From contig NZ_FUWY01000004.1 of assembly GCF_900167375.1 (NCBI RefSeq), positions 124,001 through 188,000 on the forward strand: a DNA stretch of 64,000 nucleotides, read 5' to 3'. The notes under the pieces were generated by a model. The model did no database searches and was not told the DNA's origin. It worked only from the letters and a program-made list of their open reading frames with translations. Position numbers and translations under genes: made by a program. Numbering within the stretch: the first letter of the stretch is position 1; every line of letters starts with the position of its first letter. Below, one piece after another: positions 1 through 64,000 of the stretch. The stretch comes from Anaerorhabdus furcosa (lineage in GTDB: Bacteria; Bacillota_I; Bacilli_A; Erysipelotrichales; Erysipelotrichaceae).

Positions 1-44
1 ATGTATCTAAATATTACTGTATTTGATGTTATTTTTTCATTCAC
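1..44 (-). CDS. start of a probable polysaccharide flippase (partial)
   Basis: A GTG codon preceded by an AAGGA ribosome-binding site eight bases upstream opens a frame (VNEKITSNTVIFRY) that runs off the left edge of the window. It follows the polymerase gene in the same direction. Short N-termini of this form (basic, then S/N-N-T, then the first membrane segment) are common in Wzx-type flippases, and a Wzx is the piece otherwise missing from this locus. Only 14 residues are visible, so this is inference from position and RBS rather than from a domain. Confidence 0.35.
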   Translation of the reverse strand, partial: MNEKITSNTVIFRY

Positions 45-102
45 TGTAGTTCCTTATTCACTTCTAATCTCTAGACTGCAGTAATTTGATTGGGTAAGCA
101 AT

Positions 103-1395
103 CTATTTTCCCCTCTTATAACAAAAATTCATATAAAAATATGCAAACGCAAAATAGACAAGCGATGGACTGAATCTTATCATACTAGTTGCAATATATA
201 TTATAATCAATAGATATTTTGCAAGCCTCTTTTTGTTATATTCCCTCACGCTTTTAAAGAATACAGTTCCACAAAATAGCCCATACAAAAATGATTCAAT
301 AACAACCGCTATCACCCCACCATCAAAATAAAAATAATAAAATGGAAGAACAAAAGCATTAAATGTATGCCCCTCACTTATCTTTACTGCGGTTTGAAGC
401 GTGACCCCAATATCAATTGTTCTTTGATAAATAGCAGGAAATTGACCACTTCCCAAATATTTTAAAACAAGCATAATCGGTCTTAATAGTCCTGAGATAA
501 AAGTCATTCCATATGTGTAATCAAAATTTACAGTTTCTAATCTCAACGAAGTATGTGGCATACACCCACAAAAATAAACATATATCTGATAAAAGAATTC
601 ATATGTTCCACTACCAGTTCTATTTATTGATAATTGATACATCACATACACCAAGAACGCTAAAACAATTAAAATAACAATATTACGTTTATTGTTACGT
701 AGTTTAACACGATTACTATTTTTTATAAATCGATGGGATAAAAAAGCCATTACTAAGACAACTGATAAATTATAAATTAACACACGCCCACCCGAAACAA
801 TACATGACAGCACAATCCAGACTAATGCTATTACTATGGTTCTAGTTCTCAGCTCTTTTTCTTTCTTACCATGAGTTAACTCTATTGATACTATAGGAAT
901 GAGTGCATAGAGAAATGGTAAATTGACAAACATTTCAACAATCGTATCAATTCTATTATAAGAATAGCCTGCTACATCATTACCGAAATATACCATTCTT
1001 ATCATATCTAATGAATAACCACCACGCAACATTGGCAAAACCATTGTTACAAAACGATATAAAGTCCAAATTAGCAAAACTGTAACCAGAGCAAAAATAA
1101 ACTTATCATTTACAATATTTCTCTTAGTTCCTAACAAATCTAATTTCTTGTTATTTATCTTGAATGTATATTTATGGCTAATAGATACTCCAATAGAATA
1201 AAAAACAACACCTAGTATTACCAGAATATATGTAAAATCACTTGTTTGTGATAATCCGAAAAGTCTCAAACAAGACAAAAATGAAATTATTCCTATAAAT
1301 CCACAGAAAAGTACTTGGGGATTCATAATATTCTTATAAGCTATCAATGCAAATACCGCACAACCTATACATATAATTGTGGTTAACAATCCCAT
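103..1395 (-). CDS. O-antigen/capsule polymerase (Wzy-like membrane protein)
   Basis: A 430-residue polytopic membrane protein with about ten or more hydrophobic segments and a large central extracytoplasmic loop (roughly residues 270-340), the layout of oligosaccharide repeat-unit polymerases. Wzy proteins join lipid-linked repeat units on the outer face of the membrane. Sequence conservation in this family is poor, so the call rests on topology, length and position at the end of a run of glycosyltransferase genes. The start ATG is preceded by an AAGGGGG ribosome-binding site. An O-antigen ligase-like or EpsG-like role cannot be excluded, but an LCP protein elsewhere in the locus would handle final attachment. 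Confidence 0.75.
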   Translation of the reverse strand: MGLLTTIICIGCAVFALIAYKNIMNPQVLFCGFIGIISFLSCLRLFGLSQTSDFTYILVILGVVFYSIGVSISHKYTFKINNKKLDLLGTKRNIVNDKFIFALVTVLLIWTLYRFVTMVLPMLRGGYSLDMIRMVYFGNDVAGYSYNRIDTIVEMFVNLPFLYALIPIVSIELTHGKKEKELRTRTIVIALVWIVLSCIVSGGRVLIYNLSVVLVMAFLSHRFIKNSNRVKLRNNKRNIVILIVLAFLVYVMYQLSINRTGSGTYEFFYQIYVYFCGCMPHTSLRLETVNFDYTYGMTFISGLLRPIMLVLKYLGSGQFPAIYQRTIDIGVTLQTAVKISEGHTFNAFVLPFYYFYFDGGVIAVVIESFLYGLFCGTVFFKSVREYNKKRLAKYLLIIIYIATSMIRFSPSLVYFAFAYFYMNFCYKRGK

Positions 1396-1428
1396 AAGTT
1401 ATAACCCCCTTGCAATGTTTTTGATAAA

Positions 1429-2562
1429 TTATTCATTTTTCAAAAAATCTAAAACAGATTTCATTGTTATTTCATAAGTAAAATGATCATTTGCATATTT
1501 TCTAATCTCGCTTCTTACATCAACTGTATTTTCTCCACAATAGATTTCATCACAAAAATTATGTACCTGTTCAAAGTCAACAGGTGTATCATCTGCAGGA
1601 ATTCTCTTATAATATTTATATGTTTTATCATAATCTAACTCTGTTTTTACTCCAGAAATAATAGGTAAGCCTTTTGCAACATATTCTTTTCCTTTTAAAG
1701 AACTATTATAACTAATACCCGAACGATGACGCCCCATACTATCAAACCCAATATCACATTGTTCATATACCAAATCCAATTTTTTGCCAAATAGTTTTCC
1801 ATGTAAAATAACATTGTTATTTAAGTCATAGGAATTAATCATTTTTTTCAACTTGTTATACTCCTCTCCATCTCCAACTATATGTAATATGAAGTTGACT
1901 GTTCCACCATTCTTATAATATTCATTTAAGCCTTCAATAGCCCTATCATAACCATGCCAATAAGACAATGTAGCACATAACATTACATTTATTTCGCTTG
2001 ATTTATACTCTTTAATATTTGCGATTTTCACATCATATGCATCCACAGCATTTGATATTTGTATTGTTGGAATCTCAAAAATGACATCATCATCTGAATA
2101 TGTTGCTATTCTATCAATATATTTTCTTAAATATCTTCTCCAAAACTTGTCTTTTAATACTAAAGGAATATTTGTCAAAGCATATCCTTCTTTGTCATAT
2201 GGATAAGTCGGAATTTCTAGTACAATCCTAGCTTTAGGATTATTTTTTCGAATATTTTTTAGATTTAAAATCAAATCTCCATCCATATGCCATGGCTTTC
2301 TAATATAAATTCCCTTAATAGTCTTAATTTTTAGTTTTGGCTCATCCCACTTTGTAAAGCAAAAAAAAGGAAGTCTTCTTCTAATTCGTCGCTTAAGTAT
2401 TTGCTTTTTTTCATATGGATTAATGAAATTAATTTTTAATTGTGCATTCTCAAACGTCTTATACTGCCAATAAATTTTTTTCTTTATTCCGCTTTCGCAT
2501 TTTGAGTACTCTTTGCCTGAAATTAAACTAAATTCAAAAGCAATATAATAATAGTTTTCCAT
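1429..2562 (-). CDS. glycosyltransferase, GT4/GT1-like (GT-B fold)
   Basis: 377 residues. The C-terminal half has the GT-B nucleotide-sugar pattern: LCATLSYWHGYDRAIEGL, then LHIVGDGEEYNKL, a NNVILHGKLFG strand, and an acidic G.D.MGRHRSGISYNSSLKGKEYVAKGLPII segment typical of group 1 transferases. It probably adds one sugar to the lipid-linked repeat unit at the cytoplasmic face; donor and acceptor cannot be read from sequence. It starts one base after the preceding gene ends, with AGGGAG upstream of the ATG, so it is translationally linked in the capsule operon. Confidence 0.8.
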   Translation of the reverse strand: MENYYYIAFEFSLISGKEYSKCESGIKKKIYWQYKTFENAQLKINFINPYEKKQILKRRIRRRLPFFCFTKWDEPKLKIKTIKGIYIRKPWHMDGDLILNLKNIRKNNPKARIVLEIPTYPYDKEGYALTNIPLVLKDKFWRRYLRKYIDRIATYSDDDVIFEIPTIQISNAVDAYDVKIANIKEYKSSEINVMLCATLSYWHGYDRAIEGLNEYYKNGGTVNFILHIVGDGEEYNKLKKMINSYDLNNNVILHGKLFGKKLDLVYEQCDIGFDSMGRHRSGISYNSSLKGKEYVAKGLPIISGVKTELDYDKTYKYYKRIPADDTPVDFEQVHNFCDEIYCGENTVDVRSEIRKYANDHFTYEITMKSVLDFLKNE

Positions 2563-2563
2563 T

Positions 2564-3532
2564 TTAATCTCCCTTAGTAATCAATTTTCTAATACCAACC
2601 AAAGTTAAATCAAATATTATTGAAAAAGATAAATTATTTCGAATCAATCGATTTACTTTATACTGGATAAAATATTTTCTTATTTTTCCCCGATAATATT
2701 TCGATTTTAAACAAAACGGACACAAAATAGTTCCTAATATATTTCTTACAATAATATTACTTAAATATCCTCCATGAATCTCCATATCTTTCCGTAGCTC
2801 TTCAAGCTTATTTGCAATATATATTTTGTCTTCACCAAGTTTAACTCTACGAATAATATCTTGATTATTTCTTGTTGACCCCAAATTATCTCGTCTATAA
2901 AAATATACTATGGTATTAGAATGCATTATTCTCTTTGCGCTTAAAATAGCATACGAAGAGTCATAAGCATCTTCAGCATAATGTCCTTCAGTGCATTTAA
3001 AATTAATTTTTTTCATATAGGAATGTTTATAGAGTTTATCGCAAGGTGATAGACTTGGTTTAAACTCAAAGAATTCTTTCCCATCATATATTTTCTGTTC
3101 ATCAATTCTCAAGAAATATTTATTTCCAAATACTTTTTTTTTCATAAAAACATCTTGATAGCAGCATTCCATAATATCCAAATTATGTTTTTCGCATGCC
3201 TGAATCATTATTTCAAACATTCTAGAATCAATAAAATCATCAGCATCAACAAAAGAAATATACTGACCTGATGCCTTTATTAAACCTGTGTTTCTAGCTT
3301 TCGCCTGACCACCATTTTCCTGTTGCAACAAAACAATATTCTTATACTTTTTTGCAAGACATTTTGCAACTTCAAAAGTAGAATCCTCTGATCCATCATC
3401 TACTAATATAACTTCTATATTCTTATATGTTTGTTTTTCTATACTATCAACACATTCCTCCAAATATTTCTCAACATTATACATAGGTACAATTACAGAA
3501 ATATAATTATTTCTTTTCTGTATACATTCCAT
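2564..3532 (-). CDS. glycosyltransferase family 2
   Basis: GT-A fold family 2 transferase: ISVIVPMYNVEKYLEECVDSI at the N-terminus, VDDGSEDST, ENGGQAKARNTG and the metal-binding FVDADDFID (DxD). I placed the start at the ATG giving MECIQKRNNY because a GGAGG lies five bases upstream; the reading frame itself extends four codons further. The gene overlaps the end of the upstream glycosyltransferase by 26 bases. The C-terminal third is basic and partly hydrophobic, suggesting membrane association. Family 2 covers many donors, so the sugar added is unknown. Confidence 0.85.
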   Translation of the reverse strand: MECIQKRNNYISVIVPMYNVEKYLEECVDSIEKQTYKNIEVILVDDGSEDSTFEVAKCLAKKYKNIVLLQQENGGQAKARNTGLIKASGQYISFVDADDFIDSRMFEIMIQACEKHNLDIMECCYQDVFMKKKVFGNKYFLRIDEQKIYDGKEFFEFKPSLSPCDKLYKHSYMKKINFKCTEGHYAEDAYDSSYAILSAKRIMHSNTIVYFYRRDNLGSTRNNQDIIRRVKLGEDKIYIANKLEELRKDMEIHGGYLSNIIVRNILGTILCPFCLKSKYYRGKIRKYFIQYKVNRLIRNNLSFSIIFDLTLVGIRKLITKGD

Positions 3533-4436
3533 AACAGCCTCCAAAGTAATCTCTAAATCCTGCTAAATAATATTTGATATTTTTTGGTTTCAAAAGCATG
3601 TTAATTAATCTTGAAGCAAAAAAATACATGTAAAATAATAATTTCTTCCCAGTTGGTTCTGTCAGTTTAGATGCAAAAAGCATACGATTTCGCGTATTAT
3701 AGTATGCTATCACTGGTTTAAATTCAGATGATCTGCTTTCTTTATGGTAAATAACTGACTCCTTTGTACATGTCAGTTTATACCCCTCATTTTTCATTCT
3801 ATAACAGTAATCAACATCTTCTACATATAGAAAAAATCTTTCATCAAGCTTTCCAATCTTCTTAATTGCTTCCAATCGAATGAGCCAAATACAACCAGAT
3901 AAAAATGATACAGATTGCTTGTTTGCCTTTTCAGTATCATAAAAATGATATCCTGAGCATTTACTTGTATCAATATATCCACCCAATGTATATTTTTCTC
4001 TATTATAATATTCAACAATTTTACTACCCACCATTCCTACCGAACGATCATCCTCTATTAAATCAATCATAGGTTCAAGAAAGTTTGATTCAAGAACAGT
4101 ATCATTATTTATCATTAAAATATACAGTGTACCTAGTTTTTCCGCTATATCTATTCCTAAATTATTTCCACCAGAAAAGCCAAAATTCTGAGATGACTGA
4201 CAAAAGATGACCTTTTTAGATTCCAAATCATTTAAACTTTCCGTACATATACATTCTTCATAGTCACTTTCTAAAATCCATTTTCGAAGAATTTTAACTG
4301 AATCATTGGTAGAACCATTATCAATTAAAATTAAGTGAATATCATCATTTTGCAGAGTGTTCCTTAAACTATTTAAACACTCAATGGTATCTTTCCAGCC
4401 ATTATAATTTAATATTATAATTGATACTTTAATCAT
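3507..4436 (-). CDS. glycosyltransferase family 2, rhamnosyltransferase-like
   Basis: 309 residues beginning KVSIIILNYNGWKDTIECLNSL, with LIDNGSTNDSV, QNFGFSGGNNLGID and MINNDTVLESNFLEPM. This is the subgroup 2 pattern (NYNG..DT, GF.GGNN) seen in rhamnosyltransferases such as WbbL/RfbN. The later FFLYVEDVDYCYRMKNEGY holds the conserved acidic ED.D acceptor-site motif. AGAGG precedes the ATG. It overlaps the following glycosyltransferase by 26 bases. The rhamnose assignment is by resemblance only; no dTDP-rhamnose synthesis genes are in the window. Confidence 0.85.
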   Translation of the reverse strand: MIKVSIIILNYNGWKDTIECLNSLRNTLQNDDIHLILIDNGSTNDSVKILRKWILESDYEECICTESLNDLESKKVIFCQSSQNFGFSGGNNLGIDIAEKLGTLYILMINNDTVLESNFLEPMIDLIEDDRSVGMVGSKIVEYYNREKYTLGGYIDTSKCSGYHFYDTEKANKQSVSFLSGCIWLIRLEAIKKIGKLDERFFLYVEDVDYCYRMKNEGYKLTCTKESVIYHKESRSSEFKPVIAYYNTRNRMLFASKLTEPTGKKLLFYMYFFASRLINMLLKPKNIKYYLAGFRDYFGGCYGMYTEKK

Positions 4437-4446
4437 ATTATTACCT

Positions 4447-5274
4447 CTATTCTTTTCTCAATATCAATTTATATACAATCTCTTTCAATCCAACTGACAT
4501 ATAGATAAATCCTCTGACTGCTATCATATTTCTATAATATTCAAATCTATTTATCATTCCATTATGCAACATATAACTACTTAGTACTTTCCAACTCTTT
4601 ATGTATTCTCTATTTCCACGACGTTTTATCATACAATTTCCAACACGTGCATGTACTAATACACTATCAATATTAGCTAATTTTTTTCCATTAATTATTG
4701 CTCTGACCCATAATTCATAATCTTCCACATATGGAAGATTATGATATGAACCAATCTCAATAATATCTCTTTTTCTAAACATTACTGCCATATGATTCAA
4801 TGGATTTCTAAACTTTGCCATGTTAACTAACTCAGCATGTTTTAATGGCAATTTTTTTATATTTTGCGGTTTTGTATAATCTGTATTAAACTCATCTATA
4901 TATGAACTAATAATTGAAATTTCAGGATGTTGTAACATAAATATTAATTGAATTTCGAATCTATTTTTTTGACAAATATCATCACTATCAGCTCGTGCGA
5001 TTAGTTCATATCTACATTTAGTTAGTCCAAAGTTTAATGCTTTTCCTAATCCTTGATTATTCTTCTGTCTATAAACCTTCAAAATATTAGAAAATTTTTT
5101 CTCGTATTTTTCAATAACAGCATCTAATTTTTCATTTAATGCTCCATCACAAACTAAAATAAACTCATTTGGTATTTGAGTCTGTTCTATCAAAATACTT
5201 CGGAATGCTAATTCCAAATTACTTGGATCTTCTTTATAATATACTGACATAAGTACAGAAAATGCATTTCCCAT
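4447..5274 (-). CDS. glycosyltransferase family 2
   Basis: 275 residues from the chosen ATG (MGNAFSVLMSVYYKED). This start has AAAGGA seven bases upstream; the longer frame would overlap the sugar transferase by more than 40 bases. Motifs are FILVCDGALNEKLD, NQGLGKALNFGL and ARADSDDIC (DxD), followed by YVEDYELWVRAI. The pattern matches capsular transferases that add an early sugar to a hexose-phosphate lipid. It follows the initiating transferase immediately, so it plausibly adds the second sugar, but that is inference from order. Confidence 0.85.
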   Translation of the reverse strand: MGNAFSVLMSVYYKEDPSNLELAFRSILIEQTQIPNEFILVCDGALNEKLDAVIEKYEKKFSNILKVYRQKNNQGLGKALNFGLTKCRYELIARADSDDICQKNRFEIQLIFMLQHPEISIISSYIDEFNTDYTKPQNIKKLPLKHAELVNMAKFRNPLNHMAVMFRKRDIIEIGSYHNLPYVEDYELWVRAIINGKKLANIDSVLVHARVGNCMIKRRGNREYIKSWKVLSSYMLHNGMINRFEYYRNMIAVRGFIYMSVGLKEIVYKLILRKE

Positions 5275-5281
5275 TATTTTT

Positions 5282-5896
5282 CTATCCTTTCTCGCCTTTT
5301 TTTGTATCTCCAGTTCCACCTTCAACTACACCTTCTCTTTTCAAAACCTTAAGAACAGTGCCACTGAAACAGCGTAAATCCATTATAAATCCTTGCTTTT
5401 TTACATAATCTCCATCTAGCTTTGCTTTTTCTGAAATTTCTAACTCATCACGTCCATTAATTTGAGCCCATCCCGTAAGTCCAGGCTGAATATTATTGGC
5501 TCCATATTTATCTCTTTCCGCAATCAAATCATCTTGATTCCATAACGCTGGTCTAGGTCCAATAATAGACATATCACCCTTAAAAATATTCCACATCTGT
5601 GGAAGTTCATCAATACTCGTCTTGCGAATAAAAGTTCCCACTTTTAATATGTACTGTTTAGGACTTTCCAACATATGTGTTGGTATATCATGTGGTGCAT
5701 CCACCTTCATGCTTCGGAACTTATATAAATTAAAAAACTTCTTATTTTTTCCAACTCTCTTTTGTTTAAATAGCACTGGACCATGATCTTCTTTCTTAAT
5801 CATTAAAGCAATGATTCCCATCGGTACAGCTAACACAATCAAACCAATTCCTGAAAGAATGATATCAATTAATCTTTTAAAAAATTTTATATACAC
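5282..5896 (-). CDS. initiating sugar transferase (undecaprenyl-phosphate hexose-1-P transferase)
   Basis: 204 residues, a monotopic phosphoglycosyl transferase catalytic unit (PF02397 type). It begins with a membrane hairpin (LIDIILSGIGLIVLAVPM), then FKQKRVGKNKKFFNLYKFRSM, SIDELPQMWNIFKGDMSIIGPRP and QPGLTGWAQINGRDELE. It transfers a sugar-1-phosphate onto undecaprenyl phosphate and so begins each repeat unit. It lacks the N-terminal multi-helix region of WbaP, as in short Gram-positive and Campylobacter enzymes. Start is GTG with GGAGG eight bases upstream. It is the first gene after the long leader downstream of loaP. Confidence 0.93.
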   Translation of the reverse strand: MYIKFFKRLIDIILSGIGLIVLAVPMGIIALMIKKEDHGPVLFKQKRVGKNKKFFNLYKFRSMKVDAPHDIPTHMLESPKQYILKVGTFIRKTSIDELPQMWNIFKGDMSIIGPRPALWNQDDLIAERDKYGANNIQPGLTGWAQINGRDELEISEKAKLDGDYVKKQGFIMDLRCFSGTVLKVLKREGVVEGGTGDTKKGEKG

Positions 5897-6221
5897 ACCA
5901 AACTCCTCCTTTTTTCCTGATTTTATATAACGACAAGGATATATTCTACAAAAAATTATCCGATTTTAATCTTTATTAAAGTATCAACTAGATTACATAC
6001 ATTAGTAATAGAGCGTAGGCTTATATAAACTCTAACCTCAACATTTGCATTATTTAATTCAAAGGCCATTATTTAACATATATTCCTATCCAATAATTTC
6101 ATTATCTTAATCTTCCTTCATCTATTTCCAACTACAAAAAAAGACACTATTTAGAAAATTTTCTTCGATCCGAATCCTTTTTATAAGATATAATTTCTTG
6201 ATTACTCTATCAACCCACACA

Positions 6222-6247
6222 AAAAAACTCAATTTAACGGAGAGTTA
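6222..6247 (-). terminator. weak intrinsic terminator/attenuator in the capsule leader
   Basis: Minus strand: AACTC, an 11-base loop, GAGTT, with the T run TTTTTTT starting within the 3' arm. The five-pair stem is weak for a terminator, which suits a regulated site. It lies immediately downstream of the candidate promoter. Confidence 0.45.
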
Positions 6248-6267
6248 TTGGCTTATTTCATAATCAA

Positions 6268-6296
6268 ATTCTAGTAATTACAAGGATTTTTGTCAT
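6268..6296 (-). promoter_or_regulatory. candidate promoter for the glycosyltransferase genes
   Basis: Minus strand: -35 ATGACA (5 of 6), spacer 17, -10 TAGAAT (5 of 6). Predicted start site is near 6261. It is the best sigma-A match in the 716-base gap. Confidence 0.5.
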
Positions 6297-6612
6297 TGAA
6301 CCTAAAGTTATCCAGCTACAACGAAAATTATCTGTTACTTCACTAATCTCAATATTCGAAATATTATGAGGAGAAAATGAAACATTTTTTCACATTACTT
6401 ATTTAAACTTTTCTTTTAACAAATTATATTACAAGTAATAGTATTGCTTAATTAAATTTTTCTATTGTTTATATCAACTTTTTAACAACCGATGTACAAT
6501 CTAGTAAATTACTACTGATTAATGACGCAATTTTCCAACCCAGACTACCTCTAGGCATGTAATTATATCTTTAATTTGTGTTATAGTGCCTCAACAACTA
6601 ATAACTTACAAA

Positions 6613-7125
6613 CTATGTCTTTGTTAATATTTCTAATGATACTGTAACTTCTCTTTTTGATCCCAATAAATCAATTTCTAGTTTTGCTTCTTTTTTGTGA
6701 CGATTAATATATACGATGCTACTTTCAAATCCCATAAGAGGACCATCCGTGATGATTACCTGATCATTCTCAATCAACCCAATTGATGATTCGACAATTT
6801 TGTTTAATCCCAAAAGTTTTTTAAGAAATTGAATTTCATCATCTCGTAAAGGTGGTGTTCCTTCAATATCATAGCGTAGTTGTTTAATCAAGTTTTTGTT
6901 TTTGATTTTTATCTGATTAAATGTTTCAGTGAATTCTATGTAATTTTTATCAGATTCAATGAAGACATAATTTGAAAACAAGATTTGATGAACTTTCAGT
7001 AATTTCCCATCCTTCTTATGATATTTTTCTTTCATAGGGATGAAAGATGTCAAATGATGTTCATTCAGAAATGTACTTATCTTGTTTTCTTGTCCACCTC
7101 TTACATAGATGATATACCACATCAT
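6613..7125 (-). CDS. loaP: LoaP-type NusG paralogue, transcription antiterminator
   Basis: 170 residues. The N-terminal NGN domain opens MWYIIYVRGGQENKI and continues through FIPMKEKYHKKDGKLLKVHQILFSNYVFIES. A C-terminal KOW domain follows (GLIENDQVIITDGPLMGFESSIVYINRHKKEAKLEIDL). This is the small NusG-specialised group (LoaP/RfaH/UpxY) rather than housekeeping NusG, because of its divergent NGN and its place inside a polysaccharide operon. LoaP proteins ride RNA polymerase and suppress termination in long biosynthetic operons after contacting a leader RNA hairpin. The ATG overlaps the stop of the dehydratase gene (ATGA), so it is co-expressed with it, and it immediately precedes the long leader. 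Confidence 0.87.
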   Translation of the reverse strand: MMWYIIYVRGGQENKISTFLNEHHLTSFIPMKEKYHKKDGKLLKVHQILFSNYVFIESDKNYIEFTETFNQIKIKNKNLIKQLRYDIEGTPPLRDDEIQFLKKLLGLNKIVESSIGLIENDQVIITDGPLMGFESSIVYINRHKKEAKLEIDLLGSKREVTVSLEILTKT

Positions 7126-8945
7126 TTGATTGTCTCCAGAAGTTCATGTCTTATTTTTTCTAGTGGCAAATCTTTATACATAATCGTCTCTAATTGATTG
7201 ATCTTTGATAGCAAATCATCCAATTGTATATCCATAGGCTCATTGATGAAAATCAAATCATTTTTTGTTTTGTGCCTAATTTCTTCACCAAGCGATAATT
7301 CTTCATACATCTTCTCACCAGGTCTAAGTCCTACATATTTAACTTCAATTTCTTCATATGGTCTTAATCCAGATAAGCGAATCAAATCTTCTGCAAGCTT
7401 TGAAATCTTAACTGGAATTCCCATATCCAACACAAAGATATCTCCTTTATTAGCATATACCCCTGCTTGAAGCACAAGCTGTGTTGCTTCAGGTATTGTC
7501 ATAAAGTATCTTGTTATTTCAGGGTCTGTTACAGTAACTGGACCCCCTGATTCAATTTGTTTTTTAAATAGAGGTATCACTGAACCACTAGAACCAAGAA
7601 CATTACCAAAGCGTACTGCACCAAGTTTTGTAACGCCATTGTTTCTATAAGCTTGTATTATAAGTTCACACATTCGTTTAGTAGCTCCCATGACATTCGT
7701 TGGATTGACAGCTTTATCTGTTGAGATAAGTACCATCTTTTCAACTTTATTTTGTATACAAGCTTGCACCACATTCAATGTCCCAAAAATATTATTTTTT
7801 ACCGCTTCTCGTGGTGAATCTTCCATTAGAGGTACATGTTTGTGTGCTGCCGCATGAAATAGTACGTTTGGATTGTATTTATTAAACACATAGTTTAATC
7901 GGTTCAAATCTCGTATAGAACCGATTAGAAATATAACCTCTGTATCAAGATAATATTTGTTTTTTCGTCTTTCAATTTCAATTTCTTGCTGCAAGTCATA
8001 TAAAGAATTCTCATTGATATCAAAACAGATTAATTGTTTTGGCTTAAATTTTAATAACTGTCTACATAACTCTGATCCAATTGAACCACCTGCGCCTGTT
8101 ACACAAACAACTTTATTTTCGATATAATCACTGATTTCATCTTGCTCAAGATGGATTTCTCCTCGTCCAAGTAAATCTTCAATAGATACATCACGAATCA
8201 CTGGTTTATTAAACTCTTTGACTTCTGCGATGCTCATAATTCTTACACGCACATTTGATTTTTGACAAACATTCAAAATTCTTCTTAATTCTTCTTTTTT
8301 AGCACTAGGAATTGCAATGAAAATTGTTTTGACTTCATAATTATTCACAATGCTTTCGATATCATCACATGTACCTAATATTTTTACACCATTAATGAAT
8401 CTTCCGATTTTACCTCTATCATCATCAATAAATCCAATTACTTTATTCTCATACATAGGATTCGAATTAATTTCTCTTAGTAGAAAATAACCACCATCAC
8501 CTGCACCAATAATTAGTGATTTAATATTCTTATTCGCAGATTTTCTTTGTATTCGTAAATAGCGATAAATGACACGTGATCCAATGGTTCCCACGATAAT
8601 CAAAATCGTTGCAATGATATATACTCCTCTTGGTATTAAAGGAAAATGTGCAATGATAAGTAGCATTGAAGCCAAACTATTTGCTACTACTGTAGATATT
8701 GTAAGTAATAGGGCTTCTTCGATACTTACATATTTCCAAAGGCTTCGAAAAACACCTAAAGAAAGATATAACGCAAGGTGAATAAGTAGAATAATAGGTA
8801 ATGCTTTAAAAATGGCATATGCATAGTTCAAATGATTCATAATTTTAAAATCAAATCTTAATACATAGGCTAAAAAATATGAAAGAGTAATTACAATCAT
8901 ATCTAAGCATATTAATGCGATTACACGTAATTTGCGTATTGTCAC
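7122..8945 (-). CDS. membrane nucleotide-sugar 4,6-dehydratase/epimerase (CapD/WbpM family)
   Basis: 607 residues. Four N-terminal membrane helices (about 10-125) are followed by a first Rossmann-like domain (IIGAGDGG at 145-152) and a second, catalytic SDR domain (TGAGGSIGSELC at 283-294). The active site has the S-M-K form of this family: STDKAVNPTNV then M419-GAT-K423, with Met in place of the usual Tyr, as in WbpM/PglF. Such enzymes convert UDP-GlcNAc to the 4-keto-6-deoxy sugar used to make bacillosamine, QuiNAc or FucNAc. Start is GTG with an AAGGGAG site. It has its own promoter and leader after the LCP gene's terminator and overlaps loaP by four bases. Confidence 0.9.
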   Translation of the reverse strand: MTIRKLRVIALICLDMIVITLSYFLAYVLRFDFKIMNHLNYAYAIFKALPIILLIHLALYLSLGVFRSLWKYVSIEEALLLTISTVVANSLASMLLIIAHFPLIPRGVYIIATILIIVGTIGSRVIYRYLRIQRKSANKNIKSLIIGAGDGGYFLLREINSNPMYENKVIGFIDDDRGKIGRFINGVKILGTCDDIESIVNNYEVKTIFIAIPSAKKEELRRILNVCQKSNVRVRIMSIAEVKEFNKPVIRDVSIEDLLGRGEIHLEQDEISDYIENKVVCVTGAGGSIGSELCRQLLKFKPKQLICFDINENSLYDLQQEIEIERRKNKYYLDTEVIFLIGSIRDLNRLNYVFNKYNPNVLFHAAAHKHVPLMEDSPREAVKNNIFGTLNVVQACIQNKVEKMVLISTDKAVNPTNVMGATKRMCELIIQAYRNNGVTKLGAVRFGNVLGSSGSVIPLFKKQIESGGPVTVTDPEITRYFMTIPEATQLVLQAGVYANKGDIFVLDMGIPVKISKLAEDLIRLSGLRPYEEIEVKYVGLRPGEKMYEELSLGEEIRHKTKNDLIFINEPMDIQLDDLLSKINQLETIMYKDLPLEKIRHELLETIK

Positions 8946-8960
8946 CCTAATCTCTCCCTT

Positions 8961-8986
8961 AAAAAAAAACAGATTTTGTGTTCTGT
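8961..8986 (-). terminator. terminator-like hairpin in the dehydratase gene leader
   Basis: Minus strand: ACAGA, eight-base loop, TCTGT, then nine T, ending just before the AAGGGAG ribosome-binding site. It lies between the candidate promoter at 9002-9010 and the GTG start. This is the same weak five-pair design as the hairpin in the leader downstream of loaP. Confidence 0.5.
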
Positions 8987-9001
8987 GTTTTCTTCTATAA
9001 A

Positions 9002-9010
9002 ATTATATCA
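9002..9010 (-). promoter_or_regulatory. extended -10 promoter for the dehydratase-loaP transcript
   Basis: Minus strand TGATATAAT gives a perfect -10 with the TGn extension; no clear -35. Predicted start near 8995 leaves a leader of about 50 bases. Confidence 0.5.
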
Positions 9011-9089
9011 TTTTAGCATTATGGTTTTATTGATATGAAATCGCGTTTGTTTCATTAACTCTTCATTTTATTACATTACTATACTTTAG

Positions 9090-9128
9090 GTAAAATAAAA
9101 GAATGTACATATAAGCAAAGTACATTCT
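9090..9128 (-). terminator. intrinsic terminator after the LCP gene
   Basis: Nine-pair stem AGAATGTAC/GTACATTCT with an 11-base loop, then TTTTATTTT on the minus strand. It separates the cpsC-D-B-LCP transcript from the dehydratase gene. Confidence 0.75.
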
Positions 9129-9155
9129 CAATCGATTTTAATATCGCTTTACTAA

Positions 9156-10178
9156 TTAATTTGGGCTTACAAATTCTCCAAAGGTATCAATGATTCTTTG
9201 CTCATTAGTCACTACATTTTGACTAACATGGTAATCATCAATTCCATAAATATCTTTGTGGATCTTTTTCACTTGCTCTTCATAACTTCTTAACTGATAT
9301 ACAGGATTATATCCTTTATATGTACGAGAATTTGTATCGTTAAAGTCATCATTAGGAACATGATATTGATTTATATTTGTTAGATTAAACGAAAGAATAT
9401 CTGTTAAGTAATCTTTGATTTCATTTGTTGATAAGTTTGTTTCTACATAAGGTAATACCTTGTTAACGATATCTAGAATTTCTAATACATTTTTAGATTT
9501 TATTTTATTAATTACAGCGATGATAACTTTAGTCTGCCGATCCATTCTGCTGTAATCACTATCAATTTTTCGAATACGTGCATATTCCAATGCTTTCTTA
9601 CCACTTAAAGTTTGGTTTCCCGATCCCATATGAATCCATCCTGCCTCAGGTCCACTTAACTCAATTTCTACGCCACCTACAATATCAACTATTTTCTCCA
9701 ACGAACTGAAGCTAAGCGTTACATAACGATTAATATCTAAATCAAAATTATAGTTAATTGTTGCCATTGCAAGATTTGCACCACCATACCAGTATGCATG
9801 ATTTATTTTATCAAAATCATTGGATTCATCAGCTAAAACAATCATCATATCTCTTTGAAGCGATGTAATCGAAATGTTTTTTAAATCATAGTTAAGCGAG
9901 ATAACCTTAATTGCATCAGAACGATCTGTATCTGTTTTGTTGCCGTCATTATCTGTGCCAAATAAAGCAAAATTGACAACTTTATACGCTTTTTTTTGTT
10001 CTTTTACAGTTTCATCGATAGCTAGTTGTGAATCATCAACTCTTTTTGTTTGATTCATTCGAGATAATAATGAATCCACATAGACATTAGCTAACAATGC
10101 TCCTGCAAGTATTGTTGATAAAATAATAATTGTGATTAATATGACAATATTTTTAATGTTGTATTTTCTTTTTTTCAT
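9156..10178 (-). CDS. LytR-CpsA-Psr (LCP) family glycopolymer transferase
   Basis: 340 residues. A signal-anchor helix (about 11-34) is followed by the extracellular LCP domain: FALFGTDNDG, the acidic DTDRSDAIKVISL, SLQRDMMIV with the catalytic Arg, KINHAYWYGGANLA, and YARIRKIDSDYSRMDRQTKV with phosphate-binding arginines. LCP proteins move the finished polymer from its undecaprenyl-pyrophosphate carrier to peptidoglycan. The gene follows cpsB by three bases, so it is the last gene of the cpsC-cpsD-cpsB transcript; streptococcal loci carry the same four genes with the LCP gene first. Confidence 0.93.
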   Translation of the reverse strand: MKKRKYNIKNIVILITIIILSTILAGALLANVYVDSLLSRMNQTKRVDDSQLAIDETVKEQKKAYKVVNFALFGTDNDGNKTDTDRSDAIKVISLNYDLKNISITSLQRDMMIVLADESNDFDKINHAYWYGGANLAMATINYNFDLDINRYVTLSFSSLEKIVDIVGGVEIELSGPEAGWIHMGSGNQTLSGKKALEYARIRKIDSDYSRMDRQTKVIIAVINKIKSKNVLEILDIVNKVLPYVETNLSTNEIKDYLTDILSFNLTNINQYHVPNDDFNDTNSRTYKGYNPVYQLRSYEEQVKKIHKDIYGIDDYHVSQNVVTNEQRIIDTFGEFVSPN

Positions 10179-10181
10179 ACA

Positions 10182-10949
10182 TTACTTTCTAAAAATGCTA
10201 AATACACTTTTCTTTTTTATTTCTAAATTAGTAGATAGTAGTTTTTGATTCATGATAATTCGTTTCGGATTATCACTCATTAATAAATCAGCAATATCTT
10301 TTCCATAGCTATCTAAAACAAAATCATATGCTTCATCTAAATCTATTCTTCTATTCTTACTATGCGCATCACTTGATATAATATGTACTAGATTATTTTC
10401 TAATAGAGTTATAGCAGTTTTCTTTGCATCTCTGCCATTGTATCCCAATATACTACTCGCATTAACTTGAATGTAACACCCTTCTTTAATAAAATCATTC
10501 ACGATATCTATTTTCTCTTGAATAAATTTATATCGTTCTGGATGGGCAAGTATTGGATGATAACCAGAAATATTACTATCATACATCTCTCCAATGATAT
10601 CTTTGTTGAAGCTTGTAAAATTTAGTTCAAATAGATAATAAGCACTACCTGCCAATGTGTGTACAACTTTATTTTCTAACATATCAACTAAGCTTTGATT
10701 GTTGTAGTAAATTTCATTTCCTAAGTGAACTGTAATTGGAATATCTAGAATTTGATCTTGAAAATGATCGAATAAAACCTGGGTCATTTTATATTCGAAT
10801 TTATAATTTCCATTTTCTATAAAATGAGGTGTACAGATAATGTCTGTTATTTCCATCTTTACCGCATCAAGTAATAGTTCTCTAGATTCTTCAATGCTTT
10901 TACACCCATCATCTATGTTAGGTATCAAATGCGTATGAATATCAATCAT
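10182..10949 (-). CDS. cpsB: CpsB-type tyrosine-protein phosphatase (PHP family)
   Basis: 255 residues with PHP metal ligands: MIDIHTHLIPNIDDG at the start, ICTPHF, ILAHPERY and ISSDAHSKNRR. CpsB/Wzh/YwqE enzymes are manganese-dependent phosphatases that dephosphorylate the tyrosine cluster of the partner kinase CpsD, tuning polymer length and amount. The ATG shares one base with the cpsD stop codon, so translation is coupled. Length and motifs are normal for the family. Confidence 0.93.
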   Translation of the reverse strand: MIDIHTHLIPNIDDGCKSIEESRELLLDAVKMEITDIICTPHFIENGNYKFEYKMTQVLFDHFQDQILDIPITVHLGNEIYYNNQSLVDMLENKVVHTLAGSAYYLFELNFTSFNKDIIGEMYDSNISGYHPILAHPERYKFIQEKIDIVNDFIKEGCYIQVNASSILGYNGRDAKKTAITLLENNLVHIISSDAHSKNRRIDLDEAYDFVLDSYGKDIADLLMSDNPKRIIMNQKLLSTNLEIKKKSVFSIFRK

Positions 10950-11662
10950 TATTTCTTCTTCCTTTTTCTCGCTTTTGGTTGATATTGATAATTATAATGC
11001 GAATAATATTTCTTTCCAAAATCTGCTTTTGTGATGACAACCCCGAGAACCTTACTTTCGACTTCATCAAATTGATATTTTACTCTTATTAATGTTTTTT
11101 TATCGTTTTTGTCTGACTCGCAAACTAATATAGTTCCATCACTATATTTACTAACAATCAACGCATCCGTTACAATACCAACAGGCGGACAATCAAGTAA
11201 AATAATATCGTATTCATCTTTCATTCTTTCTATAAAATTCATTAATGCTGTTGATTGAATAAACTCTGAATGATAAATGATTTTAGTTCCTGTCGTTATG
11301 ACATCAATATTCTTGAACACAGGTTTAACAACATTATCGACTGTTGCTCGTCCATTTAATAAATCAGTAATCCCCATTGTATTTCGTATGCGTAATTTTT
11401 TATGAATCGTAGGAATTCTTAAATCTAAATCCATGACCAGGACTTTCTTATTCAGTTGAGAAAAAACAACTGCTAAATTCAAACAGGTTGTACTTTTTCC
11501 TTCTCCTTGTGTAGCACTTGTTATGTTAATGACCTTTATTGGTGCATCAAAGTTTTTGTACATTATATTTGTACGCAAAGCACGATATGCTTCTGTTGCT
11601 GGGTTGCTGCTATCATAAATTGAAATTAAATCTTTCAACATCTTATTTTCAACATTAGTCAT
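10949..11662 (-). CDS. cpsD: CpsD-type bacterial tyrosine kinase
   Basis: 237 residues from the ATG (MTNVENKM) that has GGAGA upstream; the open frame extends 17 codons further but lacks a better site. Motifs: Walker A SATQGEGKST (49-58), Walker A' VLVMDLDLR (74-82), Walker B IILLDCPPV. The C-terminus carries the tyrosine cluster YYSHYNYQYQ, which is autophosphorylated, then a basic tail. It works with the membrane protein CpsC, which activates it, to control chain length and export. It overlaps cpsC by eight bases. Confidence 0.93.
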   Translation of the reverse strand: MTNVENKMLKDLISIYDSSNPATEAYRALRTNIMYKNFDAPIKVINITSATQGEGKSTTCLNLAVVFSQLNKKVLVMDLDLRIPTIHKKLRIRNTMGITDLLNGRATVDNVVKPVFKNIDVITTGTKIIYHSEFIQSTALMNFIERMKDEYDIILLDCPPVGIVTDALIVSKYSDGTILVCESDKNDKKTLIRVKYQFDEVESKVLGVVITKADFGKKYYSHYNYQYQPKARKRKKK

Positions 11663-12368
11663 TTGATTTCTCCAATCTAGCCATCTCATCTCCAAAATCC
11701 GGAATAACTCCAATTATTGGATATCCTAGAGCATCTTTGAATTCTTGTTCAGATTTGATTGTTGTATCCCTAAAAACATAAACAAAGACTATAATTCCGC
11801 TCAGCATAATACCAATTACAAGACCAATTAACATGTTTTTTATTAAGCTTGGGCTATCTTGATATTCAGGAAGTTTAGCTTCATTGAGAACACTAACATT
11901 TTCCACATTCATAATGTCATAGATTTCATTTTGGAAAACATCAATAATAGTATTTACCATATTGGTTGCTTCTTGAGCATCTGGAGATACAACTGAAATA
12001 TTAATAACTTCTGTATTACTTGCAGCACCTACTTTAACCATTTCCTTATACTCATTTGAAGAGAAATCAAGTTGTAGTTTTTCTAATACTAGATCACTAA
12101 TTCTTTCACTCAATAAAATTTCAGAATAAGTTGTAACAAGTTTTTGACTGACATTAACATCATTGATATTTAATTGCGAATTCTGCGCATCACTTCTTTG
12201 AACTACAATAATTTTTCCTGTTGCCTTATACTTTGGAGTAATTAGAAAATTGGTTATTAAAAATGATAATGCTAATGAAGCAATACATACCACCACACAT
12301 CCAACCCAAACTCTTTTAAAGGCTTCCCAAATTTTGACTAAATCAATTTCCATATAATTATCTTCCAC
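11655..12368 (-). CDS. cpsC: CpsC/Wzz-like chain-length determinant and kinase activator
   Basis: 237 residues from a GTG preceded by GGGGGAGG at seven bases; an upstream in-frame extension is AT-rich leader. Two membrane segments (about 21-45 and 178-200) flank an extracellular domain, the Wzz layout. After the second helix a short cytoplasmic tail with EQEFKDALGYPIIGVIPDFGDE provides the CpsD-activating segment. It sets modal polymer length and tethers the kinase. It is the first gene of the cpsC-cpsD-cpsB-LCP transcript. Confidence 0.92.
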   Translation of the reverse strand: MEDNYMEIDLVKIWEAFKRVWVGCVVVCIASLALSFLITNFLITPKYKATGKIIVVQRSDAQNSQLNINDVNVSQKLVTTYSEILLSERISDLVLEKLQLDFSSNEYKEMVKVGAASNTEVINISVVSPDAQEATNMVNTIIDVFQNEIYDIMNVENVSVLNEAKLPEYQDSPSLIKNMLIGLVIGIMLSGIIVFVYVFRDTTIKSEQEFKDALGYPIIGVIPDFGDEMARLEKSND

Positions 12369-12594
12369 AATTAATCCTCCCCCAACTAAGTTAATAAATC
12401 TTTCCTTAAACAAAATAAAAAGATGATATATATAAATCAGTCTTCTTAATATTTCAAATGTGATAATTTTATTATCAATTTGAGCATATTTATTATATAT
12501 CATCCAATATTTTTATTTAGTTATATGTAATGTATAGCATATTTAATGTAATATATCTATCGCGAATAAGACGCTTAAGCTCTCATTGAGCTCC
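12369..12594 (-). promoter_or_regulatory. capsule operon leader/promoter region
   Basis: 226 bases with no gene. On the minus strand a perfect TATAAT lies at 12492-12497, without a good -35. Downstream of it is a bulged inverted repeat (12455-12482) and then about 85 bases to the cpsC GTG. A small AGCTC/GAGCT hairpin lies just after the transglycosylase stop but has no T run, so termination of that gene is unclear. Confidence 0.45.
12455..12482 (-). repeat. bulged inverted repeat in the cpsC leader
   Basis: Minus strand: CAAAT + TGATAAT, three-base loop, ATTATCA + one unpaired C + ATTTG. This gives 12 pairs with a single bulge. There is no T run after it, so it is not an intrinsic terminator. 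It falls in the predicted mRNA leader and could be an antiterminator or regulator binding site. Confidence 0.5.
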
Positions 12595-13296
12595 TTATTT
12601 CACTTGTTGTAAAAGAACTTCTTCTCTCTGACTATTATTGATATAACCATACTCAACCATTGCATTCAAAATCTGTGATTGCCTTTTATTGATTAATTCA
12701 TAACCGTTACTCAATTGAAATCTACTAGGTGATTGTGGGAAGCCCGCTAACATTGTTGCTTCGTATAAAGTCAAATCATTTGGTGCTTTGTCAAAATATC
12801 CTTTTGCTGCCTGTTTAATACCGTAGTAGCCATCACCATAATAGATAATATTTGCATACATTGCAAAAATTTCTTCTTTGGTATAATGATCTTCTAAATC
12901 CCATACAAAGAATACTTCAGCTATCTTTCTTGTAAATGAAGGCTTATTGCTAAAATAAATATTTTTCGCTACTTGTTGAGTAATAGTGCTACCACCTTGT
13001 TGAATTTCTTTTGATACTAGATTCGCCACTAATGCTCTTCCAATCGCAACAACATCAACACCTTTTCGTTCAAAGAAACGATGGTCTTCTATCGCTATCA
13101 AAGCATCTACAAAATCAGAATCTATTTCAGCAAAGGAAACATAGGTTGGATCGCTTTGAATATTACTTACTGCAATTGCTAATGGAAGTTCTTTTATTGC
13201 TTCTTTATAGCGATTATATCCTTCCAAGGTAAAAAAGCCTCCAATTGCAAGCCCTAGAATCAATATAATTAATAGCATTCTCTTAAATAGTTTCAT
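12595..13296 (-). CDS. monofunctional peptidoglycan glycosyltransferase (GT51)
   Basis: 233 residues from the ATG with AAGGAG four bases upstream (MKLFKRML). An N-terminal membrane anchor (about 7-24) precedes a GT51 domain with AIEDHRFFERKGVD (catalytic Glu70), the signature GGSTITQQVAKN, and KEEIFAMYANIIYYG. No transpeptidase domain follows, so this is an MtgA/SgtB-type enzyme that polymerises lipid II into glycan strands. It stands alone between yneF and the capsule operon. Confidence 0.93.
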   Translation of the reverse strand: MKLFKRMLLIILILGLAIGGFFTLEGYNRYKEAIKELPLAIAVSNIQSDPTYVSFAEIDSDFVDALIAIEDHRFFERKGVDVVAIGRALVANLVSKEIQQGGSTITQQVAKNIYFSNKPSFTRKIAEVFFVWDLEDHYTKEEIFAMYANIIYYGDGYYGIKQAAKGYFDKAPNDLTLYEATMLAGFPQSPSRFQLSNGYELINKRQSQILNAMVEYGYINNSQREEVLLQQVK

Positions 13297-13344
13297 AATA
13301 CTCCTTGTCGAATATTCCATTAGAATTATAACCTACACAGACAA

Positions 13345-13369
13345 TAAAAAAAAGGGATATCCCTTTTTT
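13345..13369 (-). terminator. intrinsic terminator after yneF
   Basis: Stem AAAAAAGGG/CCCTTTTTT around ATAT with a T run of eight on the minus strand. It overlaps the yneF stop codon. Confidence 0.85.
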
Positions 13370-13580
13370 ATTGACCCATTGATTTCATAACAGCACGAAT
13401 TTGTGCTTCTGATGGTTTACGTCCCATTTGCATAAACATTGCACGAATCATTTTTTCGCTTACAGGAGGATTTTCCTTCATTTGTTTTTCAAAAGTACGA
13501 CGAGTGAAATAGAAACCCAATCCACCACCAATAAGTAATCCAACTACTAAACTTGATACTGATGCCCAAAACATATTCAT
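13368..13580 (-). CDS. yneF: YneF family small membrane protein (UPF0154)
   Basis: 70 residues beginning at the ATG giving MNMFWASV, nine bases after AAGGTGG. One N-terminal membrane helix (about 4-23) with a GGGLGFYFTRR boundary is followed by a soluble tail with NPPVSEKMIRAMFMQMGRKPSEAQIRAVM, the conserved UPF0154 signature. The family is widespread in Bacillota and has no established function. It lies downstream of the probable 6S RNA in the same direction and ends at a strong terminator. Confidence 0.9.
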   Translation of the reverse strand: MNMFWASVSSLVVGLLIGGGLGFYFTRRTFEKQMKENPPVSEKMIRAMFMQMGRKPSEAQIRAVMKSMGQ

Positions 13581-13644
13581 AACTTCCACCACCTTCAATT
13601 AATTTACTCTATTATTTTAACTGGTTTAACACCATTTTACAACT

Positions 13645-13804
13645 ATATAAGCCCAAAAGGGTTGATATTTATCCCTGTTAAGTACAGGTGGGTATTCTGC
13701 TACTAATTTTAGGATTCTTAATCGTATTAAGCTTTCACACAACTACTAGACATCTGAATTCCCTTATATCACTATGTAGGAAATATATGTGTTCCCTTTT
13801 GGGA
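13645..13804 (-). ncRNA. ssrS: probable 6S RNA
   Basis: The region upstream of yneF begins with an extended -10 promoter (TGCTATAAT). The 5' end (GTCCCAAAAGGGAAC) and a segment about 140 bases later (CAACCCTTTTGGGCTT) are complementary through ten consecutive pairs, closing one long rod with a large internal open region. Near the 3' side is a small hairpin CCCACCTGT...ACAGGGATAA, which resembles the CACCU...AGGG hairpin of known 6S RNAs. 6S RNA mimics an open promoter and sequesters housekeeping RNA polymerase. The approximate 160-base length is within the bacterial range. Exact ends are estimates. Confidence 0.72.
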
Positions 13805-13808
13805 CTTC

Positions 13809-13817
13809 ATTATAGCA
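13809..13817 (-). promoter_or_regulatory. extended -10 promoter of the 6S RNA gene
   Basis: Minus strand TGCTATAAT, a perfect -10 with TGn extension; -35 is poor (CTTTCT at 17 bases). The start is predicted six to seven bases downstream at the GTCCC 5' arm. Confidence 0.6.
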
Positions 13818-13854
13818 CAAGAAAATCGAAAAGAAAGGAATTGACTTTTAATCA

Positions 13855-15507
13855 TCAATCCCCTTGCCTTAATTCTTCTCTAAATTCTTTTAAACTTGAA
13901 TGCAATTCTGCAAGATTTAAAATATGATCTCCAATACGTTCATAATCTGATAATAATTCTGAGTAAAGAATAGCAGACTCAATTTGACATTTTTGGCTAT
14001 TCATTCTTTGAATTTGATTTGTTCTAAACAGTGATGTGTTATCATCAATAATTTGTTCAATTTGCCCCGCTTTGATAAGAAGTGCATCTTTATGAATATC
14101 CTCAGTAAATAAGTTCAAACCTTCTAAACAATCTTTTTTCATTTCAATAATTTCTGAAGTTGCTTCTTTTGTAATGTCCCAATTGTTTTCACTTATTGTT
14201 TGAGCATATTCTGCAAAATTCATTGCATGATCACCTATACGTTCTAAATTTGTTAGAGCTCTAAAATAATCATTAAGTACTTTCACTTCTTTATAAGATT
14301 GTTCAATAGATAATACTTTTGATATCTTTTTAGAAACACTATAATTCAATTTATCAATCTTATCTTCATTCTCTTTTACTGAGTCAAATACCTTAGCATC
14401 ATATTTTGATAATAAATCAAACCCATTATCAATATTATTGCGTACAAGTTTAAACATATCGCCAACCTCTTGCCCAATGTAATGAATTGCAAGAATTGAT
14501 GTTCCTAGTACATAATTACTATTCATAATTTCATCCAACCACTTATCTTCATCTTCCACTGTTTCAGATTTCTTATCAGGTAAAATCATAATTGCTAGTT
14601 TTGCAAGATAATTACCAAATGGAAGCAAGAGTAAGGTTGTTGCTATATTGAATACTGTGTGCACATTTGCAATTTGTGCTGCAGCATTGTTTGGTGTAAA
14701 TGACTCCATGAAAGGTACAAATGGTGTGTTCATACAAATAACAACAAATATCACTGTTCCTATAATATTAAATAACAAGTGAATAATCGTTGTTCGCTTG
14801 GCATTTCTATTGGTTCCTATCGATGCAAGCACAGCCGTAATACATGTTCCTATGTTTTGACCGAATAAAACATAAACAGCACTATCTAAACCAATTAAGC
14901 CGCTCATAGCCAAAGCTTGTAATATTCCAACTGAGGCAGATGAGGATTGAATGACAGCTGTAAAAAGAGCCCCTGCTAAAATTCCAAAGAAAGGATTTTT
15001 GAATGTTGTCATTAAACTAATAAAAGCTGGTGAATCTCGAAGTGGTAACATTGAATCACTCATGATTCCCATACCAATAAATAAAATACCTAATCCAGCA
15101 ATAATTCCACCAATAAAACCAAGTTTCTTACTCTTGCAAAACATGATCATAACAACCCCTGCAAAAGCAATGAGCGGTGCAATCATACCTACATCAAGTG
15201 CAATTAACTGTCCTGTTATTGTAGTACCGATATTTGCACCCATGATAATCCAAACAGTTTGTTGTAGTGTCATTAAACCTGAATTAACAAAACTTACTAC
15301 CATGACAGTCGTTGCACTAGAAGATTGAATTAAAGCCGTTATACCAGCTCCAACTGCAACACCAAGGAAACGATTAGCAGTAAGTTTTTCTAAGATACCT
15401 TTTAGTTTATTTCCAGCTATACCTTCCAAATTGGTACTCATCATGTGCATACCATATAAAAAGAGCGCTAGCCCACCAAGTAAACTTATAACATTCCCTA
15501 TTCCCAT
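13855..15507 (-). CDS. Na+/phosphate cotransporter (NptA/YjbB type) with PhoU-like domain
   Basis: 550 residues. Two inverted halves each carry the PF02690 signature: ALIQSSSATTVMVVSF...GANIGTTITGQ and AVIQSSSASVGILQAL...GQNIGTCITA. About eight or more membrane helices end near residue 310. The C-terminal 220 residues form a cytoplasmic helical PhoU-like domain with repeated ERIGDHAMNFAEYA and ERIGDHILNLAEL. It probably imports (or in some homologues exports) phosphate with sodium. Five direct repeats resembling Pho boxes lie directly upstream, which supports phosphate-controlled expression. Confidence 0.92.
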   Translation of the reverse strand: MGIGNVISLLGGLALFLYGMHMMSTNLEGIAGNKLKGILEKLTANRFLGVAVGAGITALIQSSSATTVMVVSFVNSGLMTLQQTVWIIMGANIGTTITGQLIALDVGMIAPLIAFAGVVMIMFCKSKKLGFIGGIIAGLGILFIGMGIMSDSMLPLRDSPAFISLMTTFKNPFFGILAGALFTAVIQSSSASVGILQALAMSGLIGLDSAVYVLFGQNIGTCITAVLASIGTNRNAKRTTIIHLLFNIIGTVIFVVICMNTPFVPFMESFTPNNAAAQIANVHTVFNIATTLLLLPFGNYLAKLAIMILPDKKSETVEDEDKWLDEIMNSNYVLGTSILAIHYIGQEVGDMFKLVRNNIDNGFDLLSKYDAKVFDSVKENEDKIDKLNYSVSKKISKVLSIEQSYKEVKVLNDYFRALTNLERIGDHAMNFAEYAQTISENNWDITKEATSEIIEMKKDCLEGLNLFTEDIHKDALLIKAGQIEQIIDDNTSLFRTNQIQRMNSQKCQIESAILYSELLSDYERIGDHILNLAELHSSLKEFREELRQGD

Positions 15508-15526
15508 ATTTATCCCTCAAATATAT

Positions 15527-15532
15527 TCTATA
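15527..15532 (-). promoter_or_regulatory. candidate -10 element of the phosphate transporter promoter
   Basis: Minus strand TATAGA. No -35 match exists 17 bases upstream, where the first Pho-like repeat falls instead. This is the arrangement expected of an activator-dependent promoter. Confidence 0.4.
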
Positions 15533-15550
15533 TCCACAACAATTCTAACA

Positions 15551-15602
15551 CTTTACATTAACTTTACAAAGACTTTACAAAAGACTTTACATAGATTTAA
15601 CA
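15551..15602 (-). promoter_or_regulatory. Pho-box-like tandem direct repeats
   Basis: On the plus strand CTTTACA occurs at 15551, 15562, 15573 and 15585, with TTTAACA at 15596: five copies at 11, 11, 12 and 11-base steps. PhoP of Bacillus binds TT(A/C/T)A(C/T)A repeats with this 11-base period, and PhoB boxes share the period. The nearest repeat overlaps the -35 position of the phosphate transporter promoter. Motif, spacing and target gene agree; binding is inferred. Confidence 0.65.
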
Positions 15603-15620
15603 ATCTTTATTTTAGCTAAA

Positions 15621-15649
15621 TTAAAAACTCCCTAGATAGAGAGTTTTTA
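15621..15649 (-). terminator. intrinsic terminator after rubredoxin
   Basis: Stem AAAAACTC/GAGTTTTT with a ten-base loop, followed on the minus strand by further T-rich sequence. It separates rubredoxin from the phosphate transporter promoter. Confidence 0.8.
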
Positions 15650-15670
15650 ATTAGAAGTTAATCTTCTATA

Positions 15671-15826
15671 CTAAATTTTTTCAAAAACGTCCTTTGGTGC
15701 TCCACATACTGGACAAACCCAGTCTGCAGGTAAATCTGCAAATGCTGTTCCAGGATTTATTCCATTAGCTTCGTCGCCTACTGCTGGGTCATAAATATAA
15801 CCGCATGGGCATTGATATTTATCCAT
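15671..15826 (-). CDS. rub: rubredoxin
   Basis: A 51-residue protein, [18 protein letters not shown] at the N-terminus and [17 protein letters not shown] at the end. The two CxxC-type knuckles (C6-P-C8-G is a shortened CPC form; C38-PV-C41 is normal) bind one iron. Most rubredoxins have CxxCG in the first knuckle; here the first knuckle is C-P-C-G, so one ligand spacing is shorter than usual. It is a small electron carrier, probably feeding the flavodiiron enzyme encoded just upstream. RBS is AAGGAGGG. It has its own terminator. Confidence 0.88.
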
Positions 15827-15926
15827 GATTAACCCTCCTTATTACTTATAGTTTCCTACTTTTTGAACTATTTGTAAAGCAAAGTACACTGTATCATTAA
15901 GAAATTGAATAAATATGAGCTTTCAC

Positions 15927-18458
15927 TTATTTCAACACATCTGCGAATGATGCTTTCGCAAGATATGCATTTGTTAATTCCTTCATCTTCTTTAAATCGC
16001 CTAGCAAGATAAATCCACAAATTAAGTTGTTTGCGAAATACAATTTTTCATAAGTTCCTTTTTGTGAGTCACTAACTTCTACCGTTTTATATTGAATATT
16101 TGGATTTTTCCCAGTATCACCTATTGCGTATAAATTTGTATTCAATCCAAAGAAAGATAATGCTCCTAAAACAGTTGTATACGCTTTATCATCTCCTGCT
16201 GCATTAGCACCAGCAACTTTTCCCATTTCAACTGCTTCTGACCAAAGAGAATAATTAATTTGATCAAACTCTGCGCAATCTCCTGCTGCATAAATATCCT
16301 TATTACTTGTTTCCATATGATCATTGACTACAATTGCACGATTGACTTCAATACCTGCATCTTGAGCAATTTTCGTATTTGCACGTACTCCAGCAGATAT
16401 AAGAACAAGATCCGCAGGAATTACTATTCCATCTTCTAATTCAATACCTTCAACTTTTGTTGTTCCTAAGATTTTCTTTATCTTTACACTTGTATGTAGA
16501 TCTAAACCATTCTTTTGCAATACGTTACGTAAAACATTGGAAGCACCTTCATCAAGTTGGCGTGGCATTAAGTGTGGTAATAATTCCAATACAGTTACAT
16601 GGCATTTTGATTTATGCATCTCCCATGCAGCCTCAAGTCCTAGAACTCCTCCACCAATTACTACAACATTTTTAGTGTTTGGTAATAATTCAGTAATACG
16701 TTTTACATCACTTACGCTGCGAATTGAAATTACCTCTTGAAGTGTACTTCCTTCAATTGGGGGTACAAATGAGGTTGATCCAAGTGCATAAATACATTTG
16801 TCATAAGTAATCACTTCACCTTGATTTAAGGTAACTTCTTTTTTATTTGGATCTAAGCTAACTACTTTTGTATTTAATCTTAAATCTATTTTATTATTTT
16901 TATACCATTCTGCTTTTTCAATTGCCATTTGGTTTTCTGTAAAGTTTGCAAGTAATGCTTTAGTCAACATTGGCCGATTATATGGTAAATATGCTTCCTC
17001 TGATATCATCGTAATCTTGCAAGTATCATTTCTAAAACGAATTTCACGTGCAGCGTTGTATGCAGCTACACCACCACCTAAGATAACAAAATGTTCTTTC
17101 GTATCGTGGTGATGGGTTAAAGTTAAATCTTCCACTGCTATAAAGTTTTCTTTCCCTACACCACATACTGGGCAAATATCTTCTGTATCATCCAAAATCG
17201 CACCACAAATCATACATTTAACTTTACCACTTTTCTTTGGTTCTAATTTTTCATTTTTTTTATCTAAAAGTACACAACCAAAGTTATATCCAAAGTCGTA
17301 TGCTTCAACCAGATTTGCTTCACTTGGTTTAAAACGAATTCTAAAACCATCTACTACTTTTAAACGAACTTGTTTCAAACGCTCAATAATGTGCGGAACA
17401 CCTTCACCACTCCAACCATAGCTTCCAAAAGCACTTGCAAGTTTACCACCATGAACAGGTCCATGAAGAGAAATCGCTAGCTCCCAGATAGGTTCTAATG
17501 CTTCACCAACTATAGTTGGTGTACCAAACAAGATACCATCTGCATACCCTATCTCTTCAAGCACTTTTGCTTTATCAGAATGATTCATATCATAAAGTCG
17601 TACATCTACCGTTCCACTTGCCTTAATACCCTCTTTAATCTTATTCGCAAGTTGTTCCGTGTAGCCATAAGCACTAACATATGGAATGATCACGGTTTTT
17701 CTAACATTTGGGTTCTTCGCTTCACACCATGTTCTATACGTCTTCATAATTTCATCAATCTTGGTATCTAAAACAGGTCCATGTCCCGTACAAATCATAT
17801 CAATCTCTAAATCTTGAATACGGTTTAAACCCTTAACCATGAATGGATTCTTAAATGGTCCAATAATATTATCAAAATAATATTTAAGTGCTTCTTGGTA
17901 ATCTTCTTCATTAGTTACCTTGCTTCTTAAAACATCTTCAAAACTGTAGTGTGCACCAAAAGAATCACATGTAAATAAAGTCTTATCTTCATTAATGTAG
18001 GTAAACATTGTATCTGGCCAATGAAGATTTGGTAATGGCATAAAATAAAGTGTCTTATCACCTAGTGATAAAGTATCCCCTTCTTTAACGGGTAAACTGT
18101 AAAAATCACGATTCATAATTTCTTTCAAGAATCCAATAGCAACTGGTGTTGCAACAATAATAATGTTTGGATTAATCTCAATTAATTTTTCTAAGCTTCC
18201 TGTATGATCAGGTTCAGTGTGATTCAGTACAATATAATTAATTTTTGAAATATCTATTAATGATTTTAGTGTTGATAAATAATCTTCAAAGAAATTTAAT
18301 TTTGCAGTTTCTATCAATGCAATTTTTTCACTACCTTCAACTAAATAAGAGTTGTATGTAGTTCCAAACTTAGTTTCCATAATGATGTCAAATATTTTTA
18401 GTTCCGGATCAAGTACCCCCGTCCAAGTAATTCCTTTTTTTAGTGATAATGTTTTCAT
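15927..18458 (-). CDS. flavodiiron protein fused to rubredoxin and NADH:rubredoxin reductase
   Basis: 843 residues in four modules. (1) Beta-lactamase-like diiron domain, about 1-245, ligands H80-x-E82-x-D84-H85, H146, D165, H226. (2) Flavodoxin domain, about 254-400, FMN loop PYVSAYGYTEQL. (3) Rubredoxin domain, C415-MI-C418 and C429-PV-C432. (4) FAD/NADH reductase, about 455-843, with ILGGGVAAYNAAREI, VVIGGGVLGLEAAWEM and IYAAGDCAEF. Flavodiiron proteins reduce O2 to water and/or NO to N2O; here the whole electron chain from NADH is on one polypeptide, the arrangement described as a class F flavodiiron protein. Cytoplasmic. All diiron ligands are intact. A free rubredoxin gene follows. Confidence 0.93.
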   Translation of the reverse strand: MKTLSLKKGITWTGVLDPELKIFDIIMETKFGTTYNSYLVEGSEKIALIETAKLNFFEDYLSTLKSLIDISKINYIVLNHTEPDHTGSLEKLIEINPNIIIVATPVAIGFLKEIMNRDFYSLPVKEGDTLSLGDKTLYFMPLPNLHWPDTMFTYINEDKTLFTCDSFGAHYSFEDVLRSKVTNEEDYQEALKYYFDNIIGPFKNPFMVKGLNRIQDLEIDMICTGHGPVLDTKIDEIMKTYRTWCEAKNPNVRKTVIIPYVSAYGYTEQLANKIKEGIKASGTVDVRLYDMNHSDKAKVLEEIGYADGILFGTPTIVGEALEPIWELAISLHGPVHGGKLASAFGSYGWSGEGVPHIIERLKQVRLKVVDGFRIRFKPSEANLVEAYDFGYNFGCVLLDKKNEKLEPKKSGKVKCMICGAILDDTEDICPVCGVGKENFIAVEDLTLTHHHDTKEHFVILGGGVAAYNAAREIRFRNDTCKITMISEEAYLPYNRPMLTKALLANFTENQMAIEKAEWYKNNKIDLRLNTKVVSLDPNKKEVTLNQGEVITYDKCIYALGSTSFVPPIEGSTLQEVISIRSVSDVKRITELLPNTKNVVVIGGGVLGLEAAWEMHKSKCHVTVLELLPHLMPRQLDEGASNVLRNVLQKNGLDLHTSVKIKKILGTTKVEGIELEDGIVIPADLVLISAGVRANTKIAQDAGIEVNRAIVVNDHMETSNKDIYAAGDCAEFDQINYSLWSEAVEMGKVAGANAAGDDKAYTTVLGALSFFGLNTNLYAIGDTGKNPNIQYKTVEVSDSQKGTYEKLYFANNLICGFILLGDLKKMKELTNAYLAKASFADVLK

Positions 18459-18558
18459 ATGTATCCCTCCAATGATATCTTATTCCTTCTAAATATTGGT
18501 TGCAACAGATTTACTCTTCTTCTTAACCACTATTTTTTAGTTCGTAAAAACTAACCAT

Positions 18559-19245
18559 TTAAACCAACTTATTTTCTATAAATTCATCCACCACTTTATT
18601 AAATAATTCTGGATTTTTTTGTGCTATAAAATGATCTCCTGGAATGATTTTAAGTTGGCTATCTTGAATCATTTCAGCTATCAATTGTGTATGACTCTCT
18701 TTAATATCATCCTTAGAACCTGCAATCACCAGTGTCTTCGCTTTTATCTTCTTTAACTCTTCTATGTGTATGTTTGGATCTTTTACCATTAAGCGTACCA
18801 TCTCATAGGTTGATATTGCTTTTTTATTAACCCTTGAATAGAGTTTATACCAATTGTATTGTAGTGTTGTTGGAATCTGAAATCGTAGTTTAACCCCTCC
18901 AGTATTCAAATTAGCACCATTGATGATTAACTTATCTACGACATGGGGATACTTTGCAGCAAAAAGAAGTGCAATATTACCACCATCTGAAAATCCTAAC
19001 AAATGGAATTTATCAATCTTATTTACAGTAACATAGTCATATAAATCCTCAACAAACTGTCTTATTGTAAATGGTTTAGTACCTCTTGGTGACAAACCAT
19101 GACCTCTTGTATCAATCGTAATTACTTTATATCGTTGACTAAAGTATTCCACTTGGTAATTAAAATAACTACTATCTTCATTGTTACCATGTAATAGAAT
19201 GAATACTTTACCCTCTCCTTTTGTTTTAGAATAGAGTTTTATCAT
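18559..19245 (-). CDS. alpha/beta hydrolase
   Basis: 228 residues with a full hydrolase triad: nucleophile Ser86 in GFSDGG, Asp near 179-180 in IAGSKDD, and His205 in PGDHF. The oxyanion hole is FILLHGNNED, followed by DTRGHGLS. It resembles small esterases/lipases of the MenH/BioH-like branch, but substrate cannot be assigned. It sits alone between tsf and the flavodiiron gene, with its own ribosome-binding site. An imperfect inverted repeat (TTAGTT/AACTAA) follows its stop but lacks a T run. Confidence 0.82.
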   Translation of the reverse strand: MIKLYSKTKGEGKVFILLHGNNEDSSYFNYQVEYFSQRYKVITIDTRGHGLSPRGTKPFTIRQFVEDLYDYVTVNKIDKFHLLGFSDGGNIALLFAAKYPHVVDKLIINGANLNTGGVKLRFQIPTTLQYNWYKLYSRVNKKAISTYEMVRLMVKDPNIHIEELKKIKAKTLVIAGSKDDIKESHTQLIAEMIQDSQLKIIPGDHFIAQKNPELFNKVVDEFIENKLV

Positions 19246-19298
19246 ATAATCCTCCTCATAACTAAATTCATTATATCACCATGAATCATCATGAATAC

Positions 19299-19326
19299 AA
19301 AAAAAATCCCATCAAATGATGGGATT
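19299..19326 (-). terminator. intrinsic terminator after tsf
   Basis: Stem AATCCCATC/GATGGGATT with a TTT-A loop, followed by TTTTTT on the minus strand. Confidence 0.88.
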
Positions 19327-19338
19327 CATATCTTTGAA

Positions 19339-20226
19339 TTAAGCTCCGATTTTTGCTACTTCTTCAGCAAAGTTTTCTTCACGTTTCTCAATACCTTCAC
19401 CTACAGCATAGCGAACGAATTCAACTACTTCAGTGTTAGCTTCTTTTAAAACTTGACCAACTTTTTTGTCTTGATCTTTGAAGAAGATTTGATCAACTAA
19501 ACTCATTTCTTGTAGTGATTTGCTTACACGACCTTCAACGATTCCTTGTAATACTTTTTCAGGTTTTCCTTTTAAAGATTCATCATTTTTCATGATTTCT
19601 TCTTGGATTGAACGTTCATGTTCAACGATTTCTGCAGGCATATGAGCTCTTGAAACATAGCTTGGGCTCATTGATGCAACTTGCATTGCCATATCTTTAG
19701 CAACTTCAGCATTTGTACTGTCTTTTAATACAACACATGCACTGATTTTTCCACCCATATGGATGTATGAACCAAAGATATCACTATCGTTTTTAGTTAA
19801 TACTACGAAACGACGAAGAGTAATTTTTTCTCCAATTGTAGCTGTAGCATCTACAAAACATTCTTCAACTGTTTTACCTTTCATAGAAAGCTTATTTGCT
19901 TCTTCTAAAGTAGTAACACCAGCATTTAATAATGTTTCAGTAGTTGTATTTAATAAATCTAAGAATTGATCATTCTTAGCAACGAAATCTGTTTCTGAGT
20001 TAATTTCCACTAAGCAAGCTTTGTTTCCATCAACGATAACTTTTGATAATCCTTCAGCAGCAATACGATCAGCTTTCTTTGCTGCTTTAGAAATTCCTTT
20101 TTCACGTAACCAGTCGATAGATTTTTGGATATCGCCATCACACTCAGTAAGTGCTTTTTTGCAATCCATCATTCCAGCGCCAGTAATTTCTCTTAATTCT
20201 TTTACTTGTGCAGCAGTAATTGCCAT
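19339..20226 (-). CDS. tsf: translation elongation factor Ts
   Basis: 295 residues with both EF-Ts signatures: LREITGAGMMDCKKAL near the N-terminus (UBA-like domain) and EINSETDFVAKNDQF (core TDFV motif that displaces the switch region of EF-Tu). EF-Ts exchanges GDP on EF-Tu. It starts two bases after rpsB, the standard rpsB-tsf operon, and ends at a strong terminator. Confidence 0.97.
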   Translation of the reverse strand: MAITAAQVKELREITGAGMMDCKKALTECDGDIQKSIDWLREKGISKAAKKADRIAAEGLSKVIVDGNKACLVEINSETDFVAKNDQFLDLLNTTTETLLNAGVTTLEEANKLSMKGKTVEECFVDATATIGEKITLRRFVVLTKNDSDIFGSYIHMGGKISACVVLKDSTNAEVAKDMAMQVASMSPSYVSRAHMPAEIVEHERSIQEEIMKNDESLKGKPEKVLQGIVEGRVSKSLQEMSLVDQIFFKDQDKKVGQVLKEANTEVVEFVRYAVGEGIEKREENFAEEVAKIGA

Positions 20227-20228
20227 GT

Positions 20229-21278
20229 TTATTCTGCCTCCTTAGTTTCTTCTACTTTTTTTCTAGGAGCTCTTTTAGGTTTTGCTTCACCCTCTACTGC
20301 AGCTTCTTCAGCTACTTTTTTAGGAGCTCTTTTTGGTTTTGCTTCTTCAGCTTCTGGAGCAGTTGCTGCTACAGGTGCTGCTTCAGTTTTTGGAGCTTCT
20401 TCTATATTTTCTCTTTTAGTAAATGAGCGACGTTCACCGAATTGACGACGGTTTTGACCATCTCTAGGACGGCGTTCTTCCATTCTTTGACGACGACGTT
20501 TTTCATTTTCTTCAGCTTGTTGTTCAACATTGATGATAACATCTTTCATTGTGATATCTTCAACTGACATATCTTCTTGATATGCAACTGTTAATAAACC
20601 ACCCTTAGCTTCAACGATAGCATCAGCCATAAGTCCAATCATTAATTTAACTGCACGAATAGCATCATCATTAGAAACAATTGGGTAATCCAACATATCA
20701 GGATCAGCATTTGTATCGATAAGACCAAATACAGGGATGCCTAATTTTTTAGCTTCTGCAACTGCATTGTGTTCTTCAGTAGGATCTACTACGAACAATG
20801 CATCTGGAAGTTTCTTCATTTCTTTAATTCCGCCTAAGAAGTTTTCTAGACGAGTTTGTTTTTTACGCATTAATGCGATTTCTTTCTTTGGATATAAATT
20901 AATTGTTCCATTTGCATCCATTTCTTCAATTTCTAATAAACCTTTGATTGATTTTTGAATTGTACGGAAGTTTGTTAAAATTCCTCCCAACCATCTTTGG
21001 TTTACATAGAATGAACCTGAACGTAAAGCTTCTTCAAGAATTGGAGTTTGAGCTTGTTTCTTTGTACCAACGAATAATACTTTACCACCTTTTTCAGTGA
21101 TATCCTTCATTGCTGCATAAGCATCATCTAACATAGTTTGTGTTTGTGCTAAGTCGATAATGTGTACCCCATTCTTTGCTGTGTAGATATATGGTTTCAT
21201 CTTAGGATTCCATCTACGTGTTTGATGTCCGAAATGAACACCATTTTCTAATAACTTTCTCATTGAAACAACTGACAT
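20229..21278 (-). CDS. rpsB: ribosomal protein uS2 with long basic/acidic C-terminal extension
   Basis: Start is the ATG giving [27 protein letters not shown]; the upstream GTG in frame is part of the GTGAGG ribosome-binding site. The first 240 or so residues are a normal S2. About 100 further residues follow: an Arg-rich block ([21 protein letters not shown]), an Ala/Glu/Pro stretch, and a repeated unit AKPKRAPKK / AKPKRAPRK. Such low-complexity tails occur on S2 in some Bacillota and Mollicutes. S2 joins the 30S subunit late and is needed for S1 or mRNA binding. Role of the tail is unknown. Confidence 0.96.
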
Positions 21279-21293
21279 TTTAATTTTCCTCAC

Positions 21294-21397
21294 CTTCCGT
21301 TGTTTTCCTCCACCATTTCTAACATTGACAACTCTAACTTGAGCACGGAGTCAATGAATCCATGATGTGTGAATTAAGCACTGTCGTGCCGAGGTAT
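21294..21397 (-). promoter_or_regulatory. structured 5' leader of rpsB
   Basis: The rpsB mRNA leader contains CATTGAC paired with GTCAATG (7 bp) enclosing a CTC/GAG mini-stem, and a GCAC/GTGC hairpin near the 5' end whose GCACG can alternatively pair with CGTGC inside the second stem. Mutually exclusive pairings in an S2 mRNA leader fit autoregulation by S2. No known leader family could be confirmed by eye. Confidence 0.4.
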
Positions 21398-21426
21398 AAT
21401 ATAGCATAAAATCCCTTTAATTACAA
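21398..21426 (-). promoter_or_regulatory. rpsB-tsf promoter
   Basis: Minus strand TTGTAA, 17-base spacer, TATATT, with TGC before the -10. The -35 lies in the loop of the xerC terminator and the spacer covers its 3' arm. Confidence 0.6.
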
Positions 21427-21435
21427 GGGATTTTG
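21404..21435 (-). terminator. intrinsic terminator after xerC
   Basis: Ten-pair stem AAAATCCCTT/AAGGGATTTT on the minus strand, followed by TTTTATGC; overlaps the rpsB promoter. Confidence 0.75.
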
Positions 21436-22356
21436 TTATTTTCTAGACCGCGGATGTGACATCTTAACAACTTTCTTCAAACGATCTACCGTAATATGGG
21501 TATAAATTTGAGTAGTTGCTAAATTTTCATGTCCCAAGAGTTCTTGTACAACCCTCAAATCTGCACCATTATCAAGCAAATGCGTTGCAAAAGAGTGCCT
21601 TAACATGTGGGGATGAAGCTCCAAAGGAATACCACAACGATCCCCAGCATCCTTCAACATGTATTGTACATATCGATTTGAAACTGGTTTACCACTCTTT
21701 GAAACAAAAAGATAACCATGTTCCTCTTTGATAAATTGACTACGCGCTTCTTGAATATATTTTTTTAGTAATCTGCCACATTTAGGATAAAAAGGAATCA
21801 TTCTCTCTTTATTTCCTTTTCCAAGTACAATTAAAACTTCTTGATCAAAATGGACATCATTTACTTTAAGTGTAGTTGCTTCACTTACACGTAAGCCACA
21901 AGCATAGATAGTTTCAAGGATTGCTCGATCACGCAAACTTCCAGGATCTCTTATATCAAAGCTCGAAAGAATATCTAGCACTTGATCCAGTGTTAAGAAA
22001 TCTGGCAACTTCTTGCTCGTCTTTGGATTTTTAAATCCTTGCACTGGATTGTTTTCAATATTTTCATAGCGATTCAAGTAACGAAAAAAAGACCGCAAAG
22101 AAGAATACACTCTAGAAATACTTGAGTTGGTAACTTTCCTGCCACCAATTTTACCATTTCTAAGTAGTGCAACATAATCCATTACAATCTCTTTGGTTAC
22201 ATCTTCAAAAGAAGACACATCTAAACTAATCAAGTATTCAATAAAACGGTTGATGTCTCTACGATAAGCATCTTCTGTTTTACTTGAGCCTGATTTACTC
22301 ATTTTTATATAATTTAAGAATTGATCTAAACTTTGATCAAGGGTATCACTTCGCAT
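21436..22356 (-). CDS. xerC: tyrosine recombinase XerC-like
   Basis: 306 residues with a SAM-like N-terminal core-binding domain and a catalytic domain carrying all residues: R156 (CGLRVSEA), K180, H250-xx-R253 (HPHMLRHSF), H276 ([11 protein letters not shown]) and nucleophile Y285. XerC-type enzymes resolve chromosome dimers at dif with a partner. The start overlaps the end of trmFO by 31 bases and has only a weak ribosome-binding site, so a start a few codons later is possible. Its position after topA-trmFO is the conserved one in Bacillota; hslV/hslU and codY, which follow in Bacillus, are absent. Confidence 0.9.
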
Positions 22357-23633
22357 AACTTATCTTGTAGTACTTTAAGAGCTTGAGGTGCATAGGCATC
22401 CTTCTTATCTTTTTTCTTAAAGTCTCCTTCTAATCTAAGTATACCAAAGTTCGCATTCATTGGTTGAAAATGTTTTGCATCAGCATGAGTAATATAGTGC
22501 ACCATTGCCCCCATCATGCATTTGTTTCCCAAGATGACTGGTTCTTGTTTCTTTAATACTTGAGCCATGTTGATTCCTGCAAGCAATCCCGACGCAGCAC
22601 TTTCAACATAACCTTCAACTCCAGTCATTTGTCCTGCAAAAAACAAATCATCTCTTTTTATAGATTGATAAGTTTCTTTTAAACATACTGGCGAATTTAT
22701 AAATGAGTTACGATGCATGACACCATAACGTACAATTTGACAATTTTCCAAACCAGGAATCATATTTAAAATTCTTTTTTGCTCAGGCCAAGTTAAATGA
22801 GTTTGAAATCCAACAACATTATAAAGAGAGGCAACTGCATTATCTTGTCTAAGTTGAACCACTGCATAAGGACGAACTCCATTGTGTTCAAGTCCTACTG
22901 GTTTCATTGGACCAAAAAGTAATGTTTGCATTCCTCTTTTAGCCATTACTTCAAATGGCATACATCCTTCAAAGTATACTTCTTCTTCAAATTCTTTAAT
23001 TGGTACTGTTTGTGCTTGTATTAATTCACGATAAAAAGCATCAAACTCATCTCTTGTCATTGGACAATTGATATAGTCAGCTTCACCTTTATCATAACGT
23101 GATTTAAAATATGCCTTAGAAAAATCAATACTCTCTTTTTCAATAATAGGCGCTGCTGCATCATAAAAGTAAAATTGCGCAGATTCTAAGAAAGCTTGAA
23201 TACTTTTCGATAATGGTTCACTAGTAAGTGGTCCACTTGCTAAAATACAAGGACCCTCTGGTATTTCTATGATTTCATCCATGACTACTTCAATGTTTGG
23301 ATGATTATGTATTTCTTCACTAACACGACGAGAAAACTCTTCACGATCAACCGCCAATGCACTTCCAGCAGGAAGTTTTGTTTCATCTGCAATTTTCATA
23401 ATTAAAGAATTGCACATTCTCATTTCTTGCTTCAGTAAACCAACTGCATTGGTTAATGCATCACTGCGCAATGAATTTGAACATACAAGTTCTGCAAATT
23501 TTTCTGTTTTATGAGCAGGTGTCATTTTCTTTGGACGCATTTCAACGAGTTTCACTTTAAAACCTTGATTTGCTAAATGCCAAGATGCTTCACATCCTGC
23601 AAGTCCTGCTCCAACTACAGTTACATCACTCAT
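22326..23633 (-). CDS. trmFO: tRNA (uracil-54-C5) methyltransferase, folate/FAD-dependent
   Basis: 435 residues. N-terminal FAD-binding motif [19 protein letters not shown] and the GidA-like core through [24 protein letters not shown]. TrmFO makes ribothymidine at position 54 of the tRNA T-loop using methylenetetrahydrofolate and reduced FAD. Full family length. The ATG overlaps the topA stop by four bases, so it is coupled to topA as in most Bacillota. Confidence 0.96.
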
Positions 23634-25651
23634 TTTTTCTTTGCTGCCTTTCTTCTAAACTTAGGCGCTTCTTCACCTTCAATGTTTTCAATATGTTTAC
23701 ATTTAGGAAAATTACTACATCCTAAGAAGTAATTACCATAACGACTTTTGCGTTTTAATAATTCTGCACCACACTCTGGGCACATTTTACCTGATGGTTC
23801 TGGTTTTTCTTTTTCAGGTTGTTCAATCTTACGTGTATATTTACACTCAGGGAAAGTACTACATGAAATAAATTTACCAAAACGACCTACACGATAAACT
23901 AAATCATTTCCACACTCTGGACATGCTTCACCCACTTTTTCAGCTTCGATCTTTTCCATATTTTCATATGCATGATCTACAAGTGGTTCAAAACGATTAT
24001 AGAAATCTCTTAATGATTTAACATAATCTGTTTCCCCATCAGCAATTCCATCTAATTCACTTTCCATTTGTGCTGTATATTTAACATTAATGATGTCATT
24101 AAAATACTGATCTAATTTCTCAGTTGTTAACTCACCTTGCTCTGTTGGGAAGAATACTTTCGTCTTTGATGTTTCTGTACTTTTTTCTAAACTTACATAA
24201 CCTCTAGCTTGAATCGTATCAATGATCATTGAATAAGTACTTGGTCTACCAATACCTTCTTCTTCCATTTGTTTAATTAAACGAGCTTCACTGTAACGAA
24301 GTGGTGGCTCAGTAAAGTGTTGATTGCTTTTTAATTCTTTTGCATTCATTGTTTCTTTTTCATTTAGTTCTGGTAAAATTACATCTTTACTTGATTCATA
24401 ATCAGAATAAACAGCCAAATAACCATCAAATGCCAGCTCTGTTCCATTGGCAGTAAAATCATGTTTATTTTGTGATAAGGTAACCGCAACTGTATTTGTT
24501 TTTGCAGGTGCCATTAAAGATGCTAGTGCTCTAGCATAAATCATTTTATAAAGTTTATATTGTTCTGCACTTAAATAGTCTTTCACTTCTTCTGGCGTAT
24601 TCGCTAAATTAGTTGGACGAATCCCTTCATGGGCATCTTGACTGTTTTCATCATTCTTAACTTTATAGTTTCCTAAATAATCCTTACCAAAATCATCTAC
24701 GATTTTTTCGTGAGCTGCTTTAATAAATACATCACTTAAACGAGTACTATCGGTACGCATATAAGTAATTAACCCCTCTGTACTACTTTTTAATTCAATC
24801 CCTTCATAAAGTCTTTGTGCAATTGACATAGTTCGTTTTGCACTAAATCCTAACTTAGTTGATGCTTCTTGTTGAAGAGTAGAAGTAATAAAAGGTAGTT
24901 TTGGTTCTTTCTTACGTACTTGTTTCTTAACGTTGGTTATTTCAAATTCACCAAGACATGCTTCATAAGCAGCTTTTGCATCAACTTCATTTTTAAGTTC
25001 TGCTTTCTTGCCATTTATCTTAGCTAAGCTCGCATTGAATTCTTTACCATCCTTATTAAAGATAGCATCCAGTGTCCAATACTCTTCTGGAATAAATGCT
25101 TTGATTTCTTTTTCTCTATCTACAATCAATTTTAAAGCAACAGATTGAACTCTACCTGCAGATTTACTCTTAATTTTATTTTTCAATAGTTTTGATAATT
25201 TAAATCCAATGATACGGTCTAAGATACGACGAGTTTCTTGTGAACGCACAAGCCCCATATCAATGGTACGAGGATGATCAAAAGCACCCAATACGGCATC
25301 TTTTGTGATTTCATTGAAAACAACACGATTGACATCATCCACATCTAATCCTAATACTTGTGCAAGATGCCATGAAATTGCTTCTCCCTCACGGTCCGGG
25401 TCAGTTGCAAGATAGACTTGATCTACTTTTTTAGCACGAGCCTTTAAATCTTTTACAACATCCTTCTTTTCCTTACTTACAGAATAGCTAGGTGCAAAAT
25501 CATTTTCAACATCGACACCGAGTCCATCTTTTCCTTTTATTGCAAGATCACGAATGTGTCCCTTACTTGAGACAACTTCGAAATCCTTTCCTAAATATTT
25601 TTCAATTGTTTTTGACTTTGATGGTGATTCCACAATCACTAAATTTTTCAT
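23630..25651 (-). CDS. topA: DNA topoisomerase I
   Basis: 673 residues from the ATG with GAGGTG upstream ([21 protein letters not shown]). Toprim domain with E9 and DPDREGE (84-90); catalytic Tyr297 in [13 protein letters not shown]. Two C-terminal zinc ribbons are visible (CPECGNDL...CSTFPECKY and CPECGAEL...CSNFPKCKH), followed by a Lys-rich tail. Type IA enzyme that relaxes negative supercoils behind RNA polymerase. Heads the topA-trmFO-xerC transcript. Confidence 0.97.
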
Positions 25652-25695
25652 ACTTTTCACCTCGAAATGTTATTATCCAAACTCTTGTATTGTTT

Positions 25696-25724
25696 ACGAT
25701 ATCCTAAATTAACACACTTTTCAA
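25696..25724 (-). promoter_or_regulatory. topA promoter
   Basis: Minus strand TTGAAA, 17-base spacer, TATCGT, about 40 bases ahead of the topA ATG. Confidence 0.5.
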
Positions 25725-25739
25725 CACATTGCAATGTAT

Positions 25740-26474
25740 TTAAATTTCTATTTTATCAAGCGATGGAATGATTTGAGCTCCTTGATCAATCAATAAATTG
25801 CATCCCTCACCCTCTTTTTCACCCAAACGATGAGGTACCACATAAACCTCTTTTGATAAGGAAATAGCCTCATTTACCGTGAGCATTGTGCCACTTTTAA
25901 TCCTTGCTTCACACACAATACAAGCTTTAGATAATGCTGCAATGATGCGATTTCGCCAAGGAAAATGATGACGTTTTACTTTGGTATAAAACGGATATTC
26001 TGATAAAATCAGATGTTTATTCTTTAGTTCATCATATATCTTTTGATTACAACTTGGATAATTTATGCTCAATCCACTTCCAATAACTGCAATTGTTTTA
26101 CCCTTTTTCAAAGCTACTTCGTGCGCTTTTGCATCAATTCCTTTAGCAAGACCTGATACAATTACATAGCGATTCGCCAAATCTTCAACTAATTTCTCCG
26201 TTACAAAATTTCCATATTCACTTGGATTTCGAGTACCAATAACACTCATACATGATTTTTTAGTTAATGATAAATCTCCTTGATAAAATAAAATCCAAGG
26301 AGGAAATCTTAAATCTCTTAATTGATTTGGGTACTCATGATCAACAATGGTCACATATTGTTCCAGGATAGGTGTAATTATAGGTTCATCATGATTTTTG
26401 ATTTTGAGTGCAATTTTATCCCAATCACCTTCTACTTCATAAGCATAGTAAGCTATTCTCTCTGAATATTTCAT
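25740..26474 (-). CDS. dprA: DNA-processing protein DprA
   Basis: About 244 residues. Rossmann-like DprA core with SVIGTRNPSEYG, VSGLAKGIDAKAHEVAL, AVIGSGLSINYP and EARIKSGTMLTVNEAI. DprA loads RecA on incoming single-stranded DNA during transformation. The second of two adjacent ATGs is preferred because AGGTGA sits four bases ahead of it. Slightly short for the family (usually 280-370), lacking a C-terminal winged helix. No other competence genes are in the window, so a natural transformation role is only suggested. Confidence 0.92.
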   Translation of the reverse strand: MKYSERIAYYAYEVEGDWDKIALKIKNHDEPIITPILEQYVTIVDHEYPNQLRDLRFPPWILFYQGDLSLTKKSCMSVIGTRNPSEYGNFVTEKLVEDLANRYVIVSGLAKGIDAKAHEVALKKGKTIAVIGSGLSINYPSCNQKIYDELKNKHLILSEYPFYTKVKRHHFPWRNRIIAALSKACIVCEARIKSGTMLTVNEAISLSKEVYVVPHRLGEKEGEGCNLLIDQGAQIIPSLDKIEI

Positions 26475-26495
26475 CATATCACCTACTTTTATATA

Positions 26496-26522
26496 CGAAA
26501 TAAAAAGTGGTTTCCCACTTTT
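26496..26522 (-). terminator. intrinsic terminator after rnhB
   Basis: Stem AAAAGTGG/CCACTTTT with a GAAA loop on the minus strand and a following TTTATTT. Confidence 0.8.
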
Positions 26523-27141
26523 ATAAATCCAATTTCATTTGCAAGCAGTTTTGAACAGGTCCATAACTTCTTCTATGTATTTCTAAGACACCATACTTTT
26601 CTAGTGCTTCTAGATGTTGTTTGGTAGGATATCCTTTATGTTGCTTAAATCCATACGCTGGATACTGTTTATCATATTCAATCATGATGCGATCACGTGT
26701 TACTTTTGCAAGAATACTTGCAGCAGCAATACTTATACTTTTTTGATCACCTTTAATTAAAGAGACAACTTCTTTTGTTTGGTTTGGTAAAGGCATTGCA
26801 TCGGTTAAAACAACCCCTACACTTGCCTTTGATGCAATTCGATCCATTGCATTTTGAGTAGCGCGATAAATATTCTCATCATCAATTACTTTTGGTTCTA
26901 TAATTTCAATAAAATATTCTTTTGCTTCTTCAAGAATTAAATCATAAAGTGATTCTCTTTTCTTTAATGATATCCCTTTTGAATCATAAATATCATCATT
27001 CTCATATCCTTGATTAAACACAACACCCGCAACAACCAAAGGCCCTGCAAGTGGTCCTCTTCCTGCTTCATCAAGTCCAACAATCAGTCTTGATTGTCCC
27101 CAATAAAGAGTTTCGTATTCGTTTGTAGTATGCTTAGACAT
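26521..27141 (-). CDS. rnhB: ribonuclease HII
   Basis: 206 residues. Catalytic acidic motif IVGLDEAGRGPLAGP (DE pair), a third Asp in VLTDAMPLP, then KGDQKSISIAAASILAKVTRD and the Y.FKQHKGYPT segment. Removes ribonucleotides from DNA and RNA primers. It overlaps the upstream rbgA end by eight bases and is followed by a terminator before dprA. Confidence 0.96.
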   Translation of the reverse strand: MSKHTTNEYETLYWGQSRLIVGLDEAGRGPLAGPLVVAGVVFNQGYENDDIYDSKGISLKKRESLYDLILEEAKEYFIEIIEPKVIDDENIYRATQNAMDRIASKASVGVVLTDAMPLPNQTKEVVSLIKGDQKSISIAAASILAKVTRDRIMIEYDKQYPAYGFKQHKGYPTKQHLEALEKYGVLEIHRRSYGPVQNCLQMKLDL

Positions 27142-28009
27142 CTACTTTCTCCCACGTAATTCTCCCACATTTGTCAGCTCTAACATCTTTGATAAAGAAA
27201 TCAACGGAACGATCATAATCCACTTCATTATTTGCTTTAATTAAGTTTTTACTTCTTCCAATTTCTTCAATCATTTTGTAAGGATCATCCACCACTTCTA
27301 TACCATAAAGATGGGTAAGATTTTCTGGATATTGTGCAATTAATCGTTTCATCGCAAATGCTGCAATTTCTTCTAAATTTAAGATTTCATCTCTTATTGC
27401 ACCTGTCAATGCCAAATAATATCCTACTTCAGGATCTTCAAATTTTGGCCACAACACACCTGGTGTATCCAATAATTCTAAATCTTTATTTAACTTAATC
27501 CATTTCAAAGCACGTGTAACTCCAGGTTTATTGGCAGTTTCCGCAACTTTCTTCTTAACAATGCGGTTAATCAATGTAGATTTACCAACATTGGGAATTC
27601 CACACACCATCGCTCGAATTGCTCGTGGTCTTATCCCTCTTGAAATTTGTTTATCAATCTTAGGCTTCATTACTTTCTTACAAGCATTTACAATAATTTC
27701 GACAACGTTATCATGGATTAAATCTACCGAAACAACCATCGTTGTATCATTCGATAATGCTTGAATCCATTTCTCGATTTCTTTGTTATCCCCTTTATCT
27801 TTTTTAGATAAAAGAATTAAACGAGGTTTACCTTGAATAAGCTGTTCAATCATTGGATTTTTACTCGCATTGGGTATACGACTATCTCTTAATTCGATGA
27901 CCATATCTACAGTTTTCAATGCTTCTTGCATTTGCCTTTTAGCACGAGTCATATGACCTGGAAACCAGTTAATATTCATCATTTCTTGATTATTCTCATT
28001 CTCTGGCAT
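27134..28009 (-). CDS. rbgA: ribosome biogenesis GTPase RbgA (YlqF)
   Basis: 291 residues of a circularly permuted GTPase. The order of motifs is G4 (LLSKKDKGD), then G1 (GIPNVGKSTLINRI), then G3 (LDTPGVLWP). The N-terminus INWFPGHMTRAKRQM and the C-terminal helical domain match RbgA, a 50S assembly factor that acts at a late step with uL6. Strong GAGGAGGTG ribosome-binding site. Gene neighbours lepB and rnhB are those seen in Bacillus and relatives. Confidence 0.96.
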   Translation of the reverse strand: MPENENNQEMMNINWFPGHMTRAKRQMQEALKTVDMVIELRDSRIPNASKNPMIEQLIQGKPRLILLSKKDKGDNKEIEKWIQALSNDTTMVVSVDLIHDNVVEIIVNACKKVMKPKIDKQISRGIRPRAIRAMVCGIPNVGKSTLINRIVKKKVAETANKPGVTRALKWIKLNKDLELLDTPGVLWPKFEDPEVGYYLALTGAIRDEILNLEEIAAFAMKRLIAQYPENLTHLYGIEVVDDPYKMIEEIGRSKNLIKANNEVDYDRSVDFFIKDVRADKCGRITWEKVDV

Positions 28010-28031
28010 AACTTCACCTCCTCTTTATTAT

Positions 28032-28583
28032 TTAATCAACACTTCCAAAACGATTAAATGGATAAAGAATAAAAATTCCTTTTCCCATTACTTGTGATTC
28101 TTTAAATGGACCATACTCTCTTGAATCTTTTGAATAAGGACGATTATCACCTAAACAAAATATTTCATCAGGTCCTAGTGTAATTTCTTGTATATCATTT
28201 GTAAATAAACCAAATTTTTCTTTTTCTTCATCTACATATTTTTGATCAAAGAATGGTTGTTCAATAGGTAGTTCATTAATATAAAGTACATCATTCTTAA
28301 AAGATAATGTTTCATTAGGTAATCCAACTACTCTTTTAATTAAATTCTTCCCATCATCCGTTTTGACCACAACAATATCAAATCGATTGATATCATGCAA
28401 TACTTCTACTGAGAAAATATTGGTTACTCCCACAGATTGATCAATCACTGTTGGATACATTGAATTTTGATTAACACGTACTGGCCTTGCAATAAACTTT
28501 GTAATTACAAAGATGATAATAAAACTAATTAACAATGTTTTTAAGAAATCCAATATTTCAGCTTTCCAATTTATATCTTTCAT
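28032..28583 (-). CDS. lepB: signal peptidase I
   Basis: 183 residues from the ATG with AGGTG six bases upstream (MKDINWKAEI). One N-terminal membrane helix (about 13-32), catalytic Ser41 in NQNSMYPT, and Lys83 in LIKRVVGLP form the Ser/Lys dyad. Also present are FCLGDNRPYSKDSREYGPF and the final FNRFG. Removes Sec signal peptides on the outer membrane face. Single-span form typical of Gram-positive enzymes. Confidence 0.95.
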   Translation of the reverse strand: MKDINWKAEILDFLKTLLISFIIIFVITKFIARPVRVNQNSMYPTVIDQSVGVTNIFSVEVLHDINRFDIVVVKTDDGKNLIKRVVGLPNETLSFKNDVLYINELPIEQPFFDQKYVDEEKEKFGLFTNDIQEITLGPDEIFCLGDNRPYSKDSREYGPFKESQVMGKGIFILYPFNRFGSVD

Positions 28584-28608
28584 CACCGACACCTCATGTC
28601 TATTATAC

Positions 28609-28632
28609 AATAAAAGCCGGATAACCGGCTTA
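28609..28632 (-). terminator. intrinsic terminator after rplS
   Basis: Stem AAGCCGG/CCGGCTT with a TTAT loop, then TTATT on the minus strand. It reduces read-through from rplS into lepB. A TATAAT just beyond may start lepB transcription. Confidence 0.8.
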
Positions 28633-28634
28633 AA

Positions 28635-28982
28635 TTAACGAATTTCTTTAATACGAGCAGCTTTACCAGAAAGTCCACGTAAGTAGAATAGTTTAGATCT
28701 TCTAACTTTACCTTTACGAACTACTGTAATTTTGTCGATAATTGGTGAATGAACTGGGAAAGTTCTTTCTACCCCAACACCACTACTAATTTTACGAACA
28801 GTGAATGTTTCTCCAATACCTCTTCCTTGCTTAACGATTACTAATCCTTCGAATGCTTGGATACGAGATTTGTCTCCTTCTTTAATTCTTACGTCAACGC
28901 GTACTGTACAACCTGGACGGAAGTCAGGAATGTCTGTGCGAAGTTGATCTTTAGTAATTTCATTTACTAAGTTTAAATTCAT
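28635..28982 (-). CDS. rplS: ribosomal protein bL19
   Basis: About 115 residues. [29 protein letters not shown] and [19 protein letters not shown] are diagnostic of L19. The second ATG is chosen because AGGAG is eight bases upstream of it; a start two codons earlier is possible. L19 sits at the 30S-50S interface. It follows trmD but has its own promoter and a structured leader. Confidence 0.96.
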
Positions 28983-28999
28983 CTTCATTTTCTCCTTTT

Positions 29000-29062
29000 C
29001 ATCAAGTAAATCAATTGTTCATTCATCCAGTGATCAGCGGAACATTGACGCCATTAGGCTAG
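29000..29062 (-). promoter_or_regulatory. candidate L19 leader RNA
   Basis: Minus strand leader of rplS contains TGTTC paired with GAACA around a 19-base loop (CCGCTGATCACTGGATGAA-type sequence). Bacillota rplS mRNAs carry an autoregulatory L19 leader of about this size at this place. I could not verify its consensus by eye. Confidence 0.4.
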
Positions 29063-29065
29063 AAA

Positions 29066-29094
29066 ATGATACCATAGTCCTACTTGAATTGCAA
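29066..29094 (-). promoter_or_regulatory. rplS promoter
   Basis: Minus strand TTGCAA, 17-base spacer, TATCAT with a TGG extension. Lies in the 156-base gap after trmD. Confidence 0.55.
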
Positions 29095-29144
29095 GTAAAC
29101 ATTTAGTGGTAATCTTTTCTTTATTTCAATGTCTTCATTCTATC

Positions 29145-29870
29145 TTAAAGTTTATTTTCTGATTTTATAGCTTCAAGTAGCTTTACTTCTTCTTTGCTAA
29201 ATTCACGATTTTCTAACAAATCTGGACGATTTATATAAGTATTCTTTAGTGATTCTTTTAAGCGATATTGTCGAATGTTTTCGTGATGTCCAGATAAGAG
29301 TACATCAGGAACTTTTTTACCATCATATTCAACCGGTTTTGTATAATGTGGATACTCCAATAGTCCATTTTCAAAGGATTCATCTTGGTGACTCTCTTCC
29401 ATAATGACACCATCTAATAAACGAATAACTGCATCAGAAACAATCATCGATGCTAATTCTCCACCTGTTAAAATATAGTCACCAATGCTAAGCAACCCAT
29501 CAACATAATCATAAATACGGGCATCTAACCCCTCATAGTGACCACAAATTAAGATCAAGTGTTCAATTGATGCATACTCACGAGCTTTCTTTTGTGTAAA
29601 TGTTTCCCCTGCTGCCGCAAGTAACAATACCTTTGAATTCTCAGTTCTTACCGATGCCAATGCATCCAAAACAGGTTGGCACATCATCACCATGCCACGA
29701 CCCCCTCCAAATGGAGTATCATCAACATGATTGTGCTTATCCAATGTAAAATCACGGATATTTATACATTCAACTGTCACTTTTTCTTGCTTGATAGCAC
29801 GAGCAATAATACTCGTATGAACAAATCCATCAAACATTTCAGGGAATAGCGTTAAAATTGTTATTCTCAT
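29145..29870 (-). CDS. trmD: tRNA (guanine-37-N1) methyltransferase
   Basis: 241 residues of the SPOUT knot family. N-terminal ITILTLFPEMFDG, DTPFGGGRGMVM, the knot LILICGHYEGLDARI, IGDYILTGGELA and the C-terminal PDVLLSGHHENI. Prevents +1 frameshifting by making m1G37. It overlaps rimM by four bases, so the two are coupled. Confidence 0.97.
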   Translation of the reverse strand: MRITILTLFPEMFDGFVHTSIIARAIKQEKVTVECINIRDFTLDKHNHVDDTPFGGGRGMVMMCQPVLDALASVRTENSKVLLLAAAGETFTQKKAREYASIEHLILICGHYEGLDARIYDYVDGLLSIGDYILTGGELASMIVSDAVIRLLDGVIMEESHQDESFENGLLEYPHYTKPVEYDGKKVPDVLLSGHHENIRQYRLKESLKNTYINRPDLLENREFSKEEVKLLEAIKSENKL

Positions 29871-30373
29871 AACAATCCCTCAATAACTTTAATTTGGATG
29901 ATTTTCTTTGCCATATCCACACGCAATATAAATGCTGGATTATATGGAACAAGGCCTGTAGAACCATCTAATTTCTCTATGCGTAATAAGTTGTGAGCTA
30001 AGCCTTCTTCTACTCTTAATACAGTACCCAAAGGATCTCCTGTTTCATTTACAACTGTAAGACCTACTAACTCAAAGAAATAATATTCACCATTTTTAAG
30101 AGGATGTAAATCACTTTTGTTAATATACAACTCAACGCCTTTAAAACATTCTACATCATTGATATTTTCATATCCTTTGAATTGAATGATCATCATTCCT
30201 TTATGCTCTTTAGCACTTTGGATTGTCATTTCTTTGTACTTGTCCTGAATGAGCAGTTCCACTTTACTTCCTTTTGCAAATCTTTCCTCAGTAAAATCAG
30301 TGAAACTTTTTATTTTTAGTTCCCCTTTAATGCCAAATGTATTTGTAATAACGCCTATTTTTAATTTATCCAT
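29867..30373 (-). CDS. rimM: 16S rRNA processing protein RimM
   Basis: 168 residues with the N-terminal RimM domain (IGVITNTFGIKGELKIKSFTDF) and a PRC-barrel C-terminus (YYFFELVGLTVVN...LVPYNPAFI). Binds uS19 and aids maturation of the 30S head. It has AGGAG ahead of the ATG. An intrinsic terminator separates it from khpA, so rimM-trmD depends on read-through or on an unseen promoter. Confidence 0.96.
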   Translation of the reverse strand: MDKLKIGVITNTFGIKGELKIKSFTDFTEERFAKGSKVELLIQDKYKEMTIQSAKEHKGMMIIQFKGYENINDVECFKGVELYINKSDLHPLKNGEYYFFELVGLTVVNETGDPLGTVLRVEEGLAHNLLRIEKLDGSTGLVPYNPAFILRVDMAKKIIQIKVIEGLL

Positions 30374-30390
30374 CGTATTTCTCCTATCAA

Positions 30391-30418
30391 GAAAGAAAAA
30401 GGATGCACAAGCATCCTA
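30391..30418 (-). terminator. terminator between khpA and rimM
   Basis: Seven-pair stem AGGATGC/GCATCCT with a TTGT loop, then TTTTTCTTTC on the minus strand. It overlaps the khpA stop codon and lies within what is usually one operon. Confidence 0.75.
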
Positions 30419-30670
30419 TAGTGTTAATGTTTCAAATTTGATCGTAATCTTCTTATCTTCAATTCTAGAAGCAATAGACATCATTTGTCTAAGTGCTGAT
30501 GCCATAGAACCTTGACGTCCAATTAAACGAGCAACATCTTCACTCTTAGCGTAAACATAAAGTATGATTTCGTTCTCATTTAAGCTAGGCATCTGACGAA
30601 CATCCAAAGAATTTGCCTCTTCCACCATTGGTGTTACAAGATTAAGCAATACTTTTTCTAATTCTACCAT
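30416..30670 (-). CDS. khpA: KH-domain RNA-binding protein KhpA
   Basis: 84 residues, one type II KH domain with the GxxG loop in ARLIGRQGSMASALR. KhpA pairs with KhpB/Jag to bind RNA and influences cell length and division in streptococci. It begins two bases after rpsP, its usual neighbour (ylqC of Bacillus). Confidence 0.94.
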   Translation of the reverse strand: MVELEKVLLNLVTPMVEEANSLDVRQMPSLNENEIILYVYAKSEDVARLIGRQGSMASALRQMMSIASRIEDKKITIKFETLTL

Positions 30671-30672
30671 AA

Positions 30673-30948
30673 CTATTTTGCGCTTTTCTTAGATTCGTGG
30701 AAAGTTTTCATAACACCTTCTTTGGATAAGATATTACGAACTGTATCAGAAGGTTGAGCACCTACACTTAACCATTTCATCGCTAATTCAGTATCTAATT
30801 TAACTGTAGCTGGTTGAGTTGTAGGGTTATAGAAACCGATAGTTTCAATGTCGCGTCCATCTCTTGGAGAACGTGAATCTGCTGCAACAATTCTATAGAA
30901 AGGAGCCTTCTTTGCACCCATTCTTTTTAAACGTAATTTAACTGCCAT
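30673..30948 (-). CDS. rpsP: ribosomal protein bS16
   Basis: 91 residues: [40 protein letters not shown] is the S16 signature. Preceded by a strong AAGGAGG and a near-consensus promoter. First gene of the rpsP-khpA-rimM-trmD group. Confidence 0.97.
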
Positions 30949-30980
30949 TGTGATTTCCTCCTTGTTATTTAACCTTTACT

Positions 30981-31009
30981 ATAATATAAGAAACGAAACA
31001 AGGTGTCAA
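30981..31009 (-). promoter_or_regulatory. rpsP promoter
   Basis: Minus strand perfect -35 TTGACA, 17-base spacer, TATTAT. The -35 is inside the 3' arm of the ffh terminator. Confidence 0.75.
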
Positions 31010-31030
31010 GTCTTTTTGCTTAACACCTTG
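30999..31030 (-). terminator. intrinsic terminator after ffh
   Basis: Twelve-pair stem CAAGGTGTTAAG/CTTGACACCTTG with one G-U pair and an eight-base loop. The following TTTCGTTTCTT is only moderately T-rich. Confidence 0.6.
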
Positions 31031-31034
31031 AAAT

Positions 31035-32384
31035 TTATTTTTTACCAAACATACCACCAAGATTTGGTAGTTTACCACCTTTACTTAAAGCACCCATCTG
31101 TTTCATCATTTTTTGCATTTTCTCAAACTGACTTACCATCTTGGATACTTCTTGTGGCGTAGAGCCACTTCCCTTGGCAATTCTATTCTTTCGACGATTA
31201 TTTAATATGGAAGGATCTTCTCTTTCTTCTAGTGTCATACTTTGAATGATTGCTTTTTGCTTCTTTAATCCTTTTTCAGCATCTGCATCATTAATCATGT
31301 CAGCATATTGGTTCATGCCTGGAAGCATCTTTAAGATACCACCAATAGGACCCATCTTCGATACTTGTTCAAGTTGGCTTAACATATCCTCCATCGTGAA
31401 TGTACCTTCCATCATTCGTTTTGCAGCTCTCTCAGATTCTTCTAAATCCATTTTTTCTTGGGCTTGCTCAACAAGAGTAACAATATCACCCATACCCAAA
31501 ATTCGATCAGCCATACGATCTGGATAGAATAACTCTAAATCATCAATCTTTTCACCTTGACCAACAAACTTTACAGGAACTTGTGTAATGGAACGAACAG
31601 ATAGAACACCACCACCACGAGAATCACCATCAAATTTAGTAACAACTAAACCTGTAACATTCAATTGTTCATGGAATGATTTCGCCACTTGGACAATATC
31701 TTGTCCTGTCATTGCATCTACTGTTAATAAGATATCATTAGGATGAACTAAATTCTCGATTTCTTTTAATTCATTCATCAATTCTTCATCAATGTGCAAA
31801 CGTCCTGCCGTATCAATGAACACTGTATCATAGCCTTTTTCTTTTGCATAAAGCATCGCTTGTTTTACAGTTTCTGTAGCCGGTGTTTCAATTCCCTTTG
31901 TAAATACTTCAACATCAATAGATTTACCCAATGTTTGAAGTTGTTCAATTGCTGCTGGACGAATAATATCCGCTGCAACAAGAAGTGGATTACGATTATG
32001 TTTTTTCTTAACTAAATTCGCAACTTTTGCGATAGATGTTGTTTTACCTGTACCTTGTAACCCAACCATCATGATGACAGTCATACCATCTTCTGCATAA
32101 TTAAGAGTTGCTTCTTGTGTTCCTAATAGTTCAACGATTTCATCGTGTACAATTTTAACCACCATGCTTGAAGGATCAACTGCTTCCAATACATCTGTCC
32201 CGAGTGATTTTTCCTTAACACGCACTAAAAAATCTTTTACGATTTTATAATTTACATCTGCCTCTAGAAGTGCAATTCTGACTTCCTTTAGCATATCCTC
32301 CATATTTTTTTCTGTAAGTCTTCCTTTACCTGATAAATCACGTAAAGCTTTATTCAGTCTATTACTTAATGAATCAAATGCCAT
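31035..32384 (-). CDS. ffh: signal recognition particle GTPase Ffh
   Basis: 449 residues from the ATG giving MAFDSLSNRLNKALRDL. NG domain with Walker A GLQGTGKTTSIAKVA, DTAGRLHIDEELM and TKFDGDSRGGG; C-terminal methionine-rich M domain with GPIGGILKMLPGMNQ and several MQKMMKQM runs for signal-peptide binding. Targets membrane proteins co-translationally. ylxM, which normally precedes ffh in Bacillota, is absent; the upstream neighbour is htrA. Confidence 0.96.
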   Translation of the reverse strand: MAFDSLSNRLNKALRDLSGKGRLTEKNMEDMLKEVRIALLEADVNYKIVKDFLVRVKEKSLGTDVLEAVDPSSMVVKIVHDEIVELLGTQEATLNYAEDGMTVIMMVGLQGTGKTTSIAKVANLVKKKHNRNPLLVAADIIRPAAIEQLQTLGKSIDVEVFTKGIETPATETVKQAMLYAKEKGYDTVFIDTAGRLHIDEELMNELKEIENLVHPNDILLTVDAMTGQDIVQVAKSFHEQLNVTGLVVTKFDGDSRGGGVLSVRSITQVPVKFVGQGEKIDDLELFYPDRMADRILGMGDIVTLVEQAQEKMDLEESERAAKRMMEGTFTMEDMLSQLEQVSKMGPIGGILKMLPGMNQYADMINDADAEKGLKKQKAIIQSMTLEEREDPSILNNRRKNRIAKGSGSTPQEVSKMVSQFEKMQKMMKQMGALSKGGKLPNLGGMFGKK

Positions 32385-32416
32385 AATATCAACGCCTTTC
32401 CACACTATGATACCAT

Positions 32417-32456
32417 AAAACAAAAGAAAACAGACGCATTTTTTGCATCTGTTTTA
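32417..32456 (-). terminator. intrinsic terminator after htrA
   Basis: Twelve-pair stem beginning AAAACAGATGCA with one U-G pair and an AAAAA loop; T-rich tail TTTTCTTTTG on the minus strand. Confidence 0.85.
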
Positions 32457-32466
32457 TAAGTTTATC

Positions 32467-33696
32467 CTATTGTTTTGATTCAGTAAGCGTTACATCTGTA
32501 ACAATTTGTTTACCATCACGTACCACAGTCATTTGGATTGTATCACCTACATTGTATTCTTTAATAATTTTCTTCAAATCACTATAACTTGTAATTTCTG
32601 TATCACCTACAAAGATAATACGGTCATAAGCTTGAAGTCCAGCCTTTTGAGCACCTGATCCTTCAATAACTTCACTAATGTATAACCCAGGAACAACTTG
32701 TCCATTGTTTTGTGTTACTTCTGATAAATAAACACCAATTGTTGCACGATTTGAAACATAACCATTGTTGATAAGTTGGTCTGCAACATTGACTACATCA
32801 TTCGATGGAATCGCAAATCCCAATCCTTCAACATCGCTACCACTTGATTTTGCATTAACAATTCCAATTAACTCACCAGCACCATTAAATAGTCCACCGC
32901 CTGAGTTACCAGGGTTTACTGCAGCATTGGTTTGAAGTAAATTCATCGTTTCGTTATCGATTGTGATTTCACGATTTAATGCACTAATAATACCATCTGT
33001 AGCTGATCCACCAAGGGTACCTAGCGGATTACCAATAGCGATAACCCCATCACCAACTTTTAAGTTATCTGAATTTCCAATAACTGCCGCACTTAATCCT
33101 TTTGCATCAACCTTAATGACTGCCAAATCTGTCGTTGGATCTGTTCCAATTAATTCAGCCACATAAGTTGTACCATCTGATAAGGTCACATTGATGTTTC
33201 TTGCATTGTTGATGACATGGTTATTTGTAACAATATACCCATCACTTGTAAGCACAACACCTGAACCTGCACCTTCTGATACATATTCTTGAAGCATGAA
33301 GCCATTAGAAACTGTTTCCGTTCTAATTTCAACCACACTCGGTGCTGTATTTTCAATAATTTTTTGCATTGATAAACCATCACTACCTAGACTTGTATTG
33401 GCAATATTTGACGTACTATTTTGAACAATAGTACTACGTGGTCCTTGAATTTGATTTGCTAAATAACTTCCACCAAATCCAAATGTTCCCGCCACTAGTG
33501 CAACTGAAACAAGTAATTTAGTTGTAGAGTAATTTTTAGGTTCTTTTCTTTCAACCTTTACCGATTCTTTTACAGGTTCACTTTCAACTTTTACTTCTTC
33601 ACGTACTTCTTCTGTTTTCATTTCTTCTTGTTTTTCTTTATTTTCTGTCTCATTCCAGACTTTATTAATCAATTTATCATTTTTTGATTCAAACAT
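32467..33696 (-). CDS. htrA: HtrA/DegP-like membrane serine protease with PDZ domain
   Basis: 409 residues. A charged Glu/Lys-rich cytoplasmic tail (1-55) leads to one membrane helix (about 60-82). The trypsin-like domain has triad His160 (VTNNHVIN), Asp190 (TDLAVI) and Ser265 (NPGNSGGGLF). One PDZ domain follows (GLYISEVIEGSGAQKAGLQAYDRI). Degrades or refolds damaged surface proteins. Single copy in this window, with its own terminator. Confidence 0.95.
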   Translation of the reverse strand: MFESKNDKLINKVWNETENKEKQEEMKTEEVREEVKVESEPVKESVKVERKEPKNYSTTKLLVSVALVAGTFGFGGSYLANQIQGPRSTIVQNSTSNIANTSLGSDGLSMQKIIENTAPSVVEIRTETVSNGFMLQEYVSEGAGSGVVLTSDGYIVTNNHVINNARNINVTLSDGTTYVAELIGTDPTTDLAVIKVDAKGLSAAVIGNSDNLKVGDGVIAIGNPLGTLGGSATDGIISALNREITIDNETMNLLQTNAAVNPGNSGGGLFNGAGELIGIVNAKSSGSDVEGLGFAIPSNDVVNVADQLINNGYVSNRATIGVYLSEVTQNNGQVVPGLYISEVIEGSGAQKAGLQAYDRIIFVGDTEITSYSDLKKIIKEYNVGDTIQMTVVRDGKQIVTDVTLTESKQ

Positions 33697-33837
33697 TGTA
33701 TTTCCTCCTTTGTACGTTCATACTATACCAACTCTTTGTGAAAAGAAAATGTTTTGAACTTGAACTTTATGTGAAGATGTACTTATATTATAGTTAATTC
33801 AGGAGTATTATAATAGGTAAAAAGGGAGGTTTGACAT

Positions 33838-34602
33838 ATGAAATTATTAGCTATTGATTTAGACCAAACACTACTCCATACAGACAAACTAGTTTCCGAT
33901 TTTACAAAAAATGTATTTGCAAAATTAGATAACAGGGACGATATCAAAGTAATTGTCGCGACAGGACGCTCTTATTTAAGAGCGAATAATTATGTTGAAG
34001 CTATTAAAGCGGATGGGATTATATCCTTAAATGGTGCAAAAACTAGTTATCATTCTAAAATAGTCAGTGAATATCCAGTTGATGAAACAAATGCAAAAGA
34101 CCTAATTGAATCCTTATTAAAACTACCTGATACCTATGTAAACATAACTTATCCCGATGTAATCCTTACAAACAATGAGACTTTAGTAACAGGCGATCAT
34201 GTCCATGAATATACTAATTACTCTTTAATTAATACAAAAGAAATACAAAAAATCTCTCTTGTTACAAGGCATCCTGAATTAATACTCAATTTTGACACAA
34301 GTCCTTATCATTGCAAACTCATTACCGCAAAGAATAATCCAACATACTTTGTACTACTCAATGAGAAAGTATCAAAACTAACAGGTTTAGAAGATTTGTG
34401 TAGACACCTTAACATAACACTAAAAGATGTCATTGCTTTTGGTGATGATTACAATGATCTTGACCTATTGATGAATGCTGGGCAAGCAATCGTTGTAGAT
34501 AATGGCGCACCTGAAATCAAACAATATGCTACTACTATTTGTGAGTCAAATGATCAAGATGGTGTCGCTAAATGGATTGCTCAACACATCCTTAATGAAT
34601 AA
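33838..34602 (+). CDS. HAD-superfamily hydrolase, Cof type
   Basis: 254 residues. HAD motif I LAIDLDQTLLHTD (nucleophile Asp in DLDQT), motif II VIVATGRS, and motif IV IAFGDDYNDLDLL. The C2B cap between motifs II and III places it in the Cof/YkrA-type sugar or nucleotide phosphatase group. Substrate unknown. GGGAGG precedes the ATG. Divergent from htrA. Confidence 0.88.
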   Translation: MKLLAIDLDQTLLHTDKLVSDFTKNVFAKLDNRDDIKVIVATGRSYLRANNYVEAIKADGIISLNGAKTSYHSKIVSEYPVDETNAKDLIESLLKLPDTYVNITYPDVILTNNETLVTGDHVHEYTNYSLINTKEIQKISLVTRHPELILNFDTSPYHCKLITAKNNPTYFVLLNEKVSKLTGLEDLCRHLNITLKDVIAFGDDYNDLDLLMNAGQAIVVDNGAPEIKQYATTICESNDQDGVAKWIAQHILNE

Positions 34603-34604
34603 AT

Positions 34605-34630
34605 CAAAAACACGGTTTCCCGTGTTTTTA
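34605..34630. terminator. bidirectional terminator between HAD and pncB
   Basis: Stem AAAAACACGG/CCGTGTTTTT with a four-base loop. It gives T runs on both strands and serves the convergent HAD (+) and pncB (-) genes. Confidence 0.85.
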
Positions 34631-36070
34631 TATATCCATCGTATTTTGTTTAATTAAATCATTTTTCAAATCAAATAATTTTTGCGAATAATCAACATAA
34701 TAACGATGTGGATAACGCAAACGCTTTACTTCTTCCCACAATGTATCCATTTGTTCAACGCAATATTGTCTTACTTCTTCTGTACTTGGTGCATGATAGA
34801 CACATTGACCATTTACGAAAATAGGGACTTGAAGTTCAACATAGTGATAGTTACGAATTCGTTTTTGTTTCCATGGTGCTGTTGGATCAAATAGTAAATA
34901 TTCATCTTTACTAATCACTTCATCTTTAAGCGCTAAAATATCCGCAATAGCTTGATTTGTATCATTATCATAGAAACGAATGACTTTCTTAAATCCAGGA
35001 TTTGTTACTTTCTCTACATTGCCACTGATTTTAATCTTTGGTATAATTTCACCATTCTTTTCATTGGCTACCACTTTGTATACACCACCAATAACAGGTG
35101 TACTCTTTGCCGTAATCAAATTCTCACCTACACCAAATGAATCAATCTTCGCATCTTGTAAAATCAAATCATCGATAATGTATTCATCTAGTGAATTGGA
35201 TACTACAATTTTACAGTCTTCTAACCCTTCTGCATCCAACAATTTACGTGCTTTTTTTGATAGGTAAGCTAAATCGCCTGAATCAATACGAATTCCTTTT
35301 AAGCGATGACCATTTGGAATTAAATATTCTTTGGCTACTTTGATTGCATTGGGGATCCCTGAATGAAGGGTATCATAAGTATCCACCAACAAGGTGCAAT
35401 TATCTGGTGTTACTTCCGCATAACTTCTAAATGCTTCAAGTTCTGAATCATGTAATTGAATATAGCTGTGAGCGATTGTACCCGTTACTGGCACACCATA
35501 CTTTTCACCAGTCGCTGTACAAGCAGTTGCACTACAACCTGCAATATAAGCTGCTCTAGCACCCTCAATCGCTGCATCCACACCATGGGCACGACGAGAA
35601 CCCATTTCAAGTACTCCTCTTCCCTGAGCTGCACGAGCGATACGATACGCTTTGGTTGTAACTAGCGTTGAATAGTTTATACAAATTAATAAGATTGTTT
35701 CTAGTAGTTGTGCTTGAATAAGTGTTCCACGAATTGTTACTAACGGTTCATTCGCAAAAATAGGTGTACCCTCTTTTACTGACCAAACATCTACATTGAG
35801 TTTCAAATCTTTTAAATAAGCTAGAAATTCTTCATCGAAATAATTTGTCTTACGCAAATAATCAATGCATTCCTCATCAAATTTAAAGTCCTTCACAAAA
35901 TCAATAAAACGATGAAGTCCGTTAAATATCATAAATCCGCCACCATCAGGTATTCTTCGAATAAACATATCAAAATATGCAATTTCATTGTGCTTGTTTT
36001 GCTTGAAGTAAGCATATGACATCGTAAATTCATAGAAATCAGTCATCAACATCAATTCTTTAAAGTCCAT
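34628..36070 (-). CDS. pncB: nicotinate phosphoribosyltransferase
   Basis: 480 residues from the ATG with AAAGGAG upstream (MDFKELMLMTDFYEFTMSYAY). Conserved features include GGGFMIFNGLHRFI, the active-site region GSRRAHGVDAAIEGARAAYIAGCSATACT, VDTYDTLHSG and IRIDSGDLAYLSKKAR. Converts nicotinic acid and PRPP to nicotinate mononucleotide. It overlaps pncA by 11 bases, so the two consecutive NAD-salvage steps are co-translated. Confidence 0.95.
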   Translation of the reverse strand: MDFKELMLMTDFYEFTMSYAYFKQNKHNEIAYFDMFIRRIPDGGGFMIFNGLHRFIDFVKDFKFDEECIDYLRKTNYFDEEFLAYLKDLKLNVDVWSVKEGTPIFANEPLVTIRGTLIQAQLLETILLICINYSTLVTTKAYRIARAAQGRGVLEMGSRRAHGVDAAIEGARAAYIAGCSATACTATGEKYGVPVTGTIAHSYIQLHDSELEAFRSYAEVTPDNCTLLVDTYDTLHSGIPNAIKVAKEYLIPNGHRLKGIRIDSGDLAYLSKKARKLLDAEGLEDCKIVVSNSLDEYIIDDLILQDAKIDSFGVGENLITAKSTPVIGGVYKVVANEKNGEIIPKIKISGNVEKVTNPGFKKVIRFYDNDTNQAIADILALKDEVISKDEYLLFDPTAPWKQKRIRNYHYVELQVPIFVNGQCVYHAPSTEEVRQYCVEQMDTLWEEVKRLRYPHRYYVDYSQKLFDLKNDLIKQNTMDI

Positions 36071-36647
36071 TGCAAATCTCCTTTGCACTTTCAGCTATAT
36101 AAATACCTGCACCTCTTAAAATAGAAAATGCCATTTTATTGTATTCATTTTGACTATGCCCTGGCATTCCAAAAGTTTCAACACTATCTTGAACTACTGT
36201 AACTTTAATATCTAAATTGTGTTCATTAATATAACTTTGAAGAGATATCGCAAATTGTAGAACACAAATATCTGTACAACAACCCACACAAATATATTCA
36301 TCACAATCCAATGCATTAAATGTTTCTAAAAATTTAGGAGCCATAAATCCATTCGTTGAATTTTTAAGTATTGTAACCATATGATTTTCATATGGTTTTA
36401 ATGCATCTATTAATTGAGATTCACTTGTTCCTTCTAAACAATGAGGAGGAAATGCTCCAAATTCTTTACTCTCTTTTTGATGAGAATCTCTAAAATTTAA
36501 TATTGGATACTCTTTCTCAATAAACTTTTTTGATAAATCAGAAATATTACTTGTGATTGAATTTATTGATTGATCGCTTAGCGCTCCTTCAAAGATAAAT
36601 CCATTAATCATATCAATTACTACTAAACATGGTTTTCTCTTGTTCAT
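36060..36647 (-). CDS. pncA: nicotinamidase
   Basis: 195 residues from the ATG that follows GGAG by nine bases; upstream in-frame ATGs overlap that site. Isochorismatase-fold triad: Asp12 (VVIDMINGF), Lys95 (ILKNSTNGF), Cys128 (CCTDICV). Converts nicotinamide to nicotinate for PncB. A broader isochorismatase-family role is possible, but the partner gene makes nicotinamidase likely. Confidence 0.9.
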   Translation of the reverse strand: MNKRKPCLVVIDMINGFIFEGALSDQSINSITSNISDLSKKFIEKEYPILNFRDSHQKESKEFGAFPPHCLEGTSESQLIDALKPYENHMVTILKNSTNGFMAPKFLETFNALDCDEYICVGCCTDICVLQFAISLQSYINEHNLDIKVTVVQDSVETFGMPGHSQNEYNKMAFSILRGAGIYIAESAKEICNGL

Positions 36648-36756
36648 ATTTGTCATCTCCATTTTATTTATTATAAACTTTTTGTATCAAGAATTAAAGG
36701 CATAGGCGTGCTAATTCAATCGAAATACGCTATACTTGTTAGATAGGAGGAATCAT

Positions 36757-38010
36757 ATGAAAACACTTGAAATCAGCAAAAATGTGAATTTACATCACCA
36801 TAAAACTGAAAAGTTTAATGATATTACTTTATCATTTCGTTATAAAAACTTAATTTCTAATACCAATCGTGCAGCACGTACCTTTCTTACCCAAATATTA
36901 AATGATACGTGTATTGCCTATCCAACTAAAGATGCGGTGACACGCTGTTTAGATACATTATACGGTTCAAATTATAAAGTCTTACGCGATACTTATGGCA
37001 AACTAGATGTGATTGAATTTCGTCTATCAACACTAAATGGGAATGTGGTAAATGAAGATTTACTCACAAAGCAAATTGATGTCTTGAATGAATTTATTTA
37101 TCACCCTAGAATTATGAATGGTCTTTTTGATGAAACACTTTTTAAAGAAATGAAAGAGCGATTAGTACTTATGATTCAATCATTTCATGATCAACCAGGT
37201 AATCACGCAAATGATCAAGCAAAGCGTCTTTTCAATACAACACAAGAGTTAAAAGCATTGCCTACCATTGAGGAAATAAAGAGTTGTACAAATGAAGATG
37301 TCGTTAAGGCATATCATCAACTTATTGAAGACGATGCTTTGGATATCTTTGTACTTGGAAATTATGACGAAGAGGATGTTACAGCAAGAATACAATCAAA
37401 GTTTAAATTCAATGAAAAACATTCTATTCTTGATGTCCTTGATAAAAACATTCGCGAAAATCATGATGAGATTATTGAGCAAAAAGCAATCTCACAAACA
37501 CGTGTTGTCATGATGTTTACAACAAATCAAACCATGTTGGATGAGAGTTACCCTGCTATACTTCTTGCTAATGGGTTATTTGGAAGTTTCCCAACATCCT
37601 ATCTATTCCAAGAAGTAAGAGAGAAAAGAAGTCTATGCTATAGTATTTCATCACGTATTGATAATTATGATGGATTAATTACAGTTCAAACTGCAATTGA
37701 TGGAAAGAATTATGAAGAAGTAAAAGACTTAATCCTTAAACAACTTCAACGTATCAAAGAAGGTGACTTTGATGATGAATTACTTGAGACAACAAAGAAA
37801 ATGAACATCAACATCCTACGTTCAAGTATTGATTCACAAAAATCATGTCTAACTCTTGATTATCGTGAAGTCTTGTTTAATGATTCCTTGCGTATAGAAA
37901 ATGTAATTGAAAAATTAAGGCAATGTACAAAAGAAGACTGCATCAACGCATTCAAACAAGTTGAACCAAAACTTACTTATTGTTTAATGCAGGAGGATCA
38001 TCATGAATAA
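36757..38010 (+). CDS. ymfF: M16-family peptidase-like protein, YmfF type (inactive partner)
   Basis: 417 residues from the ATG after AGGAGG (MKTLEISKNV). Two M16-like halves with the C-terminal LFQEVREKRSLCYSISS motif, but no HxxEH zinc site is visible in the N-terminal half. This is the non-catalytic subunit pattern of M16B pairs. In Bacillus ymfF-ymfH are linked to EF-P 5-aminopentanol modification by genetics and annotation, though mechanism is unclear. It overlaps ymfH by eight bases, so the two are coupled. Confidence 0.85.
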   Translation: MKTLEISKNVNLHHHKTEKFNDITLSFRYKNLISNTNRAARTFLTQILNDTCIAYPTKDAVTRCLDTLYGSNYKVLRDTYGKLDVIEFRLSTLNGNVVNEDLLTKQIDVLNEFIYHPRIMNGLFDETLFKEMKERLVLMIQSFHDQPGNHANDQAKRLFNTTQELKALPTIEEIKSCTNEDVVKAYHQLIEDDALDIFVLGNYDEEDVTARIQSKFKFNEKHSILDVLDKNIRENHDEIIEQKAISQTRVVMMFTTNQTMLDESYPAILLANGLFGSFPTSYLFQEVREKRSLCYSISSRIDNYDGLITVQTAIDGKNYEEVKDLILKQLQRIKEGDFDDELLETTKKMNINILRSSIDSQKSCLTLDYREVLFNDSLRIENVIEKLRQCTKEDCINAFKQVEPKLTYCLMQEDHHE

Positions 38011-39283
38011 ATTAAAAAACACACTCAATGAAATGATTTACACCGATACTTGCGATAATGGTTTAAAGATTGTTGTTTGGCATAAGCCAGATTTTGCAAC
38101 TACAGCCTGTTTATTCGCTACACCCTATGGAAGTTTAGACTCATCACAAAAAACAAGCGATAATCAAATTCTTAGCTTTCCAGAAGGTATTGCCCATTTC
38201 CTTGAACATAAATTGTTTGAATCTGAAGAAGGCGATGTTATGAATGAATATTCAGCACTAGGTGCAAATGTAAATGCCTTTACCTCATACAATGAAACTG
38301 TATACTATTTTGATACAAGTGATGAAGATGTTGATAAACCATTAAATCTTCTTCTAGATTTCGTACAAGATTTAAGAATAACAGAGCAATCTGTTGAAAA
38401 AGAAAAAGGAATTATTTGCCAAGAATTAAACATGTACCTTGAGATGCCAGATAGCCGATTAATCTTTGAAACCTTTAAATCAATGTACAAAAATCATCCA
38501 ATTAAAAATGATATTGGTGGTACCTGTGATTCAGTAAATAAAACAACTAAACAAGATTTAGAAACATGTTACTCTTTAAATTATCATCCTCAAAAAATGA
38601 CACTTATTGCTGTAACTCCAAAAAATCCTGAAATGATTATTCAATTGATTAAAGAAAATCAAGCAAGAAAAACATTTCCTGAATTCAAAGAAATTAAACG
38701 CTATTTTGACAAAGAGCCAAATGAAGTCTTACTGCAAGAGAAGATAATTCATATGGATGTTCAGAATCAAAAAACATGTATTGGATTTAAGTTCAGTGGT
38801 TTAAATCAAACCGACTTAAATCGTGTTAAAACAGACTGGGCATTTCGTTTTATCTTTGAAAGTCACTTTACTACAATGAATCCCGATTACCAAAAGTGGA
38901 TTACAAATCACAAAATATCGCCTTACTTTGATTATGAATCAGAGTTTTCAAAAGATTATGCACTTACCCTTTTCTTTGATGAAGGAATTAATGAGAAAGA
39001 ATTCGAACAATTTATTCTAGATGAAATCCAAACACTCAAAGAAAAAGGAATATCAAAAGAAGCTTTAATGCAATTAAAGAATCGATCACTTGGTGAAACT
39101 TTATCGGTATTCAATCAGCCAGATAACATCACAGTTCAATATTTTAGACATGAGTTAACTGGTGTTAATATGTTTGAAACAATTGATGTGATTAAGAATC
39201 TCACAGTCGAAGATTGCAATGAAATTGTTAAAGAGATGGATTTTAGTAATTATTCTATTTCAATTATCAAATCTGCTCAATAA
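38003..39283 (+). CDS. ymfH: M16-family zinc peptidase, YmfH type
   Basis: 426 residues. Intact inverted zinc motif HxxEH in GIAHFLEHKLF, with the downstream Glu in IICQELNMY. This is the catalytic partner of the preceding YmfF-like protein. M16B heterodimers act as processing peptidases; the substrate here is unknown. AGGAGG precedes the ATG. A strong terminator follows. Confidence 0.88.
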   Translation: MNKLKNTLNEMIYTDTCDNGLKIVVWHKPDFATTACLFATPYGSLDSSQKTSDNQILSFPEGIAHFLEHKLFESEEGDVMNEYSALGANVNAFTSYNETVYYFDTSDEDVDKPLNLLLDFVQDLRITEQSVEKEKGIICQELNMYLEMPDSRLIFETFKSMYKNHPIKNDIGGTCDSVNKTTKQDLETCYSLNYHPQKMTLIAVTPKNPEMIIQLIKENQARKTFPEFKEIKRYFDKEPNEVLLQEKIIHMDVQNQKTCIGFKFSGLNQTDLNRVKTDWAFRFIFESHFTTMNPDYQKWITNHKISPYFDYESEFSKDYALTLFFDEGINEKEFEQFILDEIQTLKEKGISKEALMQLKNRSLGETLSVFNQPDNITVQYFRHELTGVNMFETIDVIKNLTVEDCNEIVKEMDFSNYSISIIKSAQ

Positions 39284-39308
39284 CCACCAAATATACAAAT
39301 ACACCTAG

Positions 39309-39353
39309 GCCATATTTGCTTAAACACACCCGTTTATGCAAATATGGCTTTTT
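39309..39353 (+). terminator. intrinsic terminator after ymfH
   Basis: Eleven-pair stem GCCATATTTGC/GCAAATATGGC with a further AAAC/GTTT pairing inside, then TTTTT on the plus strand. Confidence 0.88.
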
Positions 39354-39380
39354 GCATGATTACTTTTCTCTATTTATACT
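39352..39380 (+). promoter_or_regulatory. promoter of the ssb-like gene
   Basis: TTGCAT, 17-base spacer, TATACT. The -35 begins in the T run of the ymfH terminator. Confidence 0.6.
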
Positions 39381-39402
39381 AATTTTAGAAATGGAGGGTT
39401 TT

Positions 39403-39732
39403 ATGTTAAATCAATGTGTATTGGTAGGAAAAGTTAAAGAGATGCCAGTTATTAAAAAAACAGCAAATGGTATCGCAAATGCAACCTTGTTACTTGATGT
39501 AGAGCGAGGATTTAGAAATGCTAACGGTGAAGTTGACATTGATACATTCAGTATTACACTCTGGCGTGGTGTTGCTGAGGAATGCATGTCAATTTGTACT
39601 CCTGGATCATTGATTGGAGTTCGTGGTAGACTTCAAGCAAATGTTCATAGCGCTAACAACGATGTCACTTATTACAATGCAGAAGTTATTGCAGAGAAAG
39701 TATCATTCTTATCAAGAGACTCAAAAGATTAA
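39403..39732 (+). CDS. small single-stranded DNA-binding protein
   Basis: 109 residues from the ATG after GGAGGG (MLNQCVLVGKV). OB-fold SSB core: CVLVGKVKEMPVI, ANATLLLDVERGFRN, DTFSITLWRGVAEECM and GSLIGVRGRLQ. The protein ends in SFLSRDSKD and lacks both the Gly/Gln-rich linker and the acidic DDDIPF-type tip that recruits repair proteins. Thus it looks like an accessory SSB (SsbB-like) rather than the replicative one, which is expected elsewhere with rpsF-rpsR. Confidence 0.85.
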   Translation: MLNQCVLVGKVKEMPVIKKTANGIANATLLLDVERGFRNANGEVDIDTFSITLWRGVAEECMSICTPGSLIGVRGRLQANVHSANNDVTYYNAEVIAEKVSFLSRDSKD

Positions 39733-39744
39733 TACTTCGTTTGC

Positions 39745-39771
39745 ATAAAAAAGGTTCGGATCTCCGAACCT
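39745..39771 (-). terminator. intrinsic terminator after the GNAT gene
   Basis: Stem GGTTCGG/CCGAACC with an AGAT loop and TTTTTT on the minus strand. A T-poor plus-strand tail still may help end ssb. Confidence 0.85.
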
Positions 39772-39780
39772 ATTATATCG

Positions 39781-40218
39781 TTATAAACTTAAAATCATTT
39801 CAATGTGAGGAATTCCATCCTCCAGAAATTCTTCACTACTTTGAACAAAGCCAACATTTTCATAGAATGTTTTAGCATAGGTTTGTGCTTCTATTTTAAT
39901 TTGTGAAGCATTATACTTATTTTTTGCAACATCAATTCCTGCCTTAATTAAGGTTGTACCTAAACCTGTTCTTCTTTGTTTAGAAATTACACGTCCAATA
40001 GAAACATCCTCATAGGAGATACCCGCTTCAAGAACTCTTAAATAAGCTTGAATACCCTCATCATCTTTTAAATAAACATGATATGCAAATTGGTCTTTAT
40101 TATCCACTTCAGGATACGGACAATTTTGTTCAACAACAAAGACATCAGTTCTTAATTTTAATATTTCATACAATTCATAGATTGTTAACTCTTCAAATTT
40201 CTTTATCACTAATTCCAT
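39781..40218 (-). CDS. GNAT acetyltransferase, ElaA-like
   Basis: 145 residues. N-terminal YEILKLRTDVFVVEQNCPYPEVDNKD is the ElaA signature. The acetyl-CoA loop is RVISKQRRTGLGTTLIKAGID, with YENVGF near the end. Substrate of ElaA proteins is not established. It has an extended -10 promoter (TGATATAGT) about 30 bases ahead and a terminator behind, so it is monocistronic. Confidence 0.85.
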   Translation of the reverse strand: MELVIKKFEELTIYELYEILKLRTDVFVVEQNCPYPEVDNKDQFAYHVYLKDDEGIQAYLRVLEAGISYEDVSIGRVISKQRRTGLGTTLIKAGIDVAKNKYNASQIKIEAQTYAKTFYENVGFVQSSEEFLEDGIPHIEMILSL

Positions 40219-40261
40219 AGTTCTACCTCAACTTTATTATCCTTACTATATCATATAAGAA

Positions 40262-40293
40262 ATAAAATAAGGAAGCATTGCTTCCTTATTTAA
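40262..40293 (-). terminator. intrinsic terminator after the 56-residue peptide gene
   Basis: Twelve-pair stem AAATAAGGAAGC/GCTTCCTTATTT with a three-base loop and TATTTC tail. It is nearly symmetric and might also work on the other strand. Confidence 0.75.
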
Positions 40294-40323
40294 TAGATTG
40301 TTTTATTCTTTTTTGTAGTTTTC

Positions 40324-40494
40324 TTAGAAGCTACGTCGGGCAGAAAAAAGTGAACTCAAACTATTGAAAGTTTGGTTTTCCATAGATTTTTTGTTTGAGT
40401 TATCATTTAACAATTCAGTTAAACTTGAATACTCCTTAACTTCATCTTCTACTTGAAACATTTCTAATTCTTCAATACCATTAAACTCTTTCAT
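40324..40494 (-). CDS. small peptide of unknown function (56 residues)
   Basis: MKEFNGIEELEMFQVED begins the peptide and SSLFSARRSF ends it. The first 35 residues are strongly acidic (Glu/Asp-rich); the last 20 are Ser/Asn-rich and end with two Arg. No signal peptide, membrane helix or cysteine. It is well supported as a gene: consensus promoter, AGGAGGAAAAAAGT before the ATG, and a terminator 30 bases past the stop. An acidic leader followed by a short distinct tail resembles ribosomal peptide precursors, but no maturation enzyme or exporter is adjacent. I do not recognise it. Confidence 0.72.
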   Translation of the reverse strand: MKEFNGIEELEMFQVEDEVKEYSSLTELLNDNSNKKSMENQTFNSLSSLFSARRSF

Positions 40495-40520
40495 ACTTTT
40501 TTCCTCCTAAGAATGAACAT

Positions 40521-40549
40521 AGTGTAACGCAAATGTAAATTTATTTCAA
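40521..40549 (-). promoter_or_regulatory. promoter of the 56-residue peptide gene
   Basis: Minus strand TTGAAA, 17-base spacer, TACACT; start site near 40514 gives a leader of about 20 bases holding little besides the AGGAGG site. Confidence 0.65.
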
Positions 40550-40621
40550 TAGTTTTCTGTAAATTTTACATATTTTTGAAACAAATAGCAATTATCCTGC
40601 CATTTTATCTCATTTTCGTAT

Positions 40622-40652
40622 TAAAAAATGACTTCCTTAGTGAAAGTCATTG
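40622..40652 (-). terminator. intrinsic terminator after the TetR gene
   Basis: Stem AATGACTT/AAGTCATT with a nine-base loop and TTTTTT on the minus strand. Confidence 0.85.
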
Positions 40653-40658
40653 TATCAA

Positions 40659-41219
40659 TCATTTTTCAATAATACGTGCTAAAGATTTTTTAATCATCTT
40701 TAAGTCGCTTGAATCCTTCTTAATCCAAGATGAAATCATAGAACCATGAATCAGTGCAAATACAGCTTGTGCTTTTTCATAAGACTCTTCTTTTGAATAA
40801 CCAAAGTCGAAAAATTTTTGGGCATATAATGCTTGCCATTCATCATAAATATGTTTGCATGTTTGGTTGACATCTTCATCAAGATAGACAGATTCAATGG
40901 ATATCATTGTTAATAACAAGGAACTGAAGTAAGATCTTTTTTCAACGTTTGCAGCCAAGAAGTCAGCCATATTTTCAAATGCTTTGAGGGGATTTGTCTC
41001 ATTCTTAAAATGAGAGTTTTCTATGCCAGTTTTCATTTGAATGTAACTTGCATCTAAAACCTCTTTAATCAGTTGGATTTTACCATCTGGAAAATAATAA
41101 TAAAAACTTCCTTTTGGAATCTCACAAACTTTCAGCAGTTCTGTAAGTCCAACTCCATAGTAGCCTCTTTCTGAAAATAAATAAGCCGCATGCTGTATGA
41201 TCATTTCTTTTTTATTCAT
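40659..41219 (-). CDS. TetR-family transcriptional regulator
   Basis: 186 residues. N-terminal helix-turn-helix: AAYLFSERGYYGVGLTELLKVCEIPKGSFYYYFPDGKIQLI. The C-terminal ligand domain resembles the TetR_C_11/LmrA-YxaF group. The ATG lies only seven bases from a perfect TATAAT, so its transcript may be leaderless. It is downstream of the flavin-reductase lipoprotein gene in the same direction, and a 17-base palindrome of TetR type covers that gene's start site. It is therefore the likely repressor of that gene. Confidence 0.9.
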   Translation of the reverse strand: MNKKEMIIQHAAYLFSERGYYGVGLTELLKVCEIPKGSFYYYFPDGKIQLIKEVLDASYIQMKTGIENSHFKNETNPLKAFENMADFLAANVEKRSYFSSLLLTMISIESVYLDEDVNQTCKHIYDEWQALYAQKFFDFGYSKEESYEKAQAVFALIHGSMISSWIKKDSSDLKMIKKSLARIIEK

Positions 41220-41250
41220 AATTCCATTATACAAGAAAATAAAAAATTAC

Positions 41251-41288
41251 GAAATAAAAACCACAAATTCATCTGAATTCATGGTTTA
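41251..41288 (-). terminator. intrinsic terminator after the flavin-reductase lipoprotein gene
   Basis: Imperfect stem AAACCATGAATTC/GAATTTGTGGTTT with an AGAT loop; T run TTTTTATTTC on the minus strand. Confidence 0.75.
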
Positions 41289-41293
41289 TTACT

Positions 41294-43057
41294 TTATTCT
41301 TCAATTACACTTAAACCAGCATTATGACCACTTGTAACAGCCCATCCAAATAATGATCCACCATAGTAGATATCTCCTTCAAGACCACCAACAACTTCTC
41401 CTGCTGCATATAAACCTTGAATTGGTTCATTCTTTGTATTGACTACTTGCATGTTGTCATTGATTTTTAAACCACCCAATGTTGCATAATAACGTAACCA
41501 CATTTGAATTGCATAATAAGGCCCTTCTGTTGTGATTTCACCCTTTAATTCACGACCATATTCATCTTTACCTTGTTTTACACTTGCATCAAATTTCTCG
41601 GCAGATGCATTAAGTGATCCCCCTGGTAAAGAAAGACTTGTTTCTAAATCAGCAAGTGTTTTTCCTTCAATCATGACTGGATTTGAAACTCCTGCATTTG
41701 CTAACCATTCTTTTACATCATCTTCGCTATAAATTTTACTAGCCATCATTCCTTCATTGAATGCATTGAATGCTTCTTCATTTAGAATTAAGTAGTTTGC
41801 TTTGTTTACTTTCATTGCTTGAATTAAATCATATGCATTGCCTTGTTCGTTAGTAAAACGTTCACCATTTTCATTTACTAAGAATGCTCCTCCTACTGCG
41901 TAAGCTTTACCAACACCAGGATTTGTATATTGTCCAAGACCGCTTGGCATAACAATACTATTTGGTTGAACATTGATGAATTCCATATTGATTGTAGCTG
42001 CATCAACTGCCTCTGCCATCTTTAATCCATCACCATCTGCACCAGCTGCACCTGCATATACATATTCATTTTGAATTTCTTCTGGAATCATTTCATCATT
42101 GTTTCCAAAACCACCTGTTGCTAAGATAACTGCATCTGCATGTATTGTATATTCTTTACCCTTTGCAGTTGCCTTAATACCTTTTACAACGTTATCTTCT
42201 ACAATAAGTTCAGTTCCCTTTGTTCCTAAGTAAAGAGTACCTCCACCTTCAGTAAAAGAGTTTGTCAGGCTAGTTACAACACCTGCTCCTCTTCCTTCAG
42301 CAGAATATGTTCTTCCTCCACCCTCAGTACGTACATAAGGAACATGAGCACCCTCTTCACTTACGATCCAATCAAATGCCGCACCTACAGTATTGACAAA
42401 GATATCAAGAGTAGCTTCATCATTGTAGTTGTGACCATTTTTTAGCATATCTTCCTTTAATGATTCAGGAGAATCTTTATAACCGTCCTCTTGTTGCCAT
42501 TTACTACCAGTTGCAGTTGTACCTGCTCCTGCCATTGCAGATGCACCACCCGCAATGTTCATTTTTTCAACTAAAATAACTTTCCTTCCTTGTTGTTGTG
42601 CTGTTAAAGCAGCAGATAATCCTGCAACCCCACCACCTACGACAACAACATCAGTTGTTTCTTCTACTTGTTCAATACTCTCATTTCCACTAGCATTTGA
42701 AAACTTCGATAAGTCTGCTCCCGCTTGTGTCATCGCATCCTTTAATGCTACCTTAAATCCTTCTGATGTAATTGTTGCACCTGTTACTACATCAACTTCA
42801 ACGGTTTGATCCTTTACAGCTTGCTCTACTAAACTAGGTAAAGCCGCTTTCCCAATACCCTCTGTTTCATTTTCATCTGTTACTTCAATTGACTTAATAC
42901 TGCCACTATCAACAGTTACCGCAATTGTAATATCACCATGATAACCTGCTGCTGAGGCAGTATAAGTACCTGCCTTCATTGAATCATTGTTATTTGTTGG
43001 TGTATTACACCCAGCAATCAACAACAATGAAAGTAATAAAGAAATAATTTTTTTCAT
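41294..43057 (-). CDS. FMN-binding lipoprotein flavin reductase (fumarate/urocanate reductase-like)
   Basis: 587 residues. Signal peptide ending in lipobox LIAGC (Cys17), so it is anchored outside the cell. FMN-binding domain follows (about 28-113) with the ApbE flavinylation motif D89-VVTGAT95-IT. The remainder is a FAD flavoprotein of the fumarate reductase family: VVVVGGGVAGLSAALTAQQ, ASAMAGAGTTA, GRGAGVVTSL, ILATGGFGNND, and the end GGLEGDIYYGGSLFGWAVTSG. Such secreted flavin reductases let gut Bacillota respire fumarate, urocanate, cinnamates or similar acceptors. The substrate cannot be read off. No apbE is in the window. A TetR site overlaps its promoter. Confidence 0.9.
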   Translation of the reverse strand: MKKIISLLLSLLLIAGCNTPTNNNDSMKAGTYTASAAGYHGDITIAVTVDSGSIKSIEVTDENETEGIGKAALPSLVEQAVKDQTVEVDVVTGATITSEGFKVALKDAMTQAGADLSKFSNASGNESIEQVEETTDVVVVGGGVAGLSAALTAQQQGRKVILVEKMNIAGGASAMAGAGTTATGSKWQQEDGYKDSPESLKEDMLKNGHNYNDEATLDIFVNTVGAAFDWIVSEEGAHVPYVRTEGGGRTYSAEGRGAGVVTSLTNSFTEGGGTLYLGTKGTELIVEDNVVKGIKATAKGKEYTIHADAVILATGGFGNNDEMIPEEIQNEYVYAGAAGADGDGLKMAEAVDAATINMEFINVQPNSIVMPSGLGQYTNPGVGKAYAVGGAFLVNENGERFTNEQGNAYDLIQAMKVNKANYLILNEEAFNAFNEGMMASKIYSEDDVKEWLANAGVSNPVMIEGKTLADLETSLSLPGGSLNASAEKFDASVKQGKDEYGRELKGEITTEGPYYAIQMWLRYYATLGGLKINDNMQVVNTKNEPIQGLYAAGEVVGGLEGDIYYGGSLFGWAVTSGHNAGLSVIEE

Positions 43058-43070
43058 GTCATCCCCCTTT

Positions 43071-43087
43071 GTAGACGACCGGTCTAC
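43071..43087 (-). promoter_or_regulatory. palindromic TetR-type operator
   Basis: GTAGACGACCGGTCTAC: six-base arms GTAGAC/GTCTAC around a five-base centre. It begins four to five bases after the predicted start site of the lipoprotein gene, a position suited to repression. Its TAGAC...GTCTA arms are common in TetR-family sites. Confidence 0.65.
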
Positions 43088-43094
43088 TTTTAAT

Positions 43095-43123
43095 ATGATA
43101 AATCAATTCACTTGTTAATTCAA
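43095..43123 (-). promoter_or_regulatory. promoter of the flavin-reductase lipoprotein gene
   Basis: Minus strand TTGAAT, 17-base spacer, TATCAT; start near 43088. Confidence 0.55.
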
Positions 43124-43143
43124 GCACAAGTTCAAATTAAGTA

Positions 43144-43172
43144 TTAAAAAAGAGTTAGTTTAGAACTAACTC
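43144..43172 (-). terminator. intrinsic terminator after nupQ
   Basis: Stem GAGTTAGTT/AACTAACTC with a three-base loop and TTTTTT on the minus strand. Confidence 0.88.
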
Positions 43173-43179
43173 CTTCTTG

Positions 43180-44139
43180 TTATCGTTTACCAGAATCGTA
43201 GATTTCTCCCGCCGCCTTAGGTCCCACTGTTTTACCACTAAATACAATTAGGGCAATGATTGTGAATACATAAGGAATACATGCGAAGAATTCCGACGGT
43301 AGTTTATTAAGTATTGGAATCATACTTGCATAAACACCTAGTGCTGATGAGAAACCAAAGAAAATGGCTGCACCAAGAACTCCAAATGGATTCCATTTAC
43401 CAAAGATTAATGCTGCAATTGAAATGAACCCTACTCCATGAATTGAAGCGATTGTGTATTGAACACCTGAAGTAAGAACCATGACAGCACCTGCTAATCC
43501 ACCAAGACAACCTGATAGGATGACACCTGCATATCTCATCTTATATACGTTGATACCCATTGAAGCACTTGCTTGTGGATTTTCACCACATGAGCGAAGT
43601 CGTAATCCAAAAGGTGTTTTGAATACAACGAAGTAAACAATGAATACAAGGATTACCGCTAAGAAAATTGTTGGATAAATATTTTTAAACATCATATCAC
43701 CAAGAATAGGAATATCGGATAGTATTGGAACTGCTTTTACTTTTGAAATTCCTTTTGCAAATGATTGTGTTCTTTGTTGATTAAAGATAATTTGGCACAA
43801 GTAAATTGTAATACCACCTGCAAGTAAGTTAAGCGCTGTACCTGCAATTGTATGATCCGCTTTGAAGTTGATTGTTGAAACAGCAAGCAGAATTGAATAA
43901 AGAGCTCCTGCTACTAAACCTGCTACAAGCCCAATCCAACCCGCATAAGGACCTAGTGCTGGATTTGTTTCAAGAAGAACACAAACAGTTGCGCCTGCAA
44001 AACCTCCAACCATCATAATTCCTTCAAGAGCGATATTTACGATACCTGAACGTTCTGAGAATAGACCACCTAGAGCACAAATGATAATTGGTGCTGCAAT
44101 CATGAGTACTGATGGAAACATAGAAATAATTAAACTCAT
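43180..44139 (-). CDS. nupQ: nucleoside ABC transporter permease (NupQ/YufQ-like)
   Basis: 319 residues, about eight to nine membrane helices, BPD_transp_2 family. Conserved GLFSERSGIVNIALEGIMMVGGFAGA and TPFGLRLRSCGENPQASASMGINVYKMRY contain the EAA-like coupling loop. Second permease of a BmpA-type importer for nucleosides. It overlaps the preceding permease gene by four bases and ends at a strong terminator. Confidence 0.9.
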   Translation of the reverse strand: MSLIISMFPSVLMIAAPIIICALGGLFSERSGIVNIALEGIMMVGGFAGATVCVLLETNPALGPYAGWIGLVAGLVAGALYSILLAVSTINFKADHTIAGTALNLLAGGITIYLCQIIFNQQRTQSFAKGISKVKAVPILSDIPILGDMMFKNIYPTIFLAVILVFIVYFVVFKTPFGLRLRSCGENPQASASMGINVYKMRYAGVILSGCLGGLAGAVMVLTSGVQYTIASIHGVGFISIAALIFGKWNPFGVLGAAIFFGFSSALGVYASMIPILNKLPSEFFACIPYVFTIIALIVFSGKTVGPKAAGEIYDSGKR

Positions 44140-45248
44140 TTCACATCACCTCCTTGTGGTTGTAACTCTTGTTTTTTCTTTTTCTTACCTGATGTAAATT
44201 TAAGCAGATAATATTGAATTGCATATTGTAGTGCAACGAAGAATACGATTGAACTTGAGATAATTTCTCCAATTTCTTTTGGAACTCCGAATGTTTGAAG
44301 TAGTGGTTGCGTTACTTTTAATAATCCAAATAACATTCCCGCAAACGTAACACCCAACGCTGTACATCCACCAACTAAAGCAACTGCAATTCCATCAAAT
44401 CCATAGTTATCCATCGCAACCATAACACGTCCATAACCGAAAGTACCTTGTACTACGATAGCCCCTGCAATTCCTGCAAGGAAACCAGAAATCATGATTG
44501 ATAAAATGATACTCTTATTAACTTTAATTCCAGCATAACGTGCACCTTCTTTATTAAATCCTGTTGCACGTAATGAATAACCAAATGATGTTTTTTCAAT
44601 AATAAACCAAAACAGAACAACTGCAATAATCACGATAATAAATCCCCAGTGGAAACGAGAATTATTTGTGATTTGTTTAAACAGTTCACTTCCAAGCATT
44701 GCATTCTCTGGAATATTCACTGTTCTTTGTGCACTTGATCCAGGTAATGCACGCAAGAAATAGTTTGCACCATATAAAGCTGTATAGTTTAACATAATCC
44801 CTGTTACTACTTCTGAAATATTAAATTTCGATTTAAGTAATCCTGGAATAAAAGCCCAAAGAGCTCCAGCAATTCCACCCACTATGATACAAACTACAAC
44901 AGCAATAAAATTAGGCATAGGCACTAAAATTGCAACCATACAACTTACTAAACTACCCATAATAACTTGACCCTCACACCCGATATTAAACATACCTGTA
45001 CGATAAGCAAAGCTAATTGATAATCCAGTTAAGATAATTGGCATTGTACTTACTAGGAATTCTCCTGGATATCGAAGATTAACTGCAGATCCTGCTTTTA
45101 ACATATCATATCCTGTTAACCCTTTTACAAGTCCTGCAAATAGAGTTGCTATATCTTTACCTGATAAAAGTAAGATAATCATTCCCACTAAAATTCCTAA
45201 ACCAACTGCTATTAATGGGATAATGATTTTTTCGTTTTTCTTACTCAT
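44136..45248 (-). CDS. nupP: nucleoside ABC transporter permease (NupP/YufP-like)
   Basis: About 370 residues, start chosen at the ATG nine bases past GGGGG (MSKKNEKIIIPL). Same family as its partner: FAYRTGMFNIGCEGQVIMGSL and TSFGYSLRATGFNKEGARYAGI. It is larger, with a Lys-rich C-terminus. Forms the membrane channel with NupQ. Overlaps the ATPase gene by eight bases. Confidence 0.9.
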   Translation of the reverse strand: MSKKNEKIIIPLIAVGLGILVGMIILLLSGKDIATLFAGLVKGLTGYDMLKAGSAVNLRYPGEFLVSTMPIILTGLSISFAYRTGMFNIGCEGQVIMGSLVSCMVAILVPMPNFIAVVVCIIVGGIAGALWAFIPGLLKSKFNISEVVTGIMLNYTALYGANYFLRALPGSSAQRTVNIPENAMLGSELFKQITNNSRFHWGFIIVIIAVVLFWFIIEKTSFGYSLRATGFNKEGARYAGIKVNKSIILSIMISGFLAGIAGAIVVQGTFGYGRVMVAMDNYGFDGIAVALVGGCTALGVTFAGMLFGLLKVTQPLLQTFGVPKEIGEIISSSIVFFVALQYAIQYYLLKFTSGKKKKKQELQPQGGDVK

Positions 45249-46776
45249 GATCACTTACCCCCTCAATTTTAGATCCAGCCATCATTAGACCAAGTTGTTT
45301 TTCATCCGTTTCTTTGTCATTAACAATACCAGTAATACCACCATTGTACATAACTGCAATACGATCACTTAAGCCTAAGATTTCATCTAATTCAAATGAA
45401 ACTAGTAATACTGCTTTACCAGCATTTCTTTCATTTACAATACGACTATGAATGTATTCAATTGCACCAACATCAAGACCACGAGTTGGCTGAACAACAA
45501 TTAATAAATCTGGACTACGGTCAATTTCACGAGCAATAATTGCTTTTTGTTGGTTTCCACCTGACATTGAACGCGTAATAGTTTCTTTACCTTGTCCGCT
45601 ACGTACATCAAATTCATTAATTAATTTATCTGCATATTGATCAATCTTTGTAAAATTAAGAATTCCATTTTTACTAAATTGTTCAGTATTGTATCCATGA
45701 ATAATAAAATTTTCTTTTAATTTGAAATCAAGAATCAAACCGTGTTTATGACGGTCTTCTGGAACATGTCCAATTCCCGAATCAATACGTTTCTTGATTG
45801 AAAATCCTGATACATCTTTACCATTAAGAATTAAAGTACCTGACGTAATTGGGCACAACCCTGTAATTGCTTCTACTAATTCTTTTTGACCATTACCATC
45901 AATACCTGCAATACCTACAATCTCACCAGATCGAACAGATAAAGAGAAATTTTCTACAGCACGTGTACCACGTGTATTTTTAACACATAAATCTTTAATC
46001 TCTAAAACTTTATTACCAAGTTGAATTTCTGGTTTATGAATTTTAAAATCAACCTCACGACCAACCATCAACTCAGCCATTTCTTTTTCAGATGTTTTGC
46101 TTACTTCAACTTCAGCAATAAATTTACCTCTTCGAAGTACTGTACACTTATCTGCAACTGCTTTAATTTCTTTTAACTTATGCGTAATTAGAATAATTGT
46201 TTTACCCTCTGCCGCTAAGCTTTTCATAATTGCGATTAACTCATCAATTTCTTGTGGTGTTAAAACCGCAGTTGGTTCATCAAAAATTAATATATCTGCA
46301 TTACGATACAACATCTTTAATATTTCTACACGTTGTTGCATCCCTACTGTAATATCTTCTATCTTTTGTGATGGATCTATATCAAATCCATATTTCTTCG
46401 ATAGTTCATCAATACGTTTCGCTGTTGTTTTTGTATCAACAGTTCCAAACTTAGTTTTAGGTTCACTACCTAATATAATATTTTCAGTAACAGTAAAATT
46501 ATGTACCAACTTAAAGTGTTGGTGAACCATCCCTATACCCAAATCATTAGCAACATTGGGATTAGTTATTTTTACTTCTTTCCCATTAACTTTAATGATT
46601 CCTTCAGTTGGCTCATACAAACCAAATAAAATCGACATTAGTGTAGATTTACCTGCACCATTTTCACCCAACAAAGCATGTATTGTACCACGTTCAACTT
46701 TTAATGTAACATTATCATTTGCACGTATGCCTGGGAAGTCTTTGGTTATGTTAAGCATTTCAATAGCATAATCCAT
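45241..46776 (-). CDS. nupO: nucleoside ABC transporter ATPase (two domains)
   Basis: 511 residues with two fused ATPase domains, as in RbsA/NupO/YufO. The first has Walker A GENGAGKST, signature region DITVGMQQRVEI and Walker B DILIFDEPT. The second has the altered Walker A GIDGNGQKE and signature SGGNQQKAI with Walker B DLLIVVQPTRGLD, the usual asymmetric pattern. Powers nucleoside uptake. It has its own extended -10 promoter and a moderate leader after the bmpA terminator. Confidence 0.93.
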   Translation of the reverse strand: MDYAIEMLNITKDFPGIRANDNVTLKVERGTIHALLGENGAGKSTLMSILFGLYEPTEGIIKVNGKEVKITNPNVANDLGIGMVHQHFKLVHNFTVTENIILGSEPKTKFGTVDTKTTAKRIDELSKKYGFDIDPSQKIEDITVGMQQRVEILKMLYRNADILIFDEPTAVLTPQEIDELIAIMKSLAAEGKTIILITHKLKEIKAVADKCTVLRRGKFIAEVEVSKTSEKEMAELMVGREVDFKIHKPEIQLGNKVLEIKDLCVKNTRGTRAVENFSLSVRSGEIVGIAGIDGNGQKELVEAITGLCPITSGTLILNGKDVSGFSIKKRIDSGIGHVPEDRHKHGLILDFKLKENFIIHGYNTEQFSKNGILNFTKIDQYADKLINEFDVRSGQGKETITRSMSGGNQQKAIIAREIDRSPDLLIVVQPTRGLDVGAIEYIHSRIVNERNAGKAVLLVSFELDEILGLSDRIAVMYNGGITGIVNDKETDEKQLGLMMAGSKIEGVSDHE

Positions 46777-46821
46777 TTGATACCCCTTACTAGTAAGCTA
46801 ACCGCTTACAAATCTAGAATA

Positions 46822-46830
46822 ATTATACCA
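46822..46830 (-). promoter_or_regulatory. internal promoter for nupO-nupP-nupQ
   Basis: Minus strand TGGTATAAT: perfect -10 with TGn extension, between the bmpA terminator and nupO. Confidence 0.55.
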
Positions 46831-46861
46831 TTAATTGTTGCAATTAAAAAACCCCAAATTG

Positions 46862-46890
46862 CAAAAAAAAGGTACTCTTTCGAGTACCTC
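46862..46890 (-). terminator. terminator between bmpA and nupO
   Basis: Stem GGTACTC/GAGTACC with a GAAA loop and TTTTTTTT on the minus strand. Confidence 0.88.
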
Positions 46891-46902
46891 GTAGCACATA
46901 AA

Positions 46903-47994
46903 CTATTTGTTAGAAGCTCCGTTTGCAATTACAGGAACAGCACTAACTTCGATTTCTCCGCCTTTAATCTTTGTAGCATATTCTTCGATAGCTTTAATTG
47001 TTTCATCACTTAAATTACGTCCTGTTGAAAGTTCAGCTCCAACACCTTCGTTTTCAAGATTGAATACAACTGGCCCACCTTGGAATTTGCCTTCAAGGAT
47101 TGCTTGTGCAGCTGTTTTTGTAGAAATGTCTACACGTTTAATCATTGATGTTAAGATAATTGATTTTCCATCAACTTCTCCATCTTTGTATTGGTCTTTA
47201 TCAACACCGATAGCCCAAACACCACCGCGTTCTTTAGCTTCTTTGATAACTCCATTACCAGCAGCTCCAGCAGCTTGGTAAATTACTGTAGCACCAGCAT
47301 CGTATTGTTTAACAGCTAATGCTTGACCTTTTGAATCATCACTGAATGAATCAGCATAGTCAACATAAATTGTTGCATCTGGGTTAGCAGCAAGAACACC
47401 TTGTTCATAACCAGCTTGGAACGCACCAATTAAGTCACCTTCCATACCACCAACGAATCCAACTTTGTTAGAACCGTTAGCTTTAGCTTCAAGACCTGCA
47501 GCAATACCTACAAGGTATGAACCTTGTTCAGCATTATATACAGCACTCATAACATTTGCATTTTCTGAAACTGAATCGATAAATAAGAAGTTTTTGTCTG
47601 GATAGTTAGCAGAAACTGTATCGATAGCTTCTTGGAATAAATATCCTACTGCGATAACTAAATCAAATCCTTCGTCAGCGAAAGTTGATAAGTTAGGAAT
47701 ATAGTCTGCATCTGATGTAGATTGTAAGTAATCAATACAAACACCTTTTTCAGTAGAGAAACCATTTTCTTCAGCATAAGCAACTAAACCTTCCCAAGCT
47801 GATTGATTGAATGATTTGTCATCAACTCCACCAGTATCAGTAACTAAACCAATTTTAACTGGACAAGTTGTTGCAGTTTTTCCTCCGTCTCCTTCAGGTG
47901 TTGGTGTAGCAGTTGCAGCAGGTTTACTTGAACATCCTGCAATCATCGCACCAGCAAGAAGAAGAACTAAAGCGCTTTTAAAGACTTTTTTCAT
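46903..47994 (-). CDS. bmpA: BmpA-family nucleoside-binding lipoprotein
   Basis: 363 residues. Signal peptide with lipobox MIAGC (Cys21), then a low-complexity ATATPTPEGDGGKTA linker. The periplasmic-binding fold (PF02608) follows: KIGLVTDTGGVDDKSFNQSAWEGL, NFLFIDS, KVGFVGGMEGDLIGAFQAGYEQG and VIYQAAGAAGNGVIKEA. This is the substrate receptor of the nucleoside importer encoded just downstream; BmpA/PnrA proteins bind purine nucleosides. The strong terminator after it probably keeps receptor transcripts more abundant than the rest. Confidence 0.93.
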   Translation of the reverse strand: MKKVFKSALVLLLAGAMIAGCSSKPAATATPTPEGDGGKTATTCPVKIGLVTDTGGVDDKSFNQSAWEGLVAYAEENGFSTEKGVCIDYLQSTSDADYIPNLSTFADEGFDLVIAVGYLFQEAIDTVSANYPDKNFLFIDSVSENANVMSAVYNAEQGSYLVGIAAGLEAKANGSNKVGFVGGMEGDLIGAFQAGYEQGVLAANPDATIYVDYADSFSDDSKGQALAVKQYDAGATVIYQAAGAAGNGVIKEAKERGGVWAIGVDKDQYKDGEVDGKSIILTSMIKRVDISTKTAAQAILEGKFQGGPVVFNLENEGVGAELSTGRNLSDETIKAIEEYATKIKGGEIEVSAVPVIANGASNK

Positions 47995-48032
47995 TTCTTT
48001 TCCTCCGTTTATGGCTTTTTTTGCCTATAAAA

Positions 48033-48061
48033 ATATTAACCTCTATAGTATGAATTGTCAA
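48033..48061 (-). promoter_or_regulatory. bmpA promoter
   Basis: Minus strand perfect TTGACA, 17-base spacer, TAATAT. The short leader has a GGC/GCC hairpin only; no purine riboswitch was seen. Confidence 0.65.
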
Positions 48062-48186
48062 ATGAACCCATTATAAAATCGTGAAAACTTAGTGCGATTT
48101 TTACATGAAAATTTACATTATTTTCTCCTTATTTTCAATAGAGAGAATACATCTTTTTGAGTATCACGTATCATCATTTTAGAAAT

Positions 48187-48211
48187 TAAAAAAGACAACC
48201 GAAGTTGTCTA
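48187..48211 (-). terminator. intrinsic terminator after the YjjI-family gene
   Basis: Stem AGACAAC/GTTGTCT with a TTCG tetraloop and a following TTTTT run on the minus strand; overlaps the stop codon. Confidence 0.9.
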
Positions 48212-49708
48212 TTTATTAATTCTACGATCAAGGGCAGCTGAAGTATCACGAGCACCTTTACCAAATACTGAAACATTGTTTAGTGATTGTTGACCTTTAT
48301 CAAGTTTTTCAAGTTCACTACGTTTAACAAGATATCCTGTAACACGTACAACATCATTGTTTGCAAGGTAACCTGAGAAGTAGCGCATACCATTGTTTAA
48401 TGCACCTTTGATTACGTCAAGTAAAGCTTCAGGTGTCTTAGCCCAAGTTTCTTCAAACTTGAAGATATCACCAACTCCTGTAGGGAAATACTTATGGAAC
48501 ATACATGCATGTTTAATTTGTTCAATCATTTCAGGTTCGCTTCCAACTGGAATACGTACTCCTGGAGAGTTTTCTCTACCATCAGTATCAATTCCAACTT
48601 GAGCATGCAAACGATAGTGATGATCAAATGCTGCTGCATATTTTGATTTGTGTTTAGCAACTAAGCCTTCAAGCTTGTCCATAATTTTTTGTCCAAGTTT
48701 ATCAGCTTCAGGATTATTACCATAACCGTTTGCTGGATCTTTTATTTTTAGTAAATGGTTAACACATTCTGCAAGTCCAACCATACCCACCATACCTGTA
48801 AACTTATCTAACTCTACAAATCCTTCAGTTACTAAGAAATTAACTTTGAAGAAATTACTTGTTTCAACAATGAAGCCAATACGATCATCCATCATTTTTA
48901 AGATAAGTTTTGTATAGAAAGGTAATGTTTCTTTTATAAATTGTTCAGGTGATTTTGCCTTCTTAGCCATTTCATACATTCTTAAACGAGGTAATGTGAA
49001 TCCACCTCCACCAATTTTAAGTCCGTTATAGCATGAAGCAATTGCGAAATCTTTGCCCCAATCTTTTGCATACATTTTATAATTTGCAAATGATGGTTTT
49101 GCTGTTTTCATCATGCACTTAGCACATAAGATACCAAATTCATCACTTGTAAGTTTTGGATCATATTTTAATGTTAAGTTAGGAATTGCAAGTTGCATTT
49201 CTTCTGTTAACTCTAAAATGATTCTTCCTGTTGTTGTATCTTTTGGACCAATATCAGCATGAACAAATGAATCTGTCAATGTACGATCAATATGAGTTAA
49301 GAATAGTTTCAAGCATTTCTTTGCCTCACTTCGATCCATTTTCTTTACAAATGGTTCAAGTAAAACATCCAAATCACCAAGATAAACTGGGAATGTAGTA
49401 ATTGATGGAACATGTTTATACATAATTAATAAACTATTACATGCTTCCCATAAATCTTTAGGTTTACTTAATCCTAAAAATTCACTTCCTTTTTTCATTA
49501 AAATTGAGTAATCAGGACAAATATATCTTGGTCTAAATGGTGCATTACCTTCTCCAAGATCACAAATAATCGCATCTTTTTTAGCCTTCTTTAATTCAGG
49601 GCTAATTACTAATGTATGATCTGTATTTTCTCCCAATTTTGCTAATTGAACTAGTTGTTGATTATAGGTTAATGTTTTATCAGTAATAATTTTTAGAGCT
49701 TCACCCAT
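48209..49708 (-). CDS. yjjI: YjjI-family glycyl radical enzyme
   Basis: 499 residues. The C-terminus has the glycyl radical motif in DVVRVTGYLVKRSE (Gly458), and a likely active-site cysteine in FAIASCYNGLKIGGGGF. The overall sequence matches the YjjI group (DUF3029) rather than PFL or class III ribonucleotide reductase, whose zinc ribbon it lacks. Reaction is unknown. The activating radical-SAM partner YjjW is not adjacent. In E. coli yjjI-yjjW stand beside the deoCABD nucleoside-catabolism genes; here yjjI stands directly upstream of a nucleoside importer. Confidence 0.85.
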   Translation of the reverse strand: MGEALKIITDKTLTYNQQLVQLAKLGENTDHTLVISPELKKAKKDAIICDLGEGNAPFRPRYICPDYSILMKKGSEFLGLSKPKDLWEACNSLLIMYKHVPSITTFPVYLGDLDVLLEPFVKKMDRSEAKKCLKLFLTHIDRTLTDSFVHADIGPKDTTTGRIILELTEEMQLAIPNLTLKYDPKLTSDEFGILCAKCMMKTAKPSFANYKMYAKDWGKDFAIASCYNGLKIGGGGFTLPRLRMYEMAKKAKSPEQFIKETLPFYTKLILKMMDDRIGFIVETSNFFKVNFLVTEGFVELDKFTGMVGMVGLAECVNHLLKIKDPANGYGNNPEADKLGQKIMDKLEGLVAKHKSKYAAAFDHHYRLHAQVGIDTDGRENSPGVRIPVGSEPEMIEQIKHACMFHKYFPTGVGDIFKFEETWAKTPEALLDVIKGALNNGMRYFSGYLANNDVVRVTGYLVKRSELEKLDKGQQSLNNVSVFGKGARDTSAALDRRINK

Positions 49709-49711
49709 ACG

Positions 49712-51955
49712 TTAATCCTCCTTTTTCATGTAAACGTCTCGAGGTTTAGAACCTTGTGCAGGTCCAATAATTCCACGTTCTTCCAATAAGTCAATCATAC
49801 GTGCAGCACGATTATATCCAATACCAAATCGGCGTTGCAACAATGACGTTGATGCTTTTTGAACATCAATGACATATTCCTTTACTTCATCATACATCGG
49901 ATCATCTTCAATTTTCAATACAGAAGTTGATTCATTGTTGTCAACTCCCTCCAATCGAATAAAGGCATCTTCATAGTGGGGAATGTCTTGACTTGAACAA
50001 TACTCAGAAATTTTATGAACTTCATCGTCAGTTACATAGACCCCTTGCAAACGAATTGCGCTTGGTTCTCCAATAGGAAGATACAACATATCACCATTAC
50101 CAAGCAAGCGTTCTGCTCCAATGTGATCTAAAATTGTTCTTGAGTCAATTCCACTTGAAACACTAAAGGCAATGCGTGATGGAATATTTGCTTTAATAAT
50201 TCCAGTAATAACATCTGTACTTGGTCTTTGTGTTGCAACAATCAAATGTATTCCAGCAGCACGAGCAAGTTGTGTAATTCGTTGAATGCTTAACTCAACT
50301 TCTTTACCTGCAATTGCCATTAAATCTGCTAACTCATCTATAATAACAACAACATAAGGCATTGCTTGAAGTTTTTCATCAGGGAAATTTTTAATCTTCT
50401 CATTGTAACTATCAATATTTCTCACTTGTGTTTTAGAGAAGATTTCATATCTTTCTTCCATCATCAACACAACAACTTTAAGTGCTCTTGCAGCTTCAGC
50501 TGCATCACTAATTACTGGGCCAATTAAGTGTGGTATTTTTTGATAAGGTGTAAATTCTACTTTCTTTGGATCAATTAATAATAACTTGACTTCATCTGGT
50601 GTAGTTCTTAATAAGAATGAAGTGATGATTGTATTCATACAAACTGACTTTCCAGAACCAGTTGCACCAGCAATCAGTAAATGTGGCATTTTATGTAAGT
50701 TACAATATACTGGTTTTCCCATCAAATCTTTTCCTAATACAAATAATGTTTTCACATCTTTTAATTCATTTGGAACAGACTTAATTAATTCAATCATTCT
50801 TACTGCTGTAGGTTCCACATTTGGTATTTCAATTCCTACCGCATTGCGTCCTGGAATTGGTGCTTCAATACGAATATCTCGTGCAGCTAATTCCATTTTG
50901 ATATTATCAGATACACTATTAATTTTACTTACTTTTACATTTGATTCTGGTTTCACTTCGAATTTTGTAACAGCAGGTCCAATATGAGTTGCGATTAGTT
51001 CAGCATCAATATCGAAATTTCCTAATATTTCAATCAAGCGTTGTCCTTTTTCAGTAGCAGCCACTTGATTCAAATTACTTCTTTGTTTTGGTCCTATCGG
51101 TTGAAGTAAAGAAAGTGGTGGTAATCGATAAGATTTCCCACTTCTCATTTGTTTTTCTACTTGAGTTGGTGTTATCTCATAATTGGTTGTCGTTGTTACC
51201 TTCTTTTCTTGAGGTTTATTTTCAACCACATTTCCCTTTTTCTCTACATCCACAAAAATTGATTTCTTTTGTTTTGGATCTAATTTACCAATCATTTTTG
51301 GCTGAGGAAATATTTCTTCATCCTCTTCTTCAATTTTTTCTTCTACCTCGACATATTCATATTCTTCTTCATCTTCTCGCCATTGATTCTTAAGTTCAAA
51401 GAAATTTTTGATTGAAGCTATCGCTTCTTTAAAACTATCCAAAGAAAGAATTAAAATTAGTGCCAAGATAACTAAGGCAATGGATAAAATCCAAGTTCCT
51501 TCTTTCGCAATTAAGACAGATGTCATTGAATAGAGGAATGCACCAAAGAAACCACCATAAGCAGGTATGGTAGCTGTTTCTTTAAAATAATTCGGTGTAT
51601 TTTCAACAAATGTTTTCAAGATATCAAAACCTTGAATAGTTGGATCAACTAGAGTAGCAGACCAAAGCAAAATCGCAAAGAGAATACACAATGCTGCAAT
51701 GATCGTCTTTGCGTTTACCACACCTTTTTTCTTATGCGTTAAAATAATCGTAGCTAAAACAATTCCAATTATACAAGCGGCATAATAGAAATCACCAAAC
51801 AGATAACGTACAACATTATTTAAGAATAATCCGACAATTCCAAATTTAAATAATGCAATACATAAAACCACAATAAGTGCTGTACTTATAATGTACATAT
51901 ACAACTCTTGGTCTTTAGGCTCTTGTTTTTTCTTTTTCTTTTTTGCCTTTGCCAT
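49712..51955 (-). CDS. ftsK: DNA translocase FtsK/SpoIIIE
   Basis: 747 residues. A Lys-rich start, four N-terminal membrane helices (about 20-170), an acidic linker, then the FtsK motor with PHLLIAGATGSGKSVCMN (Walker A) and VVIIDELADLMA (Walker B). The C-terminal gamma winged helix (ASTSLLQRRFGIGYNRAARMIDLLEERGIIGPAQGSKPRDV) reads chromosome polarity. Pumps DNA through the closing septum. It lies three bases ahead of yjjI, an unusual pairing. Confidence 0.96.
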   Translation of the reverse strand: MAKAKKKKKKQEPKDQELYMYIISTALIVVLCIALFKFGIVGLFLNNVVRYLFGDFYYAACIIGIVLATIILTHKKKGVVNAKTIIAALCILFAILLWSATLVDPTIQGFDILKTFVENTPNYFKETATIPAYGGFFGAFLYSMTSVLIAKEGTWILSIALVILALILILSLDSFKEAIASIKNFFELKNQWREDEEEYEYVEVEEKIEEEDEEIFPQPKMIGKLDPKQKKSIFVDVEKKGNVVENKPQEKKVTTTTNYEITPTQVEKQMRSGKSYRLPPLSLLQPIGPKQRSNLNQVAATEKGQRLIEILGNFDIDAELIATHIGPAVTKFEVKPESNVKVSKINSVSDNIKMELAARDIRIEAPIPGRNAVGIEIPNVEPTAVRMIELIKSVPNELKDVKTLFVLGKDLMGKPVYCNLHKMPHLLIAGATGSGKSVCMNTIITSFLLRTTPDEVKLLLIDPKKVEFTPYQKIPHLIGPVISDAAEAARALKVVVLMMEERYEIFSKTQVRNIDSYNEKIKNFPDEKLQAMPYVVVIIDELADLMAIAGKEVELSIQRITQLARAAGIHLIVATQRPSTDVITGIIKANIPSRIAFSVSSGIDSRTILDHIGAERLLGNGDMLYLPIGEPSAIRLQGVYVTDDEVHKISEYCSSQDIPHYEDAFIRLEGVDNNESTSVLKIEDDPMYDEVKEYVIDVQKASTSLLQRRFGIGYNRAARMIDLLEERGIIGPAQGSKPRDVYMKKED

Positions 51956-51971
51956 GGTTTGTCCCCCTTAC

Positions 51972-53636
51972 TTAATCTTGCGTATTTATTTCCACAATTG
52001 CAGGTAATATCATTGGTTTCTTACCTGTTTCTTTCATTACATATTTACTAATACGATCACGTGCATCCATGCGGCATGAAGTATTTTCATAACGTTTTTC
52101 TTTAACTGCTTCAATGATACAGTTTTCTAAAATATTACCCACTTCTTTCATGATGTAGTCAGCATCTTTCAAATAGATAACCCCTCTACTTTGAATATCT
52201 GGTCCACCAATTACTTCTTTTGTTTTGTGGTTAATAACTATTCCTACAACTATTGCACCATCAGTTGATAGTGTTTCTCTATCCTTTAAGACCATACCAC
52301 TTGCATCTAAGTTATCTTTACCATCAACAAAAACATCTTCAAGTTTAATAAAGTCACTACTCTTTGATAAACGACCATCTTCAAAAAGTGCAATTTGACC
52401 ATTATCTAAAACAAGTATCTTGTCTGCAGTATATCCCATTGATAGGGCAATGTTCGCATTAGTTACTAGTTGGCGATACTCACCTTTTACTGGAATATAA
52501 TATTTCGGACGTAATAAATACATCATCATCTTTAAATCTTCAATTGCTGCATGCATAGAGAACATACGTTTTGAATCCACCGCACAAACTCTTGCACCTT
52601 CTTTATACAAATCATTTTCCATTTTTGTTGCTTCGCGTTCAGTTCCTGGAACTGCCGGTGATGCAATGATGATGGTATCAGATGGTTTGAATTCCAACAC
52701 ATCATCTTCTTTAATCGCAATTTTATGAACACGCTTAAAGATATTAGCCCCATCCCCTGAAATTAGTACAACAACATTATCCATGTCTTGATTAAATTTT
52801 GATTTAGGTAATTCTAAACCAGCAGGTATATGATAATAGCCAAGCTTTTCAACATCTTTTAATAATTCTCTTAATGCATCATCATAGAATAATATTTTTC
52901 TACCATATTTATTCGCAAGTTCAATCACTTCGATAATTCGATATAGATTTTGATGATACATTGTAATCATGATTCTTCCCTCTGCATCTTCAAAATAATT
53001 TTCAATCAATGAAGTAATGCGGTGATGTGGTGCAGAATGCCCCACACGAGTTGAACCTACAGATTCTGCAAGTAGTGCTAAAACACCTTTCTTACTTAAA
53101 TCTGTGAATTGTGTAATATCTGTTCTAAATGCTTCATTTTGAGTATCATAGTCGATAATAAATTCAGAAGTATACACAACATATCCCTTTGATGTTTCAA
53201 TCGCTAAACCAAATCCATCCGCAATCGATTGTGTAACACCAAAAGTTCTACAATTAATTCCATTAATTTCAAATGATGAATTTCGTTGTATACGATGAAT
53301 TTCAGCGTTTTGTACACCTTCTTTTTTTAATCTTCTTTCCAATATTTCTGCAGTAAGTGGTGCAGTATAAATTGGTACTCGAATTTGTTTTACCAAGTTT
53401 GGTAAAGCAGCCATGACATCATCATGACCATGTGAAATAAAGATTGCTTTAACACGATCCTTATTTTCTATTAAATATTTGAAATCAGGAATAATCATTT
53501 CAATTCCTAATTGTCCATTTTCGGGATATTTTAAGCCTGCTTCGATAACGAAAATAGAATCGTTAACTTCAACACAGTACATATTTTTCCCGTCTTCATC
53601 CAACCCTCCAAGGGCAAAGATTTTTACAGTATCCAT
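51972..53636 (-). CDS. rnjB: RNase J2-like protein with degraded active site
   Basis: 554 residues with the full RNase J layout: metallo-beta-lactamase, beta-CASP (AAIEDLKMMMYLLRPKYYIPVKGEYRQL) and C-terminal domains. Several metal ligands are replaced. The HxHxDH motif reads H69-G-H71-DD-V74 instead of ending in His; the later NHSIPDS-type motif reads TQSIADG (Gln136 for His); the acidic YTGDF motif reads YTSEF (Glu158). This is the pattern of RNase J2 or a still weaker pseudoenzyme, which works as partner of J1. A catalytically intact J1 is not in this window. It has its own promoter. Confidence 0.88.
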   Translation of the reverse strand: MDTVKIFALGGLDEDGKNMYCVEVNDSIFVIEAGLKYPENGQLGIEMIIPDFKYLIENKDRVKAIFISHGHDDVMAALPNLVKQIRVPIYTAPLTAEILERRLKKEGVQNAEIHRIQRNSSFEINGINCRTFGVTQSIADGFGLAIETSKGYVVYTSEFIIDYDTQNEAFRTDITQFTDLSKKGVLALLAESVGSTRVGHSAPHHRITSLIENYFEDAEGRIMITMYHQNLYRIIEVIELANKYGRKILFYDDALRELLKDVEKLGYYHIPAGLELPKSKFNQDMDNVVVLISGDGANIFKRVHKIAIKEDDVLEFKPSDTIIIASPAVPGTEREATKMENDLYKEGARVCAVDSKRMFSMHAAIEDLKMMMYLLRPKYYIPVKGEYRQLVTNANIALSMGYTADKILVLDNGQIALFEDGRLSKSSDFIKLEDVFVDGKDNLDASGMVLKDRETLSTDGAIVVGIVINHKTKEVIGGPDIQSRGVIYLKDADYIMKEVGNILENCIIEAVKEKRYENTSCRMDARDRISKYVMKETGKKPMILPAIVEINTQD

Positions 53637-53666
53637 TATAATTTTCTCCTTTTAAACCTTTAACTC

Positions 53667-53695
53667 ATTATACTTCAAAAGACTATTCAATACAA
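53667..53695 (-). promoter_or_regulatory. rnjB promoter
   Basis: Minus strand TTGTAT, 17-base spacer, perfect TATAAT. Confidence 0.6.
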
Positions 53696-53714
53696 CGAAA
53701 AGCCCTCTTTCAGT

Positions 53715-55154
53715 TTACTCTTCAATTGCTTCCCCATTCAACGACCAACTTTTTACATCCGTAATCTTAACACGCACAATATCGCCCTCATGAATATTTT
53801 CACCTGTAAAATTAATCAGTTTATTTTCTTCACTATAACCACTATAAACTTGATCATTCTTCTTACTAAGTCCATCCACAAGTACCTTGACTTCTTTACC
53901 CACATACTTTTGATTATTCATATTTGAATATTGACCTACTTTTTCATTTAAACGTTGAAGTCTTTCCGATTTAACATCCGCTGGCACATTATCAATCATA
54001 TTGGCAGCAGGTGTTCCTTCACGCGGTGAATAGATAAAGGTATACGCAAGATCATATTTGCAATAATCAACCATATCAAGAGTGTCTTGAAATTGTTCTT
54101 CCGTCTCATTTGGAAAACCAACAATAATATCTGTTGAGAATGTACAATTTGGTATTTTCGTAATAATACGATCATACAAAGAACGATATTCTTCACTAGT
54201 ATAGCGTCTACCCATAATTTTCAACATGTCACTATTTCCTGATTGAACAGGTAAGTGAATTGCAGGCATGACATTATCGTGTTTTGCAATCACATCAATC
54301 ATTTGGTCAGTAAAATCCCAAGGATGTGATGTAGTAAAGCGAACTCTTGGAATTCCAATCTTCGCTACTTCATCAAGTAATGTCGCAAATCCCGATTCAA
54401 TGCCCAAATCTTTTCCATATGCATTTACATTTTGTCCAAGCAGTGTAACCTCTTTATATCCTTGATCCTTTAATTCTTGAATTTCAATCAAAATATCATT
54501 CATTAAACGACTTCTTTCCTTACCACGAGTATAAGGAACAATACAATACGTACAAAACTTATCACATCCATACATAATATTAACCCAAGCTTTATGTTTC
54601 CCAAAACGCTTAACAGGTAAATTTTCAATAACGTCTCCTTCTTTGGAGTACACTTCGACTGTTCTTTCCTTGCTCATCATGGTTTGATATAAAAGTTCTG
54701 GTAGACGATGAATGTTATGCGTACCAAAAATCAAGTCAACTTGTGGATATTTCTTTAATAAAAGTTGAACAATTTCTTCTTCTTGTGCCATGCATCCACA
54801 TAATCCAAAAATCAAATCAGGATTGCTTGTCTTTAATTTCTTCAACATTCCAAGTTCACCCAATACTTTATCTTCCGCATTTTTACGAACCGCACAAGTA
54901 TTCAATAAAATAAAATCTGCATCTTCTTCATTTTGAGTTTGGCTAAATCCCATCGCTACTAAAATTCCTACAATTGTCTCCGAATCACGTTCGTTTGCTT
55001 GACATCCATAGGTTCTTAAATAGAATTTTCGACCAACACCTAGGTTTCTTGTTGTCTCTGGCAACTTAAAAAGCGTGTGTTCAATTTTCACCGCTTCTCT
55101 GGTTCTTATTTTTGCGTCCTTTAATGACGGTAATTGATAATTTCCTTTGGGCAT
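53715..55154 (-). CDS. miaB: tRNA-2-methylthio-N6-isopentenyladenosine-37 synthase MiaB
   Basis: 479 residues. I chose the ATG giving MPKGNYQL because GGAG lies upstream; an earlier in-frame ATG lacks a site. N-terminal UPF0004 domain with cluster cysteines ([26 protein letters not shown]), radical-SAM motif C-DKF-C-TY-C within [22 protein letters not shown], and a C-terminal TRAM domain ([12 protein letters not shown]...). Adds methylthio to i6A37 in tRNA. Confidence 0.96.
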
Positions 55155-55188
55155 TAATTTGTTTCTCCTCATCTAAAAATACTAATGA

Positions 55189-55217
55189 AGTATATCATTT
55201 TTTACTACTTTAATCAA
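55189..55217 (-). promoter_or_regulatory. miaB promoter
   Basis: Minus strand TTGATT, 17-base spacer, TATACT. Confidence 0.55.
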
Positions 55218-55231
55218 ATAAACAAAGCAAT

Positions 55232-55258
55232 ATAAAAGCCAGATTTCTCTGGCTCTTT
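55232..55258 (-). terminator. intrinsic terminator after ferredoxin
   Basis: Stem AGCCAGA/TCTGGCT with a GAAA loop and TTTTAT on the minus strand. Confidence 0.85.
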
Positions 55259-55267
55259 TGAATTAAA

Positions 55268-55441
55268 TTATTGAGAAATTGCTGATACAGGACATGTTCC
55301 TACACATGCACCACAATCAATACAAGTTCCTTCATCACATGTTGCTTTTCCGTCTCCGTCTAAGCTTAATGCTCCTACTGGACAAACGCCTACACATGCA
55401 CCACATCCGATACAAGTGTCTTTATTTACTGTAACTGCCAT
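55268..55441 (-). CDS. fdx: 2[4Fe-4S] ferredoxin
   Basis: 57 residues with two cluster motifs: C-IG-C-GA-C-VGV-CP (residues 10-21) and C-ID-C-GA-C-VGT-CP (40-51). This is the clostridial-type small ferredoxin. The spacer between clusters is slightly longer than usual because of an extra loop with Cys35. It carries low-potential electrons for anaerobic enzymes. AAAGGAGG precedes the ATG; it has its own promoter and terminator. Confidence 0.95.
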   Translation of the reverse strand: MAVTVNKDTCIGCGACVGVCPVGALSLDGDGKATCDEGTCIDCGACVGTCPVSAISQ

Positions 55442-55470
55442 TGAATTGCCTCCTTTTTCTAACTGAGTAG

Positions 55471-55499
55471 ATTATAGCATAAAGAAATCGCAACCTCAA
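55471..55499 (-). promoter_or_regulatory. ferredoxin promoter
   Basis: Minus strand TTGAGG, 17-base spacer, perfect TATAAT with TGC extension: a strong promoter, as expected for an abundant ferredoxin. Confidence 0.65.
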
Positions 55500-55544
55500 T
55501 ATGTTAGGCAAGGTTAATTGATATTCATTCTTGATTATAAAAAA

Positions 55545-55568
55545 TAAAAAAAGAGCTAATTGCTCTTT
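55545..55568 (-). terminator. intrinsic terminator after ymdB
   Basis: Stem AAAGAGC/GCTCTTT with a five-base loop and TTTTTTT on the minus strand. Confidence 0.85.
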
Positions 55569-55569
55569 T

Positions 55570-56349
55570 CTAATCTACTGTTGGTCGTATTTGAATACGT
55601 TTGATTTGTGTTGCTTTTTTGGTAGCTTCATCAATTTCAATAATGACTCCACAAAGAAGTCCATCTCCTTTTGCAGGAGTATAGTGGGTAAATTCACCAC
55701 GTACAACATGTGAAAGTACTTCTTCTTTATCACGTCCTAATATGCTATCATAAGCGCCGCACATTCCTACATCTGTAATATAGGCACTTCCTTTTACAAC
55801 ACACTCATCCGCTGTTTGCACATGTGTATGCGTTCCTACAACTATTTGTACACGATTACGATAATTATGCCAGAATGTTTGTTTCTCTGCTGTTGCTTCC
55901 GCATGCAAATCAACAAAATAAATATCTGCATTTACTGTTTCAAGTAACTCATCCATGCATTCATAAGGTGTTCGATTCACACGATCTAGAAAAATAACAC
56001 CACATAGATTAATAACCGCAACTTTTAAACCACATACTTCTTTAATAAGTACACTTTTACCTATATCCGCTGGTAATAAATTCATTGGACGAATAAGATT
56101 TGGACACTCTTCCATTGTAGTAAGAAGTTCTCCTTTAGAGAATGCATGATTCCCTAAAGTGATAACATCTACTCCAATCGACATGAACTGATGATAAATG
56201 CGGCTGGTAATACCTTTACCATGCGCCGCATTTTCTCCATTTAATATTGTTATGTCAATCTTTTCATCTTCTTGAATTTGTTTAAGGTGTTGATTCACAA
56301 TTGATCTTCCAACAGAACCAACAACATCGCCCAAAAACAAGATTTTCAT
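55570..56349 (-). CDS. ymdB: YmdB-type metallophosphoesterase
   Basis: 259 residues: KILFLGDVVGSVGR, ILNGENAAHGKGIT, VITLGNHAFSKGE, VDLHAEATAEKQ and VVGTHTHVQTADECV, the metal-binding set of TIGR00282 enzymes. Bacillus YmdB hydrolyses 2',3'-cyclic nucleotides and controls biofilm and motility decisions. In this copy the GNH motif is followed by AF rather than the usual W. It shares one base with the rny stop codon, the conserved rny-ymdB pair. Confidence 0.94.
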   Translation of the reverse strand: MKILFLGDVVGSVGRSIVNQHLKQIQEDEKIDITILNGENAAHGKGITSRIYHQFMSIGVDVITLGNHAFSKGELLTTMEECPNLIRPMNLLPADIGKSVLIKEVCGLKVAVINLCGVIFLDRVNRTPYECMDELLETVNADIYFVDLHAEATAEKQTFWHNYRNRVQIVVGTHTHVQTADECVVKGSAYITDVGMCGAYDSILGRDKEEVLSHVVRGEFTHYTPAKGDGLLCGVIIEIDEATKKATQIKRIQIRPTVD

Positions 56350-57905
56350 TATTTCGCTAATTCATTAACTCGTGTTTCACGAATCAATGTTACTTTAATT
56401 TGACCAGGGTAAGTTAACTCTGACTCAATCTTTTCGCGGATATCTTTTGCAATCTTAACCATACGAATATCATCCACCTTTTCAGGCATAACCATAACAC
56501 GTACTTCTCTACCAGCTTGTATTGCAAATGAACGTTCAACACCTTCAAATTGATTTGCAAGTGTTTCTAATTGCTCTAAACGATTCACATAGTTTTCCAT
56601 TGACTCATAACGAGCACCAGGTCTTGCAGCACTTAATGCATCCGCTGCAGCAACTAAGTTAGAAATAAGTCCAGTAGGTTCAACATCTCCATGGTGTGAC
56701 TCAATTGAATTAATCACGATTTCGTTTTCACCATATTTACGAGCTACTTTAGCTCCAAGTTCCATGTGTGAACCATCTTGTTCAAAGTCAATTGCTTTAC
56801 CAATATCATGTAATAACCCAGCACGTTTTGCTAAAGCTTGGTTTAATCCAAGTTCAGCTGCCATCATGCCACATAAATGAGCTACTTCCATGCTATGTTG
56901 CAATACATTTTGACCATAACTATAACGGTATTTAAGACGTCCTAATAAGCGAACAATCTCTTTATCAATCTTACCAATACCAAGTTTGAATACTGCATCC
57001 TCACCTGTTTTTTGGATTGTTTCATTCATTTCTTTCGTAACTTTATTCACTACCTCTTCAATACGTCCTGGTTGAATTCTTCCATCACGAATCAAAGTTT
57101 CAAGTGCTAAACGAGCTACTTCTCTACGGATTGGATCAAAACAACTAATTGTTATTGTTTCAGGTGTATCATCAATGATTAGATCAACTCCAGTAATTTG
57201 TTCGATTGCACGAATATTACGACCTTCTCTACCAATAATTCTACCCTTCATTTCTTCACTAGGTAAACCAACAACAGATACTGTACGTTCAATCGTTTCC
57301 TCTTGAGCATAACGTTGAATAGCAAGTGCAATGATATTCTTCGCTTTTTCAGAAGCTTTTGATTTTGCTTCATCTTCTTTATCACGAATATATACCGCAA
57401 CATCTTGTTCCATTTTCTTTTCTACAACTGACATTAATTCCTTCTTTGCCTCTTGTTCACTCATATGAGCTACTGTTTCAAGGACAATGATTTGATGATC
57501 AATTCTAGCTTGTAATTCTTTTTCCATCTTTTCTAGATTATTGAGTTTTTCGGTAACATTTAAATTTTTCTCTTCAATTTGTTTTTCTTTAGCTAACAAA
57601 GTTTCATCACGAAAATTCATACTATCTTCTCTACGAAGTAGTTTGTTTTCCATTTCTTGAATTTCTGTTTTCTTTTCTTTAAGCTCTTTTTCTGCTTGTA
57701 ACTTTAGTTCATAAGCTTGTTGCTTACCATCCAAAGCTGCTTGTCTAAGCATACTTTCTGCTTTACTTGAAGATTCTTCAATCAGCAATTTTGCTTTTTG
57801 TTTTTCTCGATTTAAACCTATTTTGCTTACAACTATCATTATGATAATTCCAAGCACTACCCCTATAACACCAGACAAAATGGATGAAATATTAAATCCA
57901 TTCAT
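56349..57905 (-). CDS. rny: ribonuclease Y
   Basis: 518 residues. N-terminal membrane helix (about 8-28), long coiled coil (30-200), KH domain ([16 protein letters not shown]) and HD domain ([17 protein letters not shown]). Membrane-bound endonuclease that starts decay of many mRNAs in Bacillota. All HD residues are present. Strong GGAGG ribosome-binding site. Its mRNA is predicted to begin at a small stem-loop. Confidence 0.97.
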
Positions 57906-57932
57906 AATAATTCCTCCATTATTTTTTAAAAC

Positions 57933-57947
57933 TGAAGTAAAACTTCA
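57933..57947 (-). promoter_or_regulatory. 5'-terminal hairpin of rny mRNA
   Basis: Minus strand TGAAG, five-base loop, CTTCA then GTTTT. The stem starts almost exactly at the predicted transcription start. Confidence 0.4.
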
Positions 57948-57952
57948 CCTAT

Positions 57953-57981
57953 ATTATATATAATAATGCATGTTTTCACAA
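57953..57981 (-). promoter_or_regulatory. rny promoter
   Basis: Minus strand TTGTGA, 17-base spacer, perfect TATAAT. Confidence 0.6.
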
Positions 57982-57990
57982 GCAAATGTG

Positions 57991-58013
57991 AAAATGAGAC
58001 TATTTTAGTCCCA
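57991..58013 (-). terminator. intrinsic terminator after the hybrid kinase gene
   Basis: Stem TGGGACTA/TAGTCTCA (one G-U pair) with an AAA loop and TTTTC on the minus strand; overlaps the stop codon. Confidence 0.65.
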
Positions 58014-60786
58014 TTTTTGTCTTATCATACTTTGTAATTAATTGATACAATGTCTCATATAATCGCTCTACTTCGATTGGTTTATTTAAATATCCTGACA
58101 TCATTTCATCCAAATCATGTCTTCTTTCATCATCAAATATATCTGCAGAAATTGCGATGATTGGCAAAATTGTTGCATCTTGACGCACAATCGAACGAAT
58201 TTCACGCGTCGCCTCGATTCCATCCATTACTGGCATTTTGATATCAATAATAATGGCATCATAAGTAAATACCTCTGATTTTGCGAACATTTGTACACCT
58301 TCAAGTCCATTTGTAGCACAATCAACCTCATAATTACCCTTTTCCAATATTGCTTTAGCTACTTTTATATTTAATTCATTGTCTTCTACCAGTAAAACTT
58401 TCTTTTTATCACTGAAGTGATAATTTGTTGATTCTATAGCTTCTTGGTTTGCGTGTTCCTTATCAACAACATCGAAATCAAAAATCATCGTGAATGTAGT
58501 TCCCTTAGTTTTTGCACTTTCTACTTCAATTGTACCTTGGTTTAAATCTACCAAGCTTTTAACGATACTCATTCCTAACCCTGTTCCTGTAATATCGCTT
58601 TGATTGCTTTTCTCTTGGCAAAATGGATTAAAGAGTGATGGAAGAAATTCTTCTGACATCCCAATTCCTTCATCTTTTATCTTTAATTCAATTTTCATTC
58701 TATTTTGATTTTCTTCAATTTTCTTTAACGACACATTGATATTGCCCTTTGGATAAGAAAATTTAATGGCATTGGTTAATATATTCATAATTATTTGTTG
58801 GAAACGAAGGGAATCGACCAAAAGATAAACACTTGAAGACAAGTTTGTAAAAAAGTGAAGTTGAATTTCTTTTTCCATTAGTTGTGTATTTAAAATCTTT
58901 TCACATGTACGATATACATTCACAAGACTTGTAGGTGTTGGATGAAGTGACATCATGTTACTTTCAATTTTCGACATATCCAAAATATCATTTACTAATG
59001 CAACTAAGTATTTACTCGAACGGTTGATATCTTCTAGACGCTCTTCCATCTTTTCTGGGTTCTTAATTTCAGTAATCGCTAAATCAGATAAGTTTACAAT
59101 GGCATTCATTGGTGTTCTTATTTCATGTGACATTTGAGATAAGAAATTACTCTTTGTTTTGTTTGCTAATTCAACAGAACGGATTTCTATTTTTTGATTC
59201 GCTTCTTTTCTTTTTACCCTACTTACAAAATAAACTAACACTAAACAAAGAACAGATAGTACTCCAATAATAATTAGTGGCAAGCGATAAGGATAAAAAT
59301 AATCATACAAGGTTATATTGCGGTTTACATGATTACTGTGTGCTAAAATAAAGAGTTTTACATCTTCCTCAGTTACACTATCAATCGCTTTATTAACGAC
59401 TGTTATAAGTTGACTCTTATCATCTTTTAACCCCACCAAATTTGTCGCAATGTTTTTTGTATAGTATGTTTTGACTTCTAAATCATTAAAGTATGGATTC
59501 TTAAATTCAAAGTTATATACATAGGAATTAATAAGTGCCATATCCACATCTTCTCTCATCACTGCAGATAAGCATTCATAGGGTGTCTCATACATTGTAG
59601 ATGTAGCTTTTGGAAAGTCAGATGAAAATAAATCCAATATTTCATTTTCATCAAAATAAATTGCAATATCTTTGACATGCAATGGAAAATTTTCAATTGT
59701 CGCTTTGCTTACAACAACATAATCAGAAGTAAATATAGGTAGACTCCCCATTAAGTGCTCATCACGATAAGATGTATCCAAAGACACAAGCAAATCCAAT
59801 TGATGTTGATTAATATTTTCCTCTGGTAGTAATTTTTTATCCGCTTTTACATAGTTAATTTCTAATCCAGACACCCGACTTACTTTATTTAGAATATCAA
59901 CAAGAATTCCATGTGGATTATTATCAACCCACTCACTCAGTGGTGAATTATTGTCATATAAACCTATCGTGATAGATTTCTTTTCTTGAATATATAAACT
60001 ATCTTCCTTTGTAAAAAGAGGATTGTATATTTTCTCATTTTCAAAATACTTTATATACAATTCGTCCAAATCTTGTTTTTTTTCTGAGTAAGCTTGGCGA
60101 AGTGCAAAATCCATTTCATCTAGTTTTGGATTGTCTTTGTATGTCATTGCATAATAAGGGCTAGATCCATAGTTTAATACAACGCGATAATCTTTATGAT
60201 CAAAAATATTAGAAGATGCAATAAAATCAATTTCATTATTATCCAATGCTTGCTCCAAATCTTCAATTTGGTCATAATAGATTACTTCTGTTTCCAAATC
60301 CAATCGCTCTGTATACATTTCAAAAAATGTATCATAGGCAGTAAAACTTAAAATACCAATTTTTTTATGATTGATTTCTTCATAATCACCATAATAAATT
60401 GCTTTTTCTGGTAAAGTATAAAGATACATTTTTTCCAAACCAGTTTGAAATTTTGTAAATTCATATATACCTTCTCGCTCTTCTACATTTGAACCAGTAA
60501 AAATGAAGTCAATTTGATGTTGATTAAGTGCTTCCATAGCATCTGCCCATGTCATATAAACAAACTCGACATCACTTACTAAGTATTCATCCAAAATATC
60601 AATCATTTCAGGAATATAACCACTCACTATGCCATTTGTATTTTGATAAAGCTCATCTACAGATTCAACACAAGCAATAATTATTGCCTCATTTTTTTCA
60701 TTAGCATTTGCATATACAAAAAAAGGTGTAATTAAACAAATTACACTAAATAAACAAAATACACCTTTTATCAATTTCTTAAACAT
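58000..60786 (-). CDS. BvgS/EvgS-like hybrid sensor histidine kinase
   Basis: 928 residues. Signal peptide (1-27), two tandem extracellular solute-binding (SBP_bac_3) domains (about 33-250 and 270-490), one membrane helix (about 502-524), a HisKA domain with His554 (QMSHEIRTPMN), an HATPase domain with N-box NILTNAIKFSY and GTGLGMSIVKSL, and a receiver with phospho-acceptor Asp848 (IIIDIKMPVMDG) and Lys902. It senses an amino-acid-like or related ligand. No Hpt module and no partner response regulator are adjacent, so output is unknown. It is followed by a terminator and lies two bases after the DedA gene. Confidence 0.92.
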   Translation of the reverse strand: MFKKLIKGVFCLFSVICLITPFFVYANANEKNEAIIIACVESVDELYQNTNGIVSGYIPEMIDILDEYLVSDVEFVYMTWADAMEALNQHQIDFIFTGSNVEEREGIYEFTKFQTGLEKMYLYTLPEKAIYYGDYEEINHKKIGILSFTAYDTFFEMYTERLDLETEVIYYDQIEDLEQALDNNEIDFIASSNIFDHKDYRVVLNYGSSPYYAMTYKDNPKLDEMDFALRQAYSEKKQDLDELYIKYFENEKIYNPLFTKEDSLYIQEKKSITIGLYDNNSPLSEWVDNNPHGILVDILNKVSRVSGLEINYVKADKKLLPEENINQHQLDLLVSLDTSYRDEHLMGSLPIFTSDYVVVSKATIENFPLHVKDIAIYFDENEILDLFSSDFPKATSTMYETPYECLSAVMREDVDMALINSYVYNFEFKNPYFNDLEVKTYYTKNIATNLVGLKDDKSQLITVVNKAIDSVTEEDVKLFILAHSNHVNRNITLYDYFYPYRLPLIIIGVLSVLCLVLVYFVSRVKRKEANQKIEIRSVELANKTKSNFLSQMSHEIRTPMNAIVNLSDLAITEIKNPEKMEERLEDINRSSKYLVALVNDILDMSKIESNMMSLHPTPTSLVNVYRTCEKILNTQLMEKEIQLHFFTNLSSSVYLLVDSLRFQQIIMNILTNAIKFSYPKGNINVSLKKIEENQNRMKIELKIKDEGIGMSEEFLPSLFNPFCQEKSNQSDITGTGLGMSIVKSLVDLNQGTIEVESAKTKGTTFTMIFDFDVVDKEHANQEAIESTNYHFSDKKKVLLVEDNELNIKVAKAILEKGNYEVDCATNGLEGVQMFAKSEVFTYDAIIIDIKMPVMDGIEATREIRSIVRQDATILPIIAISADIFDDERRHDLDEMMSGYLNKPIEVERLYETLYQLITKYDKTKMGLK

Positions 60787-60787
60787 T

Positions 60788-61402
60788 TTATCCTCTATTT
60801 TTTATTTTCTTAAACCAGAAATAAACAAAGCCAATAGCAGCAATACCAAATAATACCACCATAACATTTGTATACGTATCAAAGAAAACAATAACTTCTT
60901 CCCAATTCTGTCCTAATTTTACACCAAGAAAGACAAGAAGTATATTCCAAGCTAATGTTCCAATTGTTGTATAAAGCAAAAATTCTGAAAATTTCATCTT
61001 TGCCATACCAGCAGGTATCGAAACGATGCTTCTTACAACGGGAACACAGCGTCCAAATAGAGTTCCATATTTACCCCACTTATCAAACCAAGCGAGTGTT
61101 TTATCCAAATCTTGTTTCTTAAATCCTAACCACTTGCCCCACTTACTCTCAATAAAAAATTCAATTCTTTCTTGAGAAAAAATAGTACCCAAATAATAAA
61201 GTAAAACTGCACCAACTATTGCTCCAATAGTTGCAGCAATAACAACACCTATGGGAGTTAGCTCACTCTTTGTAGTTAGAAATCCACTAAAAGTTAATAT
61301 TACTTCTGATGGAATAGGTGGAAATATATTTTCTACTGCAATTAAGAATGCAACACCAAAGTACCCAAAGCTATTAATGATCCCCAATAACCATGCTTCC
61401 AT
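60788..61402 (-). CDS. DedA-family membrane protein
   Basis: 204 residues from the ATG with AGGTG six bases upstream (MEAWLLGIINSFGY). Signature: AVENIFPPIPSEVILTFSGFL, LLYYLGTIFSQERI, then FGRCVPVVRSIVSIPAGMAKMKFSEFL. DedA proteins include undecaprenyl-phosphate and phospholipid flippases; this YngC/YqjA-like copy fits recycling of lipid carrier used by wall and capsule synthesis, by family analogy. Two bases separate it from the sensor kinase gene. Confidence 0.92.
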   Translation of the reverse strand: MEAWLLGIINSFGYFGVAFLIAVENIFPPIPSEVILTFSGFLTTKSELTPIGVVIAATIGAIVGAVLLYYLGTIFSQERIEFFIESKWGKWLGFKKQDLDKTLAWFDKWGKYGTLFGRCVPVVRSIVSIPAGMAKMKFSEFLLYTTIGTLAWNILLVFLGVKLGQNWEEVIVFFDTYTNVMVVLFGIAAIGFVYFWFKKIKNRG

Positions 61403-61492
61403 TAATTTCACCTCATTTACCTAGTCTATCATTCCTTATTTAAAAATCAAGAGATGGATAAATGAGAATTGTTAAATTTATGTAAAGTATTT

Positions 61493-61804
61493 CTAAAGAG
61501 ATCTTTCGTATTGCTTAACAAACTCCGAAATCGTCATACGACATGTCGTCATTTGAATAAAAGAATAAAAATGTTTTGCTTGTATAGTTCCATGACCCAC
61601 ATCAAGTCCATTATTCGCATCATCTGTCGATTCCCACATTACAAAATCAGTCCATGTTGACTCTTGTTTATATTGTTGCCAAAAAATAAATCCTTTCGCT
61701 TTTGATAAAACTTCATCATGAAGGCATTGTGTTGCGTCTATAAAATCTTCTTCATCAACACCTTTCTTCAACTTGTAAGTGATAATCCACGCTGTTTTTT
61801 TCAT
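61493..61804 (-). CDS. small ABM-like protein (alpha-beta barrel)
   Basis: 103 residues: MKKTAWIITYKLKKGVDEEDF then FIFWQQYKQESTWTDFVMWES and HFYSFIQMTTCRMTISEFV. The strand-helix-strand pattern and the WTDFVMWESTDDA segment resemble dimeric ferredoxin-like (ABM/DUF4864-type) proteins. No specific function can be given. It follows the GyrI-like gene by 12 bases, so they probably share a transcript. Confidence 0.6.
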   Translation of the reverse strand: MKKTAWIITYKLKKGVDEEDFIDATQCLHDEVLSKAKGFIFWQQYKQESTWTDFVMWESTDDANNGLDVGHGTIQAKHFYSFIQMTTCRMTISEFVKQYERSL

Positions 61805-61816
61805 ACTTTCGCCCCT

Positions 61817-62281
61817 TTATTTTATAGGTATCATCATTTTTGTTAGATAGTGATTTGATGATTGCTCCGTTTCATTTAAGTACTGATAAATAATTGCACC
61901 TTGTGGTTTTAGATGATGTTCTTGTATAAATCCAAATAAATCTTCTAGGGTTGGATCTTGATTTTCATATTTTCCCAGATCAATTGCAGTTACAATTTTT
62001 TGTTTATTTATTTGTTTAATTGCAATTTCAGAATCTGCTTCTACTACTTCTAGTACTGGAAAACCTACCTCAACATCCAAGTTCTCTAAATCCATATTGT
62101 GAAAGTAAACCATGGGTCCATCCATTATTAACCTATTTTGCTTATTCAAGTATTCTTGAATTGAATGAAGCGATATTTCACTAAACAAACTAAACTCTTT
62201 CATAAAATCAATGTTCTTTCGAATCGCAACAAAATAATGTTGTGGGTATTCTTTAATTGTAATATTTGATATTCTTACCAT
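61817..62281 (-). CDS. GyrI-like/effector-binding domain protein
   Basis: 154 residues from the ATG with GGAG six bases upstream (MVRISNITI). Features of the AraC effector-binding/GyrI fold: KEYPQHYFVAIRKNIDF, VYFHNMDLENLDVEVGFPV, TAIDLGKYENQ and a closing YLNETEQ...TKMMIPIK. These domains bind hydrophobic small molecules, and stand-alone forms can act as hydrolases of toxic compounds. No DNA-binding domain is attached. Confidence 0.75.
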   Translation of the reverse strand: MVRISNITIKEYPQHYFVAIRKNIDFMKEFSLFSEISLHSIQEYLNKQNRLIMDGPMVYFHNMDLENLDVEVGFPVLEVVEADSEIAIKQINKQKIVTAIDLGKYENQDPTLEDLFGFIQEHHLKPQGAIIYQYLNETEQSSNHYLTKMMIPIK

Positions 62282-62339
62282 AATATTCTCCGTTTCTAAC
62301 ATTATTCTACTAAAGTTCAGTTGTCATCTTCTGTCAGGT

Positions 62340-62372
62340 TTAAAGAAAAGAATGAATTATTATTCATTCTTA
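62340..62372 (-). terminator. intrinsic terminator after the nitroreductase gene
   Basis: Stem AAGAATGAAT/ATTCATTCTT with a four-base loop and TTCTTT on the minus strand; overlaps the stop codon. Confidence 0.75.
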
Positions 62373-62963
62373 CTTAAATACAATAAATCGATTTTCAATT
62401 GGATCAAATTCTTTCTCACCTGCTCCTGCAGTAATGCCTCCTATTGGCATTTGAGACATCAAGCGCCATGAAGTAGGTAAATTGAATGTTGCATGAACTT
62501 CTTCATCAATAAGGGGATTGTAGTGTTGTAAATTTGCACCTAGTCCTCTTTCTTCCAATGCTGTCCATACAGCCCATTGAACCATGCCACTACTTTGTGT
62601 TGACCACAATGGGAAGTTATCTTTATAAAGAGGGAAATCTTTTTGTAACTCACTTACCTTTTCTTGATCTTCAAAGAATAAAACTGTTCCATGTGCTGAT
62701 GCAAACCCTGCAATCTTTTCATCAGTAGGTTGCCACTTATCCTCGGGTATCATCCTGTGTAATGTTTCAAGTACAATATCCCAAATTTTCTTATGATTAT
62801 CACCTAATGCTAAGACAACGCGAGCTGTTTGAGAATTAAATGCAGATGGTACATGCAATACGCATTCCTTAATAATCTTTTCTACTTCCTCATCACTGAT
62901 GGGTAATTCATTATTTAAACCATAAATAGTTCTTCTATTTTTCATTGCTTCAATAAACTCCAT
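62370..62963 (-). CDS. nitroreductase family protein (Frm2-like)
   Basis: 197 residues. FMN-binding Arg motif AMKNRRTIYGL at the start, PSAFNSQTARVV, and WTALEERGLGANLQHYNPLID. The spacing matches the short Frm2/YdfN-like branch that uses NAD(P)H and FMN to reduce nitro-compounds or quinones or respond to lipid oxidants. Monocistronic, with its own terminator. Confidence 0.88.
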   Translation of the reverse strand: MEFIEAMKNRRTIYGLNNELPISDEEVEKIIKECVLHVPSAFNSQTARVVLALGDNHKKIWDIVLETLHRMIPEDKWQPTDEKIAGFASAHGTVLFFEDQEKVSELQKDFPLYKDNFPLWSTQSSGMVQWAVWTALEERGLGANLQHYNPLIDEEVHATFNLPTSWRLMSQMPIGGITAGAGEKEFDPIENRFIVFK

Positions 62964-63049
62964 AAAATCACATCCTTTCTTGTTTGATATGTTGTTTATA
63001 CTCTAACCATAACAAACTAATTTCTTTTATCAAGAAAAGTGCTCTTTTA

Positions 63050-63394
63050 TTAGAAGTAGGTACATTCAAATCCATGGTCAATAAAGAATTTGTGAATCCC
63101 TTTTACGCTTTTGTTTTCAGCACCCCATGATAAATCTAATATACCCGAACCTGCTCCAAGTGAAACAACAAGTACTTCAATTTTTTGCTCACTCGCAAGT
63201 AGCGAAACAGAAACACCTGTCGATGAATTATTTCTAAAAAAGTATTGTTCCATAAAAATATTGATTGAAATTACATCATTGATTGATGTGGATTCAATAA
63301 AACAATCTGGAAATTCACGCTTATAATCTGATTTTATTATTTGAATCAATTGTAGACCGTTTTCCTTTTCAATTTTAAACTTCTCTATTTTCAT
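63050..63394 (-). CDS. hypothetical protein (DUF6054-like)
   Basis: 114 residues: KIEKFKIEKENGLQLIQIIKSDYKREFP and VLVVSLGAGSGILDLSWGAENKSVKGIHKFFIDHGFECTYF. Cytoplasmic, no membrane helix or signal. The Gly-rich SLGAGSGILDLSWGAE core is reminiscent of a small uncharacterised family found in Bacillota (DUF6054), but I am not certain. Function unknown. It follows the MFS gene by 34 bases. Confidence 0.6.
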   Translation of the reverse strand: MKIEKFKIEKENGLQLIQIIKSDYKREFPDCFIESTSINDVISINIFMEQYFFRNNSSTGVSVSLLASEQKIEVLVVSLGAGSGILDLSWGAENKSVKGIHKFFIDHGFECTYF

Positions 63395-63428
63395 AACTCT
63401 CCCTGACTTTCTATTTAACTCGTTTATA

Positions 63429-64000
63429 CTAATTTCTCTTCATCATTGCAAGATACACTCTTTTACTACACATTGTAAAGAAGAAAATAATACTGATTAA
63501 AGCACAACCCATTAAGACCATTTCAGTACTCATTACATTGACTGCAAGACTTACAAGAAAAGAAGCGACTGGTATTGATGCTGAAGACAATGCATAAATA
63601 ATCGAATTAATGCGTCCTAAATATTCTGGTTTTACTGATTGAATTGTAAGAACGCCTACAAAAGTATAAAGCAAAGCAACTGCTCCTCCACAAAATACAC
63701 CAAACACAAAGACTACAAAATACATTAGTTTGTCATTTGCAATCAGTCGTCCAAAAATAAGTGGTCCCAAATACATGATAATTAGTGCAAAAGCTCCCAA
63801 TCGAATTAAGCGATACTCTGTTAACTTCTTTTTTACTTTAGGAAACAGGAATGAACCCATAACACCACCTAGTGTTAAGCTAAGTCCAATCACAGATAAC
63901 ATGATTTCACCAGAGTGCAATATTTCTTTAACAAGCGGTGCCTCCAATGCGTTTAAAGGTGCATAGATGCCATTCATAAACGTTGCAAGAATCAAAATAT
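63429..64000 (-). CDS. MFS transporter, C-terminal part (cut by window edge)
   Basis: At least 190 residues with six hydrophobic segments; the frame stays open to the window end. Includes YAPLNALEAPLVKEI, GGVMGSFLFPKVKKKL, a conserved inter-helix loop, and GVLTIQSVKPEYLGRINSIIY, the pattern of MFS_3-type drug/efflux carriers. Substrate unknown. The N-terminal half lies beyond position 64000. Confidence 0.8.
   Translation of the reverse strand, partial: ILILATFMNGIYAPLNALEAPLVKEILHSGEIMLSVIGLSLTLGGVMGSFLFPKVKKKLTEYRLIRLGAFALIIMYLGPLIFGRLIANDKLMYFVVFVFGVFCGGAVALLYTFVGVLTIQSVKPEYLGRINSIIYALSSASIPVASFLVSLAVNVMSTEMVLMGCALISIIFFFTMCSKRVYLAMMKRN

Follow-up and report, generated by a model that had tools for sequence, protein, structure and literature searches.

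Recurrent nucleoside-gene neighbours and a ribonucleotide reductase-like fold suggest a role for YjjI glycyl radical enzymes in anaerobic nucleoside or pentose salvage

The glycyl radical enzyme (GRE) pyruvate formate-lyase (PFL) has two adjacent cysteines in its active site, and the diol dehydratases and choline lyase carry a glutamate two residues after the thiyl cysteine (C-x-E). In the class III ribonucleotide reductases (NrdD), residues C290, G580, C79, and N311 of the T4 enzyme have their counterparts in C416, G711, C171, and N435 of the P. copri enzyme, which uses formate and in which C171 has the role of reductant (PMC11226230). The YjjI family of GREs is itself already known. The E. 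coli yjjI gene is a direct target of FNR and is induced anaerobically (PMC3688515), and in the tables published for Yersinia intermedia yjjI rises without oxygen (PMC3792023). One study noted an NRDD-like domain prediction for YjjI and proposed a function in nitrogen assimilation, based on co-expression clusters with narG genes in E. coli and Salmonella (PMC3228777). However, shared control by FNR can explain this co-expression (PMC3688515), and no recurrent nitrogen-assimilation neighbour was recognised among the loci mapped here, whose neighbours were annotated in part; we consider this function very improbable. Literature searches, with most subscription journals outside their scope, found no paper giving a reaction of YjjI or a link to nucleosides, and the nucleoside or pentose role proposed here for the family is new and testable.

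The window analyzed in this study was a stretch of 64,000 nucleotides from Anaerorhabdus furcosa. On its minus strand, the genes rny, ymdB, miaB, an rnjA-like gene, ftsK, yjjI, bmpA, nupO, nupP, and nupQ followed one another in this order, the first four being named by sequence resemblance. The yjjI gene (48209..49708, minus strand) encoded a protein of 499 residues, with the thiyl cysteine at Cys226 and the radical glycine at Gly458, which matched TIGR04040 with 682.8 bits (cut-off 498.3) over residues 4-497, that is, over its full length, and PF11230 with 699.4 bits. It was intact and was the only copy in the source genome. As a gene, this yjjI is unremarkable within its known family; the interest lies in the combined inference on the YjjI family. 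The ftsK/spoIIIE gene (49712..51955, minus strand), with PF01580 and the FtsK alpha and gamma domains, ended 3 bp upstream of yjjI. Downstream, bmpA (46903..47994, minus strand; PF02608, 243 bits) encoded a BMP/PnrA-like nucleoside-type substrate-binding lipoprotein, and bmpA and yjjI together made up the span 46903-49708 on which the earlier note had focused. Its description of yjjI as directly upstream of bmpA-nupOPQ was borne out, with bmpA, nupO, nupP, and nupQ following on the same strand.

The closest solved relative of the window BmpA was TmpC of T. pallidum (2fqw, E 1.4e-80), which we take to be the purine nucleoside receptor PnrA. The gene nupO (45241..46776, minus strand) encoded a tandem ABC ATPase with two PF00005 stretches, and nupP (44136..45254, minus strand) and nupQ (43180..44139, minus strand) encoded permeases of PF02653. 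With a PnrA-like binding protein, an ATPase, and two permeases encoded side by side in the usual gene order, the set was an ordinary nucleoside ABC importer of the BmpA-NupOPQ type with no notable difference. By analogy, it would bind and transport nucleosides, although related BMP proteins can bind other ligands. Beyond nupQ lay a gene for a lipoprotein with FMN-binding and FAD-binding fumarate-reductase-like domains of the flavocytochrome c type (41294-43057, minus strand), which was adjoined by a TetR regulator gene (40659-41234). Two further features of the window were a 6S RNA (RF00013; 13647-13807, minus strand), which scored 52.1 bits, above the gathering score, and a large putative sensor kinase (58000-60786, minus strand) with two solute-binding-like domains and a receiver domain recognised by eye.

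The gap between yjjI and bmpA was 214 bp, and an intrinsic terminator stood directly behind the yjjI stop codon (48193..48210, minus strand). It consisted of a 7-bp stem, a UUCG loop, and a U tract (AGACAAC-UUCG-GUUGUCU-U6, 48210..48193), and the 61-nt stretch containing it had a minimum free energy of -12.3 kcal/mol (z -2.6). A promoter-like site before bmpA (TTGACA-17-TAATAT; 48033..48061, minus strand) was a weak candidate, a consensus match of a kind not enriched over shuffles in the region, and a terminator-like site was located between bmpA and nupO (46869..46890, minus strand). Because the intrinsic terminator abuts yjjI, these signals suggest that yjjI more likely shares the transcript of ftsK than that of bmpA, and that bmpA starts its own. 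Among the 22 loci in which bmpA lies downstream of yjjI on its strand, a search immediately ahead of bmpA found no terminator-like site in 17, and the window was among the five exceptions. The terminator that parts the two genes favors a rival explanation in which their synteny has no meaning: yjjI, with or without the activase gene yjjW, would have been inserted into, or lost from, an existing ftsK-bmpA block, and its function would be unrelated to nucleosides.

YjjI, YjjW, BmpA, and FtsK were searched for in 145 genomes of the host family, and their coordinates were compared. YjjI was above the cut-off in 51 copies from 45 genomes; 15 of these copies lay by ftsK, and bmpA was also present in 10 of the 15. 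A close ftsK-bmpA pair without yjjI there was found in 25 genomes, 18 of which had no yjjI at all, as the synteny explanation would have it. Therefore, the ftsK-bmpA-nupOPQ block is older than, and independent of, yjjI, the adjacency of yjjI and bmpA in the window is partly inherited synteny, and this adjacency, the first of the two links offered in the earlier note, is weak when taken alone. Two genes of the M16-peptidase family and ssb (36736-39732, plus strand in the window) stood directly behind nupQ in many relatives and therefore belong to the same old block; the pair (36736-39283) and the gene after it (39316-39732) had been considered as nucleoside genes by their size and were rejected on being identified as M16 peptidases and ssb.

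The copies of yjjI away from ftsK argue against synteny without meaning. Among these 36 copies, 13, spread over nine genera, had bmpA within 10 kb, whereas about 1.2% was expected from the density of bmpA (a binomial figure of about 1e-16, which ignores shared descent). One of the 13 (G144) was at a contig end and is possibly ftsK-linked in truth, and another (G005:C23) rests on a distant BmpA 7.7 kb off. In G102, one bmpA stood by ftsK and a second, separate bmpA stood by yjjI. A neighbourhood survey of this kind had been suggested in the earlier note, and it returned the enrichment of nucleoside genes that the note's proposal implied. As a marker of genomes with yjjI, deoC gave no separation, since DeoC was found in 135 of the 145 genomes.

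Across lineages, 28 of 61 non-redundant loci had a nucleoside gene no more than 6 kb from yjjI (8 of 10 by ftsK and 20 of 51 elsewhere), the counts being uncorrected for shared descent. The linked loci away from ftsK came from the host's own family (13 of 24), other Bacilli (2 of 3), Clostridia (4 of 21), and Gammaproteobacteria (1 of 2), with none in the single locus from Fusobacteriota. On a tree of 84 YjjI proteins, the nucleoside-linked state changed at least 15 times among the loci not beside ftsK, a count in which gain and loss are indistinguishable and to which contig ends add some false negatives. In both Bacilli and Clostridia, the pair yjjI-yjjW recurs within clusters of bmp-nup, deo, and cdd genes, and more than one gene order was seen. 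The most complete order was deoD-deoB-yjjI-yjjW-bmpA-nupOPQ-cdd-deoA (L033, and in part L034), and in another family of Bacilli (L068 and L069) yjjI-yjjW was inside the bmp-nup operon itself, as bmpA-yjjI-yjjW-nupOPQ. In a locus from Clostridia (L086), the end of nupQ overlapped yjjI by 8 bp, and in its relatives (L087 and L088) bmpA-nupOPQ was followed by two housekeeping genes and then by yjjI-yjjW; these wecA- and nth-like genes were rejected as a nucleoside link. In L044, yjjI-yjjW was followed by a hydrolase gene, a gene of the ADP-ribosylglycohydrolase family, and bmpA-nupOPQ, and in L061 a deoC-type gene preceded yjjI-yjjW.

Many lineages had no nucleoside neighbour of yjjI, which again favors synteny without meaning. 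None was found within 6 kb in 17 of the 21 non-redundant loci from Clostridia, and a search for the genes of the E. coli locus and for the bmp-nup genes of the window found neither deo nor bmp-nup genes near the yjjI-yjjW pairs of Proteus, Aeromonas, Vibrio, and Chloroflexota. In Proteus, the E. coli arrangement was preserved on the serB-ytjB side, without deo genes there. The second link in the earlier note, from yjjI to the deo genes of E. coli, thus found no counterpart in Proteus, Aeromonas, and Vibrio. Against this, many loci without ftsK close by had bmpA or deo genes near yjjI, and the insertion of yjjI-yjjW within the bmp-nup operon of L068 and L069 speaks in the same direction; we judge synteny without meaning to be unlikely, though a serious contender. 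The nucleoside or pentose role put forward in the earlier note therefore finds its support in the recurrent link across these loci and in the changes on the tree, its own two links having been weak ones.

Several other observations were made on these loci. In some relatives, a patatin-family gene separated bmpA from nupO, whether yjjI was present or not (L040:11342-12247, L042, L053, and L109); it was rejected as an extra link through YjjU, because its identity to E. coli YjjU was only about 27% and it also occurred without yjjI (L109). The loci L051, L054, L055, and L056, to which L021 was closest on the tree, formed a clade in which most YjjI were second copies and nucleoside neighbours were lacking, and in L054 and L056 yjjW was also absent beside yjjI; this clade may represent a subfamily that works with a different partner. 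The YjjI proteins of two Clostridia MAGs (L010 and L012) were placed within the host-family clade on the tree, which suggests horizontal transfer of these yjjI genes. A pair of ABC exporter genes recurred upstream of yjjI in two separate clades (L025, L029, L037, L092-L095, and L097), which may be due to chance, such exporters being common. Two short records from a phage collection (OR850962.1 and OR845353.1), labelled as phage, carried pieces of yjjI and resembled bacterial host DNA.

In about 75 of 85 loci, yjjI had the activase gene yjjW as its neighbour; in the window it did not. A search of the source genome found an intact yjjW on another contig (G000:C4:12362-13186; 366.5 bits, cut-off 250.2), where it stood behind rplM-rpsI, away from yjjI. 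The earlier note, which had proposed looking for YjjW in this genome, was right that the gene is missing from the neighbourhood, but activation need not come from outside the cognate activase family, which the genome encodes. Because the best relatives of this YjjW and of the window YjjI partly coincide (L025, L029, and L037), it is plausible that yjjW moved within the host lineage.

An alignment of 61 YjjI sequences was used to analyze residue conservation. C226 was the single invariant cysteine, located in the motif S-C-Y-N (225-228), and the radical glycine loop was RVTGY at 455-459, in which T457 and G458 were invariant (G458 in 61 of 61). Further residues invariant in all 61 sequences included R61, Y62, N177, N228, T238, R241, E295, H368, Q370, D376, and R385. 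The window YjjI, which was 38% identical to YjjI of E. coli (b4380), had all of the invariant residues. An AlphaFold model of YjjI built from 58 sequences had a pLDDT of 93.9 and a pTM of 0.92. The best 20 VIA-align matches to this model were all NrdD structures (Z 31.2 to 26.1), with 1h7b at the top (Z 31.2, 428 aligned residues, rmsd 2.3), and the first other GRE had a Z of 25.7; since matches within 1 of each other count as tied, the lead of NrdD rests on its upper rows. Foldseek alone placed NrdD and other GREs mixed near the top. Profile-profile comparison of YjjI with 22 NrdD sequences gave a probability of 97.7 and an E of 2.5e-12 over 434 columns.

In the model, the 10-stranded barrel of the catalytic domain is predicted to be common to YjjI and NrdD, and in the profile-profile alignment residues C290 and G580 of T4 NrdD aligned with C226 and G458 of YjjI. 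The reductant C79 on the first strand of T4 NrdD, in contrast, aligned with Tyr62, which was invariant in 61 of 61. C49 was rejected as a substitute reductant cysteine because 6 of the 61 sequences carry D, N, S, or H at that position. The active-site N311 of T4 NrdD fell at position 236 of YjjI, occupied by G, S, or A; the register around 232-238 was uncertain, and no asparagine was found at 232-238 in nearly all of the 61 rows. In 59 of the 61 YjjI, the 30 N-terminal aligned residues contained no NxN, the flap motif of NrdD, and in place of the zinc cysteines before the radical glycine, the C-terminal 100 residues had at most one cysteine in 56 of 61 and four in none. The ATP-cone of NrdD was also absent from YjjI, whose 499 residues begin at the barrel. 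PFL and the other PF02901 GREs belong to the same superfamily (Z up to 25.7), but YjjI had a single cysteine, with S225-C226 invariant, instead of the adjacent cysteine pair of PFL, and Asn228 (61 of 61) at the position of the glutamate of the diol dehydratases and choline lyase.

Judged from the features tested, YjjI, though NrdD-like in build, is neither a ribonucleotide reductase nor PFL nor a typical dehydratase; it resembles an anaerobic ribonucleotide reductase stripped of the parts for nucleotide reduction. NrdD as the closest fold and the nucleoside gene context would both suit an NrdD-related ribonucleotide or ribonucleoside reductase that makes deoxynucleotides or deoxynucleosides from salvaged material. 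Nevertheless, YjjI lacks the reductant cysteine, the active-site asparagine, the NxN flap, and the zinc cysteines, it has no second invariant cysteine, and the source genome already encodes a full NrdD, so that we rate such a reductase as highly unlikely.

The fold alone reveals no substrate of YjjI. Taken together with the gene neighbourhoods and with the anaerobic control of E. coli yjjI by FNR, it leads us to favor, by a modest degree of belief, YjjI as a GRE of anaerobic (deoxy)nucleoside or pentose salvage, with a putative reaction. In such a reaction, YjjW, encoded elsewhere in the source genome, would make the radical on Gly458, the radical would pass to Cys226 to give a thiyl radical, and Cys226 would abstract a hydrogen from a pentose, either that of an imported nucleoside or a pentose (phosphate) derived from it. 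Because the reductant cysteine and the active-site asparagine of NrdD are replaced in YjjI, the reaction would probably end in a redox-neutral step that frees the product (elimination, isomerisation, or cleavage), without reduction to a deoxynucleotide. For the bond broken, our leading guess is elimination from the ribose ring, on the basis of ribonucleotide reductases with mutated reductant cysteines. More speculatively, and with rather low probability, YjjI may be an anaerobic nucleoside (or pentose phosphate) lyase, a third route of breaking nucleosides besides phosphorolysis and hydrolysis. The thiyl radical at Cys226 would then take a ribose hydrogen as in NrdD, and without a reductant in the pocket the intermediate would lose water, the base, or both; if true, YjjI would be an arrested ribonucleotide reductase turned into an anaerobic lyase.

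Between them, the genomic linkage, the NrdD-like fold, and the loss of the residues that serve reduction in NrdD leave a smaller field to search, that of redox-neutral radical chemistry with nucleosides or pentoses as substrates. If the proposed role in nucleoside or pentose salvage is right, YjjI would bring a new reaction to anaerobic nucleoside salvage and would show a ribonucleotide reductase-like fold turned to breakdown.
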